59,104 bases of DNA from Truepera sp. bin119 (GTDB taxonomy: Bacteria > Deinococcota > Deinococci > Deinococcales > Trueperaceae), in the NCBI GenBank assembly GCA_002239005.1, contig MPNL01000017.1, positions 1-59,104 on the forward strand, given 5' to 3'. Positions 1 through 59,104 of the stretch are shown here, one piece after another. The notes beneath the pieces were generated by a model. The model worked only from the letters and a program-made list of their open reading frames with translations, did not search any database and had not been told where the DNA came from. Made by a program: the position numbers and the translations under genes. Positions within the stretch are counted from its first letter, which is position 1. Every line of letters begins with the position of its first letter.

Positions 1-63
1 TCTACCGGAAGCAGAAACAACTGCGACTGATCACGCTCTACGAACTTCCCCATCAAAGGACTC

Positions 64-94
64 CTGACCAAGGCCAACGTCTTGATTGTATAAT
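64..94 (+). promoter_or_regulatory. possible gyrB promoter
   Basis: A perfect TATAAT (89-94) lies 19 bases after a partial -35 (CTGACC, 64-69), about 110 bases upstream of the gyrB start. The spacer is longer than the optimum, so this is a weak call. The first 60 bases of the window hold nothing I recognise. Confidence 0.3.
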
Positions 95-169
95 CTCAAG
101 TCTCACACAAAGTCCGACAGGCTGCTAAAATGAATAGTTGTGAGCAGGGTGGGCTGTTCACCCCGATAG

Positions 170-2158
<1,989 letters not shown>

Positions 2159-2613
2159 ACTTGCGGATTCAGGAGACCTTTGAATCCATGAGTTGTTCTG
2201 CAGATGATTTTAAGGTGTGATCATTAACCGGTCGTTTTTGGACGGTCACCCGGGTTCGGTGTGCCGTGGGTGCTAACGCCAAGTGCTTATTATCTTCGAA
2301 ATCCGGGTCGAGAGAGGCCCGGTCCGACATTTATTGCGGGGGAATGTCTGTCCCCATGGTCCCAGGACGCCTTGGGACTTGGGTGGGGATGCGTAACACG
2401 GACCCGCCGCAGTCAGTCGGGCGCAGATCGCCTCCAGATCATAGCTCATTGGGACGCTGGTGATTGCTAAGTGTGGGTGCACCCCGCTCGCGGGACAGTA
2501 GTTCGCCGGTGTGGGGGTCCATAACGCTGTCTTGGGAACTCGTCTCCCTTTGACCGTTGTTGGGGACGGTTGTTGTCCGGTCTGGAGATGAATTTCGGTA
2601 TGCTCGATTTGGG
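2159..2613. other. intergenic region between gyrB and smpB
   Basis: No credible coding frame. It contains a stem-loop at 2359-2378 (GTCCCA paired with TGGGAC, inner GG/CC) without a T-tract, so it is not a standard terminator. A tmRNA was sought because ssrA often neighbours smpB, but no T-loop or tag reading frame was found. Confidence 0.4.
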
Positions 2614-3051
2614 ATGCTCAGAAACCGAAGAGCTCGCCACGACTACGAACTCCTTGACAGGTTTGAGGCTGGCATCGTGCTCACGGGGAGCGAGATCAAG
2701 TCCCTCCGGAATGGGGGAGGGTCCCTTACCGAGGCGTACGCCCGGTTCAGGGGTGGCGAATTGTACCTGGAGGGTATGAACATCCCTGTCTATCGGAACG
2801 CCAGCCACAACAACCACGACCCTGTGAGGAGCCGCAAACTCCTGCTACACCGGGGCGAACTGCGGCGCATCAAGAAGGCCCTGGAGCGACAGGGCCTGAC
2901 CATGGTCCCCACCGGCCTCCACTTCAAGAACGGCTGGGCGAAGCTCGGCCTAGCCCTCGCCCGCGGCCGCAAGAACTATGACAAGCGTCGCAAGGAGGGG
3001 GAGAAGGATGCGCGCCGGCAGATGGAGCGGGGACTCAAGGGTTCCTCATGA
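2614..3051 (+). CDS. smpB: SsrA-binding protein SmpB
   Basis: RNA-binding partner of tmRNA in trans-translation, which rescues stalled ribosomes. The 145-residue product has the family hallmarks in order: NRRARHDYELLDRFEAGIVL, TGSEIKSLRNG, the segment EAYARFRGGELYLEGMNIP, the KLLLHRGELRRIKKAL helix and a basic tail (RGRKNYDKRRKEGEKDARR) that enters the mRNA channel. Start ATG 2614 gives the normal SmpB N-terminus; no Shine-Dalgarno stands in front, but TATGCT lies about 10 bases upstream, so a leaderless transcript is possible. The gene overlaps the next one by four bases (ATGA), so the two are probably translationally coupled. Confidence 0.95.
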   Translation: MLRNRRARHDYELLDRFEAGIVLTGSEIKSLRNGGGSLTEAYARFRGGELYLEGMNIPVYRNASHNNHDPVRSRKLLLHRGELRRIKKALERQGLTMVPTGLHFKNGWAKLGLALARGRKNYDKRRKEGEKDARRQMERGLKGSS

Positions 3052-4412
3052 TCCACACCGCCCTGGTGGTACTGGTGTCGCTCCTCGCAGTAGGATTCGT
3101 TCAACCCCAGCTTAGGGTGAACGGGGTATCGGTTTCAGGACTCATGCTTGACCTCATACCCAGCGTGTCCTACGCGCCGGCGGAGGGCCTCGCAGGTGCA
3201 CTGGGATCGTCTTACCTACTTGACCGGCAGTCGGGACTCGCCACCTTCCAACTTGCGGGTCGCATTCTTCAACTTCGGACCCTCAATACCGTGGAGGAGG
3301 CTCTGGTGAGCGGGGACGGCCTCCGCCTGAATGGTCAAGTACTCCGTGGTCCTGCGGGAATCTTTGTGGGGGGCGTTCTGTTTGTCCCTGTTAGACCTGT
3401 GGTCGAGGCTTTCGGCGGCCAGGTGTCGTTCGTTTCCGCTGAAAGCACCGTCGTGGTAGTCCTCCCCCGAGCTTCTGTGGATCTGGTTACAGTCCAGGCG
3501 TCTGCTGGCGGCGAGCGCATCATCCTCCGGCTCAGTGGACCGGTCCCGTACAGGGTCTTTAATCGATCGCCCAATACCCTGCAACTCCGCTTGGACCGCA
3601 CCGATACCACCGGACCCCAGTCCTACAGTGGCGACTCGTTTCGTCGGGCCGACCTTCTGCCGGGGGGCGGATTCAGCGACTTCCGCCTGACACTGGAGGC
3701 CGGCACGAACTACCGTCTGTTCGAGACGGTTGCCGGTGCTGGCTTCGAGATCATCATTGATCTCCTTCCCACTAGCGGGGAGGAGGCGCTGGTCGCAGCC
3801 GTGCCTGTGCACCTCGTAATCGACGCCGGTCATGGTGGGGCGGACACCGGGCAGATCTTCGCGGGTTTCGGCAGCGAGAGCAGTCTCGTGCTCGCCTTCG
3901 CCAAACAACTTCGGACGGAGCTGGTCGGTCTAGGCTACCTCGCGGAGCTCACCCGAACCGGTGACACCGACTTGGACCTCACTACGCGCTCGAGTCGCGG
4001 CATCGGGGCCGACCTATTTGTATCGATCCACGCAGCAGAGATCCCGCGTGGCCAGTACAACATCTATTTCCTGGAGGAGACTGACGCTTTCAAGAGACCG
4101 ATCCCGGCCATTCAGGAGAATGTTGACCGGGTCACGCCGGGACTCGATCCGGGCAGTGTGCGCCACAGGATCCTGCTTGGACTGACCTCGAACCTGGAGT
4201 TGGGGCGCCGCTACGCCCAAGCCCTTGCAGACACCCTGTTCCAATCGAGTGGCTACCGGGCATCTCCCCCTCGGGCCGCCCCCCTCATCATCTTAGCTGG
4301 GGCGGGGGGGAAGGGCTTGCTACTCGAGTTCAACCCCGAAGACCTCTTCTCTGAGCACTTACCCGGGGCCCTTGCTGCTGCGCTGGCAACCCTGGCCTCC
4401 GGTGCTTTCTAG
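3048..4412 (+). CDS. N-acetylmuramoyl-L-alanine amidase (Amidase_3)
   Basis: Secreted cell-wall hydrolase cutting the amide bond between N-acetylmuramic acid and the stem peptide. Residues 1-20 form a signal peptide. About 20-140 resemble a copper-amine-oxidase-N-like region (FVPVRPVVEAFGG, then VSFVSAESTVVVVLP), and an AMIN-like beta domain follows. The catalytic Amidase_3 domain starts near residue 255: HLVIDAGHGGADTG (zinc His), the Glu in GSESSLVLAFA, LTRTGDTDLDLTTRS, VSIHAAE (second zinc His, in place of the common SIHANA) and a C-terminal LLLEFNP with the catalytic Glu. It overlaps smpB by four bases and is followed closely by a GerMN-like gene. Confidence 0.88.
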   Translation: MIHTALVVLVSLLAVGFVQPQLRVNGVSVSGLMLDLIPSVSYAPAEGLAGALGSSYLLDRQSGLATFQLAGRILQLRTLNTVEEALVSGDGLRLNGQVLRGPAGIFVGGVLFVPVRPVVEAFGGQVSFVSAESTVVVVLPRASVDLVTVQASAGGERIILRLSGPVPYRVFNRSPNTLQLRLDRTDTTGPQSYSGDSFRRADLLPGGGFSDFRLTLEAGTNYRLFETVAGAGFEIIIDLLPTSGEEALVAAVPVHLVIDAGHGGADTGQIFAGFGSESSLVLAFAKQLRTELVGLGYLAELTRTGDTDLDLTTRSSRGIGADLFVSIHAAEIPRGQYNIYFLEETDAFKRPIPAIQENVDRVTPGLDPGSVRHRILLGLTSNLELGRRYAQALADTLFQSSGYRASPPRAAPLIILAGAGGKGLLLEFNPEDLFSEHLPGALAAALATLASGAF

Positions 4413-4424
4413 GGTGGAGGGATG

Positions 4425-4982
4425 ATGGGTTCTCTGCTGAGGGTGCTTATGACGCCACAGATTCTCGTCTCCACCTTTCTTCTCATAAGTTCCCTAGCGT
4501 ACCTGTTCTCAGGTCTCCAGCGTGACGCGCCACCTAGCCTCATCCCGAAGACCTCGTCGCTGGCCTCAGTTGAACGGGCCGTTCAAGAGGTTAGATTGGT
4601 GGTGATTGACGGCTCTGGCCTGGAGCGCTCCTCACTCGTACCCATTGACCTCCCCACGGCGGATTCTCTGAGGTTGGAGGGTATCCTTGGCGCCCTTCGG
4701 GACGCTATGATCGAGGTTGGCGTCTGGCCCGAGGTGCTCGCAGCCCCGAAGGCCTTCGTGCAGCGGGTTGACCTGCTCCTAGTTGCAGTCCTCGACTTCG
4801 ATGTCGAGAGTGGTCTGGGTCTGGATGTCGAAACGGAGGAGATCCTCTACCGATCTATCTCGAAGACGGTGTTGAGTAACGGTCTGGAGCACCTCCTGAT
4901 CCTGCGGAGTGGCAGACCTGCAGAGACCTTCCTCGGACATGTGGCGATCCCCTCCTCACTCAGTAGACTCAGTAGTCCGTGA
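4425..4982 (+). CDS. membrane-anchored GerMN-like protein
   Basis: Small exported protein of about 185 residues with one N-terminal transmembrane or signal-anchor segment (QILVSTFLLISSLAYLFSGL) and an extracytoplasmic domain whose strand pattern fits the GerMN fold: VRLVVIDGSGLERSSLVP, a helix LEGILGALRDAM, GLGLDVETEEILYRSISKTVL and a closing HLLILRSGRPAETFLGHV. Deinococcota often place such a gene directly after an amidase, and a role in peptidoglycan remodelling is inferred. It lies about 12 bases after the amidase. Two adjacent ATGs exist (4422, 4425); the GGAGGG at 4415-4420 suits the second better. No enzymatic motif was seen. Confidence 0.65.
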   Translation: MGSLLRVLMTPQILVSTFLLISSLAYLFSGLQRDAPPSLIPKTSSLASVERAVQEVRLVVIDGSGLERSSLVPIDLPTADSLRLEGILGALRDAMIEVGVWPEVLAAPKAFVQRVDLLLVAVLDFDVESGLGLDVETEEILYRSISKTVLSNGLEHLLILRSGRPAETFLGHVAIPSSLSRLSSP

Positions 4983-4995
4983 CGGTCTGGATGGA

Positions 4996-6294
4996 CTACG
5001 GGTAGAGGCGTGTCAGCGTCCTCGGGAAGGGGATGGTTCCCCGGAGGTGGTGCTCTCCGGTGAGCCAGGCTAGGGTGCGTTCAATGCCGAGGCCGAAGCC
5101 CGAGTGGGGGACGCTCCCGTACCGCCTCAGGTCGAGGTACCACGCGAACGGCTCGGTGGGGAGGTTGTGCTCCGTGATGCGCTGCTTGAGCAGTTCAAGG
5201 TCGTGGATGCGTTGTGAGCCGCCGACAATCTCGCCATACCCTTCGGGGGCGATGACATCGTTGGCCTTAACCCGGGTCGGATCACCCTCGAAGGGTTCCA
5301 TGTAGAACGCCTTGGTTCTAGTAGGCCAAGCCTCGATGATGACCGGTCGATCGAACAGATTCCCGAGGGCCGTCTCGTGAGGGGCTCCGAAGTCCTCGCC
5401 CCAAGCTAGGCCTAGATCGAGACCCCCGAGCAGTTCGAGGGCCTCATCGTAGGTCAGGCGCGGATAGGGTTCGGAGGCGGCCGGTTCGAGCTTGGAAGGG
5501 TCCTGCCCAAGCATCTCGAGTTCGGCGCTGCGCTCGTCGAGGATGTGGGCGACTAGGTAGGTGAGAAGCTCTTCTTGTAGCTGCATGTTACCCTCGTGGT
5601 CGAGATACGCGACCTCGGGCTCCATCATCCAGAACTCCAATAGGTGCTTCCTGGTCTTACTCTTTTCCGCTCGAAATACAGGCGAAAAGGTGTAGACCTT
5701 GCCATGTGCCATGGCGCCAGCTTCGGCGTAGAGCTGTCCCGACTGAGAGAGGTAAACCTCGTCAGTGCCGAAGAGGTCCACTTTGAACAGATCGGTAGTT
5801 CCTTCGACCACAGTGGGCATGAACATAGGGGGATCGAAGCGGATGAAATCGCGCTCATAGAAGAAGTTGTGAATGGCTCTGATGAGGCTGTCGCGCACCC
5901 GCAGCGTAGCCCAGGGGCTGCGATGTCTGAGGTGGAGGTGGCGCCTTTCGAACAGGAAGTCGACCCCGTGCTCCTTTGGGGTAATGGGGTAGTCCTCAGT
6001 CCGGGAGATAAGTTCGAGGCCGGCGACTCCGAGTTCGACTCCGCTGGGTGCACGGGGATCTTGGCGCACCACACCGGTGACTTTGAGGCTCGATTCCTGG
6101 CTGAGACTTGTAGAGAGGTTGAACACCTCGTCTGGAACCTCCCCCCGCACGACGACACCCTGCACGAACCCGCTGCCGTCGCGCAGCTGGAGGAAGGCGA
6201 TCTTACCGCTGCTCCTGACCGCAGTAATCCATCCGTATAGCGTTACGGTCTGCCCGACTCGGGCCGGAAGCCCACCGATGCTGTCCCGGCTCAT
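4996..6294 (-). CDS. asnS: asparaginyl-tRNA synthetase
   Basis: Charges tRNA-Asn with asparagine. It has an N-terminal OB-fold anticodon-binding domain (VTLYGWITAVRSSGKIAFLQLRDG) and a class II catalytic core: YLSQSGQLYAEAGAMAHGKVY, motif 2 FRAEKSKTRKHLLEFWMMEPE and motif 3 GFGLGIERTLAWL. The signature PEVAYLDHEG and the FxMEPFEGDP segment separate AsnRS from AspRS. Start ATG 6294 gives the usual N-terminus; the open frame runs further upstream without conservation. It is the last gene of a minus-strand hisS-aspS-HAD-asnS run and converges on the GerMN-like gene. Its presence together with a bacterial AspRS suggests direct asparaginylation. Confidence 0.93.
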   Translation of the reverse strand: MSRDSIGGLPARVGQTVTLYGWITAVRSSGKIAFLQLRDGSGFVQGVVVRGEVPDEVFNLSTSLSQESSLKVTGVVRQDPRAPSGVELGVAGLELISRTEDYPITPKEHGVDFLFERRHLHLRHRSPWATLRVRDSLIRAIHNFFYERDFIRFDPPMFMPTVVEGTTDLFKVDLFGTDEVYLSQSGQLYAEAGAMAHGKVYTFSPVFRAEKSKTRKHLLEFWMMEPEVAYLDHEGNMQLQEELLTYLVAHILDERSAELEMLGQDPSKLEPAASEPYPRLTYDEALELLGGLDLGLAWGEDFGAPHETALGNLFDRPVIIEAWPTRTKAFYMEPFEGDPTRVKANDVIAPEGYGEIVGGSQRIHDLELLKQRITEHNLPTEPFAWYLDLRRYGSVPHSGFGLGIERTLAWLTGEHHLRGTIPFPRTLTRLYP

Positions 6295-6337
6295 AAGTCG
6301 GAGTGTAACCTGTTGTTTCGAATGTCGACCTGAGTGC

Positions 6338-7153
6338 TTATTCACCTGCACCGCCACTAGCCAATGCCTGCTCGAGGGCGACCGCAGCCCCACAGTTCTC
6401 AACATCTGGAACGATAGAGGGAAAGCGCTCCTTGAGTTCCTCAGGAGCTCCACCCATGACAACCGGGAACCCGACAGCCTCGAGCATGGAAAGGTCTCCA
6501 ACGCTGTCGCCGATGGCCATGGCCTGCCCCGGATCCACCTTGAGAGTTCGGGTGACCTGTCGGACAGCGCTGCCCTTGGACACCCCGGCCTTGGTGACGC
6601 TCACGAAGTAGGTGTCCGCCATGGCAGGTGAAGTGGCCACCCCGATCTGGGTCTCTTCTGCCTCGACATTGCGCACCTCCCCTAGGTGTTTGGACTCGAT
6701 AACCCACTGTGCCCGGATCACCGGTTCGTTGGCCGCGATGTCGTTGAGATCGGAAACGAGGGCGGTAATGCCGATCAGCTTCGAGTGGGCCTCGCTGATA
6801 GCGGTCTTGCGCTCCACATAGAGACTAGTGGGCGTGTAGAGTTCCAGGACCAATCCGAGGTCCCGTGCCCGCTTGATGAGCGCCCGGGTGGCTGTCTCCT
6901 TTAAGCCGATGACTTGGAGTAATTCTCCATCCGGGTAGGCGATGACTGCGCCATTCTGGAAGATGTGGGGCGTGGTGGGACCGAGGCGCTTTGAGATGCG
7001 CTGGGCTACTCCGAGACCGGGTCTACCGGTGCAGGCGCTGAGACGGATGCCCGCCTTTCTGGCGCGGCTGGCGGCCTCCCATACACAGTCGGCGGTGGTT
7101 CCGTCGGCACCGATGATGGTCCCGTCGAGGTCGAGGAAGATCAGGGCGATCAC
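6338..7153 (-). CDS. HAD-family phosphatase, Cof-like
   Basis: Haloacid-dehalogenase superfamily hydrolase of about 271 residues. All four motifs are visible: FLDLDGT (nucleophile Asp), ACTGRP, a Lys in SKGSAV and GDSVGDLSMLE. The large cap between motifs II and III is of the C2/Cof type (residues about 80-190), typical of sugar-phosphate or flavin-related phosphatases. The GTG start overlaps the aspS stop by three bases, so translation is probably coupled. The substrate cannot be read from sequence. Lying between two aminoacyl-tRNA synthetase genes could suggest housekeeping metabolite repair, but that is only context. Confidence 0.82.
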   Translation of the reverse strand: MIALIFLDLDGTIIGADGTTADCVWEAASRARKAGIRLSACTGRPGLGVAQRISKRLGPTTPHIFQNGAVIAYPDGELLQVIGLKETATRALIKRARDLGLVLELYTPTSLYVERKTAISEAHSKLIGITALVSDLNDIAANEPVIRAQWVIESKHLGEVRNVEAEETQIGVATSPAMADTYFVSVTKAGVSKGSAVRQVTRTLKVDPGQAMAIGDSVGDLSMLEAVGFPVVMGGAPEELKERFPSIVPDVENCGAAVALEQALASGGAGE

Positions 7154-8937
7154 GTACCCTCCCCTACGGTCGGGCGCAGCTCTAGGCCCAACTCCTTTAG
7201 CTGCTCCTGCTCGACCGGCGCGGGCGCCCCGGTGAGAGGATCGATTCCACGCTGATTCTTCGGGAAGGCGATCACATCACGCAGGCTTGAGGCCCCCGCG
7301 AGGATCATGATGAGGCGGTCGAGACCCCAAGCGATCCCACCGTGTGGGGGTGCCCCGTAATCGAGTGCTCGGAGGAAGAAGCCGAACCTGCGCTCCGCCT
7401 CCTCTTGGGTGAAGCCGAGCAGTTCGAACATCCGGGATTGGACATCGTGTCTATGGATGCGGAGCGAACCCCCGCCGATCTCATTGCCGTTGAGGACTAA
7501 GTCGTAGGCCCACGCCCGGACCCGAGCCGGGTCTGTTTCGAGCAGCGGCAGATCCTCATCGCGGGCGCGGGTGAACGGGTGGTGCATGTAGCTGAAGGTG
7601 CCATCGGCCTCTACCTCAAGCAGGGGGAAGTCCACCACCCAACAGAACGAGAGGGCGCAATCATCGAGTTCTACCCCGATGACTGCCGGGATCTCGGTAC
7701 GAATGGCTCCGAGCGCAGTACAGGCGGTGGTCCAAGAGTCGGCCACAAGCAGGACCGTCCCCCCCTCCGGCACAAGCGCCTGCAGGGCCCCCACCTCGGC
7801 CTCACCGAGGAACTTCGCGATGGGGCCCTTCGGGGCCGAACCGTCGAACTGTACCCAGGCGAGCCCCTTCGCCCCCCGCCTCTTAGCGACCTCCTCGAGT
7901 TGGGTGAGCTCTCTCCGACTCAGTCTTGTGCCGGTGAGGGCGAGCGCTCTCACCACGCCCCCAGCCTCAAGGGCGCCTCTGAAGGCTCGGAACTCAGTGT
8001 TGGAGAAAGCGGCGCTCAGGTCGCTAAGCTCGAAGGGGTTGCGGAGGTCGGGCTTGTCGCTGCCGAAGCGATCCATCGCCTCGCGGTAGCTGATCTGCTG
8101 AAAGGGGAGGGCGAGCTCCCGGCCGAGGACCTCTCTAATCAGGTGGTGCATCAGGCCTTCGCTCAGGGCTAGGATATCCTCCTGCTCGACAAAGGACATC
8201 TCGATGTCAAGCTGAGTGAAATCGGGTTGCCGATCAGCGCGGAGGTCCTCGTCACGGAAGCAGCGCGCTAACTGGAAATAGCGGTCGAAGCCTGCCATCA
8301 TCAGCAGCTGCTTAAACAGCTGGGGCGACTGAGGCAACGCGTAGAAGCTTCCCGGCTCCGTTCGTGAGGGAACGAGGTAGTCACGAGCACCCTCGGGCGT
8401 CGAGAGTGTCAGTAGGGGGGTCTCTACCTGTACGAACCCCTCGCTGTCAAGGTAGTCCCAGATCGCCTTGGTGATCCGGTGCCTCAGCAGTAGAGGGTGG
8501 GCAGCTTCGGGTCGTCGCAGATCCAGATAGCGGTGTCTTAGGCGCAACTCCTCATCGACCTCGCTAGCGTCCACAGTGCCATCTATGAGAAAGGGTGGGG
8601 TCTGCGCTTCGGCGAGCACCGTAAGCTTCTCGGCGACCACCTCGATCACGCCGGTGTCTAGCCCCTCAGACTCGGAGAGCCTGACCCTGCGCTGCTCTTT
8701 GGGACGCAGGCGGACGATGCCTTGAACTTCGATAATAAACTCGCTCCGCACCACCTCCATATCTCCAAAGGTGGCTGAGTCCGGTTCGATAACAACCTGT
8801 ACTAGGCCGCTCCGGTCGCGCAGGTCGACGAACACCAAACCGCCCAGATCGCGGCGCCGGTTCACCCACCCTTGGAGGATGACCCTCGCTCCTGCAGAAT
8901 CGGTGCTGAGTTGCCCGCACTGGTGGGTTCTTCGCAC
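7150..8937 (-). CDS. aspS: aspartyl-tRNA synthetase, bacterial type
   Basis: Charges tRNA-Asp. The 595-residue product has an N-terminal OB fold (VILQGWVNRRRDLGGLVFVDL), class II motif 2 (FRDEDLRADRQPDFTQLDIEMSFV), the bacterial GAD insertion domain (about residues 300-400, ALALTGTRLSRRELTQLEE and GLAWVQFDG), and motif 3 GGIAWGLDRLIMILAG. Start is GTG 8937, one base past the hisS stop, so hisS and aspS are almost certainly one transcript. Confidence 0.95.
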   Translation of the reverse strand: MRRTHQCGQLSTDSAGARVILQGWVNRRRDLGGLVFVDLRDRSGLVQVVIEPDSATFGDMEVVRSEFIIEVQGIVRLRPKEQRRVRLSESEGLDTGVIEVVAEKLTVLAEAQTPPFLIDGTVDASEVDEELRLRHRYLDLRRPEAAHPLLLRHRITKAIWDYLDSEGFVQVETPLLTLSTPEGARDYLVPSRTEPGSFYALPQSPQLFKQLLMMAGFDRYFQLARCFRDEDLRADRQPDFTQLDIEMSFVEQEDILALSEGLMHHLIREVLGRELALPFQQISYREAMDRFGSDKPDLRNPFELSDLSAAFSNTEFRAFRGALEAGGVVRALALTGTRLSRRELTQLEEVAKRRGAKGLAWVQFDGSAPKGPIAKFLGEAEVGALQALVPEGGTVLLVADSWTTACTALGAIRTEIPAVIGVELDDCALSFCWVVDFPLLEVEADGTFSYMHHPFTRARDEDLPLLETDPARVRAWAYDLVLNGNEIGGGSLRIHRHDVQSRMFELLGFTQEEAERRFGFFLRALDYGAPPHGGIAWGLDRLIMILAGASSLRDVIAFPKNQRGIDPLTGAPAPVEQEQLKELGLELRPTVGEGT

Positions 8938-8938
8938 G

Positions 8939-10204
8939 CTACGCCCTACCAGCCTTGCGGAGGAATGCCGGGAGGTTGTCCTCGAGGATGTCGCGCTGCT
9001 CGCCAGAGACTAGGTCCTTCACTGTGAGACTGTGGGTCTCGCGCTCGGCCGCTCCGCGCAGGCCTGCGAGCGGCGCGCCAGAGCGTTCGGCGTCACGCAG
9101 CCCCCGACCGGGGTTGCGACGGCGGTAGGAGTGCTCCACCCGGAAGGCGGCTCGCAGGTGCCTTGCCAGTCGGGCGACCTCCCCTACCGCCTCTTCATCG
9201 AGGGGGATGAGGAACAGGTCGGGTCCAGACTCTTTAGGGATGCCGACCTCATCAACGGTAAGGGCGTCAAGGACTCGGTCGACACCGAAGGCCCAGCCGA
9301 CACCTGGGAGGTCGGGGCCGCCGAGGTGGCCGATAAGGCCATCATAGCGCCCTCCTCCCGCCAGAGCTGACTGGGCACCGATAGCGCTGTGATGGATCTC
9401 GAATGCGGTCCTCCGGTAGTAATCGAGTGCCCGCACTATGGCGGGGTCGACCTCTACTGGGATCTCCCAGTCGTCGAGGTAGCTCTTGACCCCCTCGAAG
9501 TGGTCTCTTGCCTCGTTTGAGAGGTGCTCGAGTGGAGGAGTTAGGTCCTTCAGGAGTTCTTGGTCACCTGGGTCCTTGCTGTCCCACAGTCGGAGTGGAT
9601 TCAACACGAGGCGGGTCTTGCTCGCCTCGGACAGAGCCTCCCGGTGCGGGTTGAGGGCCGCTCTCAAATAGTGGTTGTGACGGGCACGATCCTCCGGGTC
9701 GCCCACCGAGCCGAGGCGCACCACAAGGTCCTTAAGGCCGCAGGCTCGGAGGGCGTCGTACAGGAGGGAAATGGCTTCCGCGTCGATGAGTGGGCCTGGT
9801 AATCCGACGAGTTCGCAATTCACTTGGTGGAACTGTCGATAGCGGCCGCGTTGCACCTGCTCGCCACGAAAGATGGGCCCGTGACTCCACAGCTTCACGG
9901 GTGTCGGCCAGTTAACCATGCCGTGTTCAATGAAGGCCCGTAACACACCACCTGTGAACTCTGGTCTCAGGGTGATGGAGCGGCCCCCCCGATCTGTGAA
10001 GGTGTACATCTCTTTTTGCACTACTAGATCGGAGCTGGCTCCGGCGGAACGGGTGAAGACCTCAGTGTGCTCGAAGATCGGGACATCGATCTCGCGGACT
10101 CCAGACCGTGCCATTACCGACCCCACACGCCCGATCACGTGGTGCCAAAAGGCCTGTCGGTTGGGAAGGATGTCCCTTGTCCCTTTAACGGCCTGCAATT
10201 TCAT
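8939..10204 (-). CDS. hisS: histidyl-tRNA synthetase
   Basis: Charges tRNA-His. The product is about 421 residues. It begins MKLQAVKGTRDILPN, has class II motif 2 (FRGEQVQRGRYRQFHQ), the HisRS-specific RALDYYRRTAFEIHH and motif 3 (GVGWAFGVDRVL), then an anticodon-binding alpha/beta domain. ATG 10204 matches the family N-terminus. The reading frame stays open to 10345, but that extension only runs antisense across a methyltransferase remnant. It is the first gene of the synthetase operon. Confidence 0.95.
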   Translation of the reverse strand: MKLQAVKGTRDILPNRQAFWHHVIGRVGSVMARSGVREIDVPIFEHTEVFTRSAGASSDLVVQKEMYTFTDRGGRSITLRPEFTGGVLRAFIEHGMVNWPTPVKLWSHGPIFRGEQVQRGRYRQFHQVNCELVGLPGPLIDAEAISLLYDALRACGLKDLVVRLGSVGDPEDRARHNHYLRAALNPHREALSEASKTRLVLNPLRLWDSKDPGDQELLKDLTPPLEHLSNEARDHFEGVKSYLDDWEIPVEVDPAIVRALDYYRRTAFEIHHSAIGAQSALAGGGRYDGLIGHLGGPDLPGVGWAFGVDRVLDALTVDEVGIPKESGPDLFLIPLDEEAVGEVARLARHLRAAFRVEHSYRRRNPGRGLRDAERSGAPLAGLRGAAERETHSLTVKDLVSGEQRDILEDNLPAFLRKAGRA

Positions 10205-10251
10205 AGCGATCTGTTCATAGCGATCTGAGTGTATCCCCCGCTGTGCAACCG

Positions 10252-10502
10252 ACGCAAAGATTAATTTACTACGGCGACTGTCTAACCACCATGTGGGACC
10301 ACATGAGGGTAGACAGTGTGGACCTGATTTACCTGGCCCCGCCATTGAATAGCGGGGTACAACGCAATCTACAAGGGTGAGACCGGGCGACCGCTCCCAG
10401 ACCAGGTAGAGGTGTTCTGCGACCTCTGGGAGCTAGACTGAAGAGCGCGAGCGAGCGATACGGCACTTGCCTGTCGTTATGCGCGAGCAGGTGAATTATT
10501 GA
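10252..10502 (+). pseudogene. fragment of a site-specific adenine DNA methyltransferase
   Basis: Conceptual translation gives pieces of the N6-adenine methyltransferase family in three frames. Frame one: RLIYYGDCLTTM...VDSVDLIYLAPPLNS, where the catalytic DPPF has become APPL. After a one-base shift near 10350: YNAIYKGETGRPLPDQVEVF and CDLWELD, then stop. After another shift near 10440: EERERAIRHLPVVMREQ, then stop at 10500-10502. Intact relatives run these pieces in the same order and continue for several hundred residues. The remnant therefore has two frameshifts, an active-site change and a lost C-terminus. The remaining non-coding stretch to 10825 holds nothing else I recognise. Confidence 0.72.
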
Positions 10503-10825
10503 TAACTCGGTAGCAGAGCAGGGTGTGGCAAGTCCTCTAGAGTGCCCCTCACCGATCTGGCTCTACTGGGTATAGTGGAGCTCGCCGGCCCGGTCGATTT
10601 GCGGCCCTTGCCATCCCCATGTTCATCCCTACCGACAGACTATTGTGAACATCCTGTATCGATCCCCGCATCGGTTATATTATGATATCGGGTCCAGGCC
10701 ACTGTTCGCCTCACCAGATAGCCGCAGACTGGATCCTCCGTAGACTCCGTAGGGATGGTGTCCTTAGATCCTTGTACAATTCGGAGTTATGATAGTCTGC
10801 CTGGGTAGCATTTAGGAGGGGTTGC

Positions 10826-10855
10826 TTGAAGGTTGTTTGGATCCCGTGCTAGAAT
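10826..10855 (+). promoter_or_regulatory. candidate promoter of the first PQQ-locus operon
   Basis: TTGAAG (10826-10831) and TAGAAT (10850-10855) are separated by 18 bases, a good sigma-70-type fit. It would start transcription about 100 bases before the importer gene, just upstream of the 13-bp repeats described next. Confidence 0.45.
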
Positions 10856-10867
10856 CAATCCTCAGTA

Positions 10868-10933
10868 GTCACTGACTTAAAACATACACGTCACCGACTT
10901 AACTACATGGGCATTAGGAAATCCGCGACTTAA
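10868..10933 (+). promoter_or_regulatory. phased direct repeats, candidate operator
   Basis: GTCACTGACTTAA (10868-10880) and GTCACCGACTTAA (10890-10902) differ at one base and are offset by exactly 22 bp. A third, weaker copy sharing GACTTAA ends at 10933, 31 bp further on. Spacings of two and three helical turns put all three on one face of the DNA. They lie between the predicted promoter and the first gene, a typical place for a repressor or for direct-repeat-binding response regulators. Confidence 0.45.
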
Positions 10934-10962
10934 GATTGTGCTCGGTGAAAGGAGCAAGAGTG

Positions 10963-11961
10963 ATGATGCGGAAAACCGTTCAGACTGTAGTGGTATGGGG
11001 GGCTATAGCTGCCTCTCTCTTGCTAACGAGTCAGGCATTTTCCCAGGAGACCTTAACGGTCCGTGTCGGGATGCAGGCCGTGGGCACCTTCTCCTGGGTA
11101 GTCCACGCCATGGAATACTTCGGCATCGACGACGAGTTGGGCCTCAACATTGAGGGAATCACCTACGCCACCAAACAGGCGACTGAAATTGCCCTGCGGG
11201 CTGGTGAGGTCGATGTGACCGTCGACGACTTCGTGGGAGTAGTGCTGATGCGAGGCCGCGGCCTACCGGTTCAGGCGATCTACCCCTACGGCAAGGCCGT
11301 GGGCGGCGTGGTGGTTCCGGTCGATAGCGATGTTCAGACGCTTGAGGACTTAAGGGGTAAGACCATCGCGGCGGCCTCGCTTGATGACAAGAGCCTGCTC
11401 ATCCTTCGCGCTCTTACCTCGACCCAGTATGACTTCGACCCCCAGGTCGATGGCGAGACCCTTGCGGCCGGCCCCTGGCTAATGGCCGGTCTCATGGATA
11501 ACGGCGAGATCGATGTTGCCATCCCATACTGGCACTACGTTGCCCGCATGACTGGCACTGGGAGATTCCGTGACGTCATGATGGTGACCGACATGCTTGA
11601 CCAGCTCGGCCTCTCTACCGACCTGCCGATCCTGGTGGTGGTAGGCCACGAAGCCACCGACTCCGAGGTGCTCACAACCTTCATCGAGGCCTTGCAGATG
11701 ACCACCGCCGCTATGGTTGCAGATAGCGACGACGGTATCTGGGCTTCGATCCTCGAGAACGAACTCTATACCCTGCCCGATCCCTCGGTGTTCCCCGAGG
11801 TCCGGGCCCGCTGGGAGGCCGGTCTGCCGGAGGTCTGGGATCAGGAGCTGATCGACGGGCTCGTCGATCTGGTCGAGGGTTTGGTCGAGGTGGCCGGGGC
11901 TGAGATCGTGGGGATCGAACGTATCGATCCTGAGGCCTTCACCACAGCTTACCTGCCGTAG
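10963..11961 (+). CDS. ABC importer solute-binding protein, NMT1/TauA type
   Basis: Periplasmic binding protein of an ABC importer. Residues 1-27 are a signal peptide ending SQAFSQ. The mature part has the NMT1/THI5/SsuA-like layout: LTVRVGMQAVGTFSWVVHAMEYFGIDDELGL near the start, a segment ALRAGEVDVTVDDFVGVV, and TLEDLRGKTIAAAS. Start ATG 10963 has GGAG eight bases upstream. It is followed by matching permease and ATPase genes, forming a complete importer at the head of the PQQ locus. Known relatives carry taurine, sulfonates, nitrate or thiamine precursors. The ligand here is unknown; the location invites an alcohol-oxidation-related or metal-related ligand. Confidence 0.8.
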   Translation: MMRKTVQTVVVWGAIAASLLLTSQAFSQETLTVRVGMQAVGTFSWVVHAMEYFGIDDELGLNIEGITYATKQATEIALRAGEVDVTVDDFVGVVLMRGRGLPVQAIYPYGKAVGGVVVPVDSDVQTLEDLRGKTIAAASLDDKSLLILRALTSTQYDFDPQVDGETLAAGPWLMAGLMDNGEIDVAIPYWHYVARMTGTGRFRDVMMVTDMLDQLGLSTDLPILVVVGHEATDSEVLTTFIEALQMTTAAMVADSDDGIWASILENELYTLPDPSVFPEVRARWEAGLPEVWDQELIDGLVDLVEGLVEVAGAEIVGIERIDPEAFTTAYLP

Positions 11962-11998
11962 GCTTACGACTTCAATCGGCAGCTGTTCCTGAGCGATC

Positions 11999-12811
11999 GT
12001 GAGCCAGGAGACTCTGGGGCGTAGGAGCCTCACCATCCGTCCAATCGTCTTGCCGACCGGCCTCTTCCTGAGGCTGGTCGGACTTTTGGCGCTTCTGGCC
12101 GCCTGGTTGCTTGCGTCACGTTCGCTCGGGGGGGAGTTGATGCCCGGTCCGGTCGCCACCTGGGAGTTCATCGTCCGGGAGTACGACCGGGGGACGCTCT
12201 TCTTTCATGTCTGGGCCACGATGAGGCGAGTGCTGATCGCATTCTCGCTGGCCATGGTGGCGGGTGCTGTTCTGGGTGTGGCGATGGGGGTGTCTCGGGT
12301 CATCGACCAGCTGTTCGAGGTCTGGGTGGTGGTGGGCCTGACCGTCCCGCGCATCGTCCTGTTCGTGATGGCCTATCTCATCATCGGCTTAAACGATCGC
12401 TCCGCTATCGCTGCCCTGATCTTGACGGTGCTCCCCACGATCATCGTCCAGGTTCGTGAGGGGACGAGGGCGCTCGATCCGAAGCTGATCGAGATGGCCC
12501 GCAGCTACCGTAGGTCGCCCCCGCTCATCTTCCGTCGGGTGGTAGTTCCCCAGTTGATGCCCTACTTCATCGGTACGGCCCGGGGAGCGCTCTCGCTCTC
12601 CTGGAAGATGATTGTGCTCGCGGAGTTGCTCGGTCGCACCAGCGGCGTCGGCTACCAGATCTCGTTCTACTTCCAGTTCTTCAATATGAATGGGATTATG
12701 GCCTATGGCCTGACGATGATGGTCGTGCTGGCCATCATCGACTTCGGTTTCTCCGGTATTCTAGGTCGGGCAGCGTTTCGCTGGCGCAAGCCGGTCAGAT
12801 TAGCAGGGTAG
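11999..12811 (+). CDS. ABC importer permease, SsuC/TauC type
   Basis: Inner-membrane permease with about six transmembrane helices and the cytoplasmic EAA loop (EMARSYRRSPPLIFRRVVVPQLMPYF), which couples to the ATPase. N-terminal helix FLRLVGLLALLAAWLLAS; then MVAGAVLGVAMGVSR, VVGLTVPRIVLFVMAYLI and a last helix MMVVLAIIDFGFSGIL. Start GTG 11999 follows the binding-protein gene by 37 bases. It belongs to the SsuC/TauC/NrtB branch of binding-protein-dependent permeases and pairs with the flanking genes. Confidence 0.85.
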   Translation: MSQETLGRRSLTIRPIVLPTGLFLRLVGLLALLAAWLLASRSLGGELMPGPVATWEFIVREYDRGTLFFHVWATMRRVLIAFSLAMVAGAVLGVAMGVSRVIDQLFEVWVVVGLTVPRIVLFVMAYLIIGLNDRSAIAALILTVLPTIIVQVREGTRALDPKLIEMARSYRRSPPLIFRRVVVPQLMPYFIGTARGALSLSWKMIVLAELLGRTSGVGYQISFYFQFFNMNGIMAYGLTMMVVLAIIDFGFSGILGRAAFRWRKPVRLAG

Positions 12812-12814
12812 GAC

Positions 12815-13603
12815 GTGACAGGCGTCCATATCGCCCACGTCACCAAGTCCTACCTGCTGCCCGGAGGTACTCGGAAGCACGCCCTCAAGGGTGTAGACCT
12901 CGATATTGCCCCCGGCGAGTTCGTCTGCCTGCTCGGTCCCTCGGGATGCGGCAAGTCGACCCTGCTCAACATTCTTAGCGGCCTGGACTCGGAGTATGAG
13001 GGGGTAGTGGCGTTTCCCGAGACTGAGAGGTTGAGGATCAGCTACATCTTCCAGGAGGCACGGCTCCTCCCCTGGATGACGGTTCGCAATAACCTCCGCT
13101 TCGTCCTGGATGATGGCCGAGGTTCGGATGCCCACCAGCGTATAGAGGGGTGGCTGGAGCGCGTAGGCCTTGCTGGCTACGGAGACTACTACCCTAGCCA
13201 GCTGTCGGTAGGGATGCAGCAACGGGTGTCGGTCGCCCGGGCGCTCATCCTAGAGCCGGAGCTCCTGCTGATGGATGAGCCATTCAGCTCCTTAGACGAA
13301 CTGACATCCCTCCGCATGCGCATGGAACTGCTCGACCTTTGGGATCAGGCCCGGCCCACCGTGGTGTTTGTTACTCATAATCCGATGGAGGCGGTCTACC
13401 TTGCCGACCGGGTGGTGATCATGACCACGGGTCCCGGCCGGATCTCCCACGAACTCCTGGTTAATACCGAACTGCCACGCCCACGCGACTTCGAGGACCA
13501 GCGGCTGTGGCAACTCTCACGTGAAGCGGTGCGACACCTAATGGATGACGGTGGAGCGGGACCTAGCGCTGGGTCGCCTATAGGAGTCGTCAAGACGACC
13601 TGA
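12815..13603 (+). CDS. ABC importer ATPase, SsuB/TauB type
   Basis: Nucleotide-binding subunit of the importer. Walker A is GPSGCGKST, the Q-loop lies in YIFQEARLLPWMTV (typical of the SsuB/TauB group), the signature is LSVGMQQR rather than LSGGQ, and Walker B is LLLMDEPFSSLDE, followed by the H-loop VFVTHNPMEA. Start GTG 12815 is three bases after the permease stop. It completes the three-gene importer at 10963-13603. Confidence 0.87.
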   Translation: MTGVHIAHVTKSYLLPGGTRKHALKGVDLDIAPGEFVCLLGPSGCGKSTLLNILSGLDSEYEGVVAFPETERLRISYIFQEARLLPWMTVRNNLRFVLDDGRGSDAHQRIEGWLERVGLAGYGDYYPSQLSVGMQQRVSVARALILEPELLLMDEPFSSLDELTSLRMRMELLDLWDQARPTVVFVTHNPMEAVYLADRVVIMTTGPGRISHELLVNTELPRPRDFEDQRLWQLSREAVRHLMDDGGAGPSAGSPIGVVKTT

Positions 13604-13634
13604 CCGGAGCGGGAGGTTGGAGAGGAACACTGCC

Positions 13635-14621
13635 GTGCAGACTGCCCCTGGTCCCATCGTCGAGATCGACTCGGTCACCAAGCGCTACGTCCGAACAGTT
13701 GCGCTTGATGATATCTCGTTCGATGTGGCCGAGAATGAGTTGTTCGCCCTCCTGGGGCCGAATGGGGCCGGGAAAACGACCTTGATCGAAATACTTTGCA
13801 CCATTCAGCGAGGGGATAAGGGGAGTGTCCAGATCGCCGGCCTCGATGTCGCAAAACAGTCGCGAGAGGTCCGGAAGAGGCTGGGGGTGGTCTTTCAAGA
13901 GCCAAGCCTCGATACGAGGCTGACCGTCGCAGAAAACCTGGATTTTCACGGTCGTATCTATGGCGTGCCTGCATCGGTGAGACGGAGGCGCAAAGAGGAA
14001 CTCCTCGAGCTGGTGGAGTTGGCAGGTTGGCGCGACCGACTCGTGCGCACGCTGTCGAAGGGGATGCAGCGTCGTCTGGAGATTGCCAGAGCGCTTATTC
14101 ACGACGCACGCCTGCTGGTCCTTGACGAACCCACGGTAGGCCTTGATGCCCAGACCCGTAGCCGCATCTGGGAGTACCTGCGCACCCTTCAGCAGGAGCG
14201 AGAGATTACCGTGTTGGTAACCACCCACTATATCGATGAGGTCGAAGACTGCGACCGACTCTGCATCATCGATCAGGGCCGGGTTCTAGCACTCGACACT
14301 CCACAAGGGCTCAAAAACCGCTACGGCTACCACCTCCTCAGACTTACACCGCAAGACGAAGAGGTGCGACACGAATTGCGACACCGATTCGGTGAAGCTC
14401 TTGCCGAGCGGGGCAAGGATCTGGTGATGGCTGCCCCTGAAGCAGAGGCACTAAAGCTGATCGAGGAACTCGGTGACAAGCTCAAAGCTTTCTTTGTTGA
14501 ACGCCCGAGTCTGGAGTCGGTCTTCTTGAGCCTGACCGGGTATGAAGTGCGCGATGAGGTAGCAGGAGCACGAGAACGTCTACTCGAGTTCGGCAGGAGG
14601 GGGGGCGAGCACACCCAGTAA
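13635..14621 (+). CDS. ABC-2 exporter ATPase, PQQ-system associated
   Basis: Nucleotide-binding protein of the DrrA/NodI branch. Walker A GPNGAGKTT, Q-loop VVFQEPSLDTRLTV, Walker B LLVLDEPTVGLDAQTR and H-loop VLVTTHYIDEVEDCD are intact. The signature reads LSKGMQRRLE, with Lys where Gly is usual. The C-terminal extension ends RERLLEFGRRGGEHTQ, nearly the same ending as the ATPase at 39512, so the two are paralogues. Its partner permease lies at 15607, beyond a cytochrome gene. GTG 13635 is favoured by GGAGAGG eight bases upstream. Homologous ATPases are a regular part of PQQ alcohol dehydrogenase clusters (ped type). Confidence 0.83.
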   Translation: MQTAPGPIVEIDSVTKRYVRTVALDDISFDVAENELFALLGPNGAGKTTLIEILCTIQRGDKGSVQIAGLDVAKQSREVRKRLGVVFQEPSLDTRLTVAENLDFHGRIYGVPASVRRRRKEELLELVELAGWRDRLVRTLSKGMQRRLEIARALIHDARLLVLDEPTVGLDAQTRSRIWEYLRTLQQEREITVLVTTHYIDEVEDCDRLCIIDQGRVLALDTPQGLKNRYGYHLLRLTPQDEEVRHELRHRFGEALAERGKDLVMAAPEAEALKLIEELGDKLKAFFVERPSLESVFLSLTGYEVRDEVAGARERLLEFGRRGGEHTQ

Positions 14622-14696
14622 GCTGGAGTGAGAATCTGTCACTTAAGGGCAGGCCCGCCGCCGGTATTGAGAACTTGACTGACCTAGGAGGTGCTT

Positions 14697-15590
14697 ATGT
14701 ATCGAAAGTGGACTTGGCCTGTGGTCTTCACGCTGCTCTTGTTCACACTAGGCCTGCCCTCGGCTGTTCACTCCCAAGGGGGGGAGGATCGATTCGACTG
14801 GGAGGGCCTTGGAAGGCGGACCTACGGCACTATCTGTGCAGCTTGCCACCAGACCGGGGGGGAGGGCATCCCGGCCGCATTTCCACCGCTGAAAGGATAC
14901 CTTCCAGAACTAATGGCCCTTGAAGGTGGTCGGGACTACCTACCAAAGGTGCTTCTCTTTGGTCTTACTGGCCCCACCGTCGTAGCTGAGCAGGAATACA
15001 TTGTCGCCATGCCAGCCTGGCAAAGTCTGGGTGATGACGAGATAGCGGCGGCCCTCAATTACGCACTCACCTCTTGGGGAAATGCCGAGTTGTTGCCTGA
15101 AGGGCTAGAACTCTATAGCCCGGCCGATATTACTGCCGCAAGATCAGAACAGTTAACACCCATCGAGGTATACGTTTTGCGGGGCCGCATTTTCGGTGTC
15201 ACGGGAGCCGAGGCTAGCGCTGGGTCGGCCGGTGATGGGTTGATCTTCAGCGACGAATCCGGCTATTACACAACGAGTCAGGCCGAGGCAGGTGCAGAGG
15301 TCTATAAGAGGAATTGCGCCCAGTGCCACGGTCCCAGGATGGCGGGCGGTCTGCACGAGCCGCCGCTGACCAAACTGTCGTTCTTCCGCACTTGGGGCGG
15401 TCTTAGCCTCGACACCTTATATAACTACATTGTCACCAAGATGCCGATTCGGGCTCCGGGCTCCCTTAGCAAGAGTGAATATCTCAACGTTGTGGCCCAC
15501 TGGTTGCATCGGCACAACTACCCAGCTGGCGACCAAGCGTTGGTCATGACCAGCGAGGCGCTGCAACAGATCACGATCGAACGTCGCTGA
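14697..15590 (+). CDS. diheme cytochrome c
   Basis: Exported electron carrier, probably the acceptor for the nearby quinoprotein. A signal peptide (to about residue 27, ending HSQ) is followed by two class I cytochrome c domains. The first heme site is CAACH in TICAACHQTGGEGIPAAFPPL; the second is CAQCH in YKRNCAQCHGPRMAGG. Candidate Met ligands include the one in YIVAMPAWQSL for the first domain and the one in VTKMPIRAPG for the second. ATG 14697 has AGGAGG five bases upstream, which decides it over GTG 14691. Its position between an ABC-2 ATPase and permease, with a PQQ dehydrogenase downstream, fits an electron-transfer role. Confidence 0.87.
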   Translation: MYRKWTWPVVFTLLLFTLGLPSAVHSQGGEDRFDWEGLGRRTYGTICAACHQTGGEGIPAAFPPLKGYLPELMALEGGRDYLPKVLLFGLTGPTVVAEQEYIVAMPAWQSLGDDEIAAALNYALTSWGNAELLPEGLELYSPADITAARSEQLTPIEVYVLRGRIFGVTGAEASAGSAGDGLIFSDESGYYTTSQAEAGAEVYKRNCAQCHGPRMAGGLHEPPLTKLSFFRTWGGLSLDTLYNYIVTKMPIRAPGSLSKSEYLNVVAHWLHRHNYPAGDQALVMTSEALQQITIERR

Positions 15591-15606
15591 GGCCTCCTGA
15601 TTGCTC

Positions 15607-16407
15607 ATGGGCTACCTTAGCGGCATCTATGCAATCTGGTTGCGAGAACTAAAGCGTGCCGTTAGGGACCGGGGGCAACTTGTCGGTGGGGTGAGTCGGC
15701 CCCTCCTCTGGGTGCTGATCATGGGGATAGGCCTCAATCCGTACTTCCGCGGAGAGGTCTATGGAGAGGTGAGGTTCGTCGTGCCCTTCACCTACCTCCA
15801 GTTCATCTTCCCAGCTGTGATTGCCCTGAACATGATGTATACCTCGGTTCAATCGGCGGTGTCGGTGATCTGGGACCGAGAATTCGGCTTCCTCCGCGAG
15901 GTGCTGGTATCACCGATGCCACGCGCTGCGGTGCTTTTCGGCAAGATCTTGGGAGGGACCACCGTAGCGCTGTTCCACGGCATTCTCGTGCTGGTCCTGG
16001 CCCGCTTCGCTGATGTGACTTTCAGCCCGACTGCGTGGCTTAAGGGACTGGGTCTGATGATCCTTCTTGGATTCGCCCTCACCTCTCTTGGGGTGGTAAT
16101 TGCCAACCGGGTACGGACCTTCGAGGGATTCGGTGTTTTCTCCAACGCTGTCATTCTGCCGCTCTACTTCACATCGAGCTCGATCTTCCCCCTGGACCCC
16201 TCGTTGACCCGGGCACAGACGGTGGTCATCTACCCCGACTGGTTGGTGTTCCTGATTCAGGCAAATCCGATTACCTATGCGGTCGATGCCTTACGAGGCG
16301 TATTCCTAGACTTTAATCAGTTCCATCCTCTGTGGGGCCCGTTGCTGCTGCTGGCTATGTGCCTGGTGTTCTTCCTCGCTGCCCTGAGGGATTTCCGGCG
16401 CGCATAG
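15607..16407 (+). CDS. ABC-2 exporter permease, PQQ-system associated
   Basis: Integral membrane protein of about 266 residues with six predicted helices of the ABC-2 type. It begins YAIWLRELKRAVRDRGQLVGG, has the conserved WDREFGFLREVLVSPMPR loop and TFEGFGVFSNAVILPLYFTSSSIFP. The same landmarks recur in the permease at 40309, so the two exporters are paralogous. Its ATPase is 13635-14621. The stop codon shares one base with the GTG of the next gene (TAGTG). Substrate unknown. Confidence 0.83.
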   Translation: MGYLSGIYAIWLRELKRAVRDRGQLVGGVSRPLLWVLIMGIGLNPYFRGEVYGEVRFVVPFTYLQFIFPAVIALNMMYTSVQSAVSVIWDREFGFLREVLVSPMPRAAVLFGKILGGTTVALFHGILVLVLARFADVTFSPTAWLKGLGLMILLGFALTSLGVVIANRVRTFEGFGVFSNAVILPLYFTSSSIFPLDPSLTRAQTVVIYPDWLVFLIQANPITYAVDALRGVFLDFNQFHPLWGPLLLLAMCLVFFLAALRDFRRA

Positions 16408-17234
16408 TGCGGGGTTTCGCTCACTTCCTGGCCAGCAGTCGACCCCTAGTCGTCGGCCTAGGTCTTCTGGTCGCTGTGAACCTGCTTCCTCCAGATACAT
16501 CACTGCGGGAGGTGAGGGGGCGGGGTCTCCTTAGAGTGTGCGTGCCTGAGAGCTTCCCCCCTCTGGTGACCGGCAATCCTGGGCGACCCGGGATCGATGT
16601 CGAAATTCTGCAACGCATAAGCGAAGGGTTGGGCGTCGAGTTATCGCTCTTCATCAACGCTGCGATCGGCCAGGACTTTAACCCCCGGAACTGGAGGGTG
16701 AATCGTGCACAGTGCGAACTCCTTGCGGGTGGGGTGGTCGCATCACAACTCACTCGCTCGTTCCTAGAGACCACGCCGCCACACTTGGAAACCGGGTGGG
16801 CAGTGGTCATTCCACCAGGGGCGGACTCACTCGAGGGAAGCATGGTGGGTTTCTTCGCAGGGGTCTCTGGCCTCGACCGAATCTCGCTGAGTAGATACCT
16901 GCGTAGGGCAGGGGCCCGCGTCCGAGTGGTGAACAGTGCCCAGGACCTAGTTGAGGGTCTCGCTGATGGGTCCTTCACGCTGGCGGTGAGTGAAGCCCTC
17001 AGTGCTCGCCAGGTCGCCAGTGTCGGAGGCCACGCTGTTGCCTGGTTGCCACTCGGGCGCCTCCCAATCGCGTTTGGTCTGTGGAAGGGAGATCTCACCC
17101 TGAAGCGTGCACTTGAACGGGAGATGCAGGTGCTTGTGCGGAGTGGGCGCCTCTACGATATCGTCGCGTCGTATACTGACTCCTCTCTGCCCATCCGGAA
17201 TCACTGCTTACCTTGTGAAGGTGCTGCTCCATGA
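16407..17234 (+). CDS. periplasmic solute-binding protein, family 3-like
   Basis: Exported protein with an N-terminal hydrophobic segment (RPLVVGLGLLVAVNLLP) and a type II binding-protein fold beginning RGRGLLRVCVPESFPPL and GIDVEILQRISEGLGVELSLF. Such proteins sit beside quinoprotein dehydrogenases in the MxaJ/XoxJ style; this one is more divergent than the copy at 19471. It ends with a CLPC cysteine pair that could form a disulfide. GTG 16407 overlaps the permease stop by one base. Function is inferred from location: dehydrogenase maturation, or ligand delivery to the exporter. Confidence 0.62.
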   Translation: MRGFAHFLASSRPLVVGLGLLVAVNLLPPDTSLREVRGRGLLRVCVPESFPPLVTGNPGRPGIDVEILQRISEGLGVELSLFINAAIGQDFNPRNWRVNRAQCELLAGGVVASQLTRSFLETTPPHLETGWAVVIPPGADSLEGSMVGFFAGVSGLDRISLSRYLRRAGARVRVVNSAQDLVEGLADGSFTLAVSEALSARQVASVGGHAVAWLPLGRLPIAFGLWKGDLTLKRALEREMQVLVRSGRLYDIVASYTDSSLPIRNHCLPCEGAAP

Positions 17235-17624
17235 GAGATCCCTCATCTAGCCTGCTTGCGGGTAGGGTGGGAAGCGGATAGCCTTGTACGCCGGTCCCGC
17301 CAAGCCCATTGACTTATTCAGAGAGGGCCAAAGGAGTTGGGGTGTCGACTCTGAAGGTTGGCTTATCGGCCGAGCACAGAGGCAGGGATATAGCAGAGGA
17401 GTTGACCTAACACTTGCCTCGCTACCTTATAATAACCTACCAAGTGTCAAGTTAGTAGCGATCTGGCGTGGACTGAGGTGGTCTGGAGGATGGCGGGCGA
17501 TGCCTAAGTGTAGTGGTAGTCTCTCGCCACCGGTGTGTCTCAGTGAAGGGAGGATAGAGTTTGGCTTTCCGTTCCGTAATCAGAAGGTTTGGCTCGTTGA
17601 GGATAAGAGGAGTGTGATGCAGCC
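17235..17624 (+). promoter_or_regulatory. leader region of the first PQQ dehydrogenase with an inverted repeat around TATAAT
   Basis: No gene in these 390 bases. A perfect TATAAT lies at 17428-17433. It is flanked by CTAACACTTG (17407-17416) and CAAGTGT (17441-17447) followed by TTAG (17452-17455), an inverted repeat centred on the -10 box. TTGACC at 17402-17407 could be a -35, but its spacer is 20 bases. The arrangement looks like a regulated promoter with an operator across the -10 element. Confidence 0.45.
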
Positions 17625-19376
17625 ATGCTGAAAAACGGGTTACGAATCACTGTCGGCACAGTTCTGGCGGCGGCCCTCTGTGCCGCCTTTGCGCAGCTCG
17701 AGGACTTTGTCCCCGTGACCACGGAGATTTTGGAGAATCCATCGCCTGCTGACTGGATCATGTCACGGGCCACCTACAACGGGTGGGGGCACAGCTCTCT
17801 CGATCAGATCAACAGGGAAAATGTCGGCCGACTGACACTCGCGTGGTCGCGGGCGATGAATGAGGGTACAAACGAGAGCACACCGCTTGTGTACAACGGG
17901 GTGATGTACCTTCCCCACCCGAACGATGTAATCCAAGCGCTAGATGCGACCACGGGTGATCTCATCTGGGAGTACCGGCGCGAACTTCCCGTAGACGCCG
18001 AGCGCACGATTATCGCCGCTATTGGGAACATTACTCGCAACGTGGCCATCTACGAGGATAAGATCTTCCACTCTACCTACGATGCCCACGTCATTGCGCT
18101 CGATGCGAGGACGGGTCAGCTGGTTTGGGAGACTTCCGTCGGTGATCTCGAGGTCGTCGGTCAGACGGTCGGCCCGTTGATAGTCAATGGCAAGGCCGTC
18201 AGTGGCCGTGCCTGCGACCCGGCACTTCCGGGCGGCTGCTACATTACCGCTCACGATGTCGAAACGGGCGAGGAGCTCTGGCGCACCTTCACCATCCCCC
18301 GTCCGGGCGAGCCTGGAGGTGAGACTTGGGGTGACCTGCCGTCCGAGAGCCGGTTGCATGTCGGTGCCTGGGGTCATGTCGGTGCCTACGACCCCGAACT
18401 CAATCTGATCTATTGGGGTACCTCTGTGCCCGCCCCCTCACCGGAGATCCTTCGTGGGTCTGGCGATGGCGACGTGCTCTACTCAAACTCCACTCTGGCA
18501 ATGAATCCGGACACGGGTGAGATTGTGTGGTACTACCAGCACCTCCCGCGCGACAACTGGGATTTGGATCACCCCTTCGAGCGTATGCTCATCGACAGCG
18601 TCATCGATCCCAATCCAGACGCTGTCCTAGCCATCGGTGAAACGGTTGTGCCCGGGCAGGTTTACAGGACCATGACGAACATTCCCGGCAAGACCGGGGT
18701 GGTCTATTCGCTTAACAGGGAGACCGGGGATTTCCTGTATGCCAAGGAGACGGTGCGGCAGAACGTCATTAGTGCCATCGAACCGAACGGTCGCGTGATC
18801 GTAAACGAAGATGTCATTCCGGACAGCATCGATGACCCCTACGGACTGGTCTGTCCTACCCCGGTAGGGGGAAGAAACTGGATGGCGGGTGCCTATAACC
18901 CGGAGACCAACGCCATCTATACGCCGATGCAGAACCTCTGCATGGAGCCGGAGATCACCACAGACGAACCTACCCCTGAGGACCTCTATGCGGTCGATTT
19001 CAACTATGTCCTCTACCCTGACAATGACAAAGTCGGTCGTCTCGAGGCGGTATCGGTGGAGACTGGAGAGACGCTGTGGAAGTATGAGCAGCGGGCGGCC
19101 TTGCAGCCGGTCCTCTCTACCGGTGGTGGCTTGATCTTCAACGGCGACGTCAACCGCCGCTTCCGCGCCCACGATGCGGTCACGGGTGAGGTCTTGTGGG
19201 AGACCATCGTCAGTGGCGGACCCGCCGGTCACCCGATCAGCTACGGGGTCGACGGCGAACAGTACATCGCGATTGCGGTGGGTGGTGGCCTCATCGACGG
19301 CCTCTATATCAGCTTCACCCCGGAGCTCGAGGCTCCGACGGGCTCCAACGCCATCTTCGTGTTCAAACTGCCCTGA
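17625..19376 (+). CDS. PQQ-dependent dehydrogenase, first copy
   Basis: Periplasmic eight-bladed quinoprotein of 583 residues with a signal peptide (to about AAFAQ). Propeller tryptophan-docking repeats include LDATTGDLIWEYRR, LDARTGQLVWETSV, HDVETGEELWRTF, MNPDTGEIVWYYQ and VSVETGETLWKYE. The catalytic Asp is D313 in NWDLDHPFE, and D315, two residues on, is the position held by Asp in lanthanide-type enzymes and by Ala or Ser in calcium types. The Glu expected in SGxEFG is replaced (SGRACD, residues 193-198), and the Asn of GTGNP is Val268 in GTSVPAP. There is no vicinal Cys pair. It resembles a less-studied quinoprotein subgroup rather than classic MxaF or XoxF, so substrate and metal are uncertain. 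Confidence 0.88.
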   Translation: MLKNGLRITVGTVLAAALCAAFAQLEDFVPVTTEILENPSPADWIMSRATYNGWGHSSLDQINRENVGRLTLAWSRAMNEGTNESTPLVYNGVMYLPHPNDVIQALDATTGDLIWEYRRELPVDAERTIIAAIGNITRNVAIYEDKIFHSTYDAHVIALDARTGQLVWETSVGDLEVVGQTVGPLIVNGKAVSGRACDPALPGGCYITAHDVETGEELWRTFTIPRPGEPGGETWGDLPSESRLHVGAWGHVGAYDPELNLIYWGTSVPAPSPEILRGSGDGDVLYSNSTLAMNPDTGEIVWYYQHLPRDNWDLDHPFERMLIDSVIDPNPDAVLAIGETVVPGQVYRTMTNIPGKTGVVYSLNRETGDFLYAKETVRQNVISAIEPNGRVIVNEDVIPDSIDDPYGLVCPTPVGGRNWMAGAYNPETNAIYTPMQNLCMEPEITTDEPTPEDLYAVDFNYVLYPDNDKVGRLEAVSVETGETLWKYEQRAALQPVLSTGGGLIFNGDVNRRFRAHDAVTGEVLWETIVSGGPAGHPISYGVDGEQYIAIAVGGGLIDGLYISFTPELEAPTGSNAIFVFKLP

Positions 19377-19402
19377 TCAGGTAGTGAGGTACCCACTTTT
19401 CG

Positions 19403-19430
19403 GACAGGACGGCCACTGTGCCGTCCTGTC
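19403..19430 (+). terminator. stem-loop after the first PQQ dehydrogenase
   Basis: GACAGGACGGC pairs perfectly with GCCGTCCTGTC across a six-base loop. There is no T-tract, so it may act as a 3' stabiliser or weak terminator that sets dehydrogenase mRNA apart from the downstream cassette. Confidence 0.5.
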
Positions 19431-19470
19431 TACTGCCTGACCGGTCGGCGATTGCTAGAGTGAGAGACCT

Positions 19471-20325
19471 GTGAAGCGCTTTGCTGTTAGTTGGCTTCTG
19501 CTCGTCCTGATCACCTTGGCCTTAGGTCAGCAGAACAACAATCCGGTCGACAGGATTCCCAGCTTCTTCCTTGAAGAAGGTCGCCAGCTTGCAGGGGACC
19601 GCATCACCTTTTGCGTCAACGAAGAGGGCCTGCTCGCCGACTTCGATCGGGCAGTAGCACACGAACTTGCCCAAGTTCTGCTGCTCGAGGACACCCTGGT
19701 GGATATTGAGGCGGTGCGGCGCACCAATGAGCTCGATTACCGCCTCCCGCTCAATCAGCAAGAGCTATTTATCATTCTGACCAATGAGTGTTCAGCCTTT
19801 ATGGGTTTTCTCCTCTCAACGAGCGGGTACGCGGATTGGCTCACCATTACTCGCCCCTACCTGAGAACCAGGTTCGTCCTGGCGGTTCGTGAGGGTGCCG
19901 ACATCGGTAACCTGGGGAACCTCCCAGCGGGGGCACGGGTCGGGACTCGCATGCTTAGCTCGGCAGACCTCAATTTCACCGCGTTTAACGGATCTCTCGC
20001 GCCCGATCGGCGGTGGCGCCGCATCCCCTATCCGAACAACCGGCTCCTCCTCGAGCGCCTTCTCGACGGGAGTCTAGACGGCATTCTCATCTGGGAGCCC
20101 GCTCTCCACGTGGGCTTCCGTAACGATCTGGAAGCGGCCGGGGTCAAAGTCGTGCCTACCACACCTTTTCAGGGGCCCGTCATCGACTTCGGCATTGTCC
20201 TTAAGCAGCGCGATATCTTCTTGCGGCAGGCGCTCGATGACGCGATAGCTGTGCTGATCGAGGACGGGATAGCGACAGGACTCATAACCGAACTGGGTAT
20301 TCAGGGCGGGATTGTAGAGCCGTGA
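19471..20325 (+). CDS. MxaJ/XoxJ-like quinoprotein-associated binding protein
   Basis: Periplasmic protein of about 284 residues with signal peptide (cleavage near LALGQ). It has the family 3 binding-protein fold: ITFCVNEEGLLADFDRAVAHELAQVL, then ITRPYLRTRFVLAVREG, then LLERLLDGSLDGILIWEPA. It lies directly after the dehydrogenase, exactly where mxaJ/xoxJ follows mxaF/xoxF. Known J proteins bind the dehydrogenase and are needed for activity. GTG start. The next gene begins one base after its stop. Confidence 0.75.
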   Translation: MKRFAVSWLLLVLITLALGQQNNNPVDRIPSFFLEEGRQLAGDRITFCVNEEGLLADFDRAVAHELAQVLLLEDTLVDIEAVRRTNELDYRLPLNQQELFIILTNECSAFMGFLLSTSGYADWLTITRPYLRTRFVLAVREGADIGNLGNLPAGARVGTRMLSSADLNFTAFNGSLAPDRRWRRIPYPNNRLLLERLLDGSLDGILIWEPALHVGFRNDLEAAGVKVVPTTPFQGPVIDFGIVLKQRDIFLRQALDDAIAVLIEDGIATGLITELGIQGGIVEP

Positions 20326-20326
20326 A

Positions 20327-21709
20327 ATGACCCCGGTTGCCTCCCTGCTTCGCCGTCGACTCGGGGCGGTCCGGGTACGACTGGCAGTGCGCCGGCTTAT
20401 CAAGGGGGTGTCCGGTAGTCTTCTCCTGGCGGCTGGCCTCTATCTGATCTTGCTGCTCGGTTCCTACTTGATTCCCGAGCTTATGGATGTTCCCCTGGTC
20501 GGCATCACCACTGTGGTATTTGCAGGAGGCTTGGCGATCACGATATCGATTCAGGTCCTCAGGCCACCAAGCCGGCTAGAGGCGGCAAGGAGGGCGGATA
20601 GGCTGCTCGGCCTTGAGGAAAGGCTCAGCACCGCCGTAGAGTTCGAGTCGGCGAGTGGTGATCGTATTGTCGAGTTAGCCCAGCAGTTGGATGCCGAACG
20701 TCACGCCGGGGCTGTGCAGGTCTCACGGGTCGCTCCGCTGCGCCTACCAGGTGTGGGCTGGCCGGCCCTGGCCCTGCTCGTTGCAAGCCTTGCGGCACAG
20801 CTACTTCCTCCGCCGACTCTCCCCGAGATCACCAGCAGTTTCGATAGAGCCGAACTCGAGCAGGCACTAGACCAGGTAGAACGTCTCCAAACTGCGGTGG
20901 CGCGCGAGGCTGAACGGCGGGAAGACCCCTACCTGGGGGCTGTGGCTGAGGCGCTCGAGATGTTCCGTCGCGACTTGGCTTCAGGTGGGCTCGACCGTCA
21001 AGAGAGCCGCAGGCAGCTCACGCAGATTATCGAGCACATGATGCGTGCCTCCGATCTTGAGGGCAACCCTGCAGCACTTGCAGAGCAGTTGCTGGCCTCC
21101 TCCCCTTCCGAACTGCCTGCCGATGAAGCGGCGGGCGACGCCCCTACAAGGGGCGGTGATGGTGCACAGCCCCACCTGGAAGGTGACCTTCCCCCATTCG
21201 CTGGGCTTGACCCGCTACTCGATGCGGTCAATCGACCCTTGGAAGGGGGGCCGGAGAACGAGAGGGCCCCCCTCACCGAGGGCAGTCGGGGGGGCTATAC
21301 CGATCGCGAACTCATCGAGGCCCTTCAGGAGCAGGCCCTGCGCGCTTCGCAAGCGGCCCGAGAGGCCGACGGGGCTATCATCGGTGCGGCGGCAGATTCC
21401 AATCCGGGTGCGAGTCGCCTCGCTGGCCAAGGTTCGCAGGAGCTCGTCGGCGACCCCGCTACCGCTGCCGAAAGCGACCCCGATGCCTTCGCCTTCGAAG
21501 ATCTGGCACTGCCCGGCGAGATCGCAAGTGAAGGGCGTCGCATCGAGCTCGAACTTCCCCCCGACGTGGAACTGGTAGAGGTGTCAGGCTCGCTGCCCGC
21601 ACTAGGTCCTTGGCGCACCCTGCCCGAGGCGGCACTGACCACAGAGTTCTTCCCGATGAGCTACCGGGAGGAGTTGAGTCGCTACTTCACCCCGCTGGAT
21701 GGTGGCTGA
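20327..21709 (+). CDS. DUF4175-like membrane protein of the MoxR cassette, copy 1
   Basis: I do not recognise a defined function. It has two N-terminal helices (VSGSLLLAAGLYLILLLGSYL and VGITTVVFAGGLAITI), a segment RLEAARRADRLLGLEERLSTAVEFE, a third helix GWPALALLVASLAAQLLPP, then a long helical, low-complexity acidic region and a conserved end SYREELSRYFTPLD. The paralogue at 41334 shares EAERREDPYLGAVAEAL-like text, the ARRAD...LSERASTALE segment and the RYF ending, always directly before a moxR gene. DUF4175-like resemblance is by impression. A role as membrane scaffold for the MoxR/vWA machinery is inferred. Confidence 0.6.
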   Translation: MTPVASLLRRRLGAVRVRLAVRRLIKGVSGSLLLAAGLYLILLLGSYLIPELMDVPLVGITTVVFAGGLAITISIQVLRPPSRLEAARRADRLLGLEERLSTAVEFESASGDRIVELAQQLDAERHAGAVQVSRVAPLRLPGVGWPALALLVASLAAQLLPPPTLPEITSSFDRAELEQALDQVERLQTAVAREAERREDPYLGAVAEALEMFRRDLASGGLDRQESRRQLTQIIEHMMRASDLEGNPAALAEQLLASSPSELPADEAAGDAPTRGGDGAQPHLEGDLPPFAGLDPLLDAVNRPLEGGPENERAPLTEGSRGGYTDRELIEALQEQALRASQAAREADGAIIGAAADSNPGASRLAGQGSQELVGDPATAAESDPDAFAFEDLALPGEIASEGRRIELELPPDVELVEVSGSLPALGPWRTLPEAALTTEFFPMSYREELSRYFTPLDGG

Positions 21710-21722
21710 CGGAGGCCAAGGT

Positions 21723-22742
21723 ATGACCGACCAGGAATCCAATAATCGCGAACGGCTCACCGAGCTCGAGTGGGAGATCGAACAGCTTCAGCGGGTCCGT
21801 GAGGCGATTGGAACTGTCGTCGTTGGGCACTACGATATCATCGATCAGCTTCTCATCAGCTTGCTCGGCGGAGGCCACGTGCTGATCGAAGGTGCCCCTG
21901 GGTTAGGTAAGACCCTGCTAGTTCGAACGATGGCGACCGTCTGCGGCCTGGACCTCTCGCGTATCCAGTTCACCCCCGATCTCATGCCGGCCGACATAAC
22001 CGGGACGGTGATACTCTTACAGGACGAGCAGGGCCGCTCACACAGCCGCTCCTTCCAGCAGGGCCCCATATTCGCACAGATGGTGCTGGCGGATGAGATC
22101 AACCGGGCTACCCCTAAGACACAGTCGGCCTTGCTCGAAGCTATGCAGGAGAGAACCGTCACGGTCGCTGGTTCCGGCCATGCGCTGCCCGAACCCTTCT
22201 TCGTCCTGGCCACCCAGAACCCTGTCGAGATGGAAGGGACCTATCGTCTTCCCGAGGCACAGATCGACCGATTCTTCTTCAAAGTCGTCATCGGCTACCC
22301 CAGTACCGATATCCTTGACGACATTCTCGCACAGACTACCGGTACCGAACAGCCCGAAACGACAGCTATCTTGGAGCCAGGCGAGATCCTCAGACTCCAG
22401 GAACTCACCCGTGGGGTGCTACTGGCCAGCCACGTCCGGCGGGCGGTAGCGGAGTTCGTGCAGACTACCCAACCCGACAACAGCTCCGCGCCCCGCGAAG
22501 TCCAGCGCTTCATCCGCTTCGGGATCAGCCCACGCGGGGCACAGGCGCTCATCCTCGCTGCCAAGGCAAGGGCCCTGATGAATGGCCGTTACAATGTCGG
22601 CTTCTCCGACTTGGAGGCGACGTTGCACCCTGCCCTTCGTCATCGATTCCAACTCAACTTTGAAGGGCATGCTGAGGGGAAGGATGCTGAGGCGTTGCTC
22701 GGCCGACTCTTCCGTGACGCGGTCTCCGTTCATAACGGGTAG
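21723..22742 (+). CDS. MoxR-family AAA+ ATPase, copy 1
   Basis: Cytoplasmic AAA+ chaperone of the MoxR/MxaR family, which works with vWA proteins to mature or load cofactors into partner enzymes. Walker A is GAPGLGKTLL, followed by IQFTPDLMPADITGT, Walker B VLADEINRATPKTQSALLEAMQE, sensor 1 ATQNPVEMEGTYRLPEAQIDRFF and a sensor 2 region ISPRGAQALILAAKARAL. ATG 21723 is preceded by GGAG eight bases upstream. It is nearly identical in layout to 42856-43872. The order MoxR-DUF58-vWA matches mxaR-mxaS-mxaC/L of methylotrophs. Confidence 0.92.
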   Translation: MTDQESNNRERLTELEWEIEQLQRVREAIGTVVVGHYDIIDQLLISLLGGGHVLIEGAPGLGKTLLVRTMATVCGLDLSRIQFTPDLMPADITGTVILLQDEQGRSHSRSFQQGPIFAQMVLADEINRATPKTQSALLEAMQERTVTVAGSGHALPEPFFVLATQNPVEMEGTYRLPEAQIDRFFFKVVIGYPSTDILDDILAQTTGTEQPETTAILEPGEILRLQELTRGVLLASHVRRAVAEFVQTTQPDNSSAPREVQRFIRFGISPRGAQALILAAKARALMNGRYNVGFSDLEATLHPALRHRFQLNFEGHAEGKDAEALLGRLFRDAVSVHNG

Positions 22743-22745
22743 TCG

Positions 22746-23633
22746 GTGAGCTTGCTCTCGCCACACTTGCAGCAGGCGCTCGGTCGCTCCCGTCTGCTGC
22801 CGCTGCGGGCCAAAGCTAATACCGGAGTCGGAGAGCGCCCGTCCCGCGCCAAGGGATCTGGCATTGAGTTTGCCGACCACCGGGCCTACCAGCTCGGTGA
22901 CGACATTCGGCACCTCGATCCTCACATTCATGCCCGCCTTGGGCTGCTTGCGGTGCGAGAATACGTCCTCTCTCAACAGCTCGAAGTAACGCTGATTCTT
23001 GACGCTAGCGCGTCGATGTCATTTGGCATGCCCAGCAAGTTCAGTTGTGCCCGTGAGTTGGCCGCAGGTCTTGCCCTGTCGACACTGGCTGGCGGCGACA
23101 ACCTGAGCCTGGGTGTTTTGCGAGGCTCTGCTCTGGAGTGGCACCCGCGGGTAAGTGGCCTGAGCAGGGCTCCCGAGGTTTTCTCCTGGCTCGAGGCTTT
23201 GGAGGCGAAGAGGCCGGCCAACCTGGCCGCAGCGCTGGAACGGGCGCTCCCGCGCCTGCACGGTGAAGGGGTCACGATCGTGATAAGCGACTGGCTATCC
23301 GATCCCGCCGAGGTGGTAATGGCAGCGCTGCGACGCTACGCCCCGACGCGCCAGGAATTCCTGGCACTGCAGGTCCTGGCACTGGAGGAGGAAGACCCGA
23401 CAGCTCTCGGCCGAGGGGAGTTGAAACTGCTCGATAGCGAATCGGGTGAAGAGATTGAGATCTCCCTTAGGGATTCTACCTTTGCTCGCTACCAGGAGTT
23501 TCTGCAGCAGCATCGCGAAGACCTCAGGAGTCAGATCAGCTCTCTTGGGGGTCGATTTCTGGGGGTCAGTTCGGGCGTTGCCAGCGAACAGCTGCTCCTC
23601 GGTACGCTGCGCGCGCAGGGTGTGATCGCTTGA
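22746..23633 (+). CDS. DUF58 protein (MxaS-like), copy 1
   Basis: DUF58 family member, partner of MoxR ATPases. The family core GVGERPSRAKGSGIEFADHR followed by YQLGDDIRHLD is clear, then a degenerate vWA-like half with LILDASASMSFG, where the MIDAS DxSxS is present. About 295 residues, without a transmembrane segment. GTG 22746 lies three bases after the moxR stop, and its own stop overlaps the next start (TTGA). In methylotrophs the equivalent MxaS is needed for active methanol dehydrogenase. Confidence 0.88.
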   Translation: MSLLSPHLQQALGRSRLLPLRAKANTGVGERPSRAKGSGIEFADHRAYQLGDDIRHLDPHIHARLGLLAVREYVLSQQLEVTLILDASASMSFGMPSKFSCARELAAGLALSTLAGGDNLSLGVLRGSALEWHPRVSGLSRAPEVFSWLEALEAKRPANLAAALERALPRLHGEGVTIVISDWLSDPAEVVMAALRRYAPTRQEFLALQVLALEEEDPTALGRGELKLLDSESGEEIEISLRDSTFARYQEFLQQHREDLRSQISSLGGRFLGVSSGVASEQLLLGTLRAQGVIA

Positions 23634-26600
23634 GCTTCGCCGCTCCAGCGTGGTTGCTCCTGCTCCTGCTGGCGCCTGTCATCGTGCTACTCCATATGCG
23701 CCGGAGACGAATGCGCGAGGTGGGCAGTCTCCTCCTGTGGCGGCAGGTCGCTGCACTGACCGAGCCTCAGAGCACCTGGCAGCGACCCACGCTGAATACC
23801 GCAATGCTCTTACAGCTACTCGCCTTGCTCCTTCTAACCCTCGCACTGGTCGAACCCCAACCCCGGGTCCAGCTAGACCCGAGACCAACCGTGGTGCTGC
23901 TCGACGCTTCGGCGAGCATGGCTGCAACGACAGGGGGCGGTGAAACCCGCTTTCAACAGGCCATTAAACACGTCGAGAGACTCGCCCACTCCACCCCCCG
24001 ACTCAGTCTCATCTGGGTTGGGGATCACCCCCGCTTCATTCCCGAGCGGCGTAGCAACCCGAGGGAGTTCGGGCGCTCCTTATCCCGACTTGAACCTGGA
24101 GCGGGTCGTGCGAACTGGGACCGGGCTGCAGACCTGGTGCGTTCTCTGGGGGAAGAGCCCCAGTTGCTAGTCATTTCCGATGATCCAGCGACTCCGCTAG
24201 AGCGCCTTAGGAACCGGTTGCTGGAAGCGGAGGCGGTAACGGTGGGGGAGAGCGCCCCCAACCGCTCCTTGCAGAGGGTAGAGGTTCGGCCCCGCAATGA
24301 GGGGGGTTGGCTGCTGACCGGCTCCGTTCGCAGCCACGATTTCGCCGGTAGAGTCGAACTGGAAGTTAGCTTCCAGCCTTACGGCAGCAACACCCCTCTG
24401 CTTTGGGCTGAGACGGACTTCCAGGTGCCAGCTTCCGGTGACACCCCCTTCGAGATAGAGATCGATATCCGTGAATCGGGTCTGCTCACCACTGCTATTG
24501 TGGGAGAAGACGCTCTGTCAAGCGATGACAGCCATATCGTTTTCCTCGACCCCGAACGGATCTCGGTACGAATCCTGCTGCTCGGGCCTAGACAACTAGC
24601 TGTCGAGCAGGCATTCGAGGCTGTCGAGGGAGCAACGCTGTTCTGGGCCGACAGTCTGCCCGACGACATTACCAGCCGCTTCGACCTTGTGGTGGTTCAG
24701 GAAATCGACCTTGACCGCTCACCTGAAGCGCCCACCCTCTACCTGGGCACCTCTCCACCAGGGTCCCAGCCCTTGAGGATCTTGCGCGGCGTAGAGGTCA
24801 GCATGTGGCGGGACGATCACCCCCTTACTAAGGGCACGACCTGGGATGGACTGCTGGTGGAGCAGGCCTTGGAACTCCCGCGGCTCGATGGAGCCCGTGT
24901 TCTGCTTGCGGCTGGCGAGACCCCCCTCATTCAGGTTCGGGTAAATGAGTTTGGTCCAGAAGCGGTGGTCGCCTTCACACCCGATACGAGTAACTGGGAC
25001 CATCTGGTGAGTTTTCCGACCTTCCTGCTTAACCTGCTCGGCTGGTTGCGCCCCGACCTCCCGCGCATGGGTGCTGGCTGTCGCGTCGGTAGCGCCTGTC
25101 CCCTTCCAGTTGCCCAGCTTGCCCTGGGAGCTCGACTGCTGCCCCCTTCCGGCCGACCTTTCCGACTTCCCCCGTCCGCTGCGAGTACTTTCACACCTGA
25201 AGAGAGGGGCCTGTATCATCTCGAGGGTCCGCAAGAAACCTTTAGGATTGCCGTCAACGGTGGGGACAGAAGTGGAGACCTCTCCATGGCCGGAGCCGAC
25301 TCCTCAGTGGAACAGCCCACCGGGCAGGGTACAGTTCCGTTCCGGGCTTGGCTCCTGGCGATTGCCACCGGAGTTCTAGTTCTAGAAAGTGTCCTCGCTG
25401 GGCGGGGAGAGGCGCGATTTCTGCGCCCCTCTGCATTGGCTTCGGGCTACCCCCTGGCTGGCCAAAGGTGGATGCAGCTGGTTTTGCTCACGCTCGCCCT
25501 CTTGCTCATCATAGCTGCCTTATTCCAGGTGCCGCTCCTGTTGCCTGAGCGTAGCCGGCACTTGGTCCTGGTCAAGGATGGAGGTCTCGTCGAAACGAGT
25601 GATCCCAGGTGGGAGCGACTTGAAGACCGGCTCCAGGGCGAGCTTCGCGGCGCCCGACTCACGACACTTACCCTTCCAGGAGAGGGATTCGGAGGTCTCG
25701 ACCTTGAAACCGGACTCCGGTTAGCGGAGGCGGAGATTCCCCAAGGAGCACACGGACGCATCATAGTGGCTGGCCGTAATGGCGAGAGCCGTGGGGACGC
25801 ACTGGGTGCACTTCCACTCCTTCAGGAGCGGGGTCTCTCTGTCGATGTCCTGCCCTTGCCAGGGAGATTGCCGGGCGACCTAGTAGTCGTGGGACTCTCT
25901 GCTGCGGGCCCTGTTTATGCTGGCAGTACCAACAACCTCGTCATTCGGGTGGTCAGTGAGGTGGAACAGAGCGCAACCCTTAACCTTCTTCGGGATGGAG
26001 AACTCCGGCGCGAGGAGAGCGTAGGATTGGCGGCTGGCGGCAACATCATCACTCTCCCCATTCGGGAAGCTGAAGCGGGGACCTATCATTACGTTGTCGA
26101 ATTGATCTCTCCTAGTGATCCCCAGCCCGAAAACAATCGCGTTGCTCTGGTGCTCGAGGTTTACGATCGGCTCCGCGTGGCGTTGTATACGCCTCTGCCC
26201 GAGCGGGGCGAACTCTTCGCTCAGGCGCTCGCACTGCAGGGCATTGAGGCGGTCGTGCAGGCCCCTCATCTGGTTCCCTATACGGCGGATGGCTTTGACG
26301 CTTGGGGTGGGGTGATTCTCATGAATGTGCCGGCTATAGATCTGCACACCCTTCAGCAAGAGGCGATCGAGGCCTTCGTTCGTATCCATCGTGGGGGCGT
26401 GCTCCTGCTCGGGGGAGAGAACACCTTCGGGCCCGGCGGATATTTCCAGACCCCGCTCGAGCGACTCTCCCCACTTTCGAGCCGCATTCCGCGCGAGGCA
26501 CCTGAAGTGACTATGCTCTTTATCCTCGATCGCTCCGGCAGCATGCAGCAGCGAGTCGGCGCCAGCGACCGACTCGGCATAGCGAAGACAGCCACGCTAA

Positions 26601-27889
26601 GCGCAACGGAGCTACTCAATGAGCGGAGTCAGGTCGGTGTCATTGTATTCGATGAACAGGCGCAGGAACTCATTCCTTTGCAACCGGCCGGAGATAGGGA
26701 AGCCTTGGCTGGGCTTCTAGAGCCCTTGGTCCCCGGTGGAGGTACATCCCTGTACCCCGCGCTGGTCAGAGCGCTCGACCGGATGCGAGAGGTCGAGTCT
26801 GCAGCTCGGCACATCGTGGTGATGAGCGATGGCCTGTCGCAGCCGGGGGATTTTGAGGCGGTACTCGCTGAGCTTCGTACGCTCAAAGTGACCGTGAGCA
26901 CGGTGGGAATTGGCCAGGGAGCTGACGTGGAGCGGCTTGAGACCATCGCCCGTCTGGGAGGTGGTGCGTTTCACGCCACCGACGATTTTCAGGCATTGCC
27001 CGGGATTCTTTCCCAGGAGGCACTCCTGCTGTCGGCGTCGCCGGTGCACCAGGAGAACGTCACACCTGTCTGGCAGGAAACGGACACCTCCTTCAGCGGC
27101 AACCTGCCCACCAAGCTGCCTGCACTGGGTGGATTCGTAGAGACCACCGCCAAAGAGGAGGCCCAGGTGAGTCTGACCACCGCCGATGGCGATCCCCTGC
27201 TCGCCTCATGGCGCTACGGCTTGGGTTGGGTGGTAGCCTTCAGCTCTCAGGCGGCGGGTCCCTGGAGCGAAGGCTGGACCGCCCTCGAGGGCTACCCGAG
27301 GATCTGGGCCCAGATCGCCCGCTGGGCATTTCAGGAGCCCATCACGCCAGGACTCAACGTCGACACCACGAGGCGTGGGGATGAGCTGTTCCTAGACGTT
27401 ATCGCCCTGGATAGTGAAGGCCAGGATCTCACCGACCTCGATCTAACTGTAGAGGTTGAGCGTCCCGACTCTGTTACCGAAGCTGTAGCGATGTTGCTCG
27501 CTGGCAATGCAACCTATCGCGGCATGGTTCCGCTCGATGCCCCGGGGGTGTATCGGTTGCGGGTCTTCGATTCGACCGAGGGCAGTAATCATGAATTTGA
27601 TCCCGTGGAATTCAGCCTGAACGTTCAGGCGCCCGCCATCCCGTTCATCCTAGATGACGGGGAGCTACTAGAAAGTCTTGCTGCTGGCAGTGGGGGCAGG
27701 CTCTTAAGGGGAGAAGAGCAACTGTTCCAGGGTCCGACCAACCTGCGTTGGCTCTCCCGACCTTCCTGGCGGCCGTGGGCCCTTCTGGGACTTGTGCTGT
27801 TTCTTATCGCCTTGGTCCTGCGCTACACCCCTCACCTGCTGCTGTGGAGGCGCCCCCGGACCTCTGCTCGACCCCTCTTAACCCAATAG
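23630..27889 (+). CDS. giant BatA-like vWA membrane protein, copy 1
   Basis: A 1419-residue membrane protein. Order of parts: BatA-type N-terminus (APAWLLLLLLAPVIVLLHMRR), a second helix LLQLLALLLLTLAL, a first vWA with MIDAS DASAS (D92), a beta-rich region, two central helices (about 570-640, WLLAIATGVLVLESVLAG and LVLLTLALLLIIAALF), a class I glutamine-amidotransferase-like fold (VILMNVPAIDLHTLQQEA, then GGENTFGPGGYFQTPLE, about 870-945), a second vWA with full MIDAS (D967 RSGS, GGGTS, VVMSDG), beta domains and a C-terminal helix. No amidotransferase catalytic triad was evident. It overlaps DUF58 by four bases. The likely role is a metal-dependent periplasmic clamp for MoxR-driven maturation of the quinoprotein. 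Confidence 0.85.
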   Translation: MSFAAPAWLLLLLLAPVIVLLHMRRRRMREVGSLLLWRQVAALTEPQSTWQRPTLNTAMLLQLLALLLLTLALVEPQPRVQLDPRPTVVLLDASASMAATTGGGETRFQQAIKHVERLAHSTPRLSLIWVGDHPRFIPERRSNPREFGRSLSRLEPGAGRANWDRAADLVRSLGEEPQLLVISDDPATPLERLRNRLLEAEAVTVGESAPNRSLQRVEVRPRNEGGWLLTGSVRSHDFAGRVELEVSFQPYGSNTPLLWAETDFQVPASGDTPFEIEIDIRESGLLTTAIVGEDALSSDDSHIVFLDPERISVRILLLGPRQLAVEQAFEAVEGATLFWADSLPDDITSRFDLVVVQEIDLDRSPEAPTLYLGTSPPGSQPLRILRGVEVSMWRDDHPLTKGTTWDGLLVEQALELPRLDGARVLLAAGETPLIQVRVNEFGPEAVVAFTPDTSNWDHLVSFPTFLLNLLGWLRPDLPRMGAGCRVGSACPLPVAQLALGARLLPPSGRPFRLPPSAASTFTPEERGLYHLEGPQETFRIAVNGGDRSGDLSMAGADSSVEQPTGQGTVPFRAWLLAIATGVLVLESVLAGRGEARFLRPSALASGYPLAGQRWMQLVLLTLALLLIIAALFQVPLLLPERSRHLVLVKDGGLVETSDPRWERLEDRLQGELRGARLTTLTLPGEGFGGLDLETGLRLAEAEIPQGAHGRIIVAGRNGESRGDALGALPLLQERGLSVDVLPLPGRLPGDLVVVGLSAAGPVYAGSTNNLVIRVVSEVEQSATLNLLRDGELRREESVGLAAGGNIITLPIREAEAGTYHYVVELISPSDPQPENNRVALVLEVYDRLRVALYTPLPERGELFAQALALQGIEAVVQAPHLVPYTADGFDAWGGVILMNVPAIDLHTLQQEAIEAFVRIHRGGVLLLGGENTFGPGGYFQTPLERLSPLSSRIPREAPEVTMLFILDRSGSMQQRVGASDRLGIAKTATLSATELLNERSQVGVIVFDEQAQELIPLQPAGDREALAGLLEPLVPGGGTSLYPALVRALDRMREVESAARHIVVMSDGLSQPGDFEAVLAELRTLKVTVSTVGIGQGADVERLETIARLGGGAFHATDDFQALPGILSQEALLLSASPVHQENVTPVWQETDTSFSGNLPTKLPALGGFVETTAKEEAQVSLTTADGDPLLASWRYGLGWVVAFSSQAAGPWSEGWTALEGYPRIWAQIARWAFQEPITPGLNVDTTRRGDELFLDVIALDSEGQDLTDLDLTVEVERPDSVTEAVAMLLAGNATYRGMVPLDAPGVYRLRVFDSTEGSNHEFDPVEFSLNVQAPAIPFILDDGELLESLAAGSGGRLLRGEEQLFQGPTNLRWLSRPSWRPWALLGLVLFLIALVLRYTPHLLLWRRPRTSARPLLTQ

Positions 27890-28495
27890 CCAGTTGTTGA
27901 GGATGTCCACTAGCGGCTGTAGCAGGGGTTGGAGCCAGCCCAGCGCCGCCAGTACGAGCAGTGCCCCTCCGGTGAATAGGGATAGCTGTCTTGTGCGACT
28001 GGCTCTTCTGGGCCACAGGGCCAGCAGAGCGTATCCGCCGGTCAGGGGGGGTAAGGGTATTATGTTCACTACCAGGAACCAGAGGGTGAGTTCGACTGTC
28101 GAGTTTACCAGCCGCAGAACGAAAAATCCTGTCTGTTCTGGGAGGATAGAAAGCAGGGGCTGTCTTATCAACTTCAGGGCCAGGATGAGCATCACCAAGG
28201 TGGCGAGAGCCCCCAGTGCCAAAAGCCACGGATCCAGTCGAGGACGCCGCATGTCGACTGGCGACAGGAGTAGGGGCTTGACCCAGCCGACTTGAAGCAG
28301 AAGAAGTCCAAGGGTGCCTAGCGTCCCTAGGTGAGGCACAGGGCTCAGGGTGGCGCGACCGTCATGACGGGGTCCCGCATCTCCAAGAAATGACGCCAGC
28401 CAGACTAGAACGAACCCGTGACATCCAAGGATGATCACCGCCCCGACGAAGCGCAACAGTAGCTGCTGGAGCGTAACTTCAAAAAGAGGGCTCAT
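27878..28495 (-). CDS. degenerate M50/site-2-protease-like membrane protein
   Basis: A 205-residue multi-helix protein with the outline of M50 site-2 proteases: an N-terminal helix IILGCHGFVLVWLASFLGD, then GRATLSPVPHLGTLGTLGLLL and GWVKPLLLSP, then NIIPLPPLTGGYALLAL. In active members the first helix carries HExxH and the late motif is NLLPxxxLDGG. Here the first reads CHGFVLV and the second has Thr for the zinc-binding Asp, so both metal sites are lost and peptidase activity is unlikely. It is convergent with the vWA gene, their 3' ends overlapping by 12 bases. Its function may be structural or regulatory. Confidence 0.68.
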   Translation of the reverse strand: MSPLFEVTLQQLLLRFVGAVIILGCHGFVLVWLASFLGDAGPRHDGRATLSPVPHLGTLGTLGLLLLQVGWVKPLLLSPVDMRRPRLDPWLLALGALATLVMLILALKLIRQPLLSILPEQTGFFVLRLVNSTVELTLWFLVVNIIPLPPLTGGYALLALWPRRASRTRQLSLFTGGALLVLAALGWLQPLLQPLVDILNNWLLG

Positions 28496-29082
28496 CTGAG
28501 CATCTCAAACAGCTTTCGGGGGTATAGGGAATGGCTGGTCATGGACAACTGACGTTGCTGCGCTATTCACCCTCACTCGACCCCCAAAGGAATCTGGTGT
28601 CCGACGCTGCGGAATCGGGACCTCGGACATCGTGAAGGTGGAGAACTAAGGTGGTCAGCATCTATCACTTCTTGAATTGCTTAAGTCCACGATCAGTGTC
28701 CGATCCCTCACCTTGACAGTCACCTCTTAACTCCACTGTAAGCCGTGAAGCCTAGGGGGCAAAGTCGACCCTGAAGTCGAAACGTTCTTGGCTTGCAGCC
28801 TTCAGGAAACCCATCGCCCTGTGTTCCGGCCCCGACTCCTCGACCCGATACCACCCTCTCCGCCGATGACTCTTAATGAATCGCTTTCTGGGCACTTAAT
28901 GGAAACCGGTCAAACCCATCCCTCACTAGGCGATTGGGCTTCGGCGCCGCTTCACGTCAGCGATAGACATATGCTATAGATATGCTATATTGCATTTAAC
29001 GCGGAATGATATTTCTTGAGGTTGGAGGGCTTCTGGATCTTTAGATTGGCTCCCTACTAAGACCTACTCAAAGGGGTTTTGA
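28496..29082 (+). promoter_or_regulatory. divergent control region with two 11-bp-spaced direct repeats
   Basis: No gene is visible in this 587-base divergent spacer. ATATGCTATA occurs at 28969-28978 and again at 28980-28989, an 11-bp period; each copy is partly self-complementary. The AT-rich patch sits about 100 bases upstream of the cytochrome gene. A 7-bp match to the upstream repeats (TTAAGTC, reverse of GACTTAA) lies near 28680. OmpR/PhoB-type regulators bind 11-bp direct repeats and one is encoded at 34056, so this is a candidate site. Confidence 0.4.
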
Positions 29083-29850
29083 ATGAAGATGAAAGCAGTC
29101 GTGTCGGTCTCAGTCGTAGTGTTCGCGACTCTTCTGGGAGTGGTTCTGGCTCAGGAAGGGGCTGGGCCCGGGCTTAACCTAGCAGAGCACCGGACCTTGG
29201 GGGCTTATCTGACCGACGCCAACGGCCAGGCCCTGTACCGCAACTTGAACGATGAGATGAATGTTAGCAACTGCGATGAGAGCTGCGCACAGCTCTTTCC
29301 CCCCATGCTTGTTGAAGCAGCGGGTGCGGGAATCGTAGCTGGTGAAGGGGTCACCCAGGAACTGATTGGGACGACCGAGCGTCCAGATGGTCGGATCCAG
29401 GTCACCTATGCTGGCTGGCCGCTCTACCGGTTCTCCAGAGACATCGGCCCGTTTACCAGCGGTCAGGGTGCTGGCGATACTTGGTTTCTGGTGTCGCCCG
29501 AAGGGTTGGCGCTTGGTGCGCCGGAAGAGCCCGAGGTCGAGGGTGTAATGGTCGACCCCATGGAGTTGGCGAGAGTCATCGGTCCGGGTAGAGACCTGTA
29601 TGTCCTGCACTGCGTCGTGTGCCATAGCCTGGACGGCTCGGGCGGGGTCGGACAGACTCTGGTTGGCAACGTGCGCCTCCTTGATACCGACCTGGTGCTC
29701 AACCAGCTCATGCGTGGCACCCGCTTCATGCCCAGATTCGACGCAATTCTGAACGACGAGGAGATTGCCCTCGTTGCGACCTACGTCCGTAACAGCTGGG
29801 GTAACAGGTTTGGTCTGGTAGAGGAAGAGGAGGTGAGTAGGAAACGTTAG
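29083..29850 (+). CDS. COG4315 domain-cytochrome c fusion
   Basis: Exported 255-residue protein. After a signal peptide (to about VVLAQ) comes a COG4315/PF03640-type secreted repeat domain: LGAYLTDANGQALYRNLNDE, then NCDESCAQLFPP, and a second copy TYAGWPLYRFSRD, then GDTWFLVSPEG. A monoheme class I cytochrome c follows from about residue 165, with CVVCH in LHCVVCHSLDGSGGVGQTL and a Met ligand candidate in RFMPRFDAIL. It precedes the second PQQ dehydrogenase, so it is the likely electron acceptor, in the place of PedF or XoxG. Fusion of the repeat domain to the cytochrome is unusual to me. Confidence 0.83.
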   Translation: MKMKAVVSVSVVVFATLLGVVLAQEGAGPGLNLAEHRTLGAYLTDANGQALYRNLNDEMNVSNCDESCAQLFPPMLVEAAGAGIVAGEGVTQELIGTTERPDGRIQVTYAGWPLYRFSRDIGPFTSGQGAGDTWFLVSPEGLALGAPEEPEVEGVMVDPMELARVIGPGRDLYVLHCVVCHSLDGSGGVGQTLVGNVRLLDTDLVLNQLMRGTRFMPRFDAILNDEEIALVATYVRNSWGNRFGLVEEEEVSRKR

Positions 29851-29927
29851 ACCAGCTGCCCTTCGAAGCAGGAGTTCCGTTTCGGTGTGCTCCAAATTAA
29901 GGTTTTGTAGAGAGGTAGAGGTTGACT

Positions 29928-31637
29928 ATGAGGAGATTTACCTTAGTCTCAGTGTTCGCGCTGGTGGCGGCCCTGATTCTGTCTGCTGGCATTGCACAGA
30001 GCATTGAGGAACTTACCAACCCGGCGCCCGGCGACTGGCCGACCTATGGCCGCGACGTGGAGATGACCCGCTATAGCCCGCTGGATCAGATCAACAGCGA
30101 CAACGTGGCCAACCTCCGACTCGCCTGGACCGTCGACGCCGATTACGAAGGTGCGGCCGGGTTCTCCCCCGCCGTCTACAACGGCGTCATGTACATTAAC
30201 GGCCCCGATCGGGTGGTGGCGATAGACGCGACCAACGGTAACCCGATCTGGACCTACATTACCGAACTCCACGAGAACACCGGCTTCGTCGAAGACCGGA
30301 CTCGCGGCAGCGTGATTGTCTACGATGGCAAGATCTACGACACCATAGCTGACGGCCGGGTCGTCGCGCTTGACATCGACACCGGTGAAGAGCTGTGGAG
30401 CACCCAGGTCGGTGCTATCGAGTTCGGTGAAGGGTTCTCTGCCGGCCCGATCTTCGCCGACGGCAAGATCGTCGTCGGGCCGAGTGGTGCCGATATCGGC
30501 GGTGCAAACGGCCGGGTCTTGGCCCTGGACGCCGAGAATGGCGAGGTCCTCTGGACCTTCCACACCATTCCCCAACCCGGAGAACCGGGCTTCGAAACCT
30601 GGGATCCGCCGGAGTCTGCGGCCTGGGGCGGCGGCTCGGCCTGGAACCCGGGCGCCTACGATCCCGTCTCCGGAACCGTGGTCTACGGTGCCGGTCAGCC
30701 GGTCCCTTGGGAGAACTGGGGGATTCGTGGTGGGGTCTCCGATGACCTCTACACCGCCAGCAAGCTCGGCATCGATGTCGATACCGGCCAGCTGAAGTGG
30801 TACCGGCAGGTCGTCCCCAGCGATGAGTGGGACTACGACCAGCACACCACCCCGACCGTTGCTGATATCGAGATCATGGGGATGATGCAGCGCGTGGTCA
30901 TCAACCCGACGACGACGGGCTACATCGAGGTCCTGGACCCGGATACCGGTGAATTCATCACTGCCCACGGCTTCAACCCGGAGTACACGGTCCACATGGG
31001 TTACGAGGACGACGGGACGCCCATCATCGACCCCAACGCCCGCTTCTACAACCCAGATGGTGAAACCCCAGGCGGGGCTGTGGACTTCATGCTCTGCCCC
31101 TTCCGCTGGGTCAACTGGGAGGCTGGTGCGTTTAGCCCCCAGACCGGTCTCTACTACCGGCCCCACAACAACGACTGCTGGAACTACACCAACAACGGGA
31201 CGCCCCCCGATTGGGCACCCGGCGATAGCCCGCTCGACATCGATCTTACCCAGCAGGTAGATCGATTCGACAACCTCGGCGAGTTGAAGGCCATCAACGT
31301 GTACACCGGTGAGGTAGCCTGGTCGTTCCCCTCCCAGTACCCCATGGGTTCAGCTGCGGGTCTCGCAGTGACCGCTGGCAACCTGGTCTTCTTCTCCCAC
31401 GTGGACCGCGTCTTCCGCGCCTTGGACGCCACCACCGGTGAGGTTCTGTGGCAGCAGATCGTCTCGGCCGCCAGTCAGAGTAGTCCGATCACCTACATGG
31501 TGGACGGGGTCCAGTACGTGGCGACGCCTGTAGGCACGACCGCGGAGTTCACCGGCCAGACAGGTTCGCCTCCGACCGTGGCCGGCGATACCGTGATCTA
31601 CGCGTTCGCCCTGCCTCCCATGATGGCCATGGAATAG
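29928..31637 (+). CDS. PQQ-dependent dehydrogenase, second copy
   Basis: Periplasmic eight-bladed quinoprotein of about 570 residues, signal peptide ending AGIAQ. Propeller repeats include IDATNGNPIWTY, LDIDTGEELWSTQ, LDAENGEVLWTFH, VDTGQLKWYRQ and LDATTGEVLWQQ. Catalytic Asp is D302 in EWDYDQHT, with D304 at the lanthanide-associated position. The residue matching the metal-binding Glu is D189 in SGADIGG, and the Asn of GTGNP is Q257 in GAGQPVPW: conservative swaps, unlike the first copy. No vicinal Cys pair. ATG 29928 has GAGG six bases upstream, preferred over TTG 29922. The two dehydrogenases are clearly different subfamilies. Confidence 0.9.
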   Translation: MRRFTLVSVFALVAALILSAGIAQSIEELTNPAPGDWPTYGRDVEMTRYSPLDQINSDNVANLRLAWTVDADYEGAAGFSPAVYNGVMYINGPDRVVAIDATNGNPIWTYITELHENTGFVEDRTRGSVIVYDGKIYDTIADGRVVALDIDTGEELWSTQVGAIEFGEGFSAGPIFADGKIVVGPSGADIGGANGRVLALDAENGEVLWTFHTIPQPGEPGFETWDPPESAAWGGGSAWNPGAYDPVSGTVVYGAGQPVPWENWGIRGGVSDDLYTASKLGIDVDTGQLKWYRQVVPSDEWDYDQHTTPTVADIEIMGMMQRVVINPTTTGYIEVLDPDTGEFITAHGFNPEYTVHMGYEDDGTPIIDPNARFYNPDGETPGGAVDFMLCPFRWVNWEAGAFSPQTGLYYRPHNNDCWNYTNNGTPPDWAPGDSPLDIDLTQQVDRFDNLGELKAINVYTGEVAWSFPSQYPMGSAAGLAVTAGNLVFFSHVDRVFRALDATTGEVLWQQIVSAASQSSPITYMVDGVQYVATPVGTTAEFTGQTGSPPTVAGDTVIYAFALPPMMAME

Positions 31638-31712
31638 GGAGAGACGAGGCGACTGGCTAGAGTTATTCGCTCCGCAGCGTCGCAGCTGTGGCTGAAGTAA
31701 GGAGAACCGTGA

Positions 31713-31743
31713 GGTAGGGACAGCTACGTTAGCTGTCCCTACC
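31713..31743 (+). terminator. perfect 14-bp stem-loop after the second PQQ dehydrogenase
   Basis: GGTAGGGACAGCTA (31713-31726) pairs without mismatch with TAGCTGTCCCTACC (31730-31743) across a three-base loop. A C-rich tract follows instead of T residues, so this is either a factor-assisted terminator, an mRNA-stabilising hairpin or a protein-binding palindrome. Confidence 0.55.
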
Positions 31744-31844
31744 CCCTCCCTCGCCGGCACTGGTATCCTAAGGGGTGTTGGCGGGGCTTCTTGTGGGCCG
31801 TCAGCGGTTCTTCCGGCATGTTTCTGGCGATGGAGGTGCCTTTC

Positions 31845-33899
31845 GTGAGCTATCCGGGGCGTACGGCTACACTGCAGACAGTTCGTATCTTCTTCTTGGT
31901 ATTGGTACCACTGCTCCTGGCGTCGCAGTTGGCCCGGGGGCAGGGGGCTTGGGAGCTGCGAGTATGCGCCCACCCCGCCGATTTACCAGCCTCCAGTCAG
32001 ACCGAGCCCGGCTACGATAATCGCATTGCTGAGGTGATCGCCGACGAACTCGGGGCCGACTTGACCTTTCTCTGGGAACCCGACGGCCAGACCGCAGTAG
32101 TGCGACTCTTGCGTGGAGGGGAGTGCGACCTGATTCTGGGGGCCCGTGACGGTGTCCTGAACGTGAGCAGTACGCTCCCGTATTACCGCACGCCCTTCGT
32201 CTTCGTCTACAGACAGGATAGCCCTTTCGAAGTCCGCTCCTTAGACGACGAGATCCTTAAGGAACTCAGGATCGCCACCTATCCTACCAGCATTCCCCAT
32301 TCGGCGCTGATCGACCATGGGTTTAGGGAAAACACGGTCATCCTCCGCCCTGGCGTTGGAAGTTTCGGTGCCGACCGCTTCACTCCGATCATCGAAGCGC
32401 TCCTCGCTGGCGAGGTCGATGTCGCGGTGCTGTACGGCCCAGATGCGGGCGCGTACGCCCAGCGAATCAGTGAAGAGTTGAAGATAGTCCCGGTCTCACC
32501 CGAGATCACCCTCCGCGGCCTCCAGCTGGTCAGGACTTGGACCATGGCTGTTCGGCCCGGTGATGAGGCGCTCAGAGACCGGCTCAACATCGTGCTGGCC
32601 AAGAGGTGGGACGACATCCAGGAGATTTTTCGGGCCTACGGTGTGCCGCTGGTGCCGCTGCCCCGGCCGCTGGTGCCGCAACTGGCGCATGAGGGCCTCG
32701 TTCGGATCGGGGCTGTTCTGCCTTTGGGTACGGGTAACCCCGCCATCACCGATACCATCGCCAAGGCGGCCGAGATCGGTGTGATCACGGCCGAAGATCT
32801 CTTGAATCGCGAGGCTGCGACTTTGGGACTGACCCTCGATATCGTAGTGGCGGATAGTTCCAGCCTCGAGGCCACCATTCGGGCGGCTCGGCGCCTGATA
32901 CTCACCGAAGGAGTCACCGCCCTTGTGGGTGGTTTCGACGAGGCCCAGACCCGCGCCTTAAGCGAGGTTGCAGACGAGCTAGGCGTGCTCTTTTTCAATA
33001 TAGGCTCGACTGCAGATGTGCTCCGGGGTGAGGGTTGCCGGCGCAACACCTTCCACGTTGAGGGGAGCGCGGCTATGTATCTAGACGGGCTGGTCGGCTG
33101 GTATAGCTCTTTGGGAGCGCGGCGCTGGTTCCTGGTGTCCGAGGCTACCGAGCAGGGCAGGGCGCTGCTGCGCCGGGCCGAGGTGGCTATCGCGAAAGCG
33201 GGCGGGGAGAATGTGCTGGTCGGGAGCGCTGAGGTCATCCCGGGTCGCTATATCTTTAACGATGAGATAGATAGGCTGCGGGAGGTCGGGCCCGACATCG
33301 TCCTGCTACTAATGAGCCCTGTGGACCACGAGCTGTTCCTGGCGCAGTTTGCATCTGCCGGGCTCGAGTTCGCCATCACCGGTCTGTCCTTCCCGGTGAT
33401 GCAGTCCCGTGTCTTTCTAACCAGGTTGCAGCAGGTAGCCTCGGGTACGCCTAGTTATCGGGCCGCGCTCTGGGAGACAACGCTGGAGGAGAATGGGGCC
33501 GGCGAGCTTATCCAACGCTTTGCAGCGCGCTCGGGTGAGCCCATGGATCCGACGGGCTGGTCGATGTATGCGGCTGCGAAGATCCTGTTTGAGGCTGTAG
33601 CTAGGAGCGGCAGCGTGGAGACGCCGGCTTTGGTGCAGTATCTAGAGAGCCCCGACGCCCAGTTCGACGTCCATAAAGGTGTGCAGGCCTCCTTCCGGCC
33701 TTGGGACCACCAGCTGCGGCAGCCACTCTTTCTGGTCGAACTCGATACCGATGCCCAGTGGGGCGTATCGCTCGATAGCAGATTCGCACTTGCGCAGCTT
33801 ATCGGGGAGCTGCCGGCCTCTTACCCGCCGGGCAGCACTCCTGTCGGGATCTTAGACCAACTCGGGGACGGCCCTGAGGAGTCGAGGTGTCGCTTCTGA
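31845..33899 (+). CDS. fused XoxJ-like and type-1 periplasmic binding protein
   Basis: One polypeptide of about 684 residues joins two binding folds. Signal peptide to about ARGQ. Residues about 35-290 are a quinoprotein-associated family 3 domain (LRVCAHPADLPASS, NRIAEVIADELGADLTFLWE, then VVRLLRGGECDLILGARDG). From about 300 a type-1 periplasmic fold begins, GLVRIGAVLPLGTGNPAI and LTEGVTALVGGFDEAQTRAL, and ends ESRCRF. The second half is paralogous to the protein at 35959 (both have SFRPWDHQLRQ and end in S-x-C-R-F). GTG 31845 is chosen because GGAGGTG sits six bases upstream; in-frame ATG 31830 and TTG/ATG codons before it lack one. ped-type clusters usually encode these two proteins separately. 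Confidence 0.8.
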   Translation: MSYPGRTATLQTVRIFFLVLVPLLLASQLARGQGAWELRVCAHPADLPASSQTEPGYDNRIAEVIADELGADLTFLWEPDGQTAVVRLLRGGECDLILGARDGVLNVSSTLPYYRTPFVFVYRQDSPFEVRSLDDEILKELRIATYPTSIPHSALIDHGFRENTVILRPGVGSFGADRFTPIIEALLAGEVDVAVLYGPDAGAYAQRISEELKIVPVSPEITLRGLQLVRTWTMAVRPGDEALRDRLNIVLAKRWDDIQEIFRAYGVPLVPLPRPLVPQLAHEGLVRIGAVLPLGTGNPAITDTIAKAAEIGVITAEDLLNREAATLGLTLDIVVADSSSLEATIRAARRLILTEGVTALVGGFDEAQTRALSEVADELGVLFFNIGSTADVLRGEGCRRNTFHVEGSAAMYLDGLVGWYSSLGARRWFLVSEATEQGRALLRRAEVAIAKAGGENVLVGSAEVIPGRYIFNDEIDRLREVGPDIVLLLMSPVDHELFLAQFASAGLEFAITGLSFPVMQSRVFLTRLQQVASGTPSYRAALWETTLEENGAGELIQRFAARSGEPMDPTGWSMYAAAKILFEAVARSGSVETPALVQYLESPDAQFDVHKGVQASFRPWDHQLRQPLFLVELDTDAQWGVSLDSRFALAQLIGELPASYPPGSTPVGILDQLGDGPEESRCRF

Positions 33900-34055
33900 A
33901 GTCCCAGTTGGATTTGTCAGCCTCTATAGCTGCATTTACCTGGTGCTTATCTCGCTTGCTTACAATGTGATTCGATAGTGTAGACAAGCTTCTAGAGCAG
34001 TCTTTAGACAGGTGGTAGTGGGGTCTGGACTGCGGTCCGTAAGACAGGTTTCTTG

Positions 34056-34712
34056 ATGACGATCTTGCTGGTAGAAGATGAGCGCGACATTGCCAAGCCG
34101 CTACTTGATCTGCTTAGGGTCCAACGCTACCAGGTCCGGTGGTCCCGACGGTTAGACGAGGCCCTCGAGCTGCTTCCTGAAGAGCACTTTGACTTGGCTG
34201 TCTTAGACATTATGCTTCCCGAAGGGAAGGAGGCAGGCTTCGAGCTCGCAGAGACGATGCGAAGTGCGGGTTTCGAAGGCGGCATCCTCTTTCTCACCGC
34301 CCGCAGCTCTATCGAAGACCGCGTCCGCGGTTTCGAGCTCGGCGGTGACGATTATCTCATCAAACCGTTCAGCCTCAGAGAGTTCCTGGTGAGGGTCCAG
34401 GCGCTACTCAGGCGTGGTGCTCAGACCCGGTGCCCGGTATTTGAACGTGGAGCCTTGCAGGTGGATCTCAACAAGCGCAGGGTGCTGTGGGAGGGGAGGG
34501 GAGTCCGGTTAAGTGGCCGCGAATTCGCCATCCTGGAGTCTCTGGTCTTGTACCCTGATCGCGTCTTCACGGTCGAGGAGCTGTTTGGCCGATTCTTCCC
34601 CAACGCCAAGTCCGGTCACCGGATCGTGAGGGTCTACGTTAGACAACTTCGCAAGAAGCTCGCTCCAAGGCTGATCGAGACCGTGCCGGGCGGCTACACT
34701 CTGGGGGTCTAG
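34056..34712 (+). CDS. OmpR-family response regulator
   Basis: Two-component transcription factor. The receiver domain has LLVEDERD (acidic pocket), phospho-acceptor Asp in LAVLDIMLPEG, a Thr in FLTARSS and Lys in DDYLIKPFSLREF. The C-terminal winged helix has GVRLSGREFAILESL and RIVRVYVRQLRKKLAP, with the wing ETVPGGYTLG. It is followed directly by its kinase. Members bind tandem direct repeats with 11-bp spacing, and such repeats occur near 28969 and 10868. In Pseudomonas ped clusters a two-component pair switches between calcium and lanthanide dehydrogenases, a plausible analogy. Confidence 0.9.
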   Translation: MTILLVEDERDIAKPLLDLLRVQRYQVRWSRRLDEALELLPEEHFDLAVLDIMLPEGKEAGFELAETMRSAGFEGGILFLTARSSIEDRVRGFELGGDDYLIKPFSLREFLVRVQALLRRGAQTRCPVFERGALQVDLNKRRVLWEGRGVRLSGREFAILESLVLYPDRVFTVEELFGRFFPNAKSGHRIVRVYVRQLRKKLAPRLIETVPGGYTLGV

Positions 34713-35951
34713 GTGGGATTTCGCTGGCGCTTCTTCCTGAGTATTGCACTGGCTGTGCTGATCGGTGCTGTGGTCGAAGGGGTGCTCGACTACTCAGAGA
34801 CACGTCAGCAGGTGGTGAGTGACATCACCAATGCCCTTGAGGCGACCCTGAATTATGGACAGAGCGTTGTCGACCTGGAATCTTCACCCCCCAGGTTACT
34901 GGATTCGCCCGCTCCTCCGCCATGGCGTTCACGCCTTCGCCTGTTTCAGGGAGGCGTGGTGCAGTTGGAGTCAGGTAGCGACTTCCTGGAAGGCGAGCCG
35001 CTCACCTCCGCCTCCCGGCTTCTAGCTGACGATAAGGTTCTCGAGGCGTCGGTCGACCCAAGGTTCTTCGAACGGCCTCTGAATGAGCGTCTCCACAGCG
35101 ACCTGCTCGACGCCTCGTATCAGGTTGCGGTTGCGGTTGCGGTCGCCTTGTTGCTGGCGAGTGTGCTGCTAAAACCCATCCGCGAACTCACTAGTGCGGT
35201 CGACGACCTCTCGCAACAGCGCTTTCCAGATCCCGTTACCGTGCCCCCGGGCAACGACGGTTTCGCACGTCTGGCCCGAAGCTTCAACCGGATGTCAGCG
35301 AGCATTAAGGCCGCGATGGATCGTGAGCGCTCCTTCACCCTTTACGCCTCACACGAACTTCGCACCCCCTTAAGTGCCATCAAGCTCCAGACCGAGTCTC
35401 TGGAGATGGGTATGGCCAGCACCGAAGAGGTGGTGCCGGTGTTGACCCAGCATATTGATCGCATGCAGCGGGTGCTCGAAGCGCTCCTCAGCCTGGCTCA
35501 CGCCTCCGAGCAGACTGCTGAGCCCATCAGCGTCACCTCCATCGCCGTGGAAACGATTCGTGCCTTCCCGGAATTCCAGCGGCTCAGGATCCATTTGGAC
35601 GACCGACTCGACACTCCGGTCAAGGTTGCCAGCCCCTATCTGGTCGGTCAAGCCATCCTTAATCTGCTCGATAACGCACTTAAGTACACCGATGATACCG
35701 TGACACTTAGCCTCGCCCGGGATGGTGACAGTATCACGGCACGCATCCGAGATCGGGGTATGGGAGTTCCTGAGAAGGTGCTCGATAAGTTAACCGATAG
35801 CTTTTTCAGGTTCGATTTGCATGTTGGTGGCAACGGTCTTGGACTGGCGCTCGTCAAACACATCGCGCAAGCCTTTGGAGGTGATCTGGATCTACGAAAT
35901 ACCGAGAACGGTTTTGAAGCCACCCTGCAGACGCCGGTGGCTACGGGGTAG
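34713..35951 (+). CDS. sensor histidine kinase
   Basis: Membrane sensor, 412 residues. First helix FFLSIALAVLIGAVVEGVL, a periplasmic sensing segment of about 100 residues, second helix VAVAVAVALLLASVLL, HAMP linker, HisKA with phospho-acceptor His in YASHELRTPLSAIKL, and HATPase_c with N-box NLLDNALKYTDD, G1 RDRGMGVPE and G2 GGNGLGLALVKHIAQAFGG. GTG start is directly after the response-regulator stop. The second helix is encoded by three tandem GTTGCG hexamers near 35124-35141. The periplasmic domain probably senses an alcohol, PQQ or metal signal, inferred from context only. Confidence 0.9.
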   Translation: MGFRWRFFLSIALAVLIGAVVEGVLDYSETRQQVVSDITNALEATLNYGQSVVDLESSPPRLLDSPAPPPWRSRLRLFQGGVVQLESGSDFLEGEPLTSASRLLADDKVLEASVDPRFFERPLNERLHSDLLDASYQVAVAVAVALLLASVLLKPIRELTSAVDDLSQQRFPDPVTVPPGNDGFARLARSFNRMSASIKAAMDRERSFTLYASHELRTPLSAIKLQTESLEMGMASTEEVVPVLTQHIDRMQRVLEALLSLAHASEQTAEPISVTSIAVETIRAFPEFQRLRIHLDDRLDTPVKVASPYLVGQAILNLLDNALKYTDDTVTLSLARDGDSITARIRDRGMGVPEKVLDKLTDSFFRFDLHVGGNGLGLALVKHIAQAFGGDLDLRNTENGFEATLQTPVATG

Positions 35952-35958
35952 CGAGCTC

Positions 35959-37254
35959 TTGGCTGCTACCGCTCGGAGTTGGTTGAGGATGGTGAGTGTC
36001 GTCTTGCTGCTGGCTGGCTTCGCTGGCACAGCCCTGGGTCAAACCCCAGGCGTGGACCTGCCCATTCGGATCGGTGCCCTGTTGCCTGCTGTGCCGGAGT
36101 CCGGGGGCGCGCCTTTCGACTTCGCAGTGGCGGAGGCTGCCCGCTTGGCCGCCGGGATGGCGGCGGATGAGTTTGGCTTCAACTCTGAGATCCTGGGTTT
36201 GGACTTCGCGCTGCTAACTGAGCATGCAGCTGACACTGAGGCCCTCCTCGAGGCGGCTGGGAGGCTGATTGACGAGGAGGGGGTGTTTGCACTCCTTGGT
36301 GGCTTCGGGACCGAGCAGGCCTTGGCGCTGAGCGCCTTGGCAGAGGAACGCCAGATCCCGTTCCTTAATATCGGAGCCTCAAGCGATAGCCTGCGTAATG
36401 AGGCCTGTAGCCGCTTCACCTTCCACTTTGCGCCCAGCGACGCAATGTACTTGGACGCACTGGTGGGTTGGTTCGTGCGGGCGGGGTTCCGCCGCTGGTT
36501 CTTCGTGCACGAGGATGACCCTGAGCGCGAATCCCAGTATCGGCGGACCACCTGGTCGATCCGAAACCGCCACTTCGGAGCGCGCGAGGTGGGTAGGATC
36601 GCGCTTGCGCCCGGGACCAGCGATTTTGGACGAGCCATCAACGCCGCCAGGCGGAATGATGCCGAGGTAATCCTGCTTCTGCTTGAGCCGGAGGCCCAAC
36701 TCGCCTTCTTAGAACAGTATGAGACTGCGGGTCTTGAAGCGCAAGTGACCGGATTCCCCGATCTTGGGGCTCAGACCCGAGCATTTTTCTTGGCTTCGCG
36801 CGATGCGGCGCTCAAAGCGGGCTCCGGCTTTCGCTCGACCGCCTGGGAGGCCACCCTAGACGCCTATGGGGCCCGTGAGTTGAATGCGCGCTTCCTCGGC
36901 AGCTTTGGCTCACCGATGGAGTACTCGGCCTGGGCTGTCCTTCAAGCTGTCAAGGTCCTGTTCGAGGCGGCCACCTTCGGCGGGTTGCTCGAGGGAGAGG
37001 AGGTGGTTGCCTACCTGGAGAGTTCCACCTCGGTCTTTGACGTCTACAAGGGCATCGGCATTAGCTTTAGGCCCTGGGATCATCAGCTAAGGCAGTCGAT
37101 CTACTTAGTCGACATCCGTCCCGAGGCTGAAGGGCCTCGAGATGCCGTGCTGCTGGTCGGTGAGCTCCCAGCAATCTATATGCCCCGAACCGATCCGGTC
37201 GAGCGCCTGGATCAGATTGGAGATACCGAGCGAGAGTCAAAGTGCCGCTTCTAA
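35959..37254 (+). CDS. type-1 periplasmic binding protein, PQQ-system associated
   Basis: Exported LivJ-like fold of about 430 residues. Sequence LPIRIGALLPAVPESGG, DEEGVFALLGGFGTEQALAL, PFLNIGASSDSLRNEACSRF and AMYLDALVGWF are typical of the binding component of the ABC system beside PQQ alcohol dehydrogenases. The end ESKCRF matches the second half of the fused protein at 31845. The start is uncertain: TTG 35959 gives a basic n-region plus hydrophobic core (ATARSWLRMVSVVLLLAGFA), while ATG 35989 would leave out the basic residues. Probable partner of the exporter at 39512-41199, although binding proteins normally serve importers. Confidence 0.77.
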   Translation: MAATARSWLRMVSVVLLLAGFAGTALGQTPGVDLPIRIGALLPAVPESGGAPFDFAVAEAARLAAGMAADEFGFNSEILGLDFALLTEHAADTEALLEAAGRLIDEEGVFALLGGFGTEQALALSALAEERQIPFLNIGASSDSLRNEACSRFTFHFAPSDAMYLDALVGWFVRAGFRRWFFVHEDDPERESQYRRTTWSIRNRHFGAREVGRIALAPGTSDFGRAINAARRNDAEVILLLLEPEAQLAFLEQYETAGLEAQVTGFPDLGAQTRAFFLASRDAALKAGSGFRSTAWEATLDAYGARELNARFLGSFGSPMEYSAWAVLQAVKVLFEAATFGGLLEGEEVVAYLESSTSVFDVYKGIGISFRPWDHQLRQSIYLVDIRPEAEGPRDAVLLVGELPAIYMPRTDPVERLDQIGDTERESKCRF

Positions 37255-37363
37255 ATCGCAATAACCGCGACCCGAATGCTGACCGGGTCGTTGTGGGAGG
37301 TGGGATCGTGGGAAGTAGGGTACAGGTAAGTGGGAATCTAGAGATGCACAACGGAGGTCTTTC

Positions 37364-38395
37364 ATGAATCGACTGCCGAGGTCGACCTGTTCCGCCATGA
37401 CAATCTTGGCACTTCTGCTGGTGGGATCACTGGCGCTGGCCCAAGACAATTACCATGTATTCATCTCGAACGAGTACGGAGCCGACATCTCTGTTCTGAG
37501 CGGCGCCACCAACGAGATCGTCGGCACTATCACCATCTCGGGGCGCCCCGGTGACGTGCGCCCACGCGGGATGGCCCTCAGTCCCGACGGCAAGACCGTC
37601 TACGTATCGATAAGCGACTTCTTACCCCTGCGAGAGACCCTCGAGGATAAGGTCACGGCTATCGATATCGCAACCAACGAGATCCTGACCGAGATCCGGG
37701 CCGGGGGTAACCCGGAACGGGTGGCGGTCAGCCCGGACGGGTCGCGGCTGTGGGCGTCGCTCGAAGCCATCGCCGAAGGGGGTGCCTACGACGCGGTGAC
37801 CGGCGAGGAGTTGGCAACCTTCCGGATCGGTATCGAGCCCGAGGGGGTAGCGGTGAGCCCTGATGGGAGGTGGGTCTACCTCACGGCGGAGACCACCCAT
37901 ACGGTGGCAGTGATCGATGCCCAGGAGTTGACCACGGTGAAGCACTTCCTGGTAAGCAACCGGCCGCGGGTGGTGGTCTTCTCTCGGGATGGCAGCAGGG
38001 CTTACGTCTCCGGCGAGATCGGCGGCTCGGTCTCGGTGGTGGACGTCTCCCAGCACGCTGTCATCGGCACCGCTGTGATGGGGCTCGACTCCCGGCCCGT
38101 GGGGATGGCCTTGTCGCCCGAGGGTGACCATCTCTACGTGGCTGGTGGTGGCACCAGCGCCATCTACGTGATCGACACCGAGAGTCTTGAGGTCATCAAG
38201 GTGATCCGTGAGCAGATGGGCCGGCGCCCCTGGGATGTCGCAGTCTCTCCAGATGGTTCCACGCTCTACACCTCTAATGGCCTTTCGGACAGCGTCTCGA
38301 TCATCGACACCGAGTGCCTGTGCGTGATCGACAACATTAGCGTGGGGCGCGGTCCCCACTCTATTGTGATTGGAGTGTTACCCAATGCTGAGTAG
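37364..38395 (+). CDS. YVTN beta-propeller protein, PQQ-system associated
   Basis: Secreted seven-bladed propeller, about 343 residues, signal peptide ending LALAQ. Repeats of the YVTN type recur: GMALSPDGKTVYVS, RVAVSPDGSRLWAS, GVAVSPDGRWVYLTAE, VVFSRDGSRAYVSGE, GMALSPEGDHLYVAGGG and DVAVSPDGSTLYTSNG. It matches the beta-propeller seen in ped-type clusters. The late ECLCVI segment has two cysteines. GGAGG precedes the ATG at a normal distance. It overlaps the start of the next gene. Biochemical role unknown; often presumed to be a periplasmic scaffold or ligand binder. Confidence 0.85.
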   Translation: MNRLPRSTCSAMTILALLLVGSLALAQDNYHVFISNEYGADISVLSGATNEIVGTITISGRPGDVRPRGMALSPDGKTVYVSISDFLPLRETLEDKVTAIDIATNEILTEIRAGGNPERVAVSPDGSRLWASLEAIAEGGAYDAVTGEELATFRIGIEPEGVAVSPDGRWVYLTAETTHTVAVIDAQELTTVKHFLVSNRPRVVVFSRDGSRAYVSGEIGGSVSVVDVSQHAVIGTAVMGLDSRPVGMALSPEGDHLYVAGGGTSAIYVIDTESLEVIKVIREQMGRRPWDVAVSPDGSTLYTSNGLSDSVSIIDTECLCVIDNISVGRGPHSIVIGVLPNAE

Positions 38396-39452
38396 GCTAC
38401 CGGGAATCCGCCGGCAGCTGGGCATTTTCCTTGTCCTAGCGATCCTCTCGCCAGTTGCCCTGGCACAGTTTTCCAAAAACCCATTCTTCGACTACACCGA
38501 AGCCCTAGGGGCTGCCCACGGCATGGAGATGCTCGACATGCGGCTAGGGGGACTGGCCCTGACCGATGACCTCGACGACTTTGATGAGCAGCTTGAGGGC
38601 GCGTTCGCCAGGGACCTTCCCCGCTTCCTCCCGAGTCTCGCGATGCACGATCCTGAACTCGCCGAGGTACTCGGCGAATTGGTAGAGGAGTTGGAGGAGT
38701 TCGTTGAGGAAGGCGAGTTAGCCGGTATCGGAGTGCTTGCCACGGAGGCGCGTGAGATCGTTGATCAGGCGCGGAGCTTGGTGGTGTCCAGCGAGCTCTG
38801 GCAGATGCCCGATTTCACGGCCGCGCTGATGGCTACCTTGCTACTGGCTGAGGAGGGGGTCGCTGAGCGCTTCGAGGAGACGGTCGCGGGTGAAGAGGCG
38901 GCCTTCCCAGGCGGCTGGGTTGGGCAGCAGCGGGTGAAGGAGCTGTGGGCCTTGCTCGAACCTATGGCCTCGGACAATCAGCGTTTCGAGGTGAATGAGA
39001 TGCTAGCGGAGCTCGACGGGCTGTTCCCCTCGGCCGAGCTTCCTGCTCCCGAAGCACTTACAGATGCCGAGGCAGGCGAGGACCCGGCACAGCGGATCGT
39101 CGGTTTCCTGGAGGAGGTCACCGACGCCTCGCTCTATCCTGACCGCGACCTCGGCCAGATGATCGTCCTGACCCAGAGGCTGGTCGAGTCCGCTTGTGAG
39201 GCGCTTGAAGGGGGAGACGAGGGTCAGGGTGAACAGCAGCTCGCCATCGCTGGCTTCTATTACGCCCAGTATGTTGGCGGCACCGTCGGCCTGCTAGCCC
39301 CCGAGATCAACGAGGCTTTAGAGCCCCTGTGGTTTGCCTTCTCAGAAGAGTCGGAAGGTGATGACGACGAAGAAGACGACGATGACGACGAAATCGATTG
39401 TCAGGAGATGCTCGAGCAGCTTGAGGAAGCCGGGACCTTGTTTGGTGTCTAG
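38385..39452 (+). CDS. acidic secreted protein of unknown function
   Basis: I do not recognise a family. About 355 residues with a signal peptide (IFLVLAILSPVALAQ) starting at ATG 38385, overlapping the propeller stop. An upstream TTG 38370 is less likely. The mature chain is mostly helical and strongly acidic, with repeats such as LVEELEEFVEEGELAG, and ends in a D/E-run (EGDDDEEDDDDDE) followed by a CQEMLEQLEEAG helix. Acidic, metal-binding-like, and sitting between a propeller and an ABC exporter in a lanthanide-type quinoprotein locus, it is a candidate periplasmic Ca or lanthanide buffer. No EF-hand loop was found, so metal binding is conjecture. Confidence 0.55.
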   Translation: MLSRLPGIRRQLGIFLVLAILSPVALAQFSKNPFFDYTEALGAAHGMEMLDMRLGGLALTDDLDDFDEQLEGAFARDLPRFLPSLAMHDPELAEVLGELVEELEEFVEEGELAGIGVLATEAREIVDQARSLVVSSELWQMPDFTAALMATLLLAEEGVAERFEETVAGEEAAFPGGWVGQQRVKELWALLEPMASDNQRFEVNEMLAELDGLFPSAELPAPEALTDAEAGEDPAQRIVGFLEEVTDASLYPDRDLGQMIVLTQRLVESACEALEGGDEGQGEQQLAIAGFYYAQYVGGTVGLLAPEINEALEPLWFAFSEESEGDDDEEDDDDDEIDCQEMLEQLEEAGTLFGV

Positions 39453-39511
39453 GTCTTAGGTAGTCTGATCGCTGGGTCACGAAGAGTCTAAGATGATAGC
39501 CTTGGTTTGCT

Positions 39512-40312
39512 GTGCCCATCGTATGTGAAAACCTAGGGCGTCGCTTCGAAGATGTGGCCGCGGTGGAAAGCGTGAGCTTCAGGGTGGAGCAGGGCGAGTT
39601 CTTCGCCCTGCTCGGCCCCAACGGTGCTGGTAAGACCACCACCGTGCACATGCTGACCACCATGCTCAAGCCCAGCCACGGTGAGGCCAGCATCGCGGGG
39701 TTCGATGTTCGGCGACAGGCCCATGAGGTGCGCTCGGTGATCGGCATGGTGTTTCAGGAACCGGCGCTCGACGACCGCCTGACCGCTCGTGAGAATCTTC
39801 AGATTCACGCCGCGCTCTACGGCATCCCCGGCAGGCGGGTGAAGGAGCGGATAGAGCAGGCGCTGGAGTGGGGCCAGCTTGCGAACGAGGCACGCCGGAT
39901 GGTGCGGACCTTTTCGGGCGGCATGAAGCGGCGACTCGAACTGGCCCGGGCGCTGATGCACGATCCCCAGTTCCTGTTCCTCGATGAGCCCACCATAGGC
40001 CTCGACCCGCAGGGCCGACGGCACCTGTGGGAGAGTATCGCGGCGCTCCGGGGCCGGGGCCTGACCGTGTTCATGACCACCCACTACCTGCCCGAGGCCG
40101 AGGCGTGCGACCGGGTGGGGATCATCGACGCTGGCAAGCTGGTTGCGCTGGGGACGCCGGCGGAGCTCAAGACGTCCACCACGGGTTCTACAGAGAGCAC
40201 CTTAGAGGATGTCTTCATCGAGCTTACCGGGCATCAGCTTCGTGACGAGGAGGCCACACCCCGGGATCGACTGCTGAACTTCGCCCGCCAAGGTGGGGAG
40301 CACACCCGGTGA
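39512..40312 (+). CDS. ABC-2 exporter ATPase, second PQQ-associated copy
   Basis: Nucleotide-binding subunit. Walker A GPNGAGKTTT, Q-loop MVFQEPALDDRLTA, signature FSGGMKRRLE, Walker B LFLDEPTIGLDPQGR and H-loop VFMTTHYLPEAEACD. The end RDRLLNFARQGGEHTR matches the ATPase at 13635, confirming duplication; that paralogue has Lys in its signature whereas this one is canonical. GTG start. It overlaps its permease (GTGA). PedA/PQQ-ABC-type proteins belong here. Confidence 0.88.
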   Translation: MPIVCENLGRRFEDVAAVESVSFRVEQGEFFALLGPNGAGKTTTVHMLTTMLKPSHGEASIAGFDVRRQAHEVRSVIGMVFQEPALDDRLTARENLQIHAALYGIPGRRVKERIEQALEWGQLANEARRMVRTFSGGMKRRLELARALMHDPQFLFLDEPTIGLDPQGRRHLWESIAALRGRGLTVFMTTHYLPEAEACDRVGIIDAGKLVALGTPAELKTSTTGSTESTLEDVFIELTGHQLRDEEATPRDRLLNFARQGGEHTR

Positions 40313-41199
40313 TCGCGACCGGAGAACCCCTCCCTCGCGTCAACCGATCCATGTTTGCGCCCAGGGTCATCTGGGTCATGTGGCGGCGCGAGTTGGTGCG
40401 CTACGGACGCAACCGTTCCCAGATCTTTGGTGGTCTCTCTCGCACGGTGCTGTGGCTGCTCATCCTGGGATTCGGCCTGGGTGCTTCGCTGCGTCAGATT
40501 GAGGGGTACTCCTACGCCCAGTACATCCTGCCTGGGGTCGTCACCCTGAACGTCTTGTTCGCATCGCTACAATCGGCCATCGCGTTGGTCTGGGATCGCC
40601 AGGTCGGGTTGCTCCGAGAGGTCCAGGTGTCGCCGGCACCGATGCTCTCTGTTGCGCTGGGGAAGTTGCTCGGCGGAGCTACCATAGCGGTGGCTCAGGG
40701 TTCGATTCCGTTCCTGTTCATACCTATTATCGGGGTCCCCTTTAGCGTAACCAAGCTGCTGTTGGCTTGGGCGGTGATGTTTTCGATGGGGGTCTTTCTG
40801 ACCGCCTTCGGCGTAGTGCTCGCGTCGCGGATGCGGACTTTCGAGGGCTTTGGCAGTATCTCCAACGGCGTGATCCAGCCCCTGTACTTCCTGTCGGGCT
40901 CGATCTTCCCGATCCGAGGTATTATCGGCGGAGTCGGCTTCCTCGACATTCCTGAGGAGTTGCGTAACGAGCTGGCCCGCCTCGGGGTCTATGCCATCGG
41001 CGGCGGCTGGGTGGTGCAGTTGCCGGTGTGGATCCGGGTGCTGGTGTTCGCCAACCCAGTTAGCTACCAGTTGGATCTTTTGCGCTTCGTACTCTTGGAC
41101 TTCCGGCAACTGCCGATGGTTGTCGATCTTCTGGTGATCACGATACTGCCGGTTATCGCCGCGCTCGTCGCTGCGGTGGCCATGGCCAAGCGCAGCTAA
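40309..41199 (+). CDS. ABC-2 exporter permease, second PQQ-associated copy
   Basis: About 296 residues with six helices. Landmarks shared with 15607-16407: MWRRELVRYGRNRSQIFGG, WDRQVGLLREVQVSPAPML, and TFEGFGSISNGVIQPLYFLS followed by SIFP. GTG 40309 overlaps the ATPase stop by four bases; ATG 40351 is an alternative with a shorter N-terminus. In Methylobacterium, ABC genes of this general kind beside xoxF (lut) are linked to lanthanide handling, which offers one hypothesis for its cargo. Confidence 0.85.
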   Translation: MIATGEPLPRVNRSMFAPRVIWVMWRRELVRYGRNRSQIFGGLSRTVLWLLILGFGLGASLRQIEGYSYAQYILPGVVTLNVLFASLQSAIALVWDRQVGLLREVQVSPAPMLSVALGKLLGGATIAVAQGSIPFLFIPIIGVPFSVTKLLLAWAVMFSMGVFLTAFGVVLASRMRTFEGFGSISNGVIQPLYFLSGSIFPIRGIIGGVGFLDIPEELRNELARLGVYAIGGGWVVQLPVWIRVLVFANPVSYQLDLLRFVLLDFRQLPMVVDLLVITILPVIAALVAAVAMAKRS

Positions 41200-41333
41200 A
41201 GTCAGTCTAGCTCGGCCACTCGTTACTACCGGGCCCATCGTATCCTGGTGATAGTCGGGTATGATACGCCCATTAGGATGACGAACATTCATTACTGTAG
41301 CCGGGAACTTGCGTACGGCATGCGGGACTCGGA

Positions 41334-42818
41334 TTGCTGATAATATTGCCGAAGCGACGATTTGGCGCGGATAGGAGCAGGGTCATAAGGAAGCACCTCC
41401 TACACCTCGGTGTACTCGAAACCAACCTCAGGCGCGGGCGCCGTCGCGCCCGCGGTGGCCTGCTATTGCGGGGAGTCCTCCGGGGTGGGCTTCTTGCCGG
41501 CACCATCTTTGTGGTTCTGACCGCGGTAGATCAGTTGCTGGGGCCACTGACACAGGCCGTTTGGCAGTGGAGTGCCTTCGCTCTGGCAGCGGGCCTCGCC
41601 GTGGCTGTGCCGTGGGCCCTACTCAGTACCCCGAGCTTAATCGAGATGGCGCGTCGAGCCGACCTGCACTTCGGCCTTAGCGAACGGGCTAGCACTGCTC
41701 TCGAGGTGGCTCACCAGACCTCGCGGACGGCGGATAGGGCTAGCGCCGAGGTGGGTGCCGCCCTGTTCCGGGACGCTGAGCGCCACGCGGTGCGTATAGA
41801 GCCCCGTGAACTTGTGCGCCTGCGCTTGGCCCGCGAGCTCTGGCTGGTGCTGGTGCTGGCGGTGGTTGCTGCAGCAGTGCTGTTCGGGGCGCCGCAGCTG
41901 CGCGCCGTTGGGTTGGGCACCCCGGCAGCGGTGGCAACAGAACTAGGAAATGAGGAACTTGGCGAGGTCGTAACCAACTTAAGGCGGGCAGCCGAGCTGT
42001 TGGAACAGGAGGCCGAAAGGCGTGACGACCCCTATCTTGAGGCCGTGGCCGAGGCCATGGTCGAATTGGGGGAGTCGATCGAACTCGGTGAGATCAGCCT
42101 GTCGGAGGCCCAGCAGGGAATCGAACGACTATTGGAGCATGCCAGTCGCGCCTACGGTCTGGAGGAGTTGCGTATTGAGGAGGGAGACCCGCTCCTAACC
42201 GACGCCGAGCTCACCCCGGAGTCAGAGGGTGAGATGAGGAGCGACGACCCGGAGGGGCGTGAGGGGATTCTGGGAGCCAGCGCTGCTGCGGCGAACAGCG
42301 AGCAGTCCCCCCTCGACCAGCTCTTAGAGCAGCTTGAAGAGGACGCAGCAGCACGTGAGGCCATTGGGAATCTCGAGGGGTCCGTTACCGCTTCGTATGC
42401 TGCTCAGATCGAGGAGGCTAGCGAGCAGCGCGCCCTCCAGCGCGTGCGGGCCGAGGCCGCTGGGGGGCAGCCCCTCGGCGGTGCCCAGGAGTCCCAGGCG
42501 GGGGAGAGCCCGTTCGCGGGCCAGGGGGTTCAACCGCTCGAGGGCGAAACTACCGAACCCAATCTCGAAGGGATCGATGTGGGTGGCGAGGAGGTGATGC
42601 TTCCTGGTGGCGAGGTTCAGGCCGATGAACAGGTTCAGATGGACCTGACTCCTGAAGCCGACTTCACCGAGGTGGCCGACACCGACCTCGAGGGCGCCAA
42701 CGCTTGGGAGGCGGGCGAGGAGGCCGAGTTGCGCCGCGACCTGCTGACTCCCCGTGACCGTGCCGTTGTGAGCCGCTACTTTGAACAGGACGAAGCGGAG
42801 GCCTCGTCCATCAATTGA
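41334..42818 (+). CDS. DUF4175-like membrane protein of the MoxR cassette, copy 2
   Basis: Paralogue of the protein at 20327. It shows an arginine-rich N-terminus, helices LLAGTIFVVLTAVDQLLG and WSAFALAAGLAVAVPWALL, the segment EMARRADLHFGLSERASTALEV, a third helix LWLVLVLAVVAAAVLF, then EAERRDDPYLEAVAEAM, an acidic stretch and the ending RAVVSRYFEQDEAEASS. The start is uncertain: TTG 41334 opens the frame, TTG 41346 is also possible and neither has a clear ribosome-binding site. Function unknown; always directly upstream of moxR in this locus. Confidence 0.6.
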   Translation: MLIILPKRRFGADRSRVIRKHLLHLGVLETNLRRGRRRARGGLLLRGVLRGGLLAGTIFVVLTAVDQLLGPLTQAVWQWSAFALAAGLAVAVPWALLSTPSLIEMARRADLHFGLSERASTALEVAHQTSRTADRASAEVGAALFRDAERHAVRIEPRELVRLRLARELWLVLVLAVVAAAVLFGAPQLRAVGLGTPAAVATELGNEELGEVVTNLRRAAELLEQEAERRDDPYLEAVAEAMVELGESIELGEISLSEAQQGIERLLEHASRAYGLEELRIEEGDPLLTDAELTPESEGEMRSDDPEGREGILGASAAAANSEQSPLDQLLEQLEEDAAAREAIGNLEGSVTASYAAQIEEASEQRALQRVRAEAAGGQPLGGAQESQAGESPFAGQGVQPLEGETTEPNLEGIDVGGEEVMLPGGEVQADEQVQMDLTPEADFTEVADTDLEGANAWEAGEEAELRRDLLTPRDRAVVSRYFEQDEAEASSIN

Positions 42819-42855
42819 GGCCTGTATTCTGGGTCGGAGAGGCAGATAAGCGAGT

Positions 42856-43872
42856 ATGTCGAAAGAGACGGAAGAGCGCCTGGACCACGAAACCGTCGCG
42901 CCCCTCGAGGGTGAGCTCGAGCGGCTCAGCCTGGTTCGCGAAGAGATCGCCAGGGTAGTCGTAGGCCAGGAGGAGGTCATCGACCAACTCCTCATTAGCC
43001 TGCTCTGCGGGGGACATGTGCTGGTCGAGGGTGCGCCCGGATTAGGCAAGACCCTGCTGGTGCGGACCCTGGGGATGGTGTGCGGCCTTGAGTTCTCGCG
43101 GATCCAGTTCACTCCCGATCTGATGCCAGCCGACATCACCGGTACCATCGTGCTGATCCACGATGATCGCGGCGAGACTCACTCGCGCTTCCAGCGCGGT
43201 CCGATCTTCGCCCAGATGGTGCTTACTGATGAGATCAATCGTGCCACCCCCAAGACCCAGTCGGCACTGCTCGAAGCGATGCAGGAGCGCACCGTTACTG
43301 CGGCGGGCGAGGAGTTCACCTTGCCGGCTCCGTTCTTCGTGCTGGCAACCCAGAACCCGATCGAGATGGAGGGGACCTATCAGCTCCCCGAAGCTCAGAT
43401 CGACCGCTTCTTCTTCAAGGTTAAGATCCCCTACCCTTCGGAGGAGGTGCTCGGTGGCATCCTCGATCTCACCACCGGGGTCGATCAGCCGGAGCCTAAT
43501 CAGATCCTCAAGCCGGAGGAGATCCTGCGCTTCCAGAGACTCACGCGCGCTGTGCCGATGGCTTCTCATGTGCAGGAGGCGGTAGTCAAGTTCGTGCTCT
43601 CCACCCAACCGGATCAGAGCCACTCCGATGAGGTGCGTCGCTTCGTACGCCATGGGATTAGCCCCCGGGGTGCCCAGGCCCTGATCCTGGCCTCCAAGGC
43701 CCACGCCCTGCTGCTAGGCCGCTATAACGTCAGCTTCGAAGATCTTGAAGAGACGCTGCTGCCGGCACTGCGGCACCGGTTTCAGCTCAATTTCGAGGGG
43801 GAGGCAGAGGGGGTCTCCGCCGAGGATCTTCTCTCAGCTGTCTTCAAGCGGTCTCTTGCCGCCAGGGCTTGA
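42856..43872 (+). CDS. MoxR-family AAA+ ATPase, copy 2
   Basis: Walker A GAPGLGKTLL, IQFTPDLMPADITGT, Walker B VLTDEINRATPKTQSALLEAMQE, sensor 1 ATQNPIEMEGTYQLPEAQIDRFF. Highly similar to 21723-22742 along its whole length, including the ISPRGAQALILASKAHAL segment. ATG 42856. It is followed by DUF58 sharing one base. The duplication of the whole four-gene cassette beside two dehydrogenases suggests each cassette serves one enzyme. Confidence 0.93.
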   Translation: MSKETEERLDHETVAPLEGELERLSLVREEIARVVVGQEEVIDQLLISLLCGGHVLVEGAPGLGKTLLVRTLGMVCGLEFSRIQFTPDLMPADITGTIVLIHDDRGETHSRFQRGPIFAQMVLTDEINRATPKTQSALLEAMQERTVTAAGEEFTLPAPFFVLATQNPIEMEGTYQLPEAQIDRFFFKVKIPYPSEEVLGGILDLTTGVDQPEPNQILKPEEILRFQRLTRAVPMASHVQEAVVKFVLSTQPDQSHSDEVRRFVRHGISPRGAQALILASKAHALLLGRYNVSFEDLEETLLPALRHRFQLNFEGEAEGVSAEDLLSAVFKRSLAARA

Positions 43873-44750
43873 TGAGCCTGCTGTCGCCTCGGATTCTGCA
43901 ACGGCTTTCGCGCAGCAAACTCCTGGTTCGGGAGGCGGTCGCCTCCACCGGTATCGGTGAAAGACCGTCGCGCGCTAGGGGTGCGGGGATTGAGTTTGCC
44001 GATCACCGACAGTATCAGCTCGGTGATGATATCCGCTACTTGGATCAGCACGTGCTGGCGCGGCTCGGAGAGCACTATATTCGTCAGTATACGCTCTATC
44101 AGCAGCTTCCGGTGACGATCCTTCTCGACGCCAGCGCCTCGATGAAATATGGTCAGCCCGGCAAATTCCCCTTTTCGCGAGAGCTTACCGCCGCCCTCGG
44201 ATACGCGGCGCTGGTCGGCGGTGATCGAGTGCTCGTCGGGGCCTTTTCCGGCAACTCTCTCAACTGGTTCACTCCGCTGCACGGCGTGCGCCGCGCCCAG
44301 GCCCTGTTTGCCTGGCTCGAACAGCTCCGCCCGCGGGGCACCACCGACCTGATCCGCACCACCCGCCAGGCCATGCCGCGACTGCTCTCTGGAGGTCTCC
44401 TGGTCATTGTGAGTGATTGGATGTTCCCCGGCGCCCAGGAGGCGCTGAAGGTGCTGCGCCTCGGTCGCCAGGAGTTGGTCGGCATCCAGGTTCTGGCCCC
44501 CGAGGAGGAGGATTCGGCGCTGCTCGGCGGCGGCGAGATTCGAATGGTGGATTCCGAGACCGGCCACGAGATCGAGATCTCGCTCGACCCCGTTATGCGA
44601 GATCGCTACCGCGAGCACTTCGAGAGGTGGAGGCTCTCGGTGCGCAGCGCCCTCAGCGATAATCAGGGACTCTATCTCAGGGTACGGAGCGACGATGATC
44701 TCGAGCAGTTGCTGTTGCGCGACTGGCGCATGGCGGGGTTGATTGCATGA
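43872..44750 (+). CDS. DUF58 protein (MxaS-like), copy 2
   Basis: DUF58 family core GIGERPSRARGAGIEFADHR, then YQLGDDIRYLD and LLDASASMKYG with a MIDAS-like DxSxS. Ends LRDWRMAGLIA. ATG 43872 shares its A with the moxR stop (TGATG); TTG 43869 is possible. Its stop overlaps the vWA start (ATGA). Paralogue of 22746-23633. Confidence 0.9.
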   Translation: MSLLSPRILQRLSRSKLLVREAVASTGIGERPSRARGAGIEFADHRQYQLGDDIRYLDQHVLARLGEHYIRQYTLYQQLPVTILLDASASMKYGQPGKFPFSRELTAALGYAALVGGDRVLVGAFSGNSLNWFTPLHGVRRAQALFAWLEQLRPRGTTDLIRTTRQAMPRLLSGGLLVIVSDWMFPGAQEALKVLRLGRQELVGIQVLAPEEEDSALLGGGEIRMVDSETGHEIEISLDPVMRDRYREHFERWRLSVRSALSDNQGLYLRVRSDDDLEQLLLRDWRMAGLIA

Positions 44751-47700
44751 GTTTTGCGCAGCCCTGGTGGTTGCTACTAGGGCTTCTCGGCTTAGTGATA
44801 CTGCTGCTCCATATCCGGCGCCGCCAGGTCGTCGAGGTGTCGAACGTCGAGCTGTGGCGACAACTGGCCTCGAGCCATCGACCCCAGCGCACTTGGCGCC
44901 CCCCACGCCCGAGTCTATTGCTGCTGTTGCAGCTGCTGGCCGTGGCCCTGCTGGTGTTGGCCCTAGCACGCCCGCAGCTGCAGTCGCAGCAGTCCGTCGG
45001 GGAGCACTGGATCGTCATGGTCGACCGCTCCGGGAGCATGCTGACCAGAGGTGAGGAGGGGCATCGTTTCGATCTGGCGCTCGCCTACTTAAACCGTGAG
45101 CTCGAATCGTCCGGTAACGGGGTGGTTGGGAGAGGACGACCGCTGTCGCTGGTGGCTGTTGGCCCCCGGGCTGACCTGGTCGGCGCCCGAGTGACTACGA
45201 TCGAGGCTGCCAGGGACGCTATAGGCCACCTGGTGCCCGCTCAAGGTGGGGCCGCTTGGAATCAGGCGGCGGCTCTGCTTCCCGGTCTGGTCAGGGAGGG
45301 CGAGTCGATACGGGTGACGATCCTTAGCGATGGCTCCGGGGCCGAAGCGGGTCGCGTTGCGGTGGCAGCTCTCTTGCCGGAGGCTGAACTCAAGGTTGTA
45401 GCGTTCGGCGCTGGCGAAGATAATGTCGGCCTGGCTGAGGCAGGAGCCACGCCACTCGACCTCAACAACGGCTTGTGGCTACTAAAGGGCGAGGTTCGAT
45501 CGTTTGCGGAGGCGCCGGGGCCGATAACGCTCGAGATCCTGTTCTCTCCGGGTGGCGTCGGCGGCGCCCTGAGTTGGGCGAGTGAGGATCTTCGCTTCCG
45601 CGACGGCAGCGCGCCTTTTGAGCTCGATCTGGAACTTCCTGGTGCGGGCCTGCTGGAATTGCGACTACCGGATGACGCACTCACTGCCGACAACAGCCGC
45701 TGGCTCTGGCTCGGTTCCGAGCCTCGCACCGTCAGAGTATTGCACCTCGGACCCCCGAACCCCCCACTGGAGCGGGCGCTTGAAGCTATCGACGATCTCG
45801 AACTCTTCCTCGCTGACGCTTTGCCTTCGAACAGCGCGGAATTCGACCTGGTGGTGGTCGACCGGGTTCAGCCACAGCGCCATCCTGGGACCCATACCCT
45901 GTGGCTGGGTGGTGCGCTCCCCGACGGAGAGAGCGCGTCGCCGCTCGGGGCCGTGCAGCCGACCGGTTGGAGGGGGTCGCACCCACTGGCGTCGTCGGTC
46001 GATTGGAGCGCTGTGGACCCCGGCCCGGCCTTCCGGGCTTCGCGACTGCCTGGGGCGACAGTTCTACTCGAAGCTGGCGACGCCCCGCTAGTGCAGGCCC
46101 GAACTACCGGGGCGGGGCGTGAGGTGGTGGCCGCCTTCGACCTGACGAGCAGCCCCTGGACCGGGGAGTTGGGCTTCCCCGTGTTTGTCGCCAACCTGCT
46201 CCATTGGGTTGCCCCTTGGCGCGGGCAGGTGGTAGGGCAGACCTGTACGGTGGGTGAGGGGTGCCCACTCGACCCGCGCAGCCTGCTGGGCGGCGTAGAC
46301 TTGGTTCCCGCCACCGTTGAGGGGGAGGCCATCCACCTGCCCGCGCCGTTCGTTCTCGCTGGCTCTGACCTCTCGCCTGCGCAGGCTTGGGCTCCGCCCG
46401 GCTTTACCGACCTGTTTGTTCCCGATCGGGCGGGCGTCTACCGCCTTGACCAGGAGGGTGACCTTCTCGTTGTGAATGCTTCGGTTACCGAGGAGTCTGA
46501 CGTATCTAGGAGCGCCCCTGAATCGGCAGCCACCGAGCAGGCGGCGGGAGGGGGTTGGTGGCTACCCTACCGCTGGCTGCTGTTGACAGCCCTGCTGCTG
46601 CTACTGGTCGAGGCGTTGCTGGCTGGGAGGGGGATTGAACGCTTCCTGCAGCGCTCAGGCCTGCATCGGGACAATCCCCTCTCCGGCCGGCGGCGCCGGA
46701 TCCTGGCTTTGAGGGTGACTACCCTGCTGCTGACGCTACTGGCTATTTTCTCATGGCCGTTGCTCTTGCCTCACCGCCAACAGCGACTGGTGCTAGTGGT
46801 CGACGATCCCGATGTCTACGGGAGCAGGGCACAGGAGTTCATCGGCGGATTCTTGGCCTCTGCCTCTGACGCATCGGCGGGGGCGCGCCAACAGGCGGTG
46901 GTGCAGCTTGGCTCCCGAGCTCAGGTGGTTACCGACTTCGGTCAACCGCTGGGGGAGCTGCCTGGAAGTGCAGGTACTGAAGGGGCCGATATCGCCTCGG
47001 CACTCGATCTTTCGGCAGCTCTGCTGAGTGGGGCCGAAGCCGGGCGCATGGTGGTGGTCGGTGGCGGGACGCAGACGCGTGGCGACTTGGCTCCGCTACT
47101 GCCCGAACTGGCGTCGGCCGGGATAGCGGTGGATGTGTTGCCGGTGGGGGTAATGCCTGCTGGTGAAGTGCTGGTCGAGCGTCTGACGCTCCCACCTCGC
47201 CTCTTCCAAGGGGATAGCTTCACCCTCCAGGCCTTTATCCAGAGTTCAGCGGCGGTGCCTGCGGTAGTGCAGACCTGGCGCGAGGGCGAATTGCGTGAGG
47301 AGTTGTCTTTGCAGCTGTTCCCCGGTCGCAACCGAGTCGATGTCGCCCTCTCAGAAGAGGGAGCGGGGCGCTTCCTCTATGAGGTCGAGGTGATTGCTGA
47401 AGGAGACGTCTTCGCCGAGAATAACCGTGACGGCGTGCTGGCCGAGGTCGAGGCAAAGGCCATGGTGGGGATCTTCACCCCGCAGCTCGCTTGGGGGGGT
47501 ATTCTAGCTGAGGCCCTCTCCCTGCAGGGGATAGACGCCGAGGTGCTGGAGCCGCTGCGGGTCCCCTGGAGCGTCGACAAATTGCTGGTGTATGACACCG
47601 TCGTCCTCATGAACGTGCCCGCCATCGACCTTCACACCCGGCAACAGGAGGCGCTGGTGCGCTGGACCCGCGAGTACGGGGGAGGTCTGCTAATCCTCGG

Positions 47701-49201
47701 GGGCGAGAATACGTTCGGTCCAGGCGGATACTATCAGACACCCCTCGAGGAGGTGTCGCCGCTGTCGAGCCGCATTCCCCGCGAGGCACCGAAGGTAGCG
47801 CTGCTGTTTATCCTCGACCGCTCGGGCAGCATGCAGCAGCGGGTCGGTGGAGTGTCTAGACTCGAGATCGCCAAGCGTGCTGCTGTCGACGCTGTCGGCC
47901 TGCTTCACAAGGAGAGCCTGACCGGCGTGGTGGTTTTCGACGAGCTAGCGACCTCGATAGTTCCTCTCCAGCAGGTGCCTGAGCGTGAGGAGTTGCAACA
48001 GACGCTGCGGTCGCTGCAGCCTGGTGGTGGCACCTCGCTCTATCCAGCTTTGGAGTCCGCCTACTGGCAGCTCGCTCCAGTGGACAGCGTGGCGCGTCAC
48101 ATCGTGGTTATGTCTGATGGGATGTCGCAGCCTGGTGATTTTGACACTATCCTTGACAGCATTACTGGTGCAGACATCACTGTGAGTACCGTCGCTATCG
48201 GCCAAGGTTCCGACATCAAGCTCCTCCAGGGGATAGCCAAGCGTGGTGGTGGCGCATTCCACGCCACCGCCGATGTTGAGGCCCTCCCGAGCATCCTCTC
48301 CCAAGAGGCCATGCTGCTCACGGATACGCCGTTGGAGGTGGATATGTTCGTACCGCAGTGGCAGGATCGCAGCCCCACCTTCCTCGAGGGGTTGCCAGAG
48401 GTGATGCCGCCGCTGCAGGGCTACGTCCGGACCAGTAGCAAGGACCGGGCCCAGCTCCATCTGGTGGGACCCGACGAGGACCCGGTCCTGGCTTCGTGGC
48501 GCTATGGTCTTGGCAGGGTGGTGGCCTTTGCCTCCCAGGGGGCGGGCGAATGGACTCGTGGTTGGCTCGAGCTTCCGTTCTACCCGTTGCTCTGGTCCCA
48601 GGCTGTCCGCTGGGCGTTGCCGCCGGTAGCCAAGCCGGGACTACACCTCGCCCTGGAGCGGGCTGGTGACGAACTCCGGGTAGTGGTGGAGGCGGTTGAC
48701 GCGCGTGGCGAACCTGCTCAGGGTCTCCAGATCAGTGGTGAGGTTTTCAGCGCTTCCGCTGAAGACCAGCTACTACGGTTGACAGCGCTTGCCCCCGGAC
48801 GCTACCAAGCCCGCTTCGCTGTTGACGGCCCCGGCAGCTACCGGGTGCGTGTAACCAGCGACGATGACGATGAGGTCGGGACCTTCGAAGCCGTCGAAGC
48901 GGAGACGATTGTCTCCTATCCTGCCCGTTTTGCTTTCGAATCGCAAGGTGGGGAGCGGTTGCGGGCGGTGGTGCACGCCACTGAAGGCAGGGTGCTTTTG
49001 GGAGATGAACCGCTGTATGTCGGCGCTGTTCCGCTGCTCTGGCTGTGGCGCTCGGTCTGGCCGCTGTGGGTGGTGCTTGGGCTGGTGTTGTTGATGCTCG
49101 ATCTGATGCTTCGTTACGCTCCAGGGTTCTTCACCTTCAGCGAACTAACTCGCCGGAGGGGTATTGCCTCAGGGGTTGCCTCGTTTCCGAGGGAAGTATG
49201 A
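44747..49201 (+). CDS. giant BatA-like vWA membrane protein, copy 2
   Basis: 1484 residues, the longest gene here. N-terminal BatA helix (WWLLLGLLGLVILLLHIRRR), helix LLLLLQLLAVALLVLALARP, a first vWA with true MIDAS DRSGS (D93), beta region, central helices (WLLLTALLLLLVEALLAG and LRVTTLLLTLLAIFSWPLLL), amidotransferase-like domain (VVLMNVPAIDLHTRQQEA, then LGGENTFGPGGYYQTPLE), second vWA (D1024 RSGS, GGGTS, VVMSDG), beta domains, and a C-terminal helix VWPLWVVLGLVLLMLDLML. Its first vWA MIDAS is closer to consensus than in copy 1 (DRSGS versus DASAS). In both copies the second vWA is almost the same, suggesting a conserved binding task. Confidence 0.87.
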   Translation: MSFAQPWWLLLGLLGLVILLLHIRRRQVVEVSNVELWRQLASSHRPQRTWRPPRPSLLLLLQLLAVALLVLALARPQLQSQQSVGEHWIVMVDRSGSMLTRGEEGHRFDLALAYLNRELESSGNGVVGRGRPLSLVAVGPRADLVGARVTTIEAARDAIGHLVPAQGGAAWNQAAALLPGLVREGESIRVTILSDGSGAEAGRVAVAALLPEAELKVVAFGAGEDNVGLAEAGATPLDLNNGLWLLKGEVRSFAEAPGPITLEILFSPGGVGGALSWASEDLRFRDGSAPFELDLELPGAGLLELRLPDDALTADNSRWLWLGSEPRTVRVLHLGPPNPPLERALEAIDDLELFLADALPSNSAEFDLVVVDRVQPQRHPGTHTLWLGGALPDGESASPLGAVQPTGWRGSHPLASSVDWSAVDPGPAFRASRLPGATVLLEAGDAPLVQARTTGAGREVVAAFDLTSSPWTGELGFPVFVANLLHWVAPWRGQVVGQTCTVGEGCPLDPRSLLGGVDLVPATVEGEAIHLPAPFVLAGSDLSPAQAWAPPGFTDLFVPDRAGVYRLDQEGDLLVVNASVTEESDVSRSAPESAATEQAAGGGWWLPYRWLLLTALLLLLVEALLAGRGIERFLQRSGLHRDNPLSGRRRRILALRVTTLLLTLLAIFSWPLLLPHRQQRLVLVVDDPDVYGSRAQEFIGGFLASASDASAGARQQAVVQLGSRAQVVTDFGQPLGELPGSAGTEGADIASALDLSAALLSGAEAGRMVVVGGGTQTRGDLAPLLPELASAGIAVDVLPVGVMPAGEVLVERLTLPPRLFQGDSFTLQAFIQSSAAVPAVVQTWREGELREELSLQLFPGRNRVDVALSEEGAGRFLYEVEVIAEGDVFAENNRDGVLAEVEAKAMVGIFTPQLAWGGILAEALSLQGIDAEVLEPLRVPWSVDKLLVYDTVVLMNVPAIDLHTRQQEALVRWTREYGGGLLILGGENTFGPGGYYQTPLEEVSPLSSRIPREAPKVALLFILDRSGSMQQRVGGVSRLEIAKRAAVDAVGLLHKESLTGVVVFDELATSIVPLQQVPEREELQQTLRSLQPGGGTSLYPALESAYWQLAPVDSVARHIVVMSDGMSQPGDFDTILDSITGADITVSTVAIGQGSDIKLLQGIAKRGGGAFHATADVEALPSILSQEAMLLTDTPLEVDMFVPQWQDRSPTFLEGLPEVMPPLQGYVRTSSKDRAQLHLVGPDEDPVLASWRYGLGRVVAFASQGAGEWTRGWLELPFYPLLWSQAVRWALPPVAKPGLHLALERAGDELRVVVEAVDARGEPAQGLQISGEVFSASAEDQLLRLTALAPGRYQARFAVDGPGSYRVRVTSDDDDEVGTFEAVEAETIVSYPARFAFESQGGERLRAVVHATEGRVLLGDEPLYVGAVPLLWLWRSVWPLWVVLGLVLLMLDLMLRYAPGFFTFSELTRRRGIASGVASFPREV

Positions 49202-49305
49202 AGGGTGATGTAGGGGAGGATCGGGTGTAGTAGTAGATGGGCGTTCCCGGGGCATGTTGGTAGTGGCGGTTTGGCTGGGCGCCTCTCCTAGTTAAGACAA
49301 TTTGG

Positions 49306-49335
49306 GCCCCCCATGCACTTTATGGCGTGGGGGGC
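49306..49335. terminator. stem-loop between convergent genes
   Basis: GCCCCCCATGC pairs with GCGTGGGGGGC (one G-T wobble) across an eight-base loop, between the plus-strand vWA gene and the minus-strand propeller gene. It probably terminates transcription from both sides. T-runs on either side are short. The rest of 49202-49364 holds nothing else I recognise. Confidence 0.6.
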
Positions 49336-49364
49336 TACAAGACTTCTGCCGGGGGTGTTTGTTG

Positions 49365-50282
49365 CTACGGGACCGGGACCCCGGAGACTGTGAAGGGGAG
49401 AACGAGATCGTCGGTATCCATTTTGTCGAACTGCGAGTTCACGACCAGTAATTGATCGCCCACCTTGACAGCGGTTGTGGGGAATCCTAAGGAGGGGTCG
49501 GTGATGTTAGCTACGACGGTGGCACTCGAGAAGTCGGGCTCGAGCTCGAGCACCGCGATTTTATGCGGCGCATTCTGAACGACGTAGAGAGTTAGTCCGT
49601 CGAGTTCGAGGCCATCGCCACCCTCGACCGTTGCAGCCATCATCCCCTCACTAAGGTCGATCAAGGAAACAGCTTTCGTCTCGCGGTCGATGCGGTAGAG
49701 GTTGCCTGTGTTCATCTGGACTACAACGAGGTAGCGACCATCAGCACTGACCTCGATGCCGTTGGCATTAAAGCCTTCGATGTACTCGAAAGCCGTTCCG
49801 GTAAAATCCACCCAGGGTTCTGCGGAGTCGAGGGTAGGGGGAATGCGGAAGAGGATCGGGCGGGACGAGTCGGTTGCATAGGCCTCTCCGTCGACAGCGA
49901 CCACGTCGTTGATGAAGGTTGCCTCGGCCTCTGGCGTCGAGACCGTAGCGACGAGGTCGCCGGTGGCAATGTCATAGACCCTTATCTGGCCGCTACCGCC
50001 ACCTGCAACCCAGAGGCGCCCCTGTGAGTCGACATCTAAGCCGACGGTTGTGAAGGGAGGCTGGGGACCAGCCACGAATACCGACACCTCACCGGTAGCG
50101 ACGTCACCTTGCAGGATGGTTCCATCGGTGGTGCTGCTCACGAAGAAAACACCTGCTTCTGCATCGGCAGCTATGCCCTCGGGGAAGACCGCCTCTCCTG
50201 GAAGGTTGTAAATCTGTGCTGACTGAGCGAAGGCCACTGTTGCAACTAGCAAAGTGAGCCACGCAATGATTTTGCCGGGCAT
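49365..50282 (-). CDS. secreted SMP-30/NHL-like beta-propeller protein
   Basis: About 305 residues with signal peptide (IIAWLTLLVATVAFAQSAQ). Blade text such as FPEGIAADAEAGVFFVSSTT, TVGLDVDSQGRLWVAGGG, GQIRVYDIATGDLVATV, NGIEVSADGRYLVVVQMNTG and NLYRIDRETKAVSLIDL fits SMP-30/gluconolactonase-type six-bladed propellers. ATG 50282 is preceded by AGGAGG at six bases, a strong site. It stands alone on the minus strand beyond the PQQ locus. A lactonase role would suit an alcohol- or sugar-oxidising periplasm, but metal-binding residues could not be assigned by eye. Confidence 0.75.
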   Translation of the reverse strand: MPGKIIAWLTLLVATVAFAQSAQIYNLPGEAVFPEGIAADAEAGVFFVSSTTDGTILQGDVATGEVSVFVAGPQPPFTTVGLDVDSQGRLWVAGGGSGQIRVYDIATGDLVATVSTPEAEATFINDVVAVDGEAYATDSSRPILFRIPPTLDSAEPWVDFTGTAFEYIEGFNANGIEVSADGRYLVVVQMNTGNLYRIDRETKAVSLIDLSEGMMAATVEGGDGLELDGLTLYVVQNAPHKIAVLELEPDFSSATVVANITDPSLGFPTTAVKVGDQLLVVNSQFDKMDTDDLVLPFTVSGVPVP

Positions 50283-50410
50283 GGAATTCCTCCTAGATGT
50301 TGGATGAACAGATCATGCTGCGCATGTCGGTCCTCAAGGCTTAGTGTATATTGTGAGCTTGGGAGAGTAAAGTCTTCGGTTAGTTCCTGAATCATGTTCG
50401 CTGTAGACTA

Positions 50411-50445
50411 GAAAATTCACGACCAGAGATAAAGTGAAATATTTC
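50411..50445 (+). repeat. 35-bp repeat, copy 1
   Basis: Near-palindromic repeat with TTCACG at 50416-50421 and AGTGAA on the other arm, ending in ATATTTC. It shares most positions with copies 2 and 3. The 340 bases from 50283 to 50623 otherwise contain only a further looser pair (GATTCACGTT near 50468 and AACGTGA near 50509) and no gene. Confidence 0.75.
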
Positions 50446-50623
50446 CTTAGAAATAGAGAGAACAGGAGATTCACGTTCGCGGTAAGCCCAGGGTGTTATA
50501 CGGTCGTAACGTGAGATAATCAATAGTACTTTATTGCCCCAAAGAGAGTGAGGCTACTGGCGCGTTCTGCGCCGTCTTGTTAGAGCGAGCGCTCTTCGTT
50601 TGGTGTTGTTTCAAGAGGTGACC

Positions 50624-50966
50624 ATGAAAACGAGACCGATCACCCCCATTGTTATTCTTATCCTGTTGTCCCTTGGATTAAGTGCCTAGGCCGATGGGAG
50701 AGATTCGAGACCGGACTCTTCGGACCTCAAGGCGTCAGGCCCAGGTAGTGGTGTGCAAGACCAGGCAGGGTCGGCGCCTCGTCAGGGTTGAAACTCAGAT
50801 TGCCCAAGGAAGTAGTAAGCGGGTGGCCAGGGAACTCTCTCGCTTAGGCTTCTCGCTGGCTAACACCTGCACCATCGAACAAGGACGGATTCGCTGGATT
50901 CCGCTCACCTACTATAAGAGCCTGGGCTCTTGCGGACGCGATCCCGAAGATATGTATGGTGGGTGA
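50624..50966 (+). pseudogene. small secreted protein with a broken reading frame
   Basis: ATG 50624, with AGAGGTG upstream, encodes a clear signal peptide (MKTRPITPIVILILLSLGLS then A) that stops at TAG 50687-50689, precisely where a SAQA-type cleavage site would fit if the TAG were CAG. A different frame then stays open from 50682 to 50966 and encodes basic, Cys-containing text (VVVCKTRQGRRLVRVETQIA, LANTCTIEQGRIRWIPLTYY) that looks like a real domain. The simplest reading is one gene with a frameshift or nonsense change. An independent 90-residue gene starting at ATG 50694 is the alternative. I do not recognise a family. Confidence 0.45.
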
Positions 50967-50975
50967 GTCAGGTAT

Positions 50976-51009
50976 GAAATTCACGATTATAGATAACGTG
51001 AAATATTTC
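50976..51009 (+). repeat. 35-bp repeat, copy 2
   Basis: 34-bp version in the same orientation as copy 1, with TTCACG (50980-50985) and CGTGAA (50997-51002) as inverted inner arms and ATATTTC at the end. It lies 10 bases after the small gene and about 50 bases beyond the recombinase stop. Confidence 0.78.
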
Positions 51010-51061
51010 TCTAGTTATTATATCCACTAGACAAGTCACTTAAATTGGGAACTACTTCGCC

Positions 51062-52075
51062 CTACCAATCCTCTATGGTGCGCCTAGTTGCCTCATCCTC
51101 GAGTTTGGCGTAGATGGTGGTGGTGGTAATGTTTTTATGTCGAAGGTGCTTTTGTACCTGATTCAAGTCCCGCGTCTGGCGATACATACGGGTTCCGGCA
51201 CTGTGCCGTAGCCCGTGAATACCTTTGCCTTCATACTCCACGCCTGCCGCCTGACAGAGGGTGCGGAAGCGCTGCTCGATCCGTTTATCTCCCCAAGGGA
51301 GAATGAAGCCGTCGCGGTTCTTGCGACGGCGCCGGACGTCCCGGCTCGACCGAAGGGCTTGTAACGCCTCTAGCAGCCGCTTACTAACACCTACGCTCTC
51401 TATATATCCTCCCTTACCCCTCACACGTACCAGCCGGACCTCTGATCTAAGGTCCTCCCAACGGAGCCCTGCGATCTCGTGCCGCCGGAGGCCAGCGTGG
51501 CTTCCTAAGAGGATCACGACCCGATCAGCGGGATGCTCGGCTCCCTCGAGAAGCCTTTCAATTTCCTTTAGGGTGTACGGTTGCCGCTTCTCCCAAGCGG
51601 GAACGGGGTCGCTGCGACTCCTTAGGCCCTTGAACGGGTCGACGTTAGTAGCCTCAGACCAAGCCAAGGCGTAGTAGAGGGTACGAGCCGCTGCGAGTTT
51701 CACGTTCACAGTGGCGGGGCTCCGGTATCTAGGGGCGGCTTGGCCATCGGTCTTATCGATGCGATGCGGGATCTGCTCAAGTTCTTCGAGATAGAGACTA
51801 CCTGCGCGGCGACCTGGCCGGAGCAGGTTCACACCCTGCCAGTGCTCGAGAAGGTCTCTAATACCTCGCTTATAGGTATTAAGGGTGTGGCGGCTAAGCT
51901 TGCTGCCCTTCGGACTAGAGTGAACTAGGTAGGCCTCAACGAGTCCCCATAGCTCTTCAGGATCGCGGCTGTTGGCGGCAGCCACGGCCCGACGACGCAG
52001 GGCTTCGTCACTGAGGTCGAGCCAACTTCGGTGCCTCTCAAGAGCGCTCGCATCATAGAGTTGCAGGCTGGTCAT
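51062..52075 (-). CDS. Xer-type tyrosine recombinase
   Basis: Site-specific recombinase of about 337 residues. N-terminal SAM-like DNA-binding domain (LSRHTLNTYKRGIRDLLEHW) and catalytic domain with the full set: Arg in GLRRHEIAGLRWEDL, Lys in VRGKGGY, HGLRHSAGTRM (His-x-x-Arg), HLRHKNITTTTIYAKL (His/Lys and nucleophile Tyr). It resembles the single Xer-like recombinase I associate with deinococci and could resolve chromosome dimers. ATG 52075 gives MTSLQLYD; GAGGAG is just upstream. TTG 52090 is an alternative that would run into the dif-like site. No phage genes surround it. Confidence 0.85.
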   Translation of the reverse strand: MTSLQLYDASALERHRSWLDLSDEALRRRAVAAANSRDPEELWGLVEAYLVHSSPKGSKLSRHTLNTYKRGIRDLLEHWQGVNLLRPGRRAGSLYLEELEQIPHRIDKTDGQAAPRYRSPATVNVKLAAARTLYYALAWSEATNVDPFKGLRSRSDPVPAWEKRQPYTLKEIERLLEGAEHPADRVVILLGSHAGLRRHEIAGLRWEDLRSEVRLVRVRGKGGYIESVGVSKRLLEALQALRSSRDVRRRRKNRDGFILPWGDKRIEQRFRTLCQAAGVEYEGKGIHGLRHSAGTRMYRQTRDLNQVQKHLRHKNITTTTIYAKLEDEATRRTIEDW

Positions 52076-52089
52076 AGCTCCTCTTATCA

Positions 52090-52117
52090 ATTTCCAATAA
52101 TAACCCTTATTGGAAGT
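52090..52117 (-). other. dif-like recombination site
   Basis: A 28-bp site in textbook Xer layout. On the minus strand the left arm is ACTTCCAATAA, the spacer GGGTTA, the right arm TTATTGGAAAT: two 11-bp arms with a 6-bp centre. The inner nine bases of each arm are perfectly inverted. The left arm agrees with the Bacillus dif arm as I recall it at about nine of 11 positions and the right begins TTAT as expected. It lies directly upstream of the recombinase gene, like difSL beside xerS in streptococci. Confidence 0.68.
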
Positions 52118-52582
52118 TAGTGCACAAAAAGCCCACGGTATGTGACATTTCCCTCAGTGTCAGACTGACGAACCCCAGCCACCTTGTGGCTTGACAGATT
52201 ATCCATCACCGCTAGGTCGCCAGGACGTAGCTTTGGAGCCAGTATCCGCTCCACATAGGCTTTGAAGCTAGCACCGTTGATCGCCCCAGCCAGCACCATC
52301 GGTGCCATCCAACCAGCTAGGCGCAGGCCTGCCACAAATGTGGTCGTCTCCCAGCGACCGAACGGCACCGAGGCGTGCAAGCGTTGCCCCGCTAAGCTGC
52401 GCCCCCGCAGCCTGGCCATGTTGGTTGGTCTTGGCTCCGGTTTCGTCAAGGAAGATCAACCGCTGGGGCGTCATCTGTGACTGCTCCTGGTGCCAGCGGT
52501 GGATGAGCTTGATGGCACTGGCGGCCTCACGGGCCGAGGCTCCCGCTTGCACGGCTTCGATAATGCGCCGACGCAGATCCAT
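52117..52582 (-). pseudogene. IS630-family transposase remnant
   Basis: Start ATG 52582 gives the N-terminal helix-turn-helix MDLRRRIIEAVQAGASAREA, then a large deletion jumps to the DDE region RLIFLDETGAKTNQ. A frameshift follows, and the frame at 52449-52117 carries NMARLRGRSLAGQRLHASVP, TTTFVAGLR and LAVMDNLSSHKVAGVR before homology ends near 52170. Intact IS630 transposases continue about 100 residues with the last catalytic Glu. This one is inactive, ending next to the dif-like site. Confidence 0.85.
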
Positions 52583-52621
52583 AGAGTGTCCATGCCTCGC
52601 GCATCTGGATAGATGATTAAA

Positions 52622-52656
52622 GAAATAATTCACGTTATTTATACTCGTGAACTTTC
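52622..52656 (-). repeat. 35-bp repeat, copy 3 (inverted)
   Basis: Reverse-oriented copy, three mismatches and one gap from copy 2 when reversed. It sits between the IS630 remnant and the birA stop, only nine bases past birA. Together with copy 2 it forms inverted ends around the recombinase and transposase remnant. Confidence 0.78.
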
Positions 52657-52664
52657 GACCTCAG

Positions 52665-53360
52665 TCACCACGCAATCACAGACCCGCCACAGATTCTCTG
52701 ACAGCCTCCCCCCAAATCACAAAGTCGTAAACATCCCGAACCATCAATGCCCATTGCCCGTCCCGTGACCTCGCACTCTCCAGCCCTAACTCTCACCACC
52801 CTTCCCGTGAGAAGATCATAGGGCGCAAAGAACTCAGGGAGTCCTCTCCCCTCTAACTCGCGCAACCTCACCAGGGCACGACCAACTGATATCTGAACCA
52901 GTCCATGCACCGAGTCCAGATCCAAAACTGCTAGTGATGAACTACCCGTGGGACCTGAATCCCCAACGTTAACCCCTACTCCAATGATGAGGTGTCCACG
53001 ATGAAGTTCACAGAGGATACCAGCAAGCTTGCGTCCCCTAAGGAAGAGATCGTTCGGCCACTTCACCTTAACAGGCATCCCTTCCACCGCAAGCGCCTCA
53101 GCAAGAACAACCCCCACAACAATCGGAATGAGTGCTAACTCCACGTCCCCTGACACCCGAACAGCGAATGACTGATAGCTCCCACCCCTGGGACTCTGCC
53201 AGAAGCGTCCCAACCTACCACGCCCCACTGTTTGCTGCTCGGCAAGGACCGCCAAACCGTGAACATTGCGGCCCCGATCTAGGTAGCGTCGCAGTCGGTC
53301 CTGCGTCGAATCGAGCAACCCGTGGCGCTCCACCCGCCACAGCACAGAGTCAGCCAGCAC
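52665..53360 (-). CDS. birA: biotin--[acetyl-CoA-carboxylase] ligase
   Basis: Attaches biotin to the carboxyl carrier protein of acetyl-CoA carboxylase. About 231 residues; ATP/biotin loop GRGRLGRFWQSPRGG, KWPNDLFLRGRKLAGILCE, GVGVNVGDSGP, and a C-terminal SH3-like domain (GRVVRVRAGECEVTGRAMGI). No N-terminal helix-turn-helix, so it is a class I, non-regulatory enzyme. GTG 53360 lies three bases after the smc stop, indicating one operon. Confidence 0.9.
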   Translation of the reverse strand: MLADSVLWRVERHGLLDSTQDRLRRYLDRGRNVHGLAVLAEQQTVGRGRLGRFWQSPRGGSYQSFAVRVSGDVELALIPIVVGVVLAEALAVEGMPVKVKWPNDLFLRGRKLAGILCELHRGHLIIGVGVNVGDSGPTGSSSLAVLDLDSVHGLVQISVGRALVRLRELEGRGLPEFFAPYDLLTGRVVRVRAGECEVTGRAMGIDGSGCLRLCDLGGGCQRICGGSVIAW

Positions 53361-53363
53361 CCG

Positions 53364-56300
53364 TCACCGCCGTAAAACCAACTCTTCATTCTTCTGAATG
53401 CTGAACAAGCGACTTACACCACCCTCGGTCGTGACCCCCGAGATCACCTCGGCAATTTCGAACGTGGCCCTCTGGTGCGTAATGAGTACGAACTGAGTTC
53501 CAGCTACAGCCAACCGCTCCACGAAGGCACAGAACCTCCCTATATTGGCCTCATCCAGGGGAGCATCGACCTCGTCAAGCACCACAATAGGGAGGCCGCT
53601 CTGCTCACCCCGGCCCCCCTGTGCTATGAGCGAGAATAAAAAAGCCAGCGCTCCCATCGTCCGTTCCCCCACCGATAGCAGGTTCAGTAACTTCGTCTTC
53701 TTCCCCGGAGGTTGGAGCATAACCTCCAGACCCGTTGGACGCCCCTCATCCCGCAGAATCCGCAAATCAGACACAGCACCAGACCCAAAGAGGGCAGTCA
53801 CATGCCGCCCAAAACTCTTCCGGAGGACCCCCACCGTCCTATCTAATCTAGCAGTGGTCTCCGTATCAACCCACTCGAGGGCTGTCTCCAACTCCTCCAC
53901 CGCCACCAGCGCAGCGTCACAGTCTGTCCTAAGAGTGCAGAGCCGGACAGATCGCTCCTCAAAGTCCACCTGTGCCCGGTGGTTTACGGGTCCGAACTCT
54001 TCCAGGCACTCCTCAACCTCAGCGAGTCTACGCCGCACCTCCCGCTCGGAAAGATCTGCCAATCTCAGACCCCCTGGATACGCAGCCATCTCATCGCAGG
54101 CCAACTCGAGGGCTGTCTCACGGCGAGCCAGCGAAAGTCGGACACCCTCCAAGTCACGGCCGGCCCGCGCCTGCTCCTCCGTGAGCCTAGCCTGTTCGGT
54201 CTCCACCGCCTCGACAGCCTTCATGGCCAAACGATGGGCCTCTTCCCATATATCCAAGTCATCTGGGAGTGCCGCAGCTGCCTCAGCAGCTGCGGCACGG
54301 CGCATTTCAACCTCCCCCTCAACCGCGACAAGATCCTCCTTAACCCGCTTAAGGTCGTCAGCGAGCATGCCACGCCGCTCTCGGTCCCGGCGCACCCGAG
54401 CCATGAGCACATGGTAAGCAGCAGTGCGCTCATGATGCAGATCCCGACCCCATCGCGCACGGTCCAACCCAGCCCGAGCACCAAGCAATTCTTCCTGGAC
54501 AGCAGAGGCTGCAGCCTCTGCCCGGTCGAGCCTTGCCATCGCCTCCACAAGCTCAGAAGCAGCGGGGGCTTCCAAGCGCTCTAGGGTGACCGAGACCCTT
54601 TCCCCTAGACTCTCAATCTGAGAAAGTTCTCGGCGCCTAGAGTGACTCGCCTCCTCTAGCGCAGCTAGCCTGACTCGTCCCTCCCCAAGAGCCTCCATGA
54701 GCGAGCGCTCCTCCTGGTCGAGTCGGGCCGCCTCCGACTCAACAGCCTCAAGTCGCCCAGTTAACTCAGCTGCCACCGCCCGCTTTTTGGCCAAGGCCGA
54801 CCTGAATCCCCTCTGTTGACCAATCAACCCACTCGACACGCCAACCCTGCCACCGGAGAGAGCACCGTGGGACTCCACCCGGTCCCCGGACAGGGTGACC
54901 AAGAGCGGTCTGGTGCCATATGCCCGGGCGAGCTCGACAGCCCCTTCAAGAGTGGTTACTATCGCCGTAGCGCCAAGGAGTTGGTCGACGAGGCTCCGGA
55001 ACCGCTCGTCAGTCTTCACCACCTCACGAGCGAGGCCGAGAACAGCCGACTCGCTAGCTAAGCTGGGGTGGCGCGGACGCCGAGCCGGCACCAAGTCCAG
55101 GGGTAGCACCGTGACCCAGCCCTTCCTACGACGCACATGCTCGATCACTCGCACACCATCATCGGCCGTTTCGACTACAACGTGCTCCACCCGTCTGCCA
55201 AGCGCTGCATCAATGGCCTGGCGGAAGCGGGGCGGAACCTCGAGGAGATCAGTCACTGACCCAATCACCCCAGGTAATCCAGAGGTAAGGGCTAGTTGGG
55301 GTCCCTTGGCGTAGCCGCGCCGCTCTCGAACTGCCCGCTCGTGCCGGGCAAGGTCGCGCTCAAGTGCCCCGGCCTCCGCCTCAGCCTCAAGTAGTGATGA
55401 ACGCAACCCAACAATCTCCTCGGACAACCTCACCCGCTCAGAGCGGACCTCCGCGAGGCGCACTGTGCGCTCCTCCAAATCCGCCCTCTCCCCTGCCATC
55501 TCGCCCTCGTCAACTATTGACTGCTCAAGGACACCACGCCTACTGCGCAGGTCGGTGAGTTGCCAGACTAACGCCTCGCGCCTAACCTCGAAGGCATTGC
55601 TGGCCTCCCTCGCAGCTTCGCAGGCACGTGCGGCCGCACTACGCTCGGCCTCAACCTCCTCTAAAGACCGCACAAGGGACGTGAGGGCCGCCTCAGCCCG
55701 CTCACAAGCTGCAGCCAACTCTGCAGCGTCGCCGGGTGGGGGATCGGGCTCATCGAGGACAAGGTCCCCCAACTGCTCACGGAGGGCTACCGCTCTCGCT
55801 TCAAGGTCCTGCCGGCGCAACTCCTCTGAGTGGAGTCGCTCCTCGCTCACCCGCAGATCTCCCCTCCTCGCCTCGGCCTCCGCGAGCGCCTTGCGCAAAG
55901 CCATCTCGACATCAGCCAATTCACCACGACGCTCGACTAACTCAGCACTCCGCAAGCGCAACCGGTCACGACGCTCCACAATGTCGCCCTGCAGTTCAAT
56001 CTCCTTAGCCCGCAACCTCCCAGCGTCATGCTCGAGTGATTCGACCCGCCGACGAACCCGGGAGTAGCCAAGCTGGAGCGCCTCGCGGCTCAACTGTTCA
56101 TGTCTCTCCGCCTCCACTGCCTCGTGCGCTAGAGCCTCAACTTGTATCTGCAGTTCTGCAATGACATCCTCAAGCCGCACTAGATGGGAACGTGCGGTGT
56201 CTAGCCTCCTCAGGGTGAGTTCGCGACGCCTAGCCAACTGCGCCACACCCGCAGCTTCCGCCGCGTAGGCCAGCAGCCGTTCAGGGTCGGCCGTGAGGAC

Positions 56301-56726
56301 CTCGCCCACCTCACCCTGACCGATCACCGCCAGAGCTCCGCGCCCGAGGCCGGTCCCCGTGAGAGCCTCCTCCACATCCATTAGCCGCGCATTGACACCA
56401 TTCAACTTAAGAGTGCTGCTACCATCGCGAAGCAGGCTCCTATAAATCCGTAACGGCCTAGCTGCAGTGTTAAGAAGCTCCAACTCGACCTCTGCCAAGC
56501 CAACACTGCGCTTGCCCACCGCGCCGTGAAAGATGAGTTCGGTTCTAATATCCGCCCTGAACGAACGGGCACGCCCACCACCTGTCACCCAGCGGAGGGC
56601 ATCGACAATATTCGACTTCCCGGAACCGTTCGGCCCAATAATAGCAGTGACGCCGGGGGAGAATTCGACGACCGTGCGGTCGCCGAAGCTCTTAAAACCA
56701 CTGATGGTGAGGCTTGCAAGCCTCAC
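53364..56726 (-). CDS. smc: chromosome segregation protein SMC
   Basis: Condensin ATPase of 1120 residues. Head half one FKSFGDRTVVEFSPGVTAIIGPNGSGKSNIVDALRWV with Walker A GPNGSGKS; two long coiled-coils; hinge around residues 490-640 (SGLPGVIGSVTDLLEVPPRF, VTVLPLDLVPARRP, LLVTLSGDRVESHGALSGGR); head half two with signature LLSVGERTMGALAFLFSLI (Val for the second Gly of LSGGE) and Walker B LPIVVLDEVDAPLDEANIGRF. GTG 56726. Cotranscribed with birA. Partners ScpA/ScpB are not in view. Confidence 0.95.
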   Translation of the reverse strand: MRLASLTISGFKSFGDRTVVEFSPGVTAIIGPNGSGKSNIVDALRWVTGGGRARSFRADIRTELIFHGAVGKRSVGLAEVELELLNTAARPLRIYRSLLRDGSSTLKLNGVNARLMDVEEALTGTGLGRGALAVIGQGEVGEVLTADPERLLAYAAEAAGVAQLARRRELTLRRLDTARSHLVRLEDVIAELQIQVEALAHEAVEAERHEQLSREALQLGYSRVRRRVESLEHDAGRLRAKEIELQGDIVERRDRLRLRSAELVERRGELADVEMALRKALAEAEARRGDLRVSEERLHSEELRRQDLEARAVALREQLGDLVLDEPDPPPGDAAELAAACERAEAALTSLVRSLEEVEAERSAAARACEAAREASNAFEVRREALVWQLTDLRSRRGVLEQSIVDEGEMAGERADLEERTVRLAEVRSERVRLSEEIVGLRSSLLEAEAEAGALERDLARHERAVRERRGYAKGPQLALTSGLPGVIGSVTDLLEVPPRFRQAIDAALGRRVEHVVVETADDGVRVIEHVRRRKGWVTVLPLDLVPARRPRHPSLASESAVLGLAREVVKTDERFRSLVDQLLGATAIVTTLEGAVELARAYGTRPLLVTLSGDRVESHGALSGGRVGVSSGLIGQQRGFRSALAKKRAVAAELTGRLEAVESEAARLDQEERSLMEALGEGRVRLAALEEASHSRRRELSQIESLGERVSVTLERLEAPAASELVEAMARLDRAEAAASAVQEELLGARAGLDRARWGRDLHHERTAAYHVLMARVRRDRERRGMLADDLKRVKEDLVAVEGEVEMRRAAAAEAAAALPDDLDIWEEAHRLAMKAVEAVETEQARLTEEQARAGRDLEGVRLSLARRETALELACDEMAAYPGGLRLADLSEREVRRRLAEVEECLEEFGPVNHRAQVDFEERSVRLCTLRTDCDAALVAVEELETALEWVDTETTARLDRTVGVLRKSFGRHVTALFGSGAVSDLRILRDEGRPTGLEVMLQPPGKKTKLLNLLSVGERTMGALAFLFSLIAQGGRGEQSGLPIVVLDEVDAPLDEANIGRFCAFVERLAVAGTQFVLITHQRATFEIAEVISGVTTEGGVSRLFSIQKNEELVLRR

Positions 56727-56834
56727 GGGGACGCCCTAGGTGGGAGACCCCATCCTTTCTCCACGAGGGGTGTACTCCAAGCTATGTTAGACGTCACACT
56801 CACAACCATCAATGTCTAGTGTACCTCCCTATAG

Positions 56835-57254
56835 TTAGGTACCGTCCTCTGTAACATCCTCTGCAGGGGCAGGCAGGGCGCTAGCAATACCACGCATCCG
56901 TTCCTGGAGCTGCCCCTGCAGCCTGCCGATACGGTCCTCGAGCTTATCCTGGAGGGAATCGAGTTGCCGCCTTAGCTTGATGATCTCCTCCACCCCAGCG
57001 AGGTTCACACCTAGCTCCTGGGTGAGTCGACGGATCTCACGCAGTTGCTCGATATCGCGCTGTGAGTAGAGGCGGGTCTTGCCCGCACTCCTGCTCGGCT
57101 CGATAAGCCCCTTCCGTTCGTAAAGCCGGAGGGTCTGGGGGTGCATGTCAACGAGTTCTGCTGCTACACTTATGACGTACAGAGGCTTATCCCTATCTAT
57201 CGAGTCGGACCTCTCCCCCACAGGGGGATCTATAGCTCTGCTGTCGTCGGTCAC
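56835..57254 (-). CDS. hspR: MerR-family heat-shock repressor HspR
   Basis: About 139 residues. After a 25-residue lead the MerR DNA-binding domain reads [20 protein letters not shown] and [20 protein letters not shown], then [20 protein letters not shown] and [11 protein letters not shown], followed by a coiled coil ([19 protein letters not shown]). This is the HspR pattern. HspR represses chaperone genes together with DnaK and is usually encoded beside dnaJ, as here (10-base gap). I saw no convincing full HAIR site (CTTGAGT-N7-ACTCAAG) upstream of dnaJ; only a degenerate half near 58244. Confidence 0.88.
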
Positions 57255-57264
57255 GCCCTCTCCC

Positions 57265-58203
57265 TCATACCGGGCTCAATCTTCGAGCCCAACTCTTGAC
57301 TGTGCGCCACAGGCCCCGCCACACGTCGAACTGGATAGTCAACACCAAGTCTCCGCCAGACAGGCCCTTCGAAGGAAAGGTCAACACTTGGCCCGCACAC
57401 ACCCCCTCTGGAATTGTGACAGACACACCAACCACCTCGACCTTCGCACCCCGTGCGGCCTCCAGTGGGGTGAGGAAAAGATCTGTGTGGAGGTCGTTGC
57501 CGACCCTGCGCACCCCCTCAGGGAGCCCGACCTGAACGGTGAACAGTGCGTCCCCTGGAGGCGTCCCAAGACCACCTAGCCCTTTCAACCGGAGCTTGAC
57601 CCCGTCACGAACACCAGCAGGAATGGTGAGGTCAACCTCTGCGGAAGCGAGTTGGCGCCGACCAGCGCAAGCCTGGCAAATCCCCCCCCCATAACCCCGA
57701 CCACGGCCACCGCAGGTCGGGCACACGCTAGGCCCCGGAACCCGCACCCGCTGCAACCCCCCATATCTTGCGAGCTCGAGTGGGATCGTAATCCCTCGAT
57801 GCCGGTCCTGGCCAGGAAGGAATCCCGAGAACCGCATAGCCCCGGTGACCGCACCGAAGAGGAAGTCAAAGACCGCGTTTCCGGTCTGCGGGACCCCTCC
57901 CCTAGCATCCCAGTCGATCCGAAGATCCGCCTCCCTGAAAATCGTCTGCCAGTCAACCGCCTGGAATGTTTCCGTACCTGGCCTCCGTCCATACCGATCG
58001 TAGCGCACCCGCGCCTCGGGATCCCGTAGGGTGGCATAGGCTGTCGAGAGCTCCTTGAAACGCTCTTCCGCCTCACTGTTCCCTGGGTTTCGATCTGGGT
58101 GATACTCGAGGGCAAGCCTGCGATAAGCCGCCCTGATCTTGTCCTGGTCGGCGTCTCGGTCGACCCCCAAGACCTCATAGGGATTGGGTTCGGTCCGGCT
58201 CAC
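57265..58203 (-). CDS. DnaJ/CbpA-like co-chaperone with half a zinc domain
   Basis: J domain at residues about 7-70 with the HPD motif ([15 protein letters not shown]), a spacer, then only two CxxCxG elements (CPTCGGRG and CQACAG), whereas full DnaJ has four. C-terminal substrate-binding region includes [31 protein letters not shown], and [13 protein letters not shown]. It stimulates DnaK, which is not in this window. Start most likely GTG 58203 ([19 protein letters not shown]); GTG 58209 is close and the frame extends to 58242. Confidence 0.85.
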
Positions 58204-58375
58204 CAGCACCAGAATAACATTTCCTGAGCGTCTCAGTAACAACCCTCAAGCACTCCGTGCCCCCCTCAGATGCTTCAGATGCTAGAGTGAGAGACAAGAG
58301 AGGCCGCCATGGTCGTGCGGGTCTAGGCCAAGTCGGAGCCAAAGCGGCGCCTGATAGCACCTTCAGGAGGTCACG

Positions 58376-58705
58376 TTGAAGCGGGTCACGATCCTCTTTG
58401 CCCTTTTCCTAGCAACTGCAGCAGTATTAGCAGGCTGTCGGAACGAGACCCAGAACCGATTACGACGGAGCATTCAAGATTTCACAAACACTCGGATGTT
58501 CATCACTCTCTACAGCCTCGACGGCTCAGCCGTCTTCGAGGGCACGGTCGATGGCAAGGTGACGCGCTCGGCCAACTCCCTGAGCAACAGCAACGAGGCA
58601 GCCAGCGGATCGTACATCTTCTGGTTCGATGACCGTGGCAGATATCACCAATCTAACCTACCTTACTTAGTGACCATCTATGACCGCAGCAGTGAAGCGG
58701 AGTAA
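58376..58705 (+). CDS. small lipoprotein of unknown function
   Basis: 109 residues. Lipobox AVLAGC at about residues 16-21, after a hydrophobic segment FALFLATAAVLAG, so it should be lipidated at Cys. The mature part (RRSIQDFTNTRMFITLYSLD, GTVDGKVTRSANSLSN, YIFWFDDRGRYHQSNLPYLV) looks like a compact beta fold. A strong AGGAGG lies six bases before the TTG start at 58376. It is divergent from the dnaJ-hspR pair. I do not recognise a named family. Confidence 0.7.
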   Translation: MKRVTILFALFLATAAVLAGCRNETQNRLRRSIQDFTNTRMFITLYSLDGSAVFEGTVDGKVTRSANSLSNSNEAASGSYIFWFDDRGRYHQSNLPYLVTIYDRSSEAE

Positions 58706-58968
58706 GCTAGCTCAGGCCTTCGAAATCCACCTAACTAGCTCTACATCTGATCCCACTTGATCCCATCTGCCAGCGGGGCCATGCCCAAGCAAGGAATCTG
58801 CCTCGGGCGGTTCAATCTCATTCCCAGCACCCACGAGCTGTTCTTAGCCTAGCCTCCACTCGGCCTCTATCGGGTTCGGGTCCCTGGTCCCTTATAACGA
58901 CGGGATGATCGACGTCACGAGCCTCACCTACCAATACTTCAGTCAATACCGAATACTAAGAAACCATC

Positions 58969-59104
58969 TCAAAACCCAATTTGGCACTGACGGCGGTACC
59001 AGAGCAGGGCGCAGGCCAATTGGATCAGGCCGACGTAGTTGGAAACCCTCTTGTCGTAGCCCACCAGGATCGCACGGCACTTCGACAGCTACGCCAAATT
59101 CGCT
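58969..59104 (-). pseudogene. C-terminal end of an IS5-family transposase, cut by the window edge
   Basis: Minus-strand translation reads LSKCRAILVGYDKRVSNYVG then LIQLACALLWYRRQC, the usual IS5-family C-terminus, ending at 58971. A TAG stop lies in frame four residues before LSKC, so the copy is probably inactive. The 260 bases between the lipoprotein stop and this remnant hold nothing I recognise. Confidence 0.75.

Follow-up and report, generated by a model that had tools for sequence, protein, structure and literature searches.

Two single tyrosine recombinases that are linked to their recombination sites have been described, XerS with difSL and XerH with difH (PMC2731167, PMC5357621), and both are close points of comparison for the locus studied here. 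It lies in a stretch of 59,104 nucleotides from Truepera sp. bin119 (contig MPNL01000017.1; "the window" in the following) and comprises a 28-bp palindrome beside the gene of a Xer-type tyrosine recombinase; at this palindrome, the single Xer enzyme very probably resolves chromosome dimers. As in the XerS/difSL systems of streptococci and lactococci, one recombinase of similar size is found with an adjoining site at the terminus and with FtsK (PMC2731167, PMC5357621), but difSL has 31 bp with an 11-bp center and unequal arms (PMC5357621), while the site reported here has 28 bp with a 6-bp center and near-equal arms. The streptococcal parallel drawn in the sequence-only reading holds as an analogy (PMC2731167, PMC5357621) but not as family membership, with the window protein scoring 56.7 bits against an NCBIfam cut-off of 267 for XerS. 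XerH/difH of Helicobacter and Campylobacter likewise relies on a single recombinase that is usually linked to dif, but difH resembles difSL and in this differs from the present site (PMC2731167). The XerH-difH complex 5jjv matches the window protein structurally (TMq 0.59), with about 16% of the aligned residues identical; sequence similarity to this structure is confined to the catalytic domain, and no XerH family model matched.

Archaeal XerA also acts as a single recombinase on a 28-bp dif (PMC5357621), and, of the proteins with a solved structure, the archaeal XerC-like 4a8e matches the window protein best in sequence. Unlike archaeal XerA, however, the window protein is bacterial, comes from a genome with an FtsK-gamma domain and reaches 92.1 bits, where the XerA model requires 220. 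With XerC/XerD-dif of E. coli and B. subtilis the locus shares a 28-bp site of 11-6-11 layout, inner arms of the ATAA/TTAT type, location at the terminus and FtsK-gamma, but it differs in having one recombinase rather than two and nearly identical arms. XerC and XerD scores were 84.9 bits (cut-off 335) and 67.8 bits (cut-off 330), respectively, so that, judged by score, the recombinase falls outside the XerS, XerA and XerC/XerD families. No protein in any genome of the order exceeded the XerC cut-off, which is strict (only 2 of 14 control genomes pass), nor did any genome of the family, that of Truepera included, yield an XerC match at E ≤ 1e-60.

In the open-access literature (subscription papers lay outside the search), we found neither a description of a single Xer with its site in Deinococcota nor an assignment of chromosome dimer resolution in this phylum. 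The results table of a large dif survey has no Deinococcota row (PMC3025954), and a study of D. radiodurans FtsK lists six candidate recombinases and mentions putative dif sites while leaving open which recombinases act (PMC9764985).

The predicted dif site and its recombinase gene

The predicted dif site, ATTTCCAATAA-TAACCC-TTATTGGAAGT, occupies positions 52090..52117 (no strand assigned). Its gene-proximal arm ATTTCCAATAA (52090..52100, plus strand) and gene-distal arm TTATTGGAAGT (52107..52117, plus strand), both predicted to bind the recombinase, are complementary at 10 of 11 positions and flank the central 6 bp TAACCC (52101..52106, plus strand), where strand exchange is predicted to occur. 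An 11-6-11 arrangement with inner ATAA/TTAT is the geometry of dif, and the site, with G+C at 8 of 28 positions, has both. Palindromy alone was dropped as evidence, since comparable palindromes arise by chance in shuffled sequence: three 11-6-11 palindromes in the window pair at 10 or more positions, where Markov-1 shuffles predict 0.76. When palindromy and the ATAA/TTAT ends were scored together, the site reached 18 of 19 and was the best in the window, with a top score of 16 among 300 shuffles and none above 15 in around 1.18 Mb sampled from three relative genomes (their own xer-adjacent sites excluded). The exact-arm pattern had no chance match across 100 shuffles of the window. This bears out the palindrome as first read from the letters. 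The site occurs once in the whole 3.2-Mb assembly, and a search allowing up to 3 mismatches returned one further match (C68:64522), with about one expected by chance.

The adjoining gene (51062..52075, minus strand) encodes a Xer-type tyrosine recombinase of 337 amino acids with Pfam Phage_integrase (PF00589) and SAM-like N-terminal (PF02899) domains. All six catalytic residues (R197, K221, H287, R290, H313 and Y322) are present, in columns that are invariant or nearly so across 42 relatives. An AlphaFold2 model (mean pLDDT 92.5) returned XerA, an integron integrase and XerH as structural matches in Foldseek. Translation most likely starts at an ATG with its first base at 52075, 14 bp from dif; were translation to begin instead at a TTG at 52090, gene and site would share one base. 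The palindrome had been thought to abut the only tyrosine recombinase gene of the window, and one such gene was indeed found there, but the two are separated by the 14-bp gap and six other PF00589 matches lie elsewhere in the assembly. None of these resembles the window recombinase, leaving one protein of its kind in this genome, and in the nearest relative, G002, its orthologue is the sole PF00589 protein. FtsK-gamma was detected in 38 of 41 genomes, including that of Truepera sp. bin119 (G000:C32, E = 5.8e-22).

On the far side of the site, positions 52117-52633 hold a degraded, single-copy transposase of the IS630 family, located between dif and birA. With this open reading frame adjoining the palindrome at 52117, the palindrome could be read as the end of the IS630 remnant, or else as the hairpin of a transcription terminator. 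We regard this reading as highly improbable: an IS630 end is refuted by the single-copy state of the 641-bp remnant stretch and by the equivalent sites that relatives carry upstream of xer, and the A+T-rich arms would form a weak terminator stem. At the far end of the remnant (52618-52645), a second, weak ATAA-N6-TTAT motif pairs at 7 of 11 positions, which is probably chance and possibly a decayed site.

Position at the terminus and conservation among relatives

A replication-terminus signal lies at 51100..52100 (no strand assigned), where GC skew turns from about +0.04 on the left of the window to -0.18 on the right, with the plus-to-minus switch at 51-52 kb. The right flank of the window consists of only 7 kb of minus-strand genes, and for this reason the relatives, in which genome-wide skew was sampled, carry more weight. 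The skew maximum lies within 1 kb of the site in both the Truepera genome and G006, 1.9 kb from it in G016 and 3.6 kb from it in G002, where skew remains below zero between about 40 kb and the end of the contig at 100 kb. In the complete genome G006, the site is 1,438,676 bp of 2,919,400 (49.3%) from dnaA, and in genomes further removed, xer modules are found 50% (G046), 53% (G038) and 51% (G056) of the way round the chromosome from dnaA. The module is thus opposite dnaA in most complete genomes examined. Two genomes are exceptions: G016, a gapped scaffold, has the module only 25% round from dnaA, and in G012, xer is at 50.0% but some 32 kb separate the nearest palindrome from the local maximum of the skew. 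The expectation that this part of the window is the replication terminus is therefore supported by both the skew switch and the position opposite dnaA in most complete genomes examined, with a dif-like 11-6-11 site at the terminus, one per chromosome. A candidate KOPS octamer, GGGNAGGG, points towards dif over away from it at 16:6 in the Truepera genome, 9:1 in G002, 35:25 in G006 and 60:43 in G012, but this polarity is weak and was rejected as evidence because many G-rich octamers behave alike.

The module adjoins a block from smc to birA with a merR-type and a dnaJ gene (52665-58242 in the window, 12.5-19.4 kb on contig C12 of G002, about 1.301-1.310 Mb in G006). In the window, this block lies on the opposite side and strand relative to both relatives, a pattern suggestive of a rearrangement of the terminus about dif.

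An origin of recombinase and site from an integrated plasmid or phage, with the palindrome as an attachment or multimer-resolution site that coincides with the skew switch by accident, appears unlikely to us. It would fit the company that the recombinase keeps in a tree of the order's Xer proteins, where the chromosomal proteins of G046 and G056 fall into clade I, whereas clade II unites the window gene with Trueperaceae-like paralogs, Deinococcus plasmid proteins and the proteins of Thermus phage Lalka; assembly contamination of about 3% would also leave room for it. Yet birA, smc, a merR-type gene and dnaJ, which flank the site on the birA side, belong to the core genes, the neighborhood is shared with G002, G006 and G016, in several genera the xer gene coincides with the skew switch, and G002 encodes no PF00589 protein besides the orthologue.

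Conservation of a chromosomal dif was assessed in group A, with the presence of ATAA-N6-TTAT in the 700 bp preceding the orthologous gene as the sole criterion for picking a site. Such a motif was found in 11 of the 14 other genomes of this group, in line with the expected conservation next to xer, and in each of them the two arms pair at 3 to 7 of the 7 outer positions. Within these 700 bp, no ATAA-N6-TTAT was detected in G007, G012 (with its closest palindrome 389 bp upstream of xer) and G021, where a contig end cuts the region. The site is the sole or best-of-few match to its own pattern in all relatives but G016, whose site departs from the pattern used, and the dif of G002 is unique in its genome. 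Of the three outcomes named in the sequence-only reading as speaking against it, namely many copies, a better dif at a skew switch elsewhere and absence from close relatives, all were checked and none was observed. While the nearest relative retains the arms (TTCCAATAA/TTATTGGAA in the Truepera genome, TTTCCAATAA/TTATGGGAAA in G002), several other genera carry CTGATAA/TTATCAG, meaning that both arms changed together. Across 30 sites at xer loci, 85.2% of arm positions pair, compared to 33-43% with slid partners, and the covariation score is 0.558 against 0.08-0.16; these 30 sites were partly selected for palindromy, which inflates pairing, so that the group A set, for which only the inner motif was required, gives the less biased picture. 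At 78 xer loci, a spacer of 6 was the most enriched, and 17 loci had palindromes with at least 10 pairs, compared to 0.9% of random regions.

The palindrome lies 14 bp from the ATG in the window, and nine of the group A relatives have it between -35 and -108; such a location would also suit an operator for the recombinase gene or for another repressor rather than a recombination site. Two genomes (G001 and G017) place the site about 600 bp upstream, though, and the dif-type 11-6-11 layout with inner ATAA/TTAT, the preferred spacer of 6 and the position at the terminus make a mere operator very unlikely. The site could serve as both operator and dif.

Related loci on other replicons and in a phage

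Beyond group A, palindromes of the same geometry and of different sequence precede xer genes in other families of the order, extending the association of site and gene by examples order-wide. They also occur on plasmids of D. peraridilitoris, D. grandis (8 kb), Deinococcus sp. AJ005 and QL22, whereas no convincing palindrome was seen upstream of the recombinases of D. radiodurans MP1 or D. grandis pDEGR-2. In G046, a 2.30-Mb and a 135-kb contig each hold one xer gene and one unique palindrome that is absent from the other contig, and this single well-resolved case suggests one module per replicon. From such cases and the tree, one might tentatively propose, at slightly less than even confidence, that much of this order of Deinococcota has no typical XerC/XerD pair and instead equips each replicon with its own recombinase and cognate palindrome, that the arms diverge fast and in step, preventing recombination between replicons, and that the chromosomal module of Trueperaceae came from the plasmid-type clade.

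Several further loci were noted along the way. In the complete 2.27-Mb genome G038, the xer gene (C1:1203782-1204828) has two in-frame stops in the matched stretch and dif is a perfect palindrome. Four members of genus g6 (L128, L130, L022 and L123) share a conserved dif-like sequence of ATAATGTCTCTTGT type 330-420 bp upstream of xer. TTGATAAG..CTTATCAAA palindromes at G019:C15:167703 and G025:C21:18562, about 2.5 kb upstream of a second xer paralog of group B, are possibly a second xer-dif module. The TTTGATAAT right before the ATG of group B paralogs was considered as a half-dif and rejected as a leaderless-type -10 promoter. The recombinase of Thermus phage Lalka27b (L173) shares 39% identity with the window protein, and a palindrome pairing at 9 of 11 positions lies 32 bp upstream of it. 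Scans of viral contigs for the arms gave matches seemingly at chance level, only one of them accompanied by a distant recombinase.

Proposed mechanism and significance

Taken together, we consider it highly likely that the palindrome is a chromosomal dif and the adjacent gene encodes the single Xer of a Trueperaceae-like dimer-resolution module that resembles XerS/difSL or XerH/difH. Monomers of one recombinase would bind the two near-identical 11-bp arms. Where homologous recombination between sister chromosomes has produced a dimer carrying two dif copies, FtsK would bring both copies together at the septum, and a recombinase tetramer would swap strands over the 6-bp center to yield two monomers. 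Binding, strand exchange, FtsK control and the role in dimer resolution are predicted from the site, its terminus location, conservation and covariation as well as from the active site and FtsK-gamma. With dif located 14 bp before the start codon, it is also plausible that the dif-bound recombinase could repress its own gene.

The linked xer-dif pair would provide a direct and testable assignment of dimer resolution in Deinococcota. Moreover, the family offers a natural series of recombinases with sites altered on both arms, which may be useful for studying DNA specificity.
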